Below are positions 1 to 35,254 of a DNA stretch of 35,254 nucleotides, in pieces. The stretch lies in contig SUPS01000009.1 in assembly GCA_005191415.1 (NCBI GenBank), forward strand, positions 1 through 35,254, given 5' to 3'. This DNA comes from Candidatus Helarchaeota ASGARD archaeon Hel_GB_A (GTDB lineage Archaea; Asgardarchaeota; Lokiarchaeia; Helarchaeales; HEL-GB-A). The notes beneath the pieces were generated by a model, which saw only the letters and a program-made list of their open reading frames with translations, was not told where the DNA came from and did no database searches. The position numbers were made by a program, and so were the translations under genes. Numbering within the stretch: the stretch's first letter is position 1; each line of letters begins with the position of its first letter.

Positions 1-77
1 TAGTAGGATGGATACGAAAAAAAGGATGATGCTCCAGATTTCTAAATCTTGATTTTTAAAGAAATAAAAGGGAAGCT

Positions 78-449
78 CTATTTTTTATCTAAATCGCGAG
101 ATGCAATAATATTTGCATTGAGACCAAGAACATTTTTTACCAAAATTTGTCCCATTTTAATAGGGGCAGGGACGATGATGGAACTTAGATATTTCATACA
201 ATCGAAGAGACGCTCTTTAGGTATAGGTTTATCAGTACGTACCGGGATAAGTGGTAGAACTCCATTCTTAACTTGAAGGGTGGTAGTGAGAATACGTTTG
301 GGCGCTGTGAATTCCTCAATTGCATATTTTTCGCCGCGTTTGCATTGATTGCCTTCTACCTGAAAGGTATCACCAATTTTCGTAACGGTCATTTCGCAAC
401 CACTAGGACATCCAATACAGGTGATGATTTTTGTCTCTGGTTTAGCCAT
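78..449 (-). CDS. DUF1667-family protein (small Cys-rich partner of GlpA/GlpB-like oxidoreductases)
   Basis: 123 aa; N-terminal ITCIGCPSGCEMTV Cys motif; its start overlaps the stop of the upstream FAD/NAD oxidoreductase, as in the common three-gene operon. Confidence 0.85.
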   Translation of the reverse strand: MAKPETKIITCIGCPSGCEMTVTKIGDTFQVEGNQCKRGEKYAIEEFTAPKRILTTTLQVKNGVLPLIPVRTDKPIPKERLFDCMKYLSSIIVPAPIKMGQILVKNVLGLNANIIASRDLDKK

Positions 450-1726
450 TATTGACCTTCCTCGCCTTTTGGGATAATATTTATCGTAATATCAGAGATT
501 TTTTCAGCAAAGTCTTTTAAGGGAGGTAAATTTACTTTAATCATCTCACTGGGTAAAGCAAATTTAGTAAACTTTCGATAAATTTGTTGATTATTCATAA
601 TAAATTCGACATAAACGTTCCTTTGAGGTTTTTTCGCACGCATAAAGAACGTAATCTTATCTGAGAAAGCGCGCGAAGAGATAAATTGGGGAACTACATA
701 GCCAACATTTGTGCCAGGGAGGCATGATATTTTGGATTCAGCGACTTCGAGTTTCCGTGAAATATAGGTCGCTGCCATTTCACCGGCACGTGTTCCTTCT
801 AATGCGACATTATCGATCAAATCATGGACTTGAAGCACATTTCCACAGGCAAAAATCCCAGGGATGCTGGTTTCCAGAAAGTTAGTTACGATTGGTCCTT
901 TTGTTTTAGGATCAATCTCAATTCCGGCAGCTTTAGAGAGTTCGTTTTCAGGAATTAATCCTACGGAGAGTAATAGGGTATCACATTCAATGAAGCGTTC
1001 GGTACCGGGAATGGGACGCCATTTTTCATCGACTTTTGCGATTGTGACGCCCTCTACTCGTTGGTGCCCATGAACTTGTATCACAGTGTGTTCTAAAATC
1101 AGAGGGATATTGTAATCTTTCAAGCATTGGACTTGATTTCGAATTAAGCCACTTGGATACGGCTGAATTTCGACGACTGCTTCTACTTTCGCTCCTTCCC
1201 AGGTCAAGCGGCGCGCCATGATCATTCCAATATCGCCACTACCAAGAATGACGAACCGCTTTCCAGGCATAAATCCCTCGATATTCACGAGACGTTGGGC
1301 TAGACCAGCGGGATAGATTCCTGCTGGACGTGATCCAGGAACCAGAATGTTATGCCTCGTCCGTTCTCTGCAGCCCATCGCAAGGATAATAGCCCCTGCC
1401 TTGATTCGTAAAAGCCCATCGATTTTATTAACGGCAATAATTTCTTTCTCAGGAGAGATGCTTATAACCATAGTGTCTAATTTTGCAGGAATTTTCAATT
1501 CATTAACTCGGTTAATGTATCTCTGAGCAAATTCAGGACCTGTCAATTCTTCTTTGAAGATATGCAATCCAAATCCATTATGAATGCACTGATGGAGGAT
1601 ACCACCTAATTCAAAATCGCGTTCGATGATAAGGACATCGGCACCTTGTTCTCTTGCGGCAATTGCGGCGGCAAGACCTGCAGGCCCTCCACCTACTACC
1701 GCAATATCAACTTTAATTTCCTTCAA
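449..1726 (-). CDS. FAD/NAD(P)-dependent oxidoreductase (GlpB/NoxA-like, pyridine nucleotide-disulfide oxidoreductase fold)
   Basis: N-terminal VDIAVVGGGPAGLAAAIAAREQGADVLIIER; second dinucleotide motif FVILGSGDIGMIMARRL; IPGIFACGNVLQVHDLIDNV. Confidence 0.85.
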   Translation of the reverse strand: MKEIKVDIAVVGGGPAGLAAAIAAREQGADVLIIERDFELGGILHQCIHNGFGLHIFKEELTGPEFAQRYINRVNELKIPAKLDTMVISISPEKEIIAVNKIDGLLRIKAGAIILAMGCRERTRHNILVPGSRPAGIYPAGLAQRLVNIEGFMPGKRFVILGSGDIGMIMARRLTWEGAKVEAVVEIQPYPSGLIRNQVQCLKDYNIPLILEHTVIQVHGHQRVEGVTIAKVDEKWRPIPGTERFIECDTLLLSVGLIPENELSKAAGIEIDPKTKGPIVTNFLETSIPGIFACGNVLQVHDLIDNVALEGTRAGEMAATYISRKLEVAESKISCLPGTNVGYVVPQFISSRAFSDKITFFMRAKKPQRNVYVEFIMNNQQIYRKFTKFALPSEMIKVNLPPLKDFAEKISDITINIIPKGEEGQ

Positions 1727-3182
1727 CGGTTATCCTCCAGAGGTCTTTTGTTTTTCCAACGATTAACTCAGATTTTGGACCTTTTTTGCTTATTTGTTCA
1801 ATAGGGACTTGGAGTTCCCGGGATAGGATTTCAAGAATACGGTTTGTGCAGAATCCCCCATGGCAACGCCCCATTTGAGCTCGTGTCCTGAATTTCACGC
1901 CATCTAAAGTTGTTGCACCTAAGGGACGATGAATAGCCGCTTTAATCTCGGCTTCTGTAACATATTCACAGCGACAAATAATGTGACCGTAATCAGGATT
2001 TCTTAAAATTAGCTGGTGGCGTTCCTCATTTGATAAAGTCGCAAAGCGGGGAGGTATTTCACGAATTGGATTGAAATTTGGTTTTACGGATAGTTTTACG
2101 CCAAGATTTTCCAATAATTCAACGATATATTCAGCAATTGCGAGTGATGCGGTTAATCCAGGCGATTGAATCCCCGCTACATTTATAAAACCCTCAACTT
2201 TAGTAGGTTCAATAATAAAATCATTATTATCTGAAACCGCTCGAAGTCCTGCATAGGTGACAATCGCCTCATTAACTGGAATATCTGGAACTAGTTTGCG
2301 AGCACCTTCAATAATTTCATTCAAGCCTTCCGTAGTTGTAGATTTATCTTCTTTATCTTCGATAGTTTCTGCATTCGGACCAAGGAAAATATGTCCTTCC
2401 ATTGTAATAGAAACCACTATACCTTTGCTTATAGGTGTTGGAATAGGAAATAATACATGATTTAATTCAATACATTTTTTATCTAAAAGGATATACTCTC
2501 CTTTTCGTGGTGTAATTGTGAAATAATCCAATCCCACCATCCGGGAGATCTCATCTGCATGAACCCCTGCTGCATTAAGAATGAAATGGGTTTTGATTTC
2601 TTTAGAGCGAGTTTGAATTACTTTATAGCGTTCTTTGATATCAATACCAACCACTTCAGAATTGAAAAAAAATTGCACGCCATTGACATAGGCATTCTCA
2701 GCTAAGCCAATTGTAAGATCATAGGGGGAGACAATACCGCCTGTCGGGGCATATAAAACACCAGTGACGTTAGGTGTAAGGGACGGTTCCATTTGTCTGA
2801 TTTTTTGTGTATCAGTTATGATTTGTAATTTAGGAATTTTATTCTCTTGACCCCTTTGATAAAGCTTTTCTAATACCTTTATACCATCATCAGTAATTGC
2901 AACAACGAATGTGCCGATCCGCGCAAAGGGAACGCTTAATTCATGGCAAACTTGATCAAAAAGGGGATTTCCAGCAGCATTAAATTTAGCCTTCAGAGTG
3001 CCAGGTTGTGCGGCATATCCTGCATGTACTATTCCTGAATTTGCCTTGCTTGTCCCACAACAGACATCAGGACCTTTTTCTATAACAGCTGTTTTTAACT
3101 GGAACTGAGCAAGTCGTCTCGCAATTGCACAACCAACCACGCCAGCTCCGATAATACAACAATCGAAAATCTCTTCAGTCAT
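1713..3182 (-). CDS. glpA: FAD-dependent glycerol-3-phosphate dehydrogenase-like protein (GlpA-type) with C-terminal BFD-like [2Fe-2S] domain
   Basis: CCIIGAGVVGCAIARRLAQFQLKTAVIEKGPDVCCGTSKANSGIVHAGY; C-terminal IICRCEYVTEAEI...MGRCHGGFC. Confidence 0.82.
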   Translation of the reverse strand: MTEEIFDCCIIGAGVVGCAIARRLAQFQLKTAVIEKGPDVCCGTSKANSGIVHAGYAAQPGTLKAKFNAAGNPLFDQVCHELSVPFARIGTFVVAITDDGIKVLEKLYQRGQENKIPKLQIITDTQKIRQMEPSLTPNVTGVLYAPTGGIVSPYDLTIGLAENAYVNGVQFFFNSEVVGIDIKERYKVIQTRSKEIKTHFILNAAGVHADEISRMVGLDYFTITPRKGEYILLDKKCIELNHVLFPIPTPISKGIVVSITMEGHIFLGPNAETIEDKEDKSTTTEGLNEIIEGARKLVPDIPVNEAIVTYAGLRAVSDNNDFIIEPTKVEGFINVAGIQSPGLTASLAIAEYIVELLENLGVKLSVKPNFNPIREIPPRFATLSNEERHQLILRNPDYGHIICRCEYVTEAEIKAAIHRPLGATTLDGVKFRTRAQMGRCHGGFCTNRILEILSRELQVPIEQISKKGPKSELIVGKTKDLWRITVEGN

Positions 3183-3431
3183 TGTTTTTTCCTAGTAAAG
3201 TATGTAGAATCATATAAAAAGAATATAATTTCTTCATCAATATTTCTATCAAGAGAGAAAAATCACAAAAAATCTGAATTCGTAAATTTTTTCTATAAAA
3301 CGATATTGAGATATGGAAGTACTTCAAGTTTTAAGGAAATTCTCATTAGATTTAGAATCTAATTTTAAATTGGGAGTATATTTAAAAAGTTTCATTAGTT
3401 GAGGCAATTTTTTTTCTATTCTTGGGAAATA

Positions 3432-4580
3432 TTACCAGCCTGTAACGTCTTCCTCATCTGGATCAACATCAAAAGCGAAATCATATTGAACCAGATTCAA
3501 TTCTCTTTGCATTTTGAGGAATTGACGTTGGGTCACTCTACTAATCGGGATTCCAGTCCTTTTCCGCTCTTGATAGGCGAGATATTCTTTCTCACCAGCA
3601 ACATAAATATGAGAGGCACCGGGTTGTTTCTTAGCGCCTGCCAACTGCCGCAAAAGATCACCCGTTTTCTTTTTAAAAGCATCAATCTCGCAGAACGCCG
3701 CAGGATCTATCGCAATGAAAAAATGGCCCAAATTATAAGGAACAAAATTGCCATTTTTATCGAGCCCTAGGCAAGCTTGAAGCATATTAGCTTGACTTAA
3801 ACACGCGGACATAATTTCAACGAAAGTAGCATAATTGTATCCTTTATGGCCGCCTAATTCTTCGCCGATACCGCCAAGAGGGGTTAAGGCAGTTTTCAAT
3901 TTGAGCATATCAGTAATAATTTGCTTACTATCGGTGGCAGCATTACCATTTTCATCAATAACCCACCCTTTCACCGCATCCTTACCAAGTCGTGCATATG
4001 TTTCGATTTTACCGCGTTGTGTAATGGATGTAGCATGATCAGCAATCCATGGAAAATCCCAATCAGTTGGCACTCCAAAGGTAAATGGATTTGTACCTAA
4101 CATCGGTTCAACACTCCAAGTCGGCGCAATGGATGGGCGAGCGTTTGTACCACACATTCCAATGCAGTCTTGTTTGGTTGCCATCAGTACATAATAACCA
4201 GCAATTCCAAAATGATTTGAATTCTCAACAATAGCCATCCCAATTCCATTTTTTTTCGCTTTATCAATCGCGATTTGCATTGCCTTTTTAGAAGCTACCT
4301 GACCCATCCCATTATTTGCATTGAGGCGAATCGTTCCTGGAGTTTCTTTCACGATCGTCAGTTTGGTAACTGGTAATTGCTGTTTTCTTTTGATACGCAT
4401 ATAATACATATAAAGACGAGCGCATCCATGAGAATCAATTCCACGCTTATCAGATTCGATCAGGACATCTGCGCAAATATCAGCATCTGCCTCAGGAACA
4501 CCCGCCGCTATAAACACATCTTTCATAAAATTAAAGAGTGTTTTAATGTCGAGATAGACATATTCGTTAGAATCATTCAT
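3432..4580 (-). CDS. Malate/L-lactate dehydrogenase family (Ldh2) NAD(P)-dependent oxidoreductase
   Basis: ESDKRGIDSHGCARLYMYY, NNGMGQVASKKAMQIAI, VENSNHFGIAGYYVLMA, GTNPFTFGVPT are hallmark Ldh2 segments; ORF opens at 4610, internal ATG at 4580 is the likelier start. Confidence 0.85.
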   Translation of the reverse strand: MNDSNEYVYLDIKTLFNFMKDVFIAAGVPEADADICADVLIESDKRGIDSHGCARLYMYYMRIKRKQQLPVTKLTIVKETPGTIRLNANNGMGQVASKKAMQIAIDKAKKNGIGMAIVENSNHFGIAGYYVLMATKQDCIGMCGTNARPSIAPTWSVEPMLGTNPFTFGVPTDWDFPWIADHATSITQRGKIETYARLGKDAVKGWVIDENGNAATDSKQIITDMLKLKTALTPLGGIGEELGGHKGYNYATFVEIMSACLSQANMLQACLGLDKNGNFVPYNLGHFFIAIDPAAFCEIDAFKKKTGDLLRQLAGAKKQPGASHIYVAGEKEYLAYQERKRTGIPISRVTQRQFLKMQRELNLVQYDFAFDVDPDEEDVTGW

Positions 4581-4651
4581 TTTAATTCCTTCTTCAAATA
4601 AATCATTCAAATTTTTCGGTAACTAATCAAAATATTTGTACCTATGTTTTG

Positions 4652-5038
4652 TTATATTAGTATAAAAACAAAATCGAGAATAATTGCACCAATAGCGAGG
4701 TAGAAAAAGAAAACCGTGTAGGTATAGAAGCCTCCACTAGTAGAAATTAGAGCACCAACCAAAATTAGAAGGGAACCAATCCCAAAGCCATCGAACCCAG
4801 TAGGATTCAGAAGTAGAATATAAGCACAGATGAGGGAGACAAGACCTGTTCCATGGAAATGATAACGTGATAGAATCATACAAATGATAATGATACAACT
4901 AAGGCTAATACTTATTGCTGCAGCAAATAACGATGTAAAATTAAGAACCAATTGAGTAATAATTAGACTACTCCCAATGATAGCAAAAATCCAGAGATTC
5001 TTAAATATTTTCCCGAATAATTCATCCAGAGTTACCAT
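4652..5038 (-). CDS. Small multi-pass membrane protein, uncharacterised
   Basis: 128 aa with about 4 hydrophobic segments; directly downstream of the GH2 gene (9-nt gap), probably co-transcribed. Confidence 0.6.
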   Translation of the reverse strand: MVTLDELFGKIFKNLWIFAIIGSSLIITQLVLNFTSLFAAAISISLSCIIIICMILSRYHFHGTGLVSLICAYILLLNPTGFDGFGIGSLLILVGALISTSGGFYTYTVFFFYLAIGAIILDFVFILI

Positions 5039-5047
5039 CTCATCATC

Positions 5048-7327
5048 TCATTTAATTTTTAAGGTATAGCTATTTGTAATTTGCGTTTCATTAAATTCAA
5101 GAGTCAAAATTAAGGTATAAGACCCTTGAGCATCTGAGGGAAACGTATAGGTGATTTTACCAAGGGTTTGAATGGAATCCTCATCCAATGAACATGTATA
5201 ATCGCCGGAGGCCACGGTGTTTTTCTGGGTATCCTGTATTTGCCATTGAACTTTCGCGTTCGGAATTGGTTCGTGTAAATCATTTACCACGTATATGTTT
5301 GAGGTGAAGGTTTTATTAGGTTTGTAGTGTGTTTTGGGCCAATCTGCCATAACATATACTGGTTCAAAAGATAATTTAGTGCTGTAATAGCCTTTCTTTG
5401 GAGTACGCCAATAATCTACGATAGACCAGGTAATACCAGGAAAACAATCATTAAATTGGAACATTAAAGTTCCACCATTAGGGTTATAACGGTTAATTCG
5501 CCAAAGTTCATTGTAAAATTTAAGTAATTCTGCTTGGTAACTCTGTGTAGCTTCGACCCATTCAGTAATATTTGAATAGTCTTTAAAATTGAACCAGCAG
5601 GCAAAGAACATGGGTTGGCATCGATATCGTTTCTTTAGAAGCCCCCAGTTTAGAGGCCATAAGTTGTCTTCTTTAAGTATTTTCTTTAAATTTTCAACGT
5701 TCGGAAACGCCTGCGCGCCGTATTCAGTTATGAAACAAACCATCCTCTTCAAGGGGAATTTAGTGTAGCAATATGCATCCCGATAGTTCTTTCCTGAATA
5801 CCAGCCTTCATAGGTATGAAGATCAGTCCCTTTCCAAAGTACACCCATTACACCAGAATTCGGAACTACTGGAAGGGAATCATCGATTTCTTGGACAGCT
5901 TTTACTAGCTCCCTATCGAGGACATTTTTATTTTTGTTATAAATAAAGACACTAGTTGGAATTAATCCAAGTAAGAAGGTTAAGATTAGAAATAGACCCC
6001 AAAATGTCGCATTTTTTAATATACCCAAATAGGTATCTACCACCCATGCGACTCCATACGAGATTAATAAAACTATACCTAATAAAATCAGGGATTTAGA
6101 GCTCATACCGGTAAATGGCTCGTTATGGCAGCAATAGACGGCTTGTGATGGGTAATTCTGGATCTTTTTTACCATTTTTTTAATTTGTTCTTTTGCTGGC
6201 TCTTTGATCTTCATGGAATAGCCCCATTGGAGGGCAAAATCTTGCCAAATGAGGATACCTTTCTCGGCACAAACCTCATGCAACTCAATTCGATCAATAT
6301 GTGCATGAACGCGTATCATATTAAAGTTTGCTTCTCGCGCAAGTTCAATATCTTTTTCAATAGTTTCTCGCGTAACATAAGCAATTCGATGATCGCTTGG
6401 GGCATAATTCCCACCCCGCAGATAGATTCGCTTGTTATTCAGATAAAATTCCCATCCTCGATTCTTAATGATTCGTTTGAATTCGCGAATGCCAAAAATG
6501 TGTTCCGTTTCATCGGAAACTTTTTCCCCTTCAAAAACGGCAATTTTAAGAAGATATAGATATGGATATCCATGGTCCCACGTCCACCAGAGATGAGCAT
6601 CCTCAAGAAGAATTTCCTTTTCGAATATTATTTCATTTGTGTCTAATTTTTCATAAAATTCTTCTTGTATTTCAGAACCTTGAAAATTTTTAGGTTGTAT
6701 GATCAATAGAAATTTTTTTTCACCAATTTTTTCTGTAAAGATCTCGACCCGTAAAAAAAGTTTAGCAGTATTTTCATCCAGTATTTTTGTTTTTATTTCG
6801 ACATATTTGAAATAGGTGGATCCAGTTTCAACAAGGGCAACATCATGCCAGATTCCACCTGGGTTAAAGAGCGGGTCGGAGGAATCCCAGTAGGAAAATA
6901 CCCCCGTAATTTGTCTCTTATTAGACATATCTTTTTCGTCATCACAGACTACTTTTACGACAAGAAGATTTTCTTTCTCAAGAAGAGCTGTAACATTAAA
7001 ATCAAAAGTATCGAAATATCCTTCATGATCACCAAGATATTGCTCATTTAACCAAACTTTGCAGTAATAGAAAATGCCTTTGAATTGTAATCGGATAATT
7101 TTAAAAAATTCTTTCATTTCATCAGGAATTTCAAATGTATAGCGGTACCATAAAATTCCTTGGTGATTTGGGAAGCCCTCTTCTTGCCAATGCCCTGGAA
7201 CTTTGATAAAGGTCCAGTCAGAATCATCATAATCTAATTCAAAATAACCTTCAGCTTCTCCTATATTCTCATCGTCGGTAATCGCTTTCCAGGTTCCATT
7301 TAAACTAAAAATTTTCATTCCATCCAC
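5048..7327 (-). CDS. Glycoside hydrolase family 2 protein (beta-mannosidase/beta-galactosidase-like) with internal two-TM insertion
   Basis: N-terminal sugar-binding domain (FSLNGTWKAI, VPGHWQEEGFPNHQGILWYRYTFEIP); YLRGGNYAPSD; acid/base motif CCHNEPF; nucleophile-type ITEYGAQAFP; no recognisable N-terminal signal peptide. Confidence 0.85.
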   Translation of the reverse strand: MDGMKIFSLNGTWKAITDDENIGEAEGYFELDYDDSDWTFIKVPGHWQEEGFPNHQGILWYRYTFEIPDEMKEFFKIIRLQFKGIFYYCKVWLNEQYLGDHEGYFDTFDFNVTALLEKENLLVVKVVCDDEKDMSNKRQITGVFSYWDSSDPLFNPGGIWHDVALVETGSTYFKYVEIKTKILDENTAKLFLRVEIFTEKIGEKKFLLIIQPKNFQGSEIQEEFYEKLDTNEIIFEKEILLEDAHLWWTWDHGYPYLYLLKIAVFEGEKVSDETEHIFGIREFKRIIKNRGWEFYLNNKRIYLRGGNYAPSDHRIAYVTRETIEKDIELAREANFNMIRVHAHIDRIELHEVCAEKGILIWQDFALQWGYSMKIKEPAKEQIKKMVKKIQNYPSQAVYCCHNEPFTGMSSKSLILLGIVLLISYGVAWVVDTYLGILKNATFWGLFLILTFLLGLIPTSVFIYNKNKNVLDRELVKAVQEIDDSLPVVPNSGVMGVLWKGTDLHTYEGWYSGKNYRDAYCYTKFPLKRMVCFITEYGAQAFPNVENLKKILKEDNLWPLNWGLLKKRYRCQPMFFACWFNFKDYSNITEWVEATQSYQAELLKFYNELWRINRYNPNGGTLMFQFNDCFPGITWSIVDYWRTPKKGYYSTKLSFEPVYVMADWPKTHYKPNKTFTSNIYVVNDLHEPIPNAKVQWQIQDTQKNTVASGDYTCSLDEDSIQTLGKITYTFPSDAQGSYTLILTLEFNETQITNSYTLKIK

Positions 7328-7357
7328 AAAATTTTGTTAATTAGACATATAAAATAT

Positions 7358-7945
7358 TCATGTTTTACGTAATGTGAAGCCGATAGGCGCGATTTTCTTT
7401 TTAATACTCCAATATTCATCAAACATCCGAATCAGGGGTTTTAACGCGTCCATTTTGATTTTTTTGGAAGAATTATTTTTTAATACTTGAATATCTATAT
7501 GCATTGCTAATATTTCTGCAATAAATAGGTTATGGGAATACAAGGAAAGGACAGATTTTACGCGGCATTCAAGGTTACACGGACACTCCTCGATAAGAGG
7601 GGCAATCACGTGGTCCCCCATCGTGGGAGTGAGGGAAGAGGCTTCAAATTTATCTATGCGCTCCCCGGAGACCATACCAAAAAAATCTACATGTTCTAGG
7701 AGAGATTCATTTGGGATATTTACTACAAATTCCATCGTTTTTTTGACAATTTTATTGGAATGCCTTTCTTTATGGAGCGCAATGGTGATTAAAGGAGGAT
7801 CCTCATTTGCAATGCCTAAACTTGAAATTGTGATGATATTTAACTTATAATCAATATCAGTACAAGTAATTAAGACAATTGGTAAAGGATAAAAGTTGAT
7901 TGTTGGCGTAATAGCTACCTTTTTTGGACTTTTTCCTTTTATCAA
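7358..7945 (-). CDS. Flavin reductase-like / flavoredoxin-type FMN-binding split-barrel protein
   Basis: 195 aa; YPLPIVLITCTDIDYKLNIITISSLGIANEDPPLITIALHKERHSNKIVKKTMEFVVNIP matches flavin reductase-like domain layout. Confidence 0.8.
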   Translation of the reverse strand: MIKGKSPKKVAITPTINFYPLPIVLITCTDIDYKLNIITISSLGIANEDPPLITIALHKERHSNKIVKKTMEFVVNIPNESLLEHVDFFGMVSGERIDKFEASSLTPTMGDHVIAPLIEECPCNLECRVKSVLSLYSHNLFIAEILAMHIDIQVLKNNSSKKIKMDALKPLIRMFDEYWSIKKKIAPIGFTLRKT

Positions 7946-7960
7946 TTCAATCCCTCGGTT

Positions 7961-8932
7961 TTATAAACGAGTGATATTACGTGATTGCAGAATTTTTATT
8001 TTTCCTCTTTCTATAGCCCATTCAATATCTTGAGGCGCACCATGAAATATTTTTTCAATCCGAATGCCATATTGTACAAGCTCACGAATTTGTTCTGTTG
8101 TTAGACAAAGCTTCTGTCGCTTTTCAGGTGGCGTATCAACGAGAATAGTGCTATCTTTATTCGGATTCTTGACGCTCATCTTCGATTTTCTTCCAACTCG
8201 TGTTTTAATGACCTCTAAAGTCCGTTTATCTACAACGATAGAATCCGGCTCAACCTTTCCATCAGCAATACATTCGCCAAAGCCACAAGTGGCATTGATA
8301 AGTACTTGATTTCGGTCTTTGGTTAAGACATTAGCAGTAAACATAACCCCAGAAACTTCTGCATGTACTATTTTTTGAATAATAACACCCATCGAAATAA
8401 GATTCAAAGGCACCTTAATCATTTGTTGAACATACATTAATGCACGAGCAGAATAAAGGGAAGCCCAGCATTTTTTAATGCTTTCTAGTAAATCTGTAGT
8501 ATTTCTAATGCATAGAAAAGTATCAGCTTGACCTGCAAAAGATGTCTGGGAGAGATCTTCTACATTAGCCGATGAGCGCACCGCAACACCAAAATCGGTA
8601 GGGTCGGAGCTGTGTAGTTGACTGAATCGTTGAATAACGATTTCTTTAATATCAGGAGTAATTTCCGTTTGTAAAATATAATTTTGGAGTTTTTGGGAGG
8701 TAGAAATAATTTCAGTCAGGGGGATTTCTTTATCGAGAAGTGTCCGTATGTCCTTTGCGAAAGGACTACGATTTAGAAATCGATCAAAAGCAGAGGTAGA
8801 TAATACAAATCCTTCAGGAATAGGAATTTTTTTTCTAATTAATTCGCCAAGGTGAGCTGCTTTCCCACCTACAGCATGAATAGAATCTTTACCTAAATCG
8901 CCTAATTTGTAAATAACTTTAATTTTACTCAT
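7961..8932 (-). CDS. PEP synthase/PPDK-type N-terminal ATP-grasp (pyruvate/phosphate dikinase ATP-binding) domain protein, stand-alone
   Basis: GGKAAHLGELIRKKIPIPEGFVLST; VAVRSSANVEDLSQTSFAGQADTFL; VSGVMFTANVLTKDRNQVLINATCGFGECIADGKVEPDSI; IEWAIERGKIKILQSRNITRL; no His-domain or TIM barrel in the ORF. Confidence 0.85.
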   Translation of the reverse strand: MSKIKVIYKLGDLGKDSIHAVGGKAAHLGELIRKKIPIPEGFVLSTSAFDRFLNRSPFAKDIRTLLDKEIPLTEIISTSQKLQNYILQTEITPDIKEIVIQRFSQLHSSDPTDFGVAVRSSANVEDLSQTSFAGQADTFLCIRNTTDLLESIKKCWASLYSARALMYVQQMIKVPLNLISMGVIIQKIVHAEVSGVMFTANVLTKDRNQVLINATCGFGECIADGKVEPDSIVVDKRTLEVIKTRVGRKSKMSVKNPNKDSTILVDTPPEKRQKLCLTTEQIRELVQYGIRIEKIFHGAPQDIEWAIERGKIKILQSRNITRL

Positions 8933-9290
8933 TTACATAAATTTCTCCGTTCTCATCATCAATGCTAACGATTTTTCCTTTTTTCCCGTGTAGGCTTTCG
9001 TAATCTTCGATATTAAATCGCACGGACATCAGAGCAGGAATTTCAAATTCTCTAGATACGATCGCTAAATGAGAACCTTCGGAACCCGTTGTACAAATCA
9101 CGCCACTAATTTTAGAGAGGATAGGGCCTAATGTGGTTGTACCACAATCTTCCACAATTACAAGTTTATTATCAGCACCCTTTTCTAATAATTCTAGCAC
9201 ATCTTCAACCGATTTAATTACAACAAACTCGCCGGATGCCTCTTCTTTTGAAGAAACGGAGAGACCTTTTCCAACCTTCTGAGATGCCAT
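8925..9290 (-). CDS. PEP-utilising enzyme mobile (phosphohistidine) domain protein, stand-alone
   Basis: ISGVICTTGSEGSHLAIVSREFEIPALMSV is the swivelling His-domain motif with the His kept; overlaps the ATP-grasp ORF by 8 nt; ORF opens at 9299, ATG also at 9290. Confidence 0.8.
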   Translation of the reverse strand: MASQKVGKGLSVSSKEEASGEFVVIKSVEDVLELLEKGADNKLVIVEDCGTTTLGPILSKISGVICTTGSEGSHLAIVSREFEIPALMSVRFNIEDYESLHGKKGKIVSIDDENGEIYVNE

Positions 9291-9362
9291 AGCACACACC
9301 TATTAGTTATTATAAATCTTCTTTTATCTTTGAAAAGTTTATAGATAAATTAGTAATTTTGT

Positions 9363-9394
9363 AACGATGACGTTATAATCGTTTAAAAATTTTT
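9363..9394 (+). promoter_or_regulatory. Candidate promoter of 9419 gene: inverted repeat aacgat-N9-atcgtt abutting an A/T-rich TATA-like element
   Basis: aacgat (9363-9368), atcgtt (9378-9383), then tttaaaaattttt about 25-35 nt before the ATG at 9419. Confidence 0.3.
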
Positions 9395-9418
9395 AAGCAA
9401 AAAAATCCAATCAGTTAA

Positions 9419-9820
9419 ATGATGTTTGTTCTTACTAATAAAGCGAAAGAGGCAATTCAAGAGGATTTAGAGTTTTACCTGTCAATGGAGGAAGAAAATC
9501 TTCAACGCTCGGATTTGGGGCTTATTCTATTCGTTAGGAAACAATCATGTAGCCCCATGACAGATGGCGGATATCTGGAAGTGGGCGTGGCAGTTGAGCC
9601 CATTAAAAATTATCAATCCACAGCGAACTATAAGAAGGTAGAAATCCTCAAGGATCTTCAAGACCTTCCTGTATTTGTTGAAGATAAAGCTCTTAAAATG
9701 CTTGGAGATAGAAAAATAGTTGAAATTGATGCACGAGGTAGTATAGAAAAAGAATTAATAATTCGAGATGGTCCTATAAAAGATTTAGGAGCTTGTGAGG
9801 TTCGCTTTAGTAGGAAGTAA
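9419..9820 (+). CDS. HesB/IscA-like (A-type Fe-S carrier superfamily) protein, divergent
   Basis: LTNKAKEAIQEDL...GLILFVRKQSCSPMTDGGYLEVGVA...LPVFVEDKALKMLGDRKIVEIDA follows the IscA layout; only one Cys near the C-terminus. Confidence 0.5.
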   Translation: MMFVLTNKAKEAIQEDLEFYLSMEEENLQRSDLGLILFVRKQSCSPMTDGGYLEVGVAVEPIKNYQSTANYKKVEILKDLQDLPVFVEDKALKMLGDRKIVEIDARGSIEKELIIRDGPIKDLGACEVRFSRK

Positions 9821-10034
9821 TGGAATATCTCTAGTTTTGTTTATAAAAACTAATTTTTAAGCTGATTTAATTAAATTACGAGCAGAATTAGATGAATTGA
9901 AGTTTTAGATTAGCAGTCTCGTTAAAATAAATCCATCTTAAAGATTCAGAATCTAAGAATCGAGTTTGTACTAAATTTTTAAAAAACACCTATGTGTATT
10001 GTAAAGAAGAGGTTAAGTTTTCAGAGGTAAAAAG

Positions 10035-11012
10035 ATGTCATTAAAGATAGAGGAATTAATTAAACTCATTAAACCATTAAGTGATCAAGACGAATATCCT
10101 CATCATATGCTTAAAGAATTGAATTTAACGGAATATCCACCGAATTGGAATGAATCTTGGTATTTTAACTTTATATCCAAGCAGCTCAGTTGTATAACCC
10201 GAATATCATTTAAGCCTTATGAAGGTAAAAGCCGTATTCTCTGTCTCATCCTTGTAAATGATAAACCGGTGAATACTTATATCGATGAAGTAACGATTCC
10301 AAAAAATGATCTCCCTGATAAGATTGGGACTAAACGTTGTAATTACACATTAATTGAACCCCATAAAAAATGGCATATTGAATATATAGATCGCAAGTAT
10401 GAGCTGAAATTTGATAGTTTAGGGCGATTCAAACCTTTCGATTATTTCGAAGGGGTAAAAATGGAGGATTTCTCAACGGATTATGCGGATTTACTTGATA
10501 CCGCTGCGCAACGACATTATGAACAGGCATGTATTTGTAAAGGAACTTTTACTAAGAAAAGACGCGGAGAACCGATTGAATCAATGGAATTTGAGATTCT
10601 AGGACATCGAGACCATTCTTGGGGAGTAAGAGATTGGATTTATATTGATAGATGGAATTGGATTTCAGCCCAATTTAAGGATCGAACAGTAAATATTGCA
10701 AGAGTTGAAGTAAAGGGGCATCTTTTAATAGGAGGATTCATTTCAACAGAAGATGGAAATAAACCAGTTAAAGATGTTCAAATTACGACTGAAACAAAGG
10801 CAGATGGTAAAACCCCTGTATCATCAACCTTTTTAATAACTGACTCTGAAGGATCCACTCTAAAAGTAATTTCCAAAACGCGTCATTCAATACATTTACC
10901 AATGCCGACCAAATTCGGAATAACAGAAGTATTCGAGCAAATTGCCGATTTTGAAATAGAAGGCATGAAAGGAGAAGGCATTTCAGAATATTTAATATCA
11001 ACAAGAAAATAA
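10035..11012 (+). CDS. DUF7064/CrtC (hydroxyneurosporene synthase)-like lipocalin-fold protein
   Basis: FEILGHRDHSWGVRDWIYIDRWNWISAQF is the characteristic signature; 325 aa. Confidence 0.6.
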   Translation: MSLKIEELIKLIKPLSDQDEYPHHMLKELNLTEYPPNWNESWYFNFISKQLSCITRISFKPYEGKSRILCLILVNDKPVNTYIDEVTIPKNDLPDKIGTKRCNYTLIEPHKKWHIEYIDRKYELKFDSLGRFKPFDYFEGVKMEDFSTDYADLLDTAAQRHYEQACICKGTFTKKRRGEPIESMEFEILGHRDHSWGVRDWIYIDRWNWISAQFKDRTVNIARVEVKGHLLIGGFISTEDGNKPVKDVQITTETKADGKTPVSSTFLITDSEGSTLKVISKTRHSIHLPMPTKFGITEVFEQIADFEIEGMKGEGISEYLISTRK

Positions 11013-11046
11013 AGAAATATTCAATAAATTGTATGTGGGAATAAAT

Positions 11047-11763
11047 ATGGAAGAAGAAAAAGAGGAGTTAGGTGATGCAATAAAATTATTCAATCGAGGA
11101 CTAGAATCCCATATGGAGGGAAAATTGGATCGGGCCTTAGAACAATTTAAAAAGGCTTTACCTACATTTCAGGAATTTGGCGTGGAAGATATGATTGCAG
11201 GAACATTTCATGAAATTGGGATGATCCTTCAAGAACAAGGTAAGTATGATGATGCTTTGGATTATTATCAACGAAGTTTGCAGCTCTCAGAATCAATAAA
11301 ATACAGGGCAGGGTGTGCTAAAACACTCTTCCAAATAGGCACACTTTACGAAGAAAAAGGAGATATAATTACAGCAAATGACTATTATCACAGAAGTAAA
11401 GTATATAGCACTAGTAAACCTGGTCCATTGAATTTCATAATTTTTGTGTTCATTGCATTAGGAGTGTGGGGGCTCGGAATGGGTATAGCAGGCATTTCAG
11501 GAGCGCTCCAAAACTGGACACCTACTTTTGTAAATCCAGCACAATGGGCTTATGTGGTGTCTTTTGCTAATACTTTCGGAGGGTTCTTATTATTCTTAGG
11601 CATCATTTCTTTAATTGCAGGAATTGGTCTCATCCAATTAAAAGGATGGGGATGGGTCGCCGGCATTATCACGAGTCTTATGACACTTATTACAATCTTT
11701 GGAATTATATCCTACTGGTACCTGAGCAAAGAAAATATCCAAGAACTATATGATGTGAAATAA
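11047..11763 (+). CDS. TPR-repeat protein with C-terminal membrane segments
   Basis: TPR-like repeats (LDRALEQFKKALPTFQEFG; YDDALDYYQRSLQLSESI; KGDIITANDYYHRSKVY) followed by about 3 hydrophobic helices; ORF opens at 11029, ATG at 11047. Confidence 0.75.
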   Translation: MEEEKEELGDAIKLFNRGLESHMEGKLDRALEQFKKALPTFQEFGVEDMIAGTFHEIGMILQEQGKYDDALDYYQRSLQLSESIKYRAGCAKTLFQIGTLYEEKGDIITANDYYHRSKVYSTSKPGPLNFIIFVFIALGVWGLGMGIAGISGALQNWTPTFVNPAQWAYVVSFANTFGGFLLFLGIISLIAGIGLIQLKGWGWVAGIITSLMTLITIFGIISYWYLSKENIQELYDVK

Positions 11764-11781
11764 TTCGAGAAAATAGTTCTC

Positions 11782-11805
11782 AAATAGTTTTCAACTATTT
11801 TTTTT
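11782..11805 (+). terminator. Hairpin plus T-tract terminator-like element
   Basis: Perfect 8-bp stem aaatagtt-ttc-aactattt followed by a T run, 19 nt after the TPR gene stop. Confidence 0.55.
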
Positions 11806-12057
11806 ATTCTCATAAAGAAATTATTGTAAAGAAATTATGAAGAATTCTTTTCACGAATTATATTCTTTTAGGAGCACACCTATCAAAATCACCATACTTT
11901 AGAAAAGATCTATCGTCAAATTATTTGATAATCAAGGTCATTTTCGCTTCAAATACCTTTCTGAAAGATAGAGGCAAGAGGTTCTTTGGAAGATAGAGGA
12001 AATGAGTTTGAGCTGGTATTCAAAAAAAAATTTAAAGCTATTAAATGATTGATAATT

Positions 12058-12528
12058 ATGCAAACTATCAAAAAACATTTAGACATGAACTACGAGCAAA
12101 TAAAATTACGAGTTATAGCAAACTTATTACGGCTTCTCGTAGACATCTATGGAGATCCAAAAGCAAAGGAGAACCTAAGCAAGATTGAGGGGGAAGAAAT
12201 ATTATTTCGATTTCCCGCTTTAAATGGGGCTCTGGTTGTTAAGCCACATGCTGGGCGATTAATTGCAATGGTCGGCGAGTCTGAATCACCTATTGCAACA
12301 ATTAATTTTAAAGTAGAGGATACTAAGATATATGATACCATTGAAGATATAATAAAGAGTTCAGGATATTGGGGAATGCTAAAATTTATATTCAAATATG
12401 TTTTAAGGCGTAAGGTTGGGGTTGGGGGATCTATTAGGGCGCTTATTAAGATTTTTAAGGTATTGGGAATAGGAAATCATGAAATGTATAAAAGGGCAAA
12501 AGAAAAAATGAATTCTGGATGGAATTAA
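12058..12528 (+). CDS. SCP2 sterol/lipid-binding domain-like protein
   Basis: ILFRFPALNGALVVKPHAGRLIAMVGESESPIATINFKVEDTKIYDTIEDII resembles SCP2-like domains; ORF opens at 12049, ATG at 12058. Confidence 0.5.
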   Translation: MQTIKKHLDMNYEQIKLRVIANLLRLLVDIYGDPKAKENLSKIEGEEILFRFPALNGALVVKPHAGRLIAMVGESESPIATINFKVEDTKIYDTIEDIIKSSGYWGMLKFIFKYVLRRKVGVGGSIRALIKIFKVLGIGNHEMYKRAKEKMNSGWN

Positions 12529-12529
12529 G

Positions 12530-12883
12530 ATGGAAAAATATGAGGGACCCACTGATATTTTTGGAATTGCAATTTATAGTGCCCTTACTAGGAAGATGGA
12601 AGAAGATCCGGAGTATCGGGCATTTATTGAAAATTTAAACATGAATTTGATAGTAGAATTGGATTACTATCCTTTAATGATTAAATTTGAAAAGGATAAA
12701 TTTACAATTACGCGCGACATTGAAGACCCTACCGTCATAGTCAAAATTAATACACAGGATTTCTTAGACATCGTAGACGGAAAATCGTCTATTATCCGCA
12801 AGTTTTTAGGTCGTAAAATGAAGTTTAAGAAGGGAATTACTAAACTATTTAAGGTCTATAAGATTTTTTCAAAAATGATGTAA
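12530..12883 (+). CDS. SCP2-like lipid-binding domain protein
   Basis: YYPLMIKFEKDKFTITRDIEDPTVIVKINTQDFLDIVDGKSSIIRKFLGRKMKFKKGITKLFKVYKIF; typical SCP2 C-terminal pattern. Confidence 0.6.
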   Translation: MEKYEGPTDIFGIAIYSALTRKMEEDPEYRAFIENLNMNLIVELDYYPLMIKFEKDKFTITRDIEDPTVIVKINTQDFLDIVDGKSSIIRKFLGRKMKFKKGITKLFKVYKIFSKMM

Positions 12884-12896
12884 TTAAGGTGATAAT

Positions 12897-14348
12897 ATGC
12901 TACAACAAGCAGAAACTCATGAAGAAATTTTAAATAAATTGAGAAAAATAGTTGGTAACGAATGGGTTTCAGATTTTCCTGAAGAATTATTACTTTATTC
13001 ATATGATATGACAGAGCATCCTCCTAGCAACCCAGATTTTATAGTCATGCCAAAGTCGGTAGAAGAAATAATAGAAGTCGTTAAATTAGCAAATGAATAC
13101 AAAATTCCAATAGTTCCATTCGTCACGGGAAATAACATTGGAGGATTGACGATTCCCCTTAAAGGTGGAATTGTTCTCGACTTAAAGCGAATGGATAGAA
13201 TTCTTCATTTAAATGAAGACGATATGTATATCATTATAGAACCTGGAGTCACATTCGGGCATCTGAAAAAATTTCTGAAAGACACTAATTTCCGTTATAA
13301 TTATCCTAATGCGCCACCTTTTGCGTCAGTGATGGCTAATGCATTGCTTAGCGGATTGAATAACTTGAGTTTAAGATATGGCTGTATGTCAGAAGTAATA
13401 AATGGGATTGAAGTTGTGCTTCCGACAGGGGAACTCGTTAAAATTGGGACATGTATGTGCTGGGATAAACATTGGTGGGGACGGGGACCACAACCCGATC
13501 TTCTCGGATTATTTATCAACTGGCAAGGAATGACCGGGATTGTTACGAAAATGGCACTCCAGGTGTGGCCTAAGAAACCATTTCGGGATTGGAAATTTAT
13601 TTTATCGAATGATCTGGCAAAAACTTATGAAATAGTAAGAAAATTAGCCAGGTCAGATATAATGAATGATATACTCTTAATGTCTGTGGAAACTATAAAG
13701 ATGGTCCTTGGAATACCATATGGACAGGCAGTACATTTGGAAGGTGAGCCCCATTGGGCAACTACTTTAGATTTCTCTGCTAATACCAAGAAAGAGTATG
13801 AGGCAAAATGGGAATTTATTAAAGATACATTTAAAGAATTAAAAGAAGTAGATCCGAAAGCAGTACTAAGTTCAGTTCAGGGCGCTGCAAAGATGTATGG
13901 ACAGAAATTCGCAGAATTCACAAACTTACCATTTACTATAGGGAGTATGTTGGAATATGGAGGATGCACATGGGTCGGGACTTATATGACTACCAACATC
14001 GATACGATTGTAAAAGGAGTTAAGATAGCCTTTGATATCATCGAAAAACATGGATTCGAGAAATGTTTATACACACGAATGATGAAAGGAGGTCATTATT
14101 TCGCGTTTCGATTTTTATTACGGTTTTCAAAGGAGGAGGAGGAAGAAGTTGAACGAATGCGGAAGCTCAACAAGGAACTGTTTGAGAATCTGTACGAATT
14201 AGGGGCTTTTCCTTATAAGACCCCCGCATGGGCAGCAGAGGAAATAATCAAAAGATGCGACCCGAATTGGGTAAATCTGATGCATAAAATCAAGAAAACA
14301 TTGGATCCAAATGGGATTTTCAACCCTGGGAGATGGGGCGTAGAATGA
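12897..14348 (+). CDS. FAD-linked oxidase (GlcD/VAO-type FAD_binding_4 family)
   Basis: FIVMPKSVEEIIEVVKLANEYKIPIVPFVTGNNIGGLTIPLKGGIVLDLKRMDRIL; GLFINWQGMTGIVTKMALQVWPKKP; C-terminal LDPNGIFNPGRWG; SD-like aaggtgat upstream. Confidence 0.88.
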   Translation: MLQQAETHEEILNKLRKIVGNEWVSDFPEELLLYSYDMTEHPPSNPDFIVMPKSVEEIIEVVKLANEYKIPIVPFVTGNNIGGLTIPLKGGIVLDLKRMDRILHLNEDDMYIIIEPGVTFGHLKKFLKDTNFRYNYPNAPPFASVMANALLSGLNNLSLRYGCMSEVINGIEVVLPTGELVKIGTCMCWDKHWWGRGPQPDLLGLFINWQGMTGIVTKMALQVWPKKPFRDWKFILSNDLAKTYEIVRKLARSDIMNDILLMSVETIKMVLGIPYGQAVHLEGEPHWATTLDFSANTKKEYEAKWEFIKDTFKELKEVDPKAVLSSVQGAAKMYGQKFAEFTNLPFTIGSMLEYGGCTWVGTYMTTNIDTIVKGVKIAFDIIEKHGFEKCLYTRMMKGGHYFAFRFLLRFSKEEEEEVERMRKLNKELFENLYELGAFPYKTPAWAAEEIIKRCDPNWVNLMHKIKKTLDPNGIFNPGRWGVE

Positions 14349-15514
14349 GCGACGCATTAACCAAATACAAAGAAGAGCTTTATTGTTGTACCCGCTGTGG
14401 AACCTGTAAATACATATATCATGAATATAGCGACTCATGTCCAGCTGGTAAGAAATTTCGATTCGAGACTTTTTATCCCTCTGGGCGAATTCATATAGCT
14501 AGAGGGTTGCTTGAAGGAAAATTAGAGTGGAGTGAGCGAATTAGGGATATTCTATTTGCATGTCCCACTTGTGGAAATTGCACGATTCAATGCCAATCAA
14601 GACATCATAATTTAATCGTTGATATCATCGAAGCCTTGAGAGCGGATGCAGTTAGCAAAGGAATTGGACCCCTCCCGAATCAAAAAGCCTTTGCCGAATC
14701 CATTGCGAATGAACATAATCCTTACAAAGAATTGCATGCAGATAGGTTAAAATGGATGGAGAGAATTGAAGAAGAAGTCCCGCAGAAAGAAAAGGCAGAA
14801 ATATTCTATTTTGTTGGATGCACTTCTTCTTATAGGCAGAAAGACCTAGCACAGGCTACCATTAAGATTCTTAATAAGTTAGGGGTCGATTATACCGTCT
14901 CAAAAGACGAATGGTGTTGTGGTTCGCCCTTAATGCGAACAGGGCAGCTGGAATTAGTAAATGATTTAGTTAAACACAATTTAGAATTGATAGAAAAAGT
15001 GGGCGCAAAGAAAGTTATTACGTCGTGCGCAGGTTGCTATCGTACCTTGAAAACAGACTTTCCTAAGTATGCCGAAATGTTGGAAGGTGTCGAAATCCTT
15101 CATATTACGGAGTTCCTTCAACAAATGATAAAAACAGGAAAGCTCCGACTCCCCAAAAAATTTAATGCTCTTAAGGTGACGTATCATGACCCCTGCCATT
15201 TAGGGCGCCATTCTGATGTTTATGATGCACCCCGAACAGTGATTCAAGCAATACCAGGAGTGACCCTGATTGAAATGCCAAGGATTAGAGAGAATGCCTG
15301 GTGTTGTGGAGCTGGAGGGGGAGTCAAATCCGGTTTTCGGGATTGGGCTGTAGAAATTTCCTCTGAGCGAATACGCGAAGCTGAAGAAACAGAATGTGAA
15401 ATTTTACTAAGCGCTTGCCCTTTCTGTAAAACAAATCTTCAAGATGCCATTCAAGCCACAAATTCAAACCTAAAAATGAAAGATATAGTTAATCTTCTAA
15501 GTGAATTACTATAA
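14345..15514 (+). CDS. Fe-S oxidoreductase, HdrD/GlpC-like (2x[4Fe-4S] plus two CCG domains)
   Basis: CTRCGTCKY..CPAG, CPTCGNCTIQC, CCG motifs (WCCGSPLMRTGQ...SCAGCYRTLKTDFP; HDPCHLGRH...WCCGAGGG...ACPFCKTNL); ATGA overlap with upstream stop supports start 14345 over 14333. Confidence 0.88.
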   Translation: MSDALTKYKEELYCCTRCGTCKYIYHEYSDSCPAGKKFRFETFYPSGRIHIARGLLEGKLEWSERIRDILFACPTCGNCTIQCQSRHHNLIVDIIEALRADAVSKGIGPLPNQKAFAESIANEHNPYKELHADRLKWMERIEEEVPQKEKAEIFYFVGCTSSYRQKDLAQATIKILNKLGVDYTVSKDEWCCGSPLMRTGQLELVNDLVKHNLELIEKVGAKKVITSCAGCYRTLKTDFPKYAEMLEGVEILHITEFLQQMIKTGKLRLPKKFNALKVTYHDPCHLGRHSDVYDAPRTVIQAIPGVTLIEMPRIRENAWCCGAGGGVKSGFRDWAVEISSERIREAEETECEILLSACPFCKTNLQDAIQATNSNLKMKDIVNLLSELL

Positions 15515-15557
15515 ATTGAAAAAATGCTTACAAATAACTCGATGAGGATGAAGCCGA

Positions 15558-16697
15558 TTGGCGTTAGATAAATTAGAATTTGTTCAGACGGCAAATATAC
15601 TAAAAAATACATATATAGACCAATGGAAAAAAGAAGGTAAGAAGGTACTTGGCTATTACTGTTCATATGCACCCGAGGAATTATTACATGCATTGGATAT
15701 ACTGCCATTTCGAATTCGAGGCACTACTTGTAAAGATACGGTACTCGCTGATGCCATTCTTTCTCGATTTAATTGCAGTTTCGTGAAGGCAACCCTAAAT
15801 CTAGCATTGGAGGGTAATTATAACTTTTTAGATGGATTAATCAGTGCCAATAGTTGTGATCATACGCGACGTATGATTGATGTTTGGAAAAGAAAAGAAG
15901 TTATTGCCAAAGATTTTCCACATTTCTTTTTATCAATCCCTCACGTCATTACAGAAGCAGGTCTAGAATGGTTAAAAACGGAAATAAACGCTTTTAAAGA
16001 ATCTTTAGAGAAGGTCTATAATAGACAGTTGGATGAAGAAAAGGTAAAAGAATCTATTAAAGTTTATAATGAAAACAGAAAATTATTGAAAGAGATTTAT
16101 TCATTTAGAATTGCAAATGACCCAAAAATAAAAAGTTCTGATTTTGCGCGTTTGCTGATCGCAAACACATCGGTGCCAAAGGAGATATGTAATGAAGAAT
16201 TAAGGAAAATAGTGGATATTCTGAAGGAACGAGATGGAATAAAGGATTATCGTGCTAGACTTATGCTAGTTGGGAGTTATGTAGATAATCCTGCCTTTTT
16301 TAAAATTTTCGAAGACGTAGGAGGATTAATTGTCACTGATAGTCTCTGTTACGGAGTAAGATACTTCTGGGATCAAATTGAACCGTCTTCCAATCCTTTA
16401 TTAGATATTGCAACGCGTTATTACCACAAGGTGTCTTGTCCAAGAATGATGGATCAACATCCTGCACGATTAGACTTTGTGAAAGACCAAATAAAGCGCG
16501 CGAAGGTTGATGGGGTAGTTTTACAGCGCATAGAATTCTGCGATTTGCATGGCTCGGATAACATGCTCTTTAGTCATGAATTAGAAGAGATGGATATTCC
16601 TATTTTAAACATTGATAGGGAATATTTGATGAGTGATGTGGCTCGTTTTAAAACACGCGTTGAAGCCTTTATAGAGCAGATTATGGTGAGTGGATAA
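15558..16697 (+). CDS. 2-hydroxyacyl-CoA dehydratase/benzoyl-CoA reductase subunit, BcrC/HgdB-like
   Basis: 379 aa; VLGYYCSYAPEELLHALDILPFRIRG; SCDHTRRMIDVW; VVLQRIEFCDLHGSDNMLFSHELEEMDIPILNIDREY; TTG start. Confidence 0.85.
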   Translation: MALDKLEFVQTANILKNTYIDQWKKEGKKVLGYYCSYAPEELLHALDILPFRIRGTTCKDTVLADAILSRFNCSFVKATLNLALEGNYNFLDGLISANSCDHTRRMIDVWKRKEVIAKDFPHFFLSIPHVITEAGLEWLKTEINAFKESLEKVYNRQLDEEKVKESIKVYNENRKLLKEIYSFRIANDPKIKSSDFARLLIANTSVPKEICNEELRKIVDILKERDGIKDYRARLMLVGSYVDNPAFFKIFEDVGGLIVTDSLCYGVRYFWDQIEPSSNPLLDIATRYYHKVSCPRMMDQHPARLDFVKDQIKRAKVDGVVLQRIEFCDLHGSDNMLFSHELEEMDIPILNIDREYLMSDVARFKTRVEAFIEQIMVSG

Positions 16698-17966
16698 GTG
16701 GTAAATCGATTAAAACCTTATGAAATATTATACGAATCCTTAAAATTAACCTTGGACTTAACGGAGAGAATCGTGACTGAAGATGAACAGGTAGCTTTGA
16801 GAAGTTTCATGCGGAATGGGGTTAAAGTTTTAGAGCGAGCACTTCGAGATGCAGATGAAGGCAAACCTATTATTGGATACCATTTTGCAATGCCTGGCGA
16901 AATCGTTCAATGCTTTGATGCAATACCTCTCTGTTTTGAAGCAGTACCCTATTTGATGGCAGCACTCTTCCCTGATGGGGCAGAGTATTATTATGATAAA
17001 ATTCATTCATTCGGCTCGCCTTATCATTCCTGTACATCTCAGAAAGGCATCATGGGAATGTACTTAGATCAAATCGCGGATTTTGACCTCGTAGTCTGCC
17101 CCACCGCTCCCTGTGATAATACGATCGCGAGTTATCAATTCTTTTCTAATCATGCTAAGAAACCCTTACTTGTTGCGGATATGCCTTATTATCGTACAAA
17201 AGAGGCGTATCAATATTTTGCAGATGAAATTGCGCGACAAATTAATGAAATTAGTAAATTAATTAACCAGGAACCAAATTGGGATAAATTCAAGACTGCA
17301 GTCCAAAATAGTAGTAAAGCCCAAGAGTATTTGATTGAAATCAATGAGATGCGGAGAAATATTCCGTGTCCTATCGAAAGCATTGTAAATCCACTAATTA
17401 CGGGAGCAACGGTCATCATGGCGGGGACTCCTGAAAAGACCCAATTCTTTAAAGATGTTCGTGATTTGATGCGAAAACGCATAAAGAATGGTGAGGGGCG
17501 ATTAGGAGAAGAACGATTCCGTTCTATTTGGCCAAATATCTCAATTTTTTTCGATATTGGTCTATATGAATGGCTAGATCGAGTGGTAGGATTAAGTTAT
17601 CTCGTTGATGTATTCACTTACTATTACTATGAACCTATTTATAGTAACAATATTGATGAAATACTTCTTGGAATCGCAAAACAATGTATGAACTACCCTA
17701 TGACACATCAGGCGCAATCCTTCATAGAGATAATGATAGAAGATACGCTGTGGGCGGCAAAAGAATTCAAAGCAGATTGTGCAATAATGACAGGGCATCT
17801 GGGCTGCAAGCAAATCGCCTCTGCAATTCAATTAATTCGGGAAACTTTGCGAGATGAGTTAGATATCCCTATGTTGACTCTTGAAGTAGATATCGGAGAT
17901 AAGCGATTCACGTCAATAGAGACCATAAAGTATGAAATAGAAGAATTTGCCAAGACCTTATTATAA
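16698..17966 (+). CDS. Benzoyl-CoA reductase/2-hydroxyacyl-CoA dehydratase family subunit, BcrB/HgdA-like, copy 1
   Basis: 422 aa; GKPIIGYHFAMPGEIVQCFDAIPLCFEAVPYL; SPYHSCTSQKGIMGM; CPTAPCDNTIASYQFF; DCAIMTGHLGCKQIASAIQLIRETLRDELDIPML; GTG start directly abutting the previous stop. Confidence 0.85.
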   Translation: MVNRLKPYEILYESLKLTLDLTERIVTEDEQVALRSFMRNGVKVLERALRDADEGKPIIGYHFAMPGEIVQCFDAIPLCFEAVPYLMAALFPDGAEYYYDKIHSFGSPYHSCTSQKGIMGMYLDQIADFDLVVCPTAPCDNTIASYQFFSNHAKKPLLVADMPYYRTKEAYQYFADEIARQINEISKLINQEPNWDKFKTAVQNSSKAQEYLIEINEMRRNIPCPIESIVNPLITGATVIMAGTPEKTQFFKDVRDLMRKRIKNGEGRLGEERFRSIWPNISIFFDIGLYEWLDRVVGLSYLVDVFTYYYYEPIYSNNIDEILLGIAKQCMNYPMTHQAQSFIEIMIEDTLWAAKEFKADCAIMTGHLGCKQIASAIQLIRETLRDELDIPMLTLEVDIGDKRFTSIETIKYEIEEFAKTLL

Positions 17967-17986
17967 GATGGATTGAGGCAAACTCA

Positions 17987-19261
17987 TTGAGTCAGCGAAT
18001 AAGACCATATCAAATATTATATGATATGTTAAGGCTAACCTTAGAGCTTGTTGAGCGAATTGTAACCGAAGATGAACAGATAGCCTTAAAAAGTTTCTTA
18101 AGAAATGCCCTTAAAGTTTTTAAGCGAACATTGCACTCCGCAGATCAGGGGAAGCCAGTTGTAGGATTTCATTTCGCCTTTCCTGTTGAAATATTATATG
18201 CATTCGATGTCGTTCCTTTTTGTATTGAGGCAATTCCCTATTTAATGGCATCTCTAACCCCAGATGGCGCCGAATATTACTATGATCGAATAGTTGCTTT
18301 CGGATCACCTTATCATTCTTGTACTTCTCAAAAAGGCATTATGGGAATGCTTCTTGAGGGGCTCGTGGATTTCGATCTCATGGTCTGTCCTACCGCCCCC
18401 TGCGATAATACCATTGCTAGTTACCAATTCTTCTCAAATTATATGAAAATTCCCTTACTTATTTCTGACATGCCACATTATAAGACAGAAAGGGGATACC
18501 AATATTACGCTGACCAACTATCTCACCAAATGAATGAAATTGGAGAATACTTGAAGCAGGAACCTGATCTTGAAAGGTTCAAAGCCGCCATTGCCAGAAA
18601 TAATCAAGCACACGAATACTTAATGGAAATTAATGACATGCGACGGCGAATCCCTAGCCCTATCGAGAGTATTGTGGGACCTTTAATCACTGCGACTACG
18701 ATTCTCCTTCCTTGTACAGAAGAAAAAATCCAGATTTTTAAAGATATCCGAGATTTAATGGCGAAACGCATAAAAAAGGGAGAAAGTCGAATCGGATCTG
18801 AACAGTTCCGATCGATATGGCCAAATATTACGTTTTTCTTTGACATAGGATTTTATGAATGGCTTGATCGCGAACTTAAGATGAGCCTTCTGATGGATTG
18901 CACAAACCACTATTATTACAATCCTATTAATTTGAATCAAACCGATTTTGAAGGGATAATCCAAGAACTGGCGCAACAGGTAATGAATTATCCGATGACA
19001 CGACAATCTCAGCATTTCTTAGAAACAATTATTAATGATTCGCTTTGGGCAGCGAAAACATATCAAGCTGATTGTGCTATTTTTACGGCACATTTAGGAT
19101 GCAAGCAAGTTGCCTCCGCCGTCCAACTGGTCCGAGAAGCATTACGCGATGAACTCGGCATTCCCATGCTCACAATTGAATGCGATATCGGCGATAAACG
19201 ATTTGCATCCATCGAGACAATTAAATATGAACTATCAGAATTTGTGAAAACGTTGTTGTAG
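17987..19261 (+). CDS. Benzoyl-CoA reductase/2-hydroxyacyl-CoA dehydratase family subunit, BcrB/HgdA-like, copy 2 (tandem paralogue)
   Basis: 424 aa; aligns by eye end to end with the preceding ORF (SPYHSCTSQKGIMGM, CPTAPCDNTIASYQFFSN, HLGCKQVASAVQLVREALRDELGIPML); TTG start. Confidence 0.85.
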   Translation: MSQRIRPYQILYDMLRLTLELVERIVTEDEQIALKSFLRNALKVFKRTLHSADQGKPVVGFHFAFPVEILYAFDVVPFCIEAIPYLMASLTPDGAEYYYDRIVAFGSPYHSCTSQKGIMGMLLEGLVDFDLMVCPTAPCDNTIASYQFFSNYMKIPLLISDMPHYKTERGYQYYADQLSHQMNEIGEYLKQEPDLERFKAAIARNNQAHEYLMEINDMRRRIPSPIESIVGPLITATTILLPCTEEKIQIFKDIRDLMAKRIKKGESRIGSEQFRSIWPNITFFFDIGFYEWLDRELKMSLLMDCTNHYYYNPINLNQTDFEGIIQELAQQVMNYPMTRQSQHFLETIINDSLWAAKTYQADCAIFTAHLGCKQVASAVQLVREALRDELGIPMLTIECDIGDKRFASIETIKYELSEFVKTLL

Positions 19262-19282
19262 ATATTTAAAGATTTATAGGAT

Positions 19283-19663
19283 ATGGAACGTGATATCATA
19301 GATTGTATAAAATACAATTGTGGTAAATGTTGTGAGAGGGAATGGGACGTATATGTTTCAGAAAAGGATATTAAGATGTGGGAAAAGAGCCGCCCAGACA
19401 TATTAAAAGAGGTTGTTACCAAAAAAGTAGGGAATAGAACAAAAAAATTGCTTAAAAAGAAACCTGTAAAATTTCCAGATGGTACAGAACGAAAAATTTG
19501 TATATTTTACGATTTTGAAAAGAAATGCCTGATTCATGAATTTAAACCAGAAGTATGTAAGAAATTTACGTGTTTAAAGCATCCACTTTTTATATTTCAA
19601 TTGTTTAAGCAAATTTCAGAATTAATAGAAGATTTAAATCTAAATACGAAGAAATATATCTAA
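19283..19663 (+). CDS. YkgJ-family (CxxCC-type zinc/iron-chelating domain) protein
   Basis: CIKYNCGKCCEREWDVYVSEKDIKMWEK...CIFYDFEKKCLIHEFKPEVCKKFTC. Confidence 0.75.
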   Translation: MERDIIDCIKYNCGKCCEREWDVYVSEKDIKMWEKSRPDILKEVVTKKVGNRTKKLLKKKPVKFPDGTERKICIFYDFEKKCLIHEFKPEVCKKFTCLKHPLFIFQLFKQISELIEDLNLNTKKYI

Positions 19664-19798
19664 AATGAAACTTAAAATAACCATAAAACGTATAGAAGTT
19701 CAGCCCATTCATTTATTTTAGGAATCTCGAAAATTGAATCATTATATGATGCGTTGTTACTACGAAAAATTAAAATTATGACTTTTAATGGTTGGCTT

Positions 19799-20581
19799 AT
19801 GTATTACGGTGGAGTCGACATCGGTAGTGCCTATTGCAAATGTATTATCATAGATGAGGAAGGAATAGTAGCGAAGGCGCTCTATCCGGTGGAAGGAAAT
19901 CCACAGGTTATATCTCAAAAGGTGGTAAAGGATGCGTTAGCACCGCAGAAACTAAAGGTAAAGCATGTGAAAAAGTTTGTAACAACGGGGAGGAATCGAA
20001 AGAAATTTCCTTTAAAGAATGAGGAAATGACAGAAGTAACATGTATTGCAAAGGGAACTTACAATTTATTACCATCTGTAAGAACGATAATAGATATTGG
20101 GGCAATTACAAATAAAGCAATTAAGATTAATGAGAAAGGTAAAGTTATGGAGTATGTTATCAATGATAAATGTGCATCAGGTTCAGGAATGTTCCTCGAA
20201 CTCGTAGCAAAGGCATTGGAAATGGAAGTCCAAGATTTAGGGCGGAATGCAGCACAATCAAGAAATCCACTCTCCATTACAAATCAGTGCACTATATTTG
20301 CAGAAAGTGAAGTTATATATCTGGTTAATGAGGGGAAAAGTGAGGTCGATATTGCAGCTGGAGTCTGTAATTCCATTGCGGGTAATTTATACTCCTTATT
20401 AAAACGCGTTCGAATGGAGAAAGATATAACATTAACGGGGGGTGTCGCAAATAATGGGCAAATCAGGCGGAATCTAGAAGAACGATTAAATTTTGAACTT
20501 AAAACATTCCCGTTCGACCCCTCCTATGTAGCAGCTTATGGGGCGGCGTTATTTGCGAAAGAAATGGAAAAAAAGGTGTAG
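19799..20581 (+). CDS. BadF/BadG/BcrA/BcrD-family ATPase activator, BcrD-like
   Basis: GGVDIGSAYCKCIIIDEEG; IIDIGAITNKAIKI (not GGQD); NDKCASGSGMFLE; QCTIFAESEV; ORF opens at 19754 (TTG) but homology begins at ATG 19799. Confidence 0.82.
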   Translation: MYYGGVDIGSAYCKCIIIDEEGIVAKALYPVEGNPQVISQKVVKDALAPQKLKVKHVKKFVTTGRNRKKFPLKNEEMTEVTCIAKGTYNLLPSVRTIIDIGAITNKAIKINEKGKVMEYVINDKCASGSGMFLELVAKALEMEVQDLGRNAAQSRNPLSITNQCTIFAESEVIYLVNEGKSEVDIAAGVCNSIAGNLYSLLKRVRMEKDITLTGGVANNGQIRRNLEERLNFELKTFPFDPSYVAAYGAALFAKEMEKKV

Positions 20582-21394
20582 ATGATGGGATTCTTTTTAG
20601 GAATAGATATCGGATCACTTACCGGGAAAGCCGTGATAATAGATGATGATGCAACGATAAAAGCCCAACAAATCATCTACGTGAAAAAACTTCCCATACA
20701 TACAGTGAATGCGTTAATGGAGGATGTTTTACCAAAAGTAGGGATTGAGGATATTTCAGAAGTAACATATTGTGTTGGAACTGGTTACGGTAGGCGGAAA
20801 ATACCTCTAGCAAACGAAACAATTAGTGAAATTACCTGCCATGGCACAGGAGCCCATCATGTATTGCCCTCTGTAAGAACTGTAATTGATATAGGGGGGC
20901 AGGATTGCAAAGTTATTAGGTTAGATGCAAAAGGGAATCTCAAAAATTTTATTATGAATGAGAAATGTGCCGCTGGCACAGGAAGATATCTGGAAATTAT
21001 GGCAAAGACATTAAATTTAACACTTGATGAACTGGGCACACTTTCGCTCAAAGCCAAAGCCCCTTTATCCTTAGCTAGTAAATGTAGCATTTATGCACGA
21101 CTTGAAGTGATGCAGCTCATCAGCGATGGACTTAAGAAACCAGAGATCGCCGCAGCAATTAATCGAGCTATGGCGGAACGTGTAATTAATCTTGCAGAAA
21201 AAGTGGGCATAGAGGAGGATGTCGCAGTCTCTGGGGGTGTAGCTAAAAATATTGGTGTAGTCACTAATATGGAACGAATAATCGGGATAAAATTCAAGAA
21301 ATTTCCCATCGATCCTCAAATTATTGGTGCTCTTGGTGCAGCACTCATTGCTAAAAGAGCCTATCAGAAATTATATAAAGAAGAAAAAAATTAA
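20582..21394 (+). CDS. BadF/BadG/BcrA/BcrD-family ATPase activator, BcrA/HgdC-like
   Basis: FLGIDIGSLTGKAVIID; VGTGYGRRKIPLANETISEITCHGTGAHHVLPSVRTVIDIGGQDCKVI; NEKCAAGTGRYLE; SKCSIYARLEV. Confidence 0.88.
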   Translation: MMGFFLGIDIGSLTGKAVIIDDDATIKAQQIIYVKKLPIHTVNALMEDVLPKVGIEDISEVTYCVGTGYGRRKIPLANETISEITCHGTGAHHVLPSVRTVIDIGGQDCKVIRLDAKGNLKNFIMNEKCAAGTGRYLEIMAKTLNLTLDELGTLSLKAKAPLSLASKCSIYARLEVMQLISDGLKKPEIAAAINRAMAERVINLAEKVGIEEDVAVSGGVAKNIGVVTNMERIIGIKFKKFPIDPQIIGALGAALIAKRAYQKLYKEEKN

Positions 21395-21427
21395 TGTTAC
21401 CAGAACTATTACCAATTGGTGATTATA

Positions 21428-21703
21428 TTGGCAAAAGTTAAAATTGATAACTTTGGTAGAATTCTAATTCCAAAAGAAATAAGAAATGATCTTGGAATTA
21501 AAGAAGGCGTGGAGTTAGAAATAAAAGTAAAAGATGGGAAAATTTTAATAGTGCTTAAAAATTCTAATCTTGAGAAAAAAGTCAATGAATTAATTAATTA
21601 TCTTAAAAATAATGCTCCAAAACCTTTTGTTATTGCAGAGGAGGCAGGGCAAAAATGGTATTCAGCAGAGTACAGTCTAAAAAAGATAGGATTGAAGGAA
21701 TAA
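21428..21703 (+). CDS. AbrB/MazE/SpoVT-type (VapB-like) antitoxin
   Basis: AKVKIDNFGRILIPKEIRNDLGIKEGVELEIKVKDGKILI; overlaps a downstream PIN ORF; track start 21416, alternative TTG 21428. Confidence 0.85.
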   Translation: MAKVKIDNFGRILIPKEIRNDLGIKEGVELEIKVKDGKILIVLKNSNLEKKVNELINYLKNNAPKPFVIAEEAGQKWYSAEYSLKKIGLKE

Positions 21704-22164
21704 TTGATGTTGGTTTGATAGTAATATCTCATTTTGAGAATCCAGCAAATGATTTTACGCTTGAATTTTTAAAGGATGTTTTGCTCTGGAAGAAAAAATG
21801 TTTAATTCCAGTTACTACGTTTCTTGGAGCATATCACATTCTTACCAAATATTTGGGAGTTGAAAAAGTTTCGGCTTATGAAGCTTTAAAAAAAACTCTT
21901 AATACAAAATCTCCAGCATTCTATACGGATATATCTATCGAAATGGTTGTAAATTCCTTAACAAATGCAATGGGTTATCGTATAGAATCGTGGGATGGCT
22001 ATATCATTACTATTGCCAAAATGTTTTCAGCACCTATAATTTATACGACCGATGGACAATTGGAAAAAAAGGTAAAAGATTTACACGTTTTAAATCCCAT
22101 TCCCGAAAAGATTTTCAGACAATATAATGATTGGTTGAAAGAACATTGGTTTAAAAAGAAATAA
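21655..22164 (+). CDS. PIN-domain (VapC-like) toxin
   Basis: GIIDVGLIVISHFENPAND...WDGYIITIAKMFSAPIIYTTDGQLEKKVKDLHVLNP; pairs with AbrB-like antitoxin. Confidence 0.75.
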   Translation: MVFSRVQSKKDRIEGIIDVGLIVISHFENPANDFTLEFLKDVLLWKKKCLIPVTTFLGAYHILTKYLGVEKVSAYEALKKTLNTKSPAFYTDISIEMVVNSLTNAMGYRIESWDGYIITIAKMFSAPIIYTTDGQLEKKVKDLHVLNPIPEKIFRQYNDWLKEHWFKKK

Positions 22165-22181
22165 TTTCCCGAAGCTTTCAT

Positions 22182-22856
22182 ATGTATTGGTCTTTGCAAA
22201 ATGTATTATCAGCTACAATTTTTGGATGTGGATTGTGCATCGCCCTAATTTTTTCAAATAGCTATTTGGTGTTATTAGGTTATATGTTCGTTGGTGGAGG
22301 CGGTATCCTCTTTCTTATGAATTTTGAGCGCCGGTGGGTCAAACGAAATTATTTAAAGAAAGGATTGTTGGCGACCATTGTATTAGCGATCGTTTATGGC
22401 ATTTTAGAATACATATTTTTTGATTCAACATGGAACAATTGGTTTAAAATTTCTGATTGGTTTCCTAATAAATATTATTATTGGGGATTCATGACAATCC
22501 TGAATTTTACACTAGTTTTTTTAATTTCCCACAAGTCTATCGGACTTTCATTGGCATCAATTCCATTATTTGCTGTTAATGAGGATCTCTGGTACTGGAT
22601 CACCAAAAGCATCCATGAGCTACGCTGGGTTTTTCCTGTCGGAAATTGGTTTGATCAACGTTTCCCCTTTCTTCAAGGCTTAGGGGATCCAATCTATTCA
22701 TTTCCCTATTGGCCCCGATTTTATTTTGTAGGATGGATCTTGGTTTCCATTCTCCTAATAATCCAATTTAAGAATTTACAAGGGGGCAATTTTTTGATAG
22801 GAGTTGGCGGCTTCGTGTATGCTTCCTGTCTGTGTTTGCTTTTAATTCCAGTTTAA
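22182..22856 (+). CDS. Multi-pass membrane protein, uncharacterised
   Basis: 224 aa, about 6-7 hydrophobic segments; no family recognised. Confidence 0.6.
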   Translation: MYWSLQNVLSATIFGCGLCIALIFSNSYLVLLGYMFVGGGGILFLMNFERRWVKRNYLKKGLLATIVLAIVYGILEYIFFDSTWNNWFKISDWFPNKYYYWGFMTILNFTLVFLISHKSIGLSLASIPLFAVNEDLWYWITKSIHELRWVFPVGNWFDQRFPFLQGLGDPIYSFPYWPRFYFVGWILVSILLIIQFKNLQGGNFLIGVGGFVYASCLCLLLIPV

Positions 22857-22877
22857 GGGAAAGAATTATGTAGTAAA

Positions 22878-24470
22878 ATGATAAAAGGCAAAAAAGAAGT
22901 CTATCGAGATAGGTGGAGAAGTTTGTCGGAGAAAGATTACGTCATTGATTCAGATGAGAATTCGGATTACATGTATGATATCATTGCTAGAGTTATAAAT
23001 GAAGCAGGTCCGCGACTTCCTTGTAGTGAAAATGAGAAGAAAGCAGCAGAATTATTGAGTAAAGAGTTAGAAAATTACTGTGATTCTGTCGAAATTGAGA
23101 AATTTATGCATTATCCAGAATTAGGCGTATCGAGATGGCCACCTCGCTGCGCGATTATCGTTTTGATTTCTGTTGCGGTTTTTCTACTTTATCCATTTCT
23201 ACCGATTGTTTTTTCAGCACTTGCGGCGGGCATTAGTTTATTTGGGTTATTAAATATCTATTTCCAGTACTTAAAAGCGGAGGAATGGTCTCCAAAAATC
23301 TACCCTTATAAACCAAAGGAATCACGGAACGTTGTGGGAGTTATCAAGCCATCTGGCGAAATAAAAAAGCGTGTAGTTTTTAGTGGGCATATAGATAGTG
23401 CACATAGATTCAATCTTATGCAATATACCCATGAAGGTTATATCTATTTCGTTATTGGTGGCTTAATATGTTTATTTAACTTTCCTATTTTGCAGATACG
23501 ACAATTAGTTGTAATTCTTGCAGGTGTAAATGAAGCACCTTTGGCAACTATTTTTAATTGGCTGGCGATTTTGATTCCAATTTGTCTTGGAATCGGATAT
23601 ATTATCTTAGATATAATTTCTGCCAAAATTCTGAATGAAACAAGACGAGAGAAAATTTTTTGGGGGGCGATAAGTTCTCTGACAGGAAAAACAGTACTTT
23701 TAATTTTAGGCATCGTGGTCTATCAAATTCTAGTGAGTTTCTCATTGTTTGAGTATATAATGACAAATCCTTCTGGATTCAAAACTGCAATCTTAGTATT
23801 GCTCAATTATCTACCATTTATAATAGCTTTTATTCTCTTTATAAGTAAAGAAGGAGTTCCTGGGGCGTTAGATAACTTATCGGCGGTTGCTATTGCGATG
23901 TGTGTCGCGAAAATCTTGAAGGACTGGAAAACAGCATACCCAAATCGATTTCCCAAAAATACAGAAGTCGTTATTGCATTGTTTGGTAGCGAGGAAAGTG
24001 GATGTAACGGATCAAAGGCATTCGCTAAAAGGCATGCAGCAGAATATAATCAAATAGATACAACTTGCGTGAATATGGATACAATCGCAGATCCAGAAAT
24101 TATTTGGATATTTAAACGAGAAAGCTCTGTTCGGATTGATTTTGACCCAGAAACCGTGAAACTCCTAGCAGAAAGTGCAGAAGAATTGAACCTTAACTAC
24201 AAAGTGGGAAATCAACCCTGGGTTTCAGGAGGGAGCGATGCGTCAGGACTTACAAAATATGGATTACGGGCGGCTTCCCTTATAGGTTTAAAATTTGCCC
24301 ATTACCTGTATTATTACCACACGGATAGAGATGATATATCGATTATAAATAAGGAGCGCCGTCCTTGCACCGACTATGGTACAGAATGGTATAATCGCAA
24401 CATGCGATGCGCCTTTGAGAATGCCTTAAAGATTTGTCTAAAATATCTTGAAAAAAAAGATAAAGAATAA
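22878..24470 (+). CDS. M28-family zinc peptidase with embedded transmembrane domain
   Basis: VVFSGHIDSAHRFN; GVPGALDNLSAVAIAMCVAKIL; VVIALFGSEESGCNGSKAFAKRH; HTDRDDISII; several hydrophobic helices between the first two metal-ligand motifs. Confidence 0.82.
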   Translation: MIKGKKEVYRDRWRSLSEKDYVIDSDENSDYMYDIIARVINEAGPRLPCSENEKKAAELLSKELENYCDSVEIEKFMHYPELGVSRWPPRCAIIVLISVAVFLLYPFLPIVFSALAAGISLFGLLNIYFQYLKAEEWSPKIYPYKPKESRNVVGVIKPSGEIKKRVVFSGHIDSAHRFNLMQYTHEGYIYFVIGGLICLFNFPILQIRQLVVILAGVNEAPLATIFNWLAILIPICLGIGYIILDIISAKILNETRREKIFWGAISSLTGKTVLLILGIVVYQILVSFSLFEYIMTNPSGFKTAILVLLNYLPFIIAFILFISKEGVPGALDNLSAVAIAMCVAKILKDWKTAYPNRFPKNTEVVIALFGSEESGCNGSKAFAKRHAAEYNQIDTTCVNMDTIADPEIIWIFKRESSVRIDFDPETVKLLAESAEELNLNYKVGNQPWVSGGSDASGLTKYGLRAASLIGLKFAHYLYYYHTDRDDISIINKERRPCTDYGTEWYNRNMRCAFENALKICLKYLEKKDKE

Positions 24471-24657
24471 ACGGTTAAAGAAAGAATTCAATCTTTTGTT
24501 GTCGAAATAAATTTAATATCATCAGATACGATCATAAAATGGAAGGTCCAGTCTCAAGTGACTACTTTTTTATTTTTGGGGAGGATCTAGAGGAAAATTT
24601 AAAGATGGAAAATTTATACCAAATTCAGTATTAAAGATCGATCTAAAAGGTGTTCAG

Positions 24658-25455
24658 ATGCTCACAGCGGGTATAGATATTGGATCACTTACGACAAAAG
24701 CCCTCATTATAGATGAGGATAAAATAAAGGGTTATGTAATATTGAAATCGGGGCATTTATTTGAGGAGGCGGGGAACGAGGCATATAAGCTCTGTTTAGA
24801 GAAATGTAATTTAACTAACGACGATATTAAATATATTGTAGGAACAGGATACGGACGGGCGCTTATCTCATTTGCGAATGAAAATATCACAGAAATTACC
24901 TGTCATGCGCGTGGAGTATATTATTATTTTCCAGATGCGCATACGGTCATTGATATTGGAGGACAGGATAGCAAAGCGATCAGAATTGGCGAAAATGGAA
25001 AAGTGCTTGATTTTGTTATGAATGATAAATGTGCAGCGGGTACGGGCCGATTTTTAGAGGTCATGCAGAAAGCCTTGAACATTGAGACCTTAGATATGAT
25101 GGGAAAATTGTCTTTAAATTCAAGAAATCCTGCCAAAATCTCGAGTATGTGTACCGTTTTTGCAGAGAGTGAGGTTATTTCGCTATTTGCCCAGAAAAAG
25201 GCGAAGAAAGAAGATATTGTCGCAGGACTTCACACAGCCATCGCGAAACGAATCACAGGCATGGTTAATCGATTGGGACGAGTGCAAGAAAAAATTATAT
25301 TCTGCGGTGGCGTGGCAAAAAATGTAGGCGTAAAGAAAGCTCTTGAACAAGAATTAGGTAAACCCTTATATACACCAGAAGATCCACAGATTACAGGGGC
25401 ATTAGGGGCAGCGTTACTAGCGCAAGAACGATACCAGAAAAAGAAAAAAATATAG
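24658..25455 (+). CDS. BadF/BadG/HgdC-family ATPase activator (2-hydroxyacyl-CoA dehydratase activator type), third copy
   Basis: TAGIDIGSLTTKALIIDED; VIDIGGQDSKAIRI; NDKCAAGTGRFLEVMQKAL; SMCTVFAESEVISL; FCGGVAKNVGVKKALE. Confidence 0.88.
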   Translation: MLTAGIDIGSLTTKALIIDEDKIKGYVILKSGHLFEEAGNEAYKLCLEKCNLTNDDIKYIVGTGYGRALISFANENITEITCHARGVYYYFPDAHTVIDIGGQDSKAIRIGENGKVLDFVMNDKCAAGTGRFLEVMQKALNIETLDMMGKLSLNSRNPAKISSMCTVFAESEVISLFAQKKAKKEDIVAGLHTAIAKRITGMVNRLGRVQEKIIFCGGVAKNVGVKKALEQELGKPLYTPEDPQITGALGAALLAQERYQKKKKI

Positions 25456-25551
25456 GCAAAATTTTTTTCAAAAATTTACAATTTTCCCTTAGAGTAATTA
25501 TATCGAAAATCGTAGAAATATTGAAATTAATAAAATAGGTATTTGTTATAT

Positions 25552-25779
25552 ATGGCAAATTATACAATTCATATCCCAGAAGAATTATATAACAGAATGA
25601 AAAAACACCCAGAAATAAAATGGAGCGAGATCCTTCGTCAAGGGATTAAAGAATACCTTGACATACTAGAATTTAAATATGAAATGAAAAGTAGTGAATT
25701 ATTATCAAAGTTAAAAGTAGATTTATCTAAGATTCCAGATGAGTTAGCCATCGATTTTGCTATAAAATCAAGGAGTTAG
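25552..25779 (+). CDS. Small ribbon-helix-helix-type DNA-binding/antitoxin-like protein
   Basis: MANYTIHIPEELYNRMKKHPEIKWSEILRQGIKEYLDILE; no partner toxin ORF adjacent. Confidence 0.65.
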   Translation: MANYTIHIPEELYNRMKKHPEIKWSEILRQGIKEYLDILEFKYEMKSSELLSKLKVDLSKIPDELAIDFAIKSRS

Positions 25780-25804
25780 TCATCGATTTTGCCATCGATT
25801 TTGC
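25749..25804. repeat. Three copies of the 12-mer catcgattttgc (two directly tandem)
   Basis: 25749-25760, 25781-25792, 25793-25804; the larger unit gagttag(c/t)catcgattttgc repeats at 25741 and 25773. Confidence 0.85.
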
Positions 25805-25823
25805 TTCAAATTTATAAAAGTAA

Positions 25824-25843
25824 TTTATAACTTAAGTTATAAA
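25824..25843. promoter_or_regulatory. 20-bp perfect palindrome TTTATAACTTAAGTTATAAA, possible operator or terminator
   Basis: Exact self-complementarity across 25824-25843, 44 nt after the RHH stop. Confidence 0.4.
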
Positions 25844-25983
25844 AAATTAAAAATAAAGTCAGAATAAATGCTTTTAATTTTCTACAAAATTTTATTAATG
25901 AAATGAATTTATTGGTATAAGATTAGATGATGATGAAAAGAAGTAAATAACATGCAATAATTTTAATGGAGAGAAGAAAAAAA

Positions 25984-27159
25984 ATGCCATATACTTACGG
26001 GGATATTAAGGATACTATAAAAACGAAAGTTTATTTTCCTATGAATAGGAATCTCATGATGGTTCATCGGGAAATGGGTTGGGACTACATGGAGATGGCA
26101 TTGACTGAAACGATCCGAAATTTTTATGATATAGTGAAACTTCGGCTGGATGAAGCGATTCAAACATCCAAATTAGTTCTAGAAGGAAAGTTAGAGAATG
26201 CAGATAAGATATTTTGTTATTATTTTTTCCCCCCTGTGATTTGTATTAGAAGTGATTTGCAGCAAGGCACTACTACGCTTCTATATGGAGAATCAACCGA
26301 TACGACCTATGTAGTTATTTCGGACCTTACAGGGGAGATTGCATTTTTACTCAATACGCATTCAGAATCAGGGATTCCCGTTGAATGGTGGCTTGTGCAT
26401 TCGGAAGATGAATTGCTTAATCGACGTCATATTAAATTAGGATGGAAACTCCGAGACATACCAGCGAAAACTAAAGATTTAACCAAGACAGGGTTTCGAT
26501 TAATTGATATTTTTAAAGATATACGAAATGAACGCACACCACAATGGGCTCAGAGTGCTTACAATACATTAATGGTATATAGTGGAGGAATGTGTAATGC
26601 AGGTTTGGAGCAAAGCAATTATGAGGTCATTAGCTATATTTGGGAAGGAGTTAATGCCAAAAAAATCTCGACATTCGGCGATTATTACTTCTGTTTCACT
26701 CCGTGGCCACCGTTTCTCACAACCCTTTTCGGAATGCCTCGGGCAAATTTTACATCGCGGTTTTGTGGATTAAGCTCAGGTCATAAGCTATATCTTCATC
26801 AAATGCAGTTTCCCGGCGTGGCAGGTAATCCAGGAACTTGGTATATGGACACAATTCCGGAAACGGTGGATATCGTATGGCGCAAGAAATTAGAAAAAAT
26901 TGGCTATCCGACCCCATCCCAGACGTTACAGATGGAGACACCTAATTACGCCAAGAAAGAAATATATGAAAAGGAAACATTCGAGTATAAATATCCAAAA
27001 GGTGATCGTATCACCGCAGAAAAGTTAGGGTTATCTGTAGAGGAATGTATTTCAGGGGTCTATCTAGATCTAGACCATGAAACGCCTCTCAATGAGAAAA
27101 TTACGCCTGATAAAGTATTAGCGGTTGGGTTAGGGCGTCAGACACAATCAAAAAAGTAG
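25984..27159 (+). CDS. Hypothetical protein, no recognised family (391 aa)
   Basis: Long ORF with convincing coding character (MPYTYGDIKDTIKTKVYFPMNRNLMMVHREMGWDY...); ORF start 25966, alternative ATG 25984. Confidence 0.75.
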   Translation: MPYTYGDIKDTIKTKVYFPMNRNLMMVHREMGWDYMEMALTETIRNFYDIVKLRLDEAIQTSKLVLEGKLENADKIFCYYFFPPVICIRSDLQQGTTTLLYGESTDTTYVVISDLTGEIAFLLNTHSESGIPVEWWLVHSEDELLNRRHIKLGWKLRDIPAKTKDLTKTGFRLIDIFKDIRNERTPQWAQSAYNTLMVYSGGMCNAGLEQSNYEVISYIWEGVNAKKISTFGDYYFCFTPWPPFLTTLFGMPRANFTSRFCGLSSGHKLYLHQMQFPGVAGNPGTWYMDTIPETVDIVWRKKLEKIGYPTPSQTLQMETPNYAKKEIYEKETFEYKYPKGDRITAEKLGLSVEECISGVYLDLDHETPLNEKITPDKVLAVGLGRQTQSKK

Positions 27160-27164
27160 GGAGT

Positions 27165-29570
27165 TTAACTTTTTAATTTTAATGTTATGTTAGCGCTATT
27201 CTCAAAGCGAATATTTATTACAAGTAAGTCATCCTCATTTCGTGCCATATCACATGGACTTTCGGAAATTAATTCAGTTTCTTGAAAAGATGAAGGCAAA
27301 TATAGATAAAGTTGCCCCTTGTTGCGGCCTGGCTTTTTTATTTCTAATGATACCTCATTAGTTTCTGGGTTGAATTCATACTTAGTTATCTCAATTGCAC
27401 CCTGAGAAAAGTGAAAAGTCGAAGCGATAAATTGAGGTTCTTGTTTTGTGGGACGAATTACAAGAAATTTCACTGAATGTCCTTTCAGTTCTTTAATTTT
27501 AGCATGATCCTTACGAATTTGGAAGTATTTTTTCTCCCAGAAATCGAAGATATGATAAGTAAGATTTGGATCGAGTTGAAATCGCTCGATTGAAATAAGA
27601 ATACTTTTCGTCTTCTTAGTCCAATTAAAGATTCCTACAAGATAAAAAGGGGTTGAAAAATGACTTGAGGTAATTTCGTACTTTAAATACATCGGAGGAG
27701 AATTTTCAAAAAGATCAAGAGGGATAGCTGGAGTTTTAGAGGGGGGTAATAAAAATTTGATATAATTTAAGTCTTGTGGAGCAAGTTCGGGAAGATTATC
27801 ACTTGAAATGAGCAGTCCTCCACATAACCCCATAAGGGTAACTTCGAATTCAATTTCGTGAGGCTTTAGATTGCTTCGGGTTCTACGCACGAGGAGGCAA
27901 TCAGGGTCGTTTATCCAAAATTTATTGTGCATAAAAGAGCGAAGTACCACAGATCTTAAGGCGTCTTCCATTGCTGGGACGCCTTCCAATCCTGCGAAGA
28001 AAAATTTATTAAGGAACCAATAAAGAAAAGGCTGACTAAATGCATAATAAGTGTCAACTCCAATTCGTATTCCATCCACTAGCCCGATAGAAGGTCCTAA
28101 TGGAGCACCGCACCCTAGAATAAAGACATCGTCACCTATGGCATCCCGAATGATTTCCAATCCCTTGCGATATGCTTGGATACGGGTCATAGATGGATCA
28201 TGAAAGACACCATCTACGGCTGCCGCAAAGATAAAATCGATTTTGATAAATTTGTATCCCCATTCTTCTGTAATTGTTTTAAAGAGGGTATGAAGCCATT
28301 CTTGCACTTCAGGATGGGTACAATCCAACCCATAAAATTTATTGAAAAGCCCCCATTCAGGATTAATTTCGACTTCCATAGGATTACCGTTTTTTTCCCG
28401 AATCACCCAATCAGGATGTTCTTGATATATCTTGGATGATTTCGATACAAGAAAAGGTGCAAGCCACAAACCGGGTTTAAAACCATCTGCAATAATTTCT
28501 TTGGCAAGCCATCCTAACCCATGAGGAAATCGATCATTAGTCTCTAACCAATCTCCAATTTTCACATTAAATCGTTTCTTCGGAAGATATCCATCATCCA
28601 GTTGAATATATTCTACAGGGATATCTTTATGATGGGTAAGGAATTCAGAATTCTGAAGTATCGCGTCCTCTGAAACTCGAGAATAATAGTAATACCACGA
28701 ACACCACCCAGTGGGAATGGGATCCCAAGTACGCGCTTTCATTTCAGCCCGTGTCAAATTCGCGTAATAATCGAGACTATCGAGTGCATCCATCCCATTC
28801 ATAATCAAAACAAGCTTTTCAGAGAAAACCTCGGTATTCGGTGGTAATTCAATCCCACCTACAAGGGATTGGGCGAAAATATATTTAAATTCATCCTTCT
28901 CATAATTCACATGGAGACCAATTTGGGTGAGATGGTTTTTCATAGAGATAAATCCGAGTGTAAGGAATTTCTGTGTCTTTAAATTCTTTATTACTGCAAA
29001 ATTATCGCTTAAAAATTGCCCTTTACGAAATTTTTCTTTCGTCGAATACATAACACGTTGTGGTAATTTCATCCAAGGGCGCTTCAGGCGTTTGTCTAAA
29101 GATATAACCTCCACGCGACTCCAGGATTGCCAATCTTGACGGAAAAGCCGCCAATCTTGAATTGACCCTAACTGAAAAATACCTTGATACTCTCTTGAAA
29201 CAATAAGGGGATAAAATGCTTTGATAAGATAGCCATTTTGCGAACTTTTGATTGAAGTTTGAAATATTATATGAGGAGTTTCTTCATAAAGAATTATTGA
29301 TAGCGTGAATAAAAGCCCATTCTTAAAGCGGAATTTAGCGATTAAGGATGTATATTTTCCCTTGTCATCAAGATTTGATTTAACTTCATATTGTTTTTCA
29401 CTCGCCTCTGGACTTGAAAGTTTAAGTTCCTTACCATCTTGCTTTATTAAGATAAATGATGCAAAAGCATTTATCATAAGTTTTGAACCAGTACTTTTAT
29501 CACAAATATCAAATAATCCCTTTTTTTCGTTATATGTGAGTTGAACCCATTGCGTCGATAATGTTGGCAT
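27165..29570 (-). CDS. GH36-family alpha-galactosidase (melibiase)-like protein
   Basis: PTGWCSWYYYYSRVSEDAI; VEYIQLDDGY; GFKPGLWLAPFLVSKSSKIYQEHPDWVI; YKFIKIDFIFAAA; GIRIGVDTYY. Confidence 0.85.
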   Translation of the reverse strand: MPTLSTQWVQLTYNEKKGLFDICDKSTGSKLMINAFASFILIKQDGKELKLSSPEASEKQYEVKSNLDDKGKYTSLIAKFRFKNGLLFTLSIILYEETPHIIFQTSIKSSQNGYLIKAFYPLIVSREYQGIFQLGSIQDWRLFRQDWQSWSRVEVISLDKRLKRPWMKLPQRVMYSTKEKFRKGQFLSDNFAVIKNLKTQKFLTLGFISMKNHLTQIGLHVNYEKDEFKYIFAQSLVGGIELPPNTEVFSEKLVLIMNGMDALDSLDYYANLTRAEMKARTWDPIPTGWCSWYYYYSRVSEDAILQNSEFLTHHKDIPVEYIQLDDGYLPKKRFNVKIGDWLETNDRFPHGLGWLAKEIIADGFKPGLWLAPFLVSKSSKIYQEHPDWVIREKNGNPMEVEINPEWGLFNKFYGLDCTHPEVQEWLHTLFKTITEEWGYKFIKIDFIFAAAVDGVFHDPSMTRIQAYRKGLEIIRDAIGDDVFILGCGAPLGPSIGLVDGIRIGVDTYYAFSQPFLYWFLNKFFFAGLEGVPAMEDALRSVVLRSFMHNKFWINDPDCLLVRRTRSNLKPHEIEFEVTLMGLCGGLLISSDNLPELAPQDLNYIKFLLPPSKTPAIPLDLFENSPPMYLKYEITSSHFSTPFYLVGIFNWTKKTKSILISIERFQLDPNLTYHIFDFWEKKYFQIRKDHAKIKELKGHSVKFLVIRPTKQEPQFIASTFHFSQGAIEITKYEFNPETNEVSLEIKKPGRNKGQLYLYLPSSFQETELISESPCDMARNEDDLLVINIRFENSANITLKLKS

Positions 29571-29649
29571 TCAAAAAACTCCTCACAATTCAATCGTTAC
29601 TTTTATAGGAGTATTTTATCGATTGATAATGTTTAAATGTTATCGCTTT

Positions 29650-29663
29650 TAGTTTATATATAC
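29650..29663 (+). promoter_or_regulatory. TATA-box-like element upstream of 29688
   Basis: agtttatatatacc about 25-38 nt before the ATG at 29688. Confidence 0.4.
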
Positions 29664-29687
29664 CACTTACGTAAGAAGGTTACTTAT

Positions 29688-30416
29688 ATGAGAAATAAAA
29701 AATTCTTCTTCTTTGTTCTAGCTGGCTTATTATCAGTGACTTTCGCCATACCTGTAGTAGCAGATGGCAGACCTTCTTTGGCATTAAACCCTGAAGACGT
29801 ACCAGGCTGGTGGCTTTATACCGAAGGTGAAATTCCTGGTTGGAATTTTACCTACTCTTCAGAAAATGTTAATTTAACCACGTGGTACTAAATTTGGATT
29901 AATAATCAAACATCTCACGGTTCTGATATAGGTGCTGCGTGGGCAGAAGTAAATGCTTGCATCGCTCTCGCTGGCGTAGATTTAGGCTTTGATATGTCTC
30001 ATTACTGTATAGGACCTATATGTATTGATCTTTGGGAAATGTTTTTCCAACCTCTCTTCGTAGCTACTAATGCAACGGAAAAAAGTATTCCAGGATGGGA
30101 TCATGCTTATGTTTGGCAAGAGAATAGTCTTTGGTTCGCAATTGGTGCTCGAGGCTCATTACTGGTCTTCATTGGTGGATGGGGTTCTGATACACCCCCG
30201 GATAACCCCTTCGCAGGAGGCTGGATGGTAAAGACCCCCAGTGATAAAAATGCAGATGAGGATGACGTTGAAGGACTATTGAAGGCGCAAGGAGCGAAGT
30301 TTGCAGGTGGAATTCCAGCTTTTGACTTTATTCCCATTGTAGTAAGCGTAATGATGCTTATGAGCATAATTTTTCTACTTCGAAAAAACCAGCTAAGTCT
30401 CATAAAGACTTATTAA
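29688..30416 (+). pseudogene. Exported, C-terminally anchored surface-type protein interrupted by a single in-frame TAA (29889-29891)
   Basis: Signal peptide MRNKKFFFFVLAGLLSVTFAIPVVADG; both halves in the same frame with no other stop; C-terminal GIPAFDFIPIVVSVMMLMSIIFLLRKN anchor. Confidence 0.65.
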
Positions 30417-30440
30417 AAAAATTCTTTTTTTTTCTTTATT
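30417..30440 (+). terminator. T-rich archaeal-type terminator tract
   Basis: aaaaaattctttttttttctttatt directly after the stop at 30416. Confidence 0.45.
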
Positions 30441-30739
30441 CTATTCTAAAAGATCAATATTTAAATTAGGAATAATTAAAAGAATATAACTTATTTTTAT
30501 CGGTAAAGAAGTATTTTTTGCCGATATATTTAATGAAATCCATTAGAATTATCATAATGGCATATTGTATTCGAATAATATCAAAATTTTATGTGATAAT
30601 TCTAAGAAGTATGAAATCATTTAAAATCTAAAAAAATTGGTTGTGATGTGTATAGATTTACTCATAGTCATTGGATTGATTGCTACTGATTTTGTGTTTT
30701 TGAAATTAATCTATGACTTATTAAAGAAATGGTAGGGCG

Positions 30740-31042
30740 CTAGGAATAGCGAAGGACAACGCCTGTTCCACCCTCAGGGTAGTTCCAGTCGATAGCGCCT
30801 GTTGGGCAGAGAATAACACAAGCCCCACACTCGAAACAGAGTTCTGGATAGGTATATTTTGCTTTTCCATCAATTATTTCGAAACATCCACCCGGACAAT
30901 GTTTAAAGCAAAGCCGACATCCACCACATTTATCTTCATTAACTTTAATATTATCACCCTTGGTGGGAATCATTTCCACGAGATCTTTCAATTTTTCTCG
31001 TAATTTTTCTCCTTCAAATTCCTCCGCTGGAAATTTTTTCAC
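30740..31042 (-). CDS. FixX-like ferredoxin (ETF-quinone oxidoreductase partner), 2x[4Fe-4S] pattern
   Basis: VNEDKCGGCRLCFKHCPGGCFEIIDGKAKYTYPELCFECGACVILCPTGAIDWNYPEGGTGVVLRYS matches FixX architecture; GTG at 31042 with SD-like ggtgag preferred over track start 31147. Confidence 0.8.
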   Translation of the reverse strand: MKKFPAEEFEGEKLREKLKDLVEMIPTKGDNIKVNEDKCGGCRLCFKHCPGGCFEIIDGKAKYTYPELCFECGACVILCPTGAIDWNYPEGGTGVVLRYS

Positions 31043-31071
31043 GTATCTCACCTTATTACAATTTTTGTAGT

Positions 31072-32430
31072 TTATCTCATTAAGGATGTGAATAATTGGA
31101 GGTACGGTCCCAATAGCATGCGCATAGGTTTGGAAAGTGCCATCCATTCTTGGGCGTATTTAATAGTCCGATTAATAGAGCTGCTACCGACTTCTTCATG
31201 GGAGGTACCATGTTCCATGAGGGAAGCGAGTCCTCGGGTGAATTGGTCGGCGAGGACGTTTATACCGCCAGATTCATGAGTGAGCCAATCTGCCATTTCT
31301 TTCCCCATTTTTAAGTTCTTTCCAACATCGCTTTCAATCCATTTTCGTTGGTATCGTTGGAAGAACTCGGCGGATGTATCGCCTTTTTCGAGGGCTTTGG
31401 TTGCTATTTCAGCCGCTATCTTACCTGCGGAGACCGCACCGCACCAACCAGCTCCATCAATCGGGCATACAAACCCCGCTGCATCACCAATTAACATTAT
31501 GTTATCGGCATACGATTTGAAGAGAGTACCATTCGGGCCGACAGGATTAGTTAAAGGAATAGAGTGAGCGATATAGCTTCGAGGTTTGCCACCTTTTAAT
31601 TTTGGTTTAACGATGGGATGATTTATTGAATTCCACATATACCACCAGATATTATGCTCAAGGCGAATAAGGTCGTTCATGATGATGCCAAGTCCAAGTG
31701 CTAGTGAGCCTCGGTCAGGGAAAATCCAAAAATAGCCCGCATTCCCTGCCATAGGTTGCGCGAAGTAAATTTCTAAAAGAACTCCAATATCGCCATCATC
31801 ATGTTCAATAGAGCTTCCGAATCGTTCATCAATAAGTTTTTCGTCAAGTTCCCAATCGATTTTACAGCATAGACAGTTTTCATGACTGCCCCACATTGGT
31901 CGGAGACCAGCCATTCGGCCAATAATAGAAAGTACGCCATCGGCTCCGATTACAATGTCAGCTTCATATTTTTCGCCTTTTTCATCAATTACTCCAATAA
32001 TTTTTCCATTTGCGTCGCGTACTACCCCCGTTACAAGGGTAGAAGTTTTTAATTCAGCTCCAGCGGCGACTGATTGTTCTGCCCACCATTTATCGAACAC
32101 ATTACGATAAACATTGAAGGGGTCAGAGATTTCTTTGCTAGGGTGGCTGAATCCTACCAGACTGTATCCACCTTTCTCCCAATCTTTACCTTCTGGGACA
32201 AAGTATAAGCGACCACCATCGACTCGTCGTTCGATGGGTGCATCGGCTGGAAAATCAGGATGTATTTTCCTGGCAATATTGCCCCAGATAGTGGACCCAC
32301 TTGTGTTTTTTTCGCCTGGATTTCGGGCGCGTTCCAGCATCAAGACCTTCAATCCGTTTTCGACAGCTATTTTGGAGAAGGCTGATCCTCCAGGACCAGC
32401 TCCAACTACAACACAATTGTATTTTGTCAT
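31072..32430 (-). CDS. FixC/geranylgeranyl reductase-family FAD-dependent oxidoreductase
   Basis: YNCVVVGAGPGGSAFSKIAVENGLKVLMLER; VIGADGVLSIIGRMAGL; NIMLIGDAAGFVCPIDGAGWCGAVSAGKIAAE; followed by a FixX-like gene. Confidence 0.85.
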   Translation of the reverse strand: MTKYNCVVVGAGPGGSAFSKIAVENGLKVLMLERARNPGEKNTSGSTIWGNIARKIHPDFPADAPIERRVDGGRLYFVPEGKDWEKGGYSLVGFSHPSKEISDPFNVYRNVFDKWWAEQSVAAGAELKTSTLVTGVVRDANGKIIGVIDEKGEKYEADIVIGADGVLSIIGRMAGLRPMWGSHENCLCCKIDWELDEKLIDERFGSSIEHDDGDIGVLLEIYFAQPMAGNAGYFWIFPDRGSLALGLGIIMNDLIRLEHNIWWYMWNSINHPIVKPKLKGGKPRSYIAHSIPLTNPVGPNGTLFKSYADNIMLIGDAAGFVCPIDGAGWCGAVSAGKIAAEIATKALEKGDTSAEFFQRYQRKWIESDVGKNLKMGKEMADWLTHESGGINVLADQFTRGLASLMEHGTSHEEVGSSSINRTIKYAQEWMALSKPMRMLLGPYLQLFTSLMR

Positions 32431-32528
32431 TCCATCACTTTAATGGTTAGTTCTGGATAGAATAAATTATAGGTATGTTATTTAACTTCTTATCTTAAAT
32501 AAATATCCTATTAAAGCAAAATCGTTTA

Positions 32529-33665
32529 ATGAGTAATATAGAATATGGAGACGTTAAATTGAATTTTAGATTCCGGACCTTTCAAGAGGGCGATGAAAAA
32601 GGAATAATCAAGACCTATATGGCAGCTTTTTGTAAAAGCCGAATTTGTGAACCAATGACACCAGAATTTTGGAATTGGAAATATGGACCTATTCGCCCAT
32701 ATTATGATCCAGAAGGCTATCAAATCTGTGAATATAAAAAGAAGATTGTTGGAACGATTCAATGTACTTTACGCACGATGAAATTTAATGGAGTGCAATA
32801 TAAAGTAGCGGGCATAGATGACGTATCAACATGTCCAATCTTGGAGAAGCGAGGGATCGCTGGGCAACTGATGCGGAATGCAATTTCATTTATGGAAAAA
32901 AGAGAAGTTGACTTAAGCGTATTAACTGCTGATCCCAAAGGGCATGCACAAAGATTATATGAACGACTTGGATATACTGAAAAAACGTACATCTCCTTTG
33001 GGGCGAAATTAATAAGCGTTTGGGGAACTATAAAGAATTTTACAATACTTACGCCTTTAGCAATCCCTATGCGATTGTATGGCACTTTTAAGGCAGAAAA
33101 AGCCATGTTGAAATATAAAGGTGATGCTAAAATTCGAATTCTGGGAAAAAATCAAGAGGATTTTCGACAGAAACTCAATAAAAATTACCATACATTTTAT
33201 TCTTTTGATGATTATAGTCCTGATTATTGGAAATGGTATCATATAAACAGACCACAATCACATCGGAGCATTGTAGTAGCTGCAAAAGAGGATGGTATTA
33301 TAAAAGCAGGCGGCGTCATAACAAAATCATATCTTTTAGTTGTAAATACTAAAAAATTCAATCCTGTATTTGTACTCACTGAATTTTTCGTAGAGAAAGA
33401 TTTCAGAAAGAAAGGGCTTGGAAGTTATTTACTCAACCAATTAGAACGGATCGCAAGAAAAGAAGGCGTTGGTATAATAATTACCTTGTTTCACGGACGA
33501 AACATGAAATTTCGCAAATTTCTGAAAAAAATGGGTTACTTGACGATGGATAAATCGGTAATGCAAATGATTAAACCAATTTCAGAACGAGCTAAAGCAT
33601 TATTTAAAAGAAATAAGGGAAAAAAATTTGTATGGAAAGTACCATTTGAACAGTTAGGGTATTAA
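32529..33665 (+). CDS. GNAT-type N-acetyltransferase, probably two GNAT domains
   Basis: VAGIDDVSTCPILEKRGIAGQLMRNAISFMEKREVDLSVLTADP...LYERLGY and FVLTEFFVEKDFRKKGLGSYLLNQLERIARKEGVGIIITL. Confidence 0.8.
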   Translation: MSNIEYGDVKLNFRFRTFQEGDEKGIIKTYMAAFCKSRICEPMTPEFWNWKYGPIRPYYDPEGYQICEYKKKIVGTIQCTLRTMKFNGVQYKVAGIDDVSTCPILEKRGIAGQLMRNAISFMEKREVDLSVLTADPKGHAQRLYERLGYTEKTYISFGAKLISVWGTIKNFTILTPLAIPMRLYGTFKAEKAMLKYKGDAKIRILGKNQEDFRQKLNKNYHTFYSFDDYSPDYWKWYHINRPQSHRSIVVAAKEDGIIKAGGVITKSYLLVVNTKKFNPVFVLTEFFVEKDFRKKGLGSYLLNQLERIARKEGVGIIITLFHGRNMKFRKFLKKMGYLTMDKSVMQMIKPISERAKALFKRNKGKKFVWKVPFEQLGY

Positions 33666-34504
33666 TTATTGCTTACTTGAGAAGTCTTTCTTAATCGGAT
33701 ATAATTATAAAAGCCATAGATGTAATATCCTAAAAGGCAGAAAATAAACGATAGTGGAAGAAAGTGGGCGGTAAATTTTGAAATAGAGCTACCCATAAAG
33801 CCTCTAGCGATAATGATAGTGATGATTAAAACTATGGCGAAGATGATGATAAGATATTTCCAAATACCTCGCCGTTTTTGAACATCTTTACTAAAACGGA
33901 GGAAGGTGGCTACATTTAAGAATCCGAGGATTATCATCATGAGAGTAATGCTGAGGGTGTTACTGAAGAAATTACTTATTGGAAGGAGAGCATTATAATA
34001 ATCAGGTAGGAAAATACTTAGTTCCATGAAATAATGGTGAGAAAGATAAAAACTAATCATAAAGGCAGCGGTCATGGGGGTAGTTATACCCGTGTATCCT
34101 TCGCCTACATTTGCGACATTGAACCACGCGAGCCGAGTAATACCAAAAAAGACGAGAGCAAATGCACCAATCATTACTGCTTCTTTAGGTAAAAGAAAAA
34201 CTGAAAATTCTCCATTAAGACTAGCGCACAATAATAACACTCCAGGCGCAACAACAAAGCTAATTGCATCGCTTAATGAATCAATTTCTTTTCCAATTTC
34301 ATTAGATTGATTTAATTTTCTTGCAACGATGCCATCAAATAGATCACATCCCATAGCTCCTGCCCACATCAAAGCAGCGAATGGAATCCACCAAGATTCA
34401 GGGTAAATCAATCCTAAAATCGCAATTACTATTACGGAAGTTCCAAACATGGTCCCCGTTAGAGTAACATAGTCTTTTAACATCAATTCTTTGAGCATGC
34501 TCAT
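33662..34504 (-). CDS. CDP-alcohol phosphatidyltransferase family protein (PssA/archaetidylserine synthase-like)
   Basis: CDLFDGIVARKLNQSNEIGKEIDSLSD fits DGxxAR-x8-GxxxDxxxD; multi-pass. Confidence 0.85.
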   Translation of the reverse strand: MSMLKELMLKDYVTLTGTMFGTSVIVIAILGLIYPESWWIPFAALMWAGAMGCDLFDGIVARKLNQSNEIGKEIDSLSDAISFVVAPGVLLLCASLNGEFSVFLLPKEAVMIGAFALVFFGITRLAWFNVANVGEGYTGITTPMTAAFMISFYLSHHYFMELSIFLPDYYNALLPISNFFSNTLSITLMMIILGFLNVATFLRFSKDVQKRRGIWKYLIIIFAIVLIITIIIARGFMGSSISKFTAHFLPLSFIFCLLGYYIYGFYNYIRLRKTSQVSNN

Positions 34505-34625
34505 ATTATCACCTGGAATTCGGTCCTTCTAATTATCCTTTCTCATAACCAAATGATTTTTCGTCCCTATTTTATATGTTTTCTATTAACTTTTTTAAGA
34601 TAGATCTACTAATCAGTTGTAAATT

Positions 34626-35254
34626 TTAGGAGGAATTCGATATTTCAGAGTAGAGATCTCTCAAGGTTTGAAACGTTACGCCATGTTTTATTTGAAATTT
34701 GATGAATTTTGACAGGAGAAAAATAAATTGGTCCCCTGAATTGAGCCATCGGTCAGGTCTAGTAAAAATAACTCGGAAATAATTAGGGTGGTTGAGAAAC
34801 AGGCTTCGAACATCAATCCCTTCCCATGGATGAAAATAAAGCACGGGAAGTTTATTCAAAAAGCACCCAATCTTAAAAAGAGATAGCCCTAAGGGAAAAC
34901 GAAAATATACATTAGGAAACATAAGCCAAAATTCCTTTAAACGAGATGACAAGCGCCAATGATTAATTTTGAACCATGCTAATGAAGAATCATACTTAAA
35001 ATTAAGTTTCACCAAGGCGTTAAATAGTTCTTGAGAAACTTTAAGATAAGGCGCACGAAATCCTAGAATAGGCGCACCCGTTATTTCTTCTAATAGCTGT
35101 TTAGCAGACTTAAGAAGTTTAACCTTTCGTGGATCTATCTTGTTAAACGATTCATGATAAAATCCATGGCATCCAACCTCATAATTAGCACTCAAATTCT
35201 GAATGACTTTAGGGAATCGTTCAGCAACCTCACCAGTAACAAAGAAAGTCGCGG
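34626..35254 (-). CDS. Polysaccharide deacetylase (NodB-homology) family protein, truncated at the window edge
   Basis: Frame is open to the window end: ATFFVTGEVAERFPKVIQNLSANYEVGCHGFYHESFNKIDP; ITGAPILGFRAPYLKVS; the track start at 35195 is an internal Leu codon. Confidence 0.82.
   Translation of the reverse strand, partial: ATFFVTGEVAERFPKVIQNLSANYEVGCHGFYHESFNKIDPRKVKLLKSAKQLLEEITGAPILGFRAPYLKVSQELFNALVKLNFKYDSSLAWFKINHWRLSSRLKEFWLMFPNVYFRFPLGLSLFKIGCFLNKLPVLYFHPWEGIDVRSLFLNHPNYFRVIFTRPDRWLNSGDQFIFLLSKFIKFQIKHGVTFQTLRDLYSEISNSS

Follow-up and report, generated by a model that had tools for sequence, protein, structure and literature searches.

The locus described here is a member of a conserved Lokiarchaeia/Helarchaeota family, and on balance its sequence points to a radical enzyme of the BCR-I/HAD superfamily that is activated by ATP and whose catalytic halves, B and B', are exchangeable. 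In the window (the whole stretch of 35,254 nucleotides analysed, from Candidatus Helarchaeota archaeon Hel_GB_A) the C-B-B'-YkgJ-D-A genes were all found intact in an ORF check, located on the + strand and tightly packed with intergenic gaps of 0, 20, 21, 90 and 0 nt. The first-pass annotation had described this order, in one orientation and with short gaps, and the ORFs lie exactly where it had placed them, with gaps of 0–90 nt. The extent of 15558–21394 was correct for the genes listed, but the unit proved to be longer by four genes at 12049–15514. The full unit comprises an SCP2-fold protein (starting at 12049), an SCP2 protein (12530), a GlcD-like flavoprotein and a CCG iron-sulphur protein followed by C-B-B'-YkgJ-D-A.

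The C protein (379 aa, 15558..16697; Pfam HGD-D, E 3e-92) is a BzdN-type relay subunit. BzdN was its best PDB match (E 5e-48), and the equivalents of the six BzdN cysteines of the [8Fe-9S] double cubane (C36/73/100/263/293/327) are all Cys in C as well as in each of the 50 close relatives compared; the residue numbers of ligands and pocket and the cluster roles in BzdN and BzdO used in this work were taken from PMC11971306. HadC, in contrast, has Pro and Ala at two of the six positions, and MbdN has only three of the six cysteines. The six-cysteine double-cubane site is also found in DCCP with DCCP-R (PDB 6eno / 7yyl), but DCCP is encoded by a single gene, both chains of its homodimer carrying a double cubane, whereas C is paired with the three-Cys B/B'. 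In the tree C was placed outside the BCR clades, and it scored 180 bits against the NCBIfam bzdN equivalog model (cut-off 454) and 205 bits against the DCCP model NF040772 (cut-off 350).

B (422 aa, 16698..17966; Pfam HGD-D, E 1e-46) is a catalytic subunit of the BzdO/HadB type, and B' (424 aa, 17987..19261; Pfam HGD-D, E 7e-47) is the second one. Aligned end to end, the two proteins share 64 % identity and the Cys motifs are conserved; at the nucleotide level the identity is 67 % and the longest identical run does not exceed 12 nt. The AlphaFold model of B (pLDDT 91) gave a TM of about 0.8 to both HadB and BzdO, HadB being the best fold match by E-value. The aqua-[4Fe-4S] ligands of B are C112, C139 and C370 plus E81, with the same ligands in B', and the loops around Cys112 and Cys139 are the same in both copies in 15 of 15 residues. 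The three cluster cysteines and the glutamate (equivalents of BzdO Cys95/128/380 and Glu65) were present in 74 of 74 B sequences, B and B' included.

The earlier claim that neither B copy had decayed was borne out by the shared Cys motifs, the catalytic Glu and the purifying selection acting on both (dN 0.25, dS saturated). With all ligands retained and such a dN at saturated dS, B' was rejected as a pseudogene. Misassembly or chance as the origin of the tandem was rejected in view of the 67 % nucleotide identity, the lack of a long identical run and the recurrence of the B-B tandem in relatives. Gene conversion behind the sister grouping of B and B' was dismissed as well, since there were no high-identity patches and the third-position identity was 0.30–0.55 across all blocks.

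In a mapping of B onto BzdO made at 15–18 % identity, the equivalents of BzdO Trp46, Tyr97, His131 and Tyr298 in B/B' are Gly, Ser, Thr and Phe/Thr, respectively. The position aligned with Tyr298 is Thr in B' and Phe in 72 of 72 relatives, and two substitutions of B', F306T and Y308H, fall in what is presumed to be the substrate clamp. Three of the five B'-specific changes in conserved columns are located within residues 298–308 (hypergeometric p 0.0005, for a region picked post hoc). Since both copies of the Lokiarchaeia B pairs keep the Phe, any specialisation of those pairs would have to lie elsewhere.

The products of the last two genes are BadF-type ATPases matching Pfam BcrAD_BadFG and 36 % identical to each other: D (275 aa, 19754..20581, for which an internal ATG at 19799 is as likely a start as 19754) and its likely partner A (270 aa, 20582..21394). 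The motifs of A are canonical (GGQDCK and CAAGTGR), D has a degenerate GGQD and the MbdP-like CASG.GMFLE, and the cysteine pair for the single bridging [4Fe-4S] cluster of the activator dimer is kept in each sequence. MbdQ was the best PDB match of A (E 7e-59), and the 3-methylbenzoyl-CoA reductase MbdONPQ (PDB 9gai) also uses two unequal ATPases, with CASG.GMFLE common to MbdP and D; nevertheless, A/D did not group with MbdQ/MbdP. In the ATPase tree, in which MbdP forms a long branch, D and A each formed a clade (100/99 in both cases); the two clades joined within an activase clade of Asgard and Desulfobacteraceae sequences (99/97) that did not include MbdP/MbdQ, and the D/A pair was likewise not grouped with the BCR delta/alpha pair. 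Besides this pair the window encodes a canonical activase at 24658–25455. The activator is not fixed, because most Lokiarchaeia loci have no D-A nearby.

The additional upstream genes are located on the same strand as C. The first of them (12049..12528) encodes an SCP2-fold protein of 159 aa, a putative hydrophobic-ligand carrier. It gave no Pfam match, and weak SCP2 matches were obtained for 4 of 28 relatives; its AlphaFold model (pLDDT 88.9) best matched in the PDB the ubiquinone synthesis accessory protein UbiJ-SCP2 (6h6o, E 2.5e-7), which has the same fold but is 11 % identical and belongs to another pathway. This gene is the most constant neighbour of C-B: it is adjacent in 46 of 53 loci, and in 44 of these 53 it immediately precedes C. 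The 117-aa SCP2-domain protein (12530..12883; Pfam SCP2, 24.1 bits versus a cut-off of 21.3) is also encoded in Helarchaeota loci L090 and L091 and in L131. The GlcD-like FAD-linked oxidase/dehydrogenase (12897..14348; Pfam FAD_binding_4 and FAD-oxidase_C) has 68 and 65 % identical counterparts in the two Helarchaeota loci, and the HdrD/TfrB-like CCG/Fer4 iron-sulphur protein (14333..15514; Pfam CCG, Fer4_8) scored 266 bits against the TfrB model, below the cut-off. Among the 45 loci whose flanks were long enough, 14 have GlcD-like and CCG genes linked to C-B; the same genome has paralogues on C36 and C97 that are linked to such genes too, the one on C97 to GlcD alone. The two ORFs that follow CCG in Lokiarchaeia were considered as an Etf pair, but this was rejected, as they are CdhC-like and CooC/MinD-like. 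The YkgJ-type CxxCxxCC protein (126 aa, 19283..19663; Pfam PF03692, 34 bits) was rejected as a conserved subunit: no homologue was present in any related locus examined, and the gene is an insertion in this operon only.

B and B' were sisters in the tree (support 100/100); by this placement the window pair comes from its own lineage-specific duplication, and B' proper had no ortholog among the relatives. The survey of related genomes suggested by the first-pass annotation showed that B duplication recurs in relatives, though by separate events. Tandem B-B was found beside a single C in at least 16 of 53 related genomes, the B-B tandem occurs in 14 of 50 loci, locus G003 is C-B-B-B, and at least three separate B expansions took place beside one C. 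The two separate B clades of Lokiarchaeia (support 99/98 and 97/93) derive from an older duplication. C-C tandems were found in none of 55 loci, C never being duplicated alone. The B1 type is the sole B beside C in, e.g., L126, L134, L138, L139, L141, L145 and L147, and the B2 type in, e.g., L108, L113, L114, L118, L120, L122, L125 and L127; because such genomes have one type only, either type can act as the sole partner of C.

These single-type genomes and the absence of C duplication tip the balance between the two possibilities offered earlier towards interchangeable B subunits. An obligate five-subunit enzyme, requiring both B and B' in one C-B-B'-A-D assembly, would fit two conserved genes lying 20 nt apart in one operon, but it is quite unlikely considering that each Lokiarchaeia B clade supplies the only B in some genomes, that in L090, the closest relative whose operon is complete, the order is C-B-D-A with one B, and that superfamily structures pair two HGD-D folds as (pseudo)dimers (PMC11971306). 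It is also rather doubtful that B' is a plain dosage duplicate, functionally the same as B. The copies are sisters and at 64 % identity recent enough, and the Tajima test gave 36 versus 49 private changes (chi2 2.0) with no significant excess in either copy; however, the saturated synonymous sites are old for neutral dosage redundancy and B' has its specific changes at the presumed substrate clamp. As to the chemistry, a genuine class I benzoyl-CoA reductase with an acquired second BcrB is very improbable. The locus resembles BzdNOPQ of Aromatoleum (PDB 8s02) in the six [8Fe-9S] cysteines of C, the Cys95/128/380 and Glu65 equivalents of B and the ATP activator made of two different BadF subunits, but it differs in the missing equivalents of the benzoyl-pocket residues Trp46, Tyr97, His131 and Tyr298, in C, A and D falling outside the BCR clades, and in having two B subunits with SCP2-fold and GlcD-CCG partners. 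Every NCBIfam Bcr/Bzd subunit equivalog cut-off was missed by the window proteins, and dch, had and oah, for the dienoyl-CoA hydratase, the 6-hydroxy dehydrogenase and the ring hydrolase (TIGR03189, TIGR03201, TIGR03200), gave no match over the cut-off in the 83 % complete genome. The 'benzoyl-CoA reductase' label could thus not be upheld; the phylogeny proposed as a check placed the subunits outside the characterised clades, and benzoyl-CoA is unlikely to be the natural substrate.

A chance somewhat short of even is given to an (R)-2-hydroxyacyl-CoA dehydratase with a retained double-cubane relay, in which GlcD-CCG would act as the 2-hydroxyacid dehydrogenase in that pathway and B and B' would serve different hydroxyacyl chains. 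The linkage of the GlcD-like and CCG genes to C-B and to the paralogues argues for it, as does the similarity of B to HadB, its top fold match, which also has no BzdO His131 (PMC11971306). The (R)-2-hydroxyisocaproyl-CoA dehydratase HadBC-HadI (PDB 3o3m) shares with B the fold (TM about 0.80), the three-Cys cluster and the glutamate (Glu55), but B is only 18 % identical to HadB and HadI is a homodimer, whereas two-ATPase activators are known from reductases. The complete set of double-cubane cysteines in C, two of which HadC lacks, also speaks against a dehydratase, and no CoA-transferase was found among the window genes scanned.

With exchangeable catalytic halves, the reading preferred here, electrons would be delivered by reduced ferredoxin or by the neighbouring GlcD-CCG flavo-iron-sulphur pair, pushed by A/D into C at the expense of ATP and handed over to B or B'. 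The resulting C-B and C-B' enzymes would share their chemistry but differ in the acyl pocket. The SCP2-fold proteins probably hold or hand over a hydrophobic acyl substrate. More tentatively, the locus might represent an Asgard-centred radical acyl-CoA system, in which swappable catalytic subunits share one double-cubane electron relay, the heterodimeric ATP activator has evolved independently and an SCP2-fold carrier presents a hydrophobic, lipid-like substrate; it would act as an ATP-driven reductase or dehydratase of large acyl chains.

Enzymes of this superfamily work at redox potentials among the lowest in biology and are treated as fixed pairs. If one double-cubane relay does serve several catalytic subunits, the design would be modular, comparable to two-component systems with one reductase for many active sites, and relay and active site could be tested separately for their roles. 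Searches of open-access papers turned up no description of SCP2 with BCR, of Helarchaeota with 2-hydroxyglutaryl-CoA dehydratase or of subunit duplication in the BCR/HAD-type enzyme family. Aromatic degradation has been inferred from the benzoyl-CoA reductase label in Asgard genomes (PMC8163825), and one study already doubted this label as the downstream genes were missing (PMC8072921). The present interpretation, if true, would correct a label that is often given in Asgard genomes.

The six ORFs of the unit C-B-B'-YkgJ-D-A proposed in the first-pass annotation were found where it had placed them, on a single strand (+) with gaps of 0-90 nt: C (15558-16697), B (16698-17966), B' (17987-19261), YkgJ (19283-19663), D (19754-20581) and A (20582-21394). 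Pfam assigned HGD-D to C, B and B', CxxCxxCC to YkgJ and BadF/BcrA ATPase to D and A; full-length identity is 64% between B and B', and D and A share 36%. The extent proposed was too short, as the operon also includes SCP2-fold, SCP2, GlcD-like and CCG genes, the last three being found likewise in the operons of two Helarchaeota loci. Two separate small genes at 7961-9299 (-) encode a PPDK_N domain and a PEP-utiliser domain.

In the BzdNO crystal structure, Cys36/73/100/263/293/327 of BzdN ligate the [8Fe-9S] double cubane, and Cys95/128/380, Glu65 and His131 belong to the active-site aqua-[4Fe-4S] cluster of BzdO (PMC11971306). Since all six BzdN cysteines are present in C and in 50/50 close relatives, C is predicted to be a double-cubane relay of BzdN type, in contrast to HadC and MbdN, which have four and three of the six, respectively. 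In the C tree it grouped with sequences from Asgard archaea and desulfobacteria and apart from BzdN, HadC, MbdN and DCCP, the deep branches there being weakly supported. The three cluster cysteines and the glutamate of BzdO are kept in B, B' and all 74 family members, and the AlphaFold model of B (pLDDT 91) matched HadB and BzdO equally (TM about 0.80), so that B and B' are predicted catalytic subunits of HadB/BzdO type. The His131 position is Thr in 68/74 members, the Trp46 and Tyr97 positions hold other residues, and the benzoyl site is not conserved in B and B'. No Dch, Had or Oah equivalog exceeded the cut-off in the genome bin holding the window as one contig (3.84 Mb, 83% complete). HAD-like subunits lie on contigs C131, C104 and C200 of this genome, and two further double-cubane-type C-B pairs with GlcD on C36 and C97, with CCG on C36.

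D and A formed two activase clades (100/99 each), paired at moderate support (80/90), inside a clade (99/97) comprising neither MbdP nor MbdQ, which argues that the D/A heterodimer and the one in benzoyl-CoA reductases probably have separate origins, although the long MbdP branch calls for caution. A has canonical motifs; D has lost GGQD and shares CASG.GMFLE with MbdP. A third BadF-type ATPase (24658-25455, +), 3 kb 3' of A, has canonical GGQDSK/CAAGTGR and scored 282 bits to acyl-CoA dehydratase activase; it is possibly an alternative homodimeric activator.

Saturated dS (dN 0.25) and a longest identical stretch of 12 nt demonstrate that the B and B' copies are old, and rule out recent gene conversion. 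Among 108 conserved family columns, 8 are changed only in B, at scattered sites, and 5 only in B', including three within 298-308. F306, Phe in B and 72/72 relatives, is Thr in B', and aligns remotely with BzdO Tyr298, which forms a thioester hydrogen bond (PMC11971306); Y308 of B is His in B'. The Cys112- and Cys139-bearing loops are identical. The simplest reading would be shared chemistry with a different acyl pocket, subject to the remoteness of the alignment and the post hoc choice of region.

The relatives compared comprised the Helarchaeota bins Hel_GB_B and Meg19 Bin 504 at order level and, within the class, also Lokiarchaeota and Sigynarchaeota bins. In the B tree, B and B' are sisters (100/100) nested with single-copy Helarchaeota B. 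Lokiarchaeia have two other B clades (99/98, 97/93), usually in tandem behind one C, and some genomes keep just one of them; L146 has a further B pair. In a separate lineage of the same order (L086, 5634-13729 of contig C2), three tandem catalytic subunits follow one C in the order GlcD-CCG-C-B-B-B. Since B-B tandems recur (14/50 loci; at least 16/53 genomes of the class) and none of the 55 units has a C-C tandem, duplication is recurrent and limited to the catalytic subunit, except in L097 and L151, where whole C-B units are repeated. Copies may also be lost: in Hel_GB_B the C-adjacent B (L040, 13381-14640 of contig C171) has one in-frame TAA, which may reflect decay, sequencing error or recoding, with an intact B about 6 kb upstream. 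Earlier studies have reported 'bcr' genes in Asgard archaea and in part questioned them (PMC8163825, PMC8072921); no description of B duplications, the SCP2-fold partner or double-cubane conservation in this C-B family was found in the open-access literature searched.

Most likely, ATP-driven A/D would reduce the double cubane in C, which would feed the cluster of whichever B or B' is bound. An obligate five-subunit enzyme, the other option offered initially, is disfavoured because either Lokiarchaeia B clade can serve as the only partner of C. The product step may be either reduction or reversible dehydration: the double cubane and the two-ATPase activator speak for the former, and the latter stays plausible given the absence of His131 and the adjacent GlcD-CCG genes.

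Among the 55 named C-B units compared, a 159-aa protein (12049-12528 in the window) lies immediately 5' of C in 44 of the 53 loci having upstream sequence, and next to C-B in 46. The window protein had no Pfam match; its AlphaFold model (pLDDT 88.9) adopts the SCP2 fold and matched UbiJ-SCP2 best, and such a neighbour suggests a hydrophobic substrate. GlcD and CCG are close to C-B in 14/45 loci with enough flank, D-A lies downstream of B in a minority of loci only, and YkgJ was found in none of the other related operons. In a Lokiarchaeota locus (L108, 12112-13710), the genes directly after GlcD-CCG, which stands behind C-B, encode a 260-aa CdhC-like protein and an ATPase resembling CooC/MinD; in several more loci from Lokiarchaeia the ORFs after GlcD-CCG match these two in size. 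The genome holding the window also has two McrA-like genes (contig C94, 20216-20599; C8, 16632-17009), consistent with Helarchaeota-type alkyl-CoM metabolism. The bacterial relatives in Desulfobacteraceae SURF_67 (L151/L152), in the order C-B-C-B, lie near acyl-CoA ligase, acyl-CoA dehydrogenase and TRAP transporter genes, and these neighbours provide a lead to the substrate.
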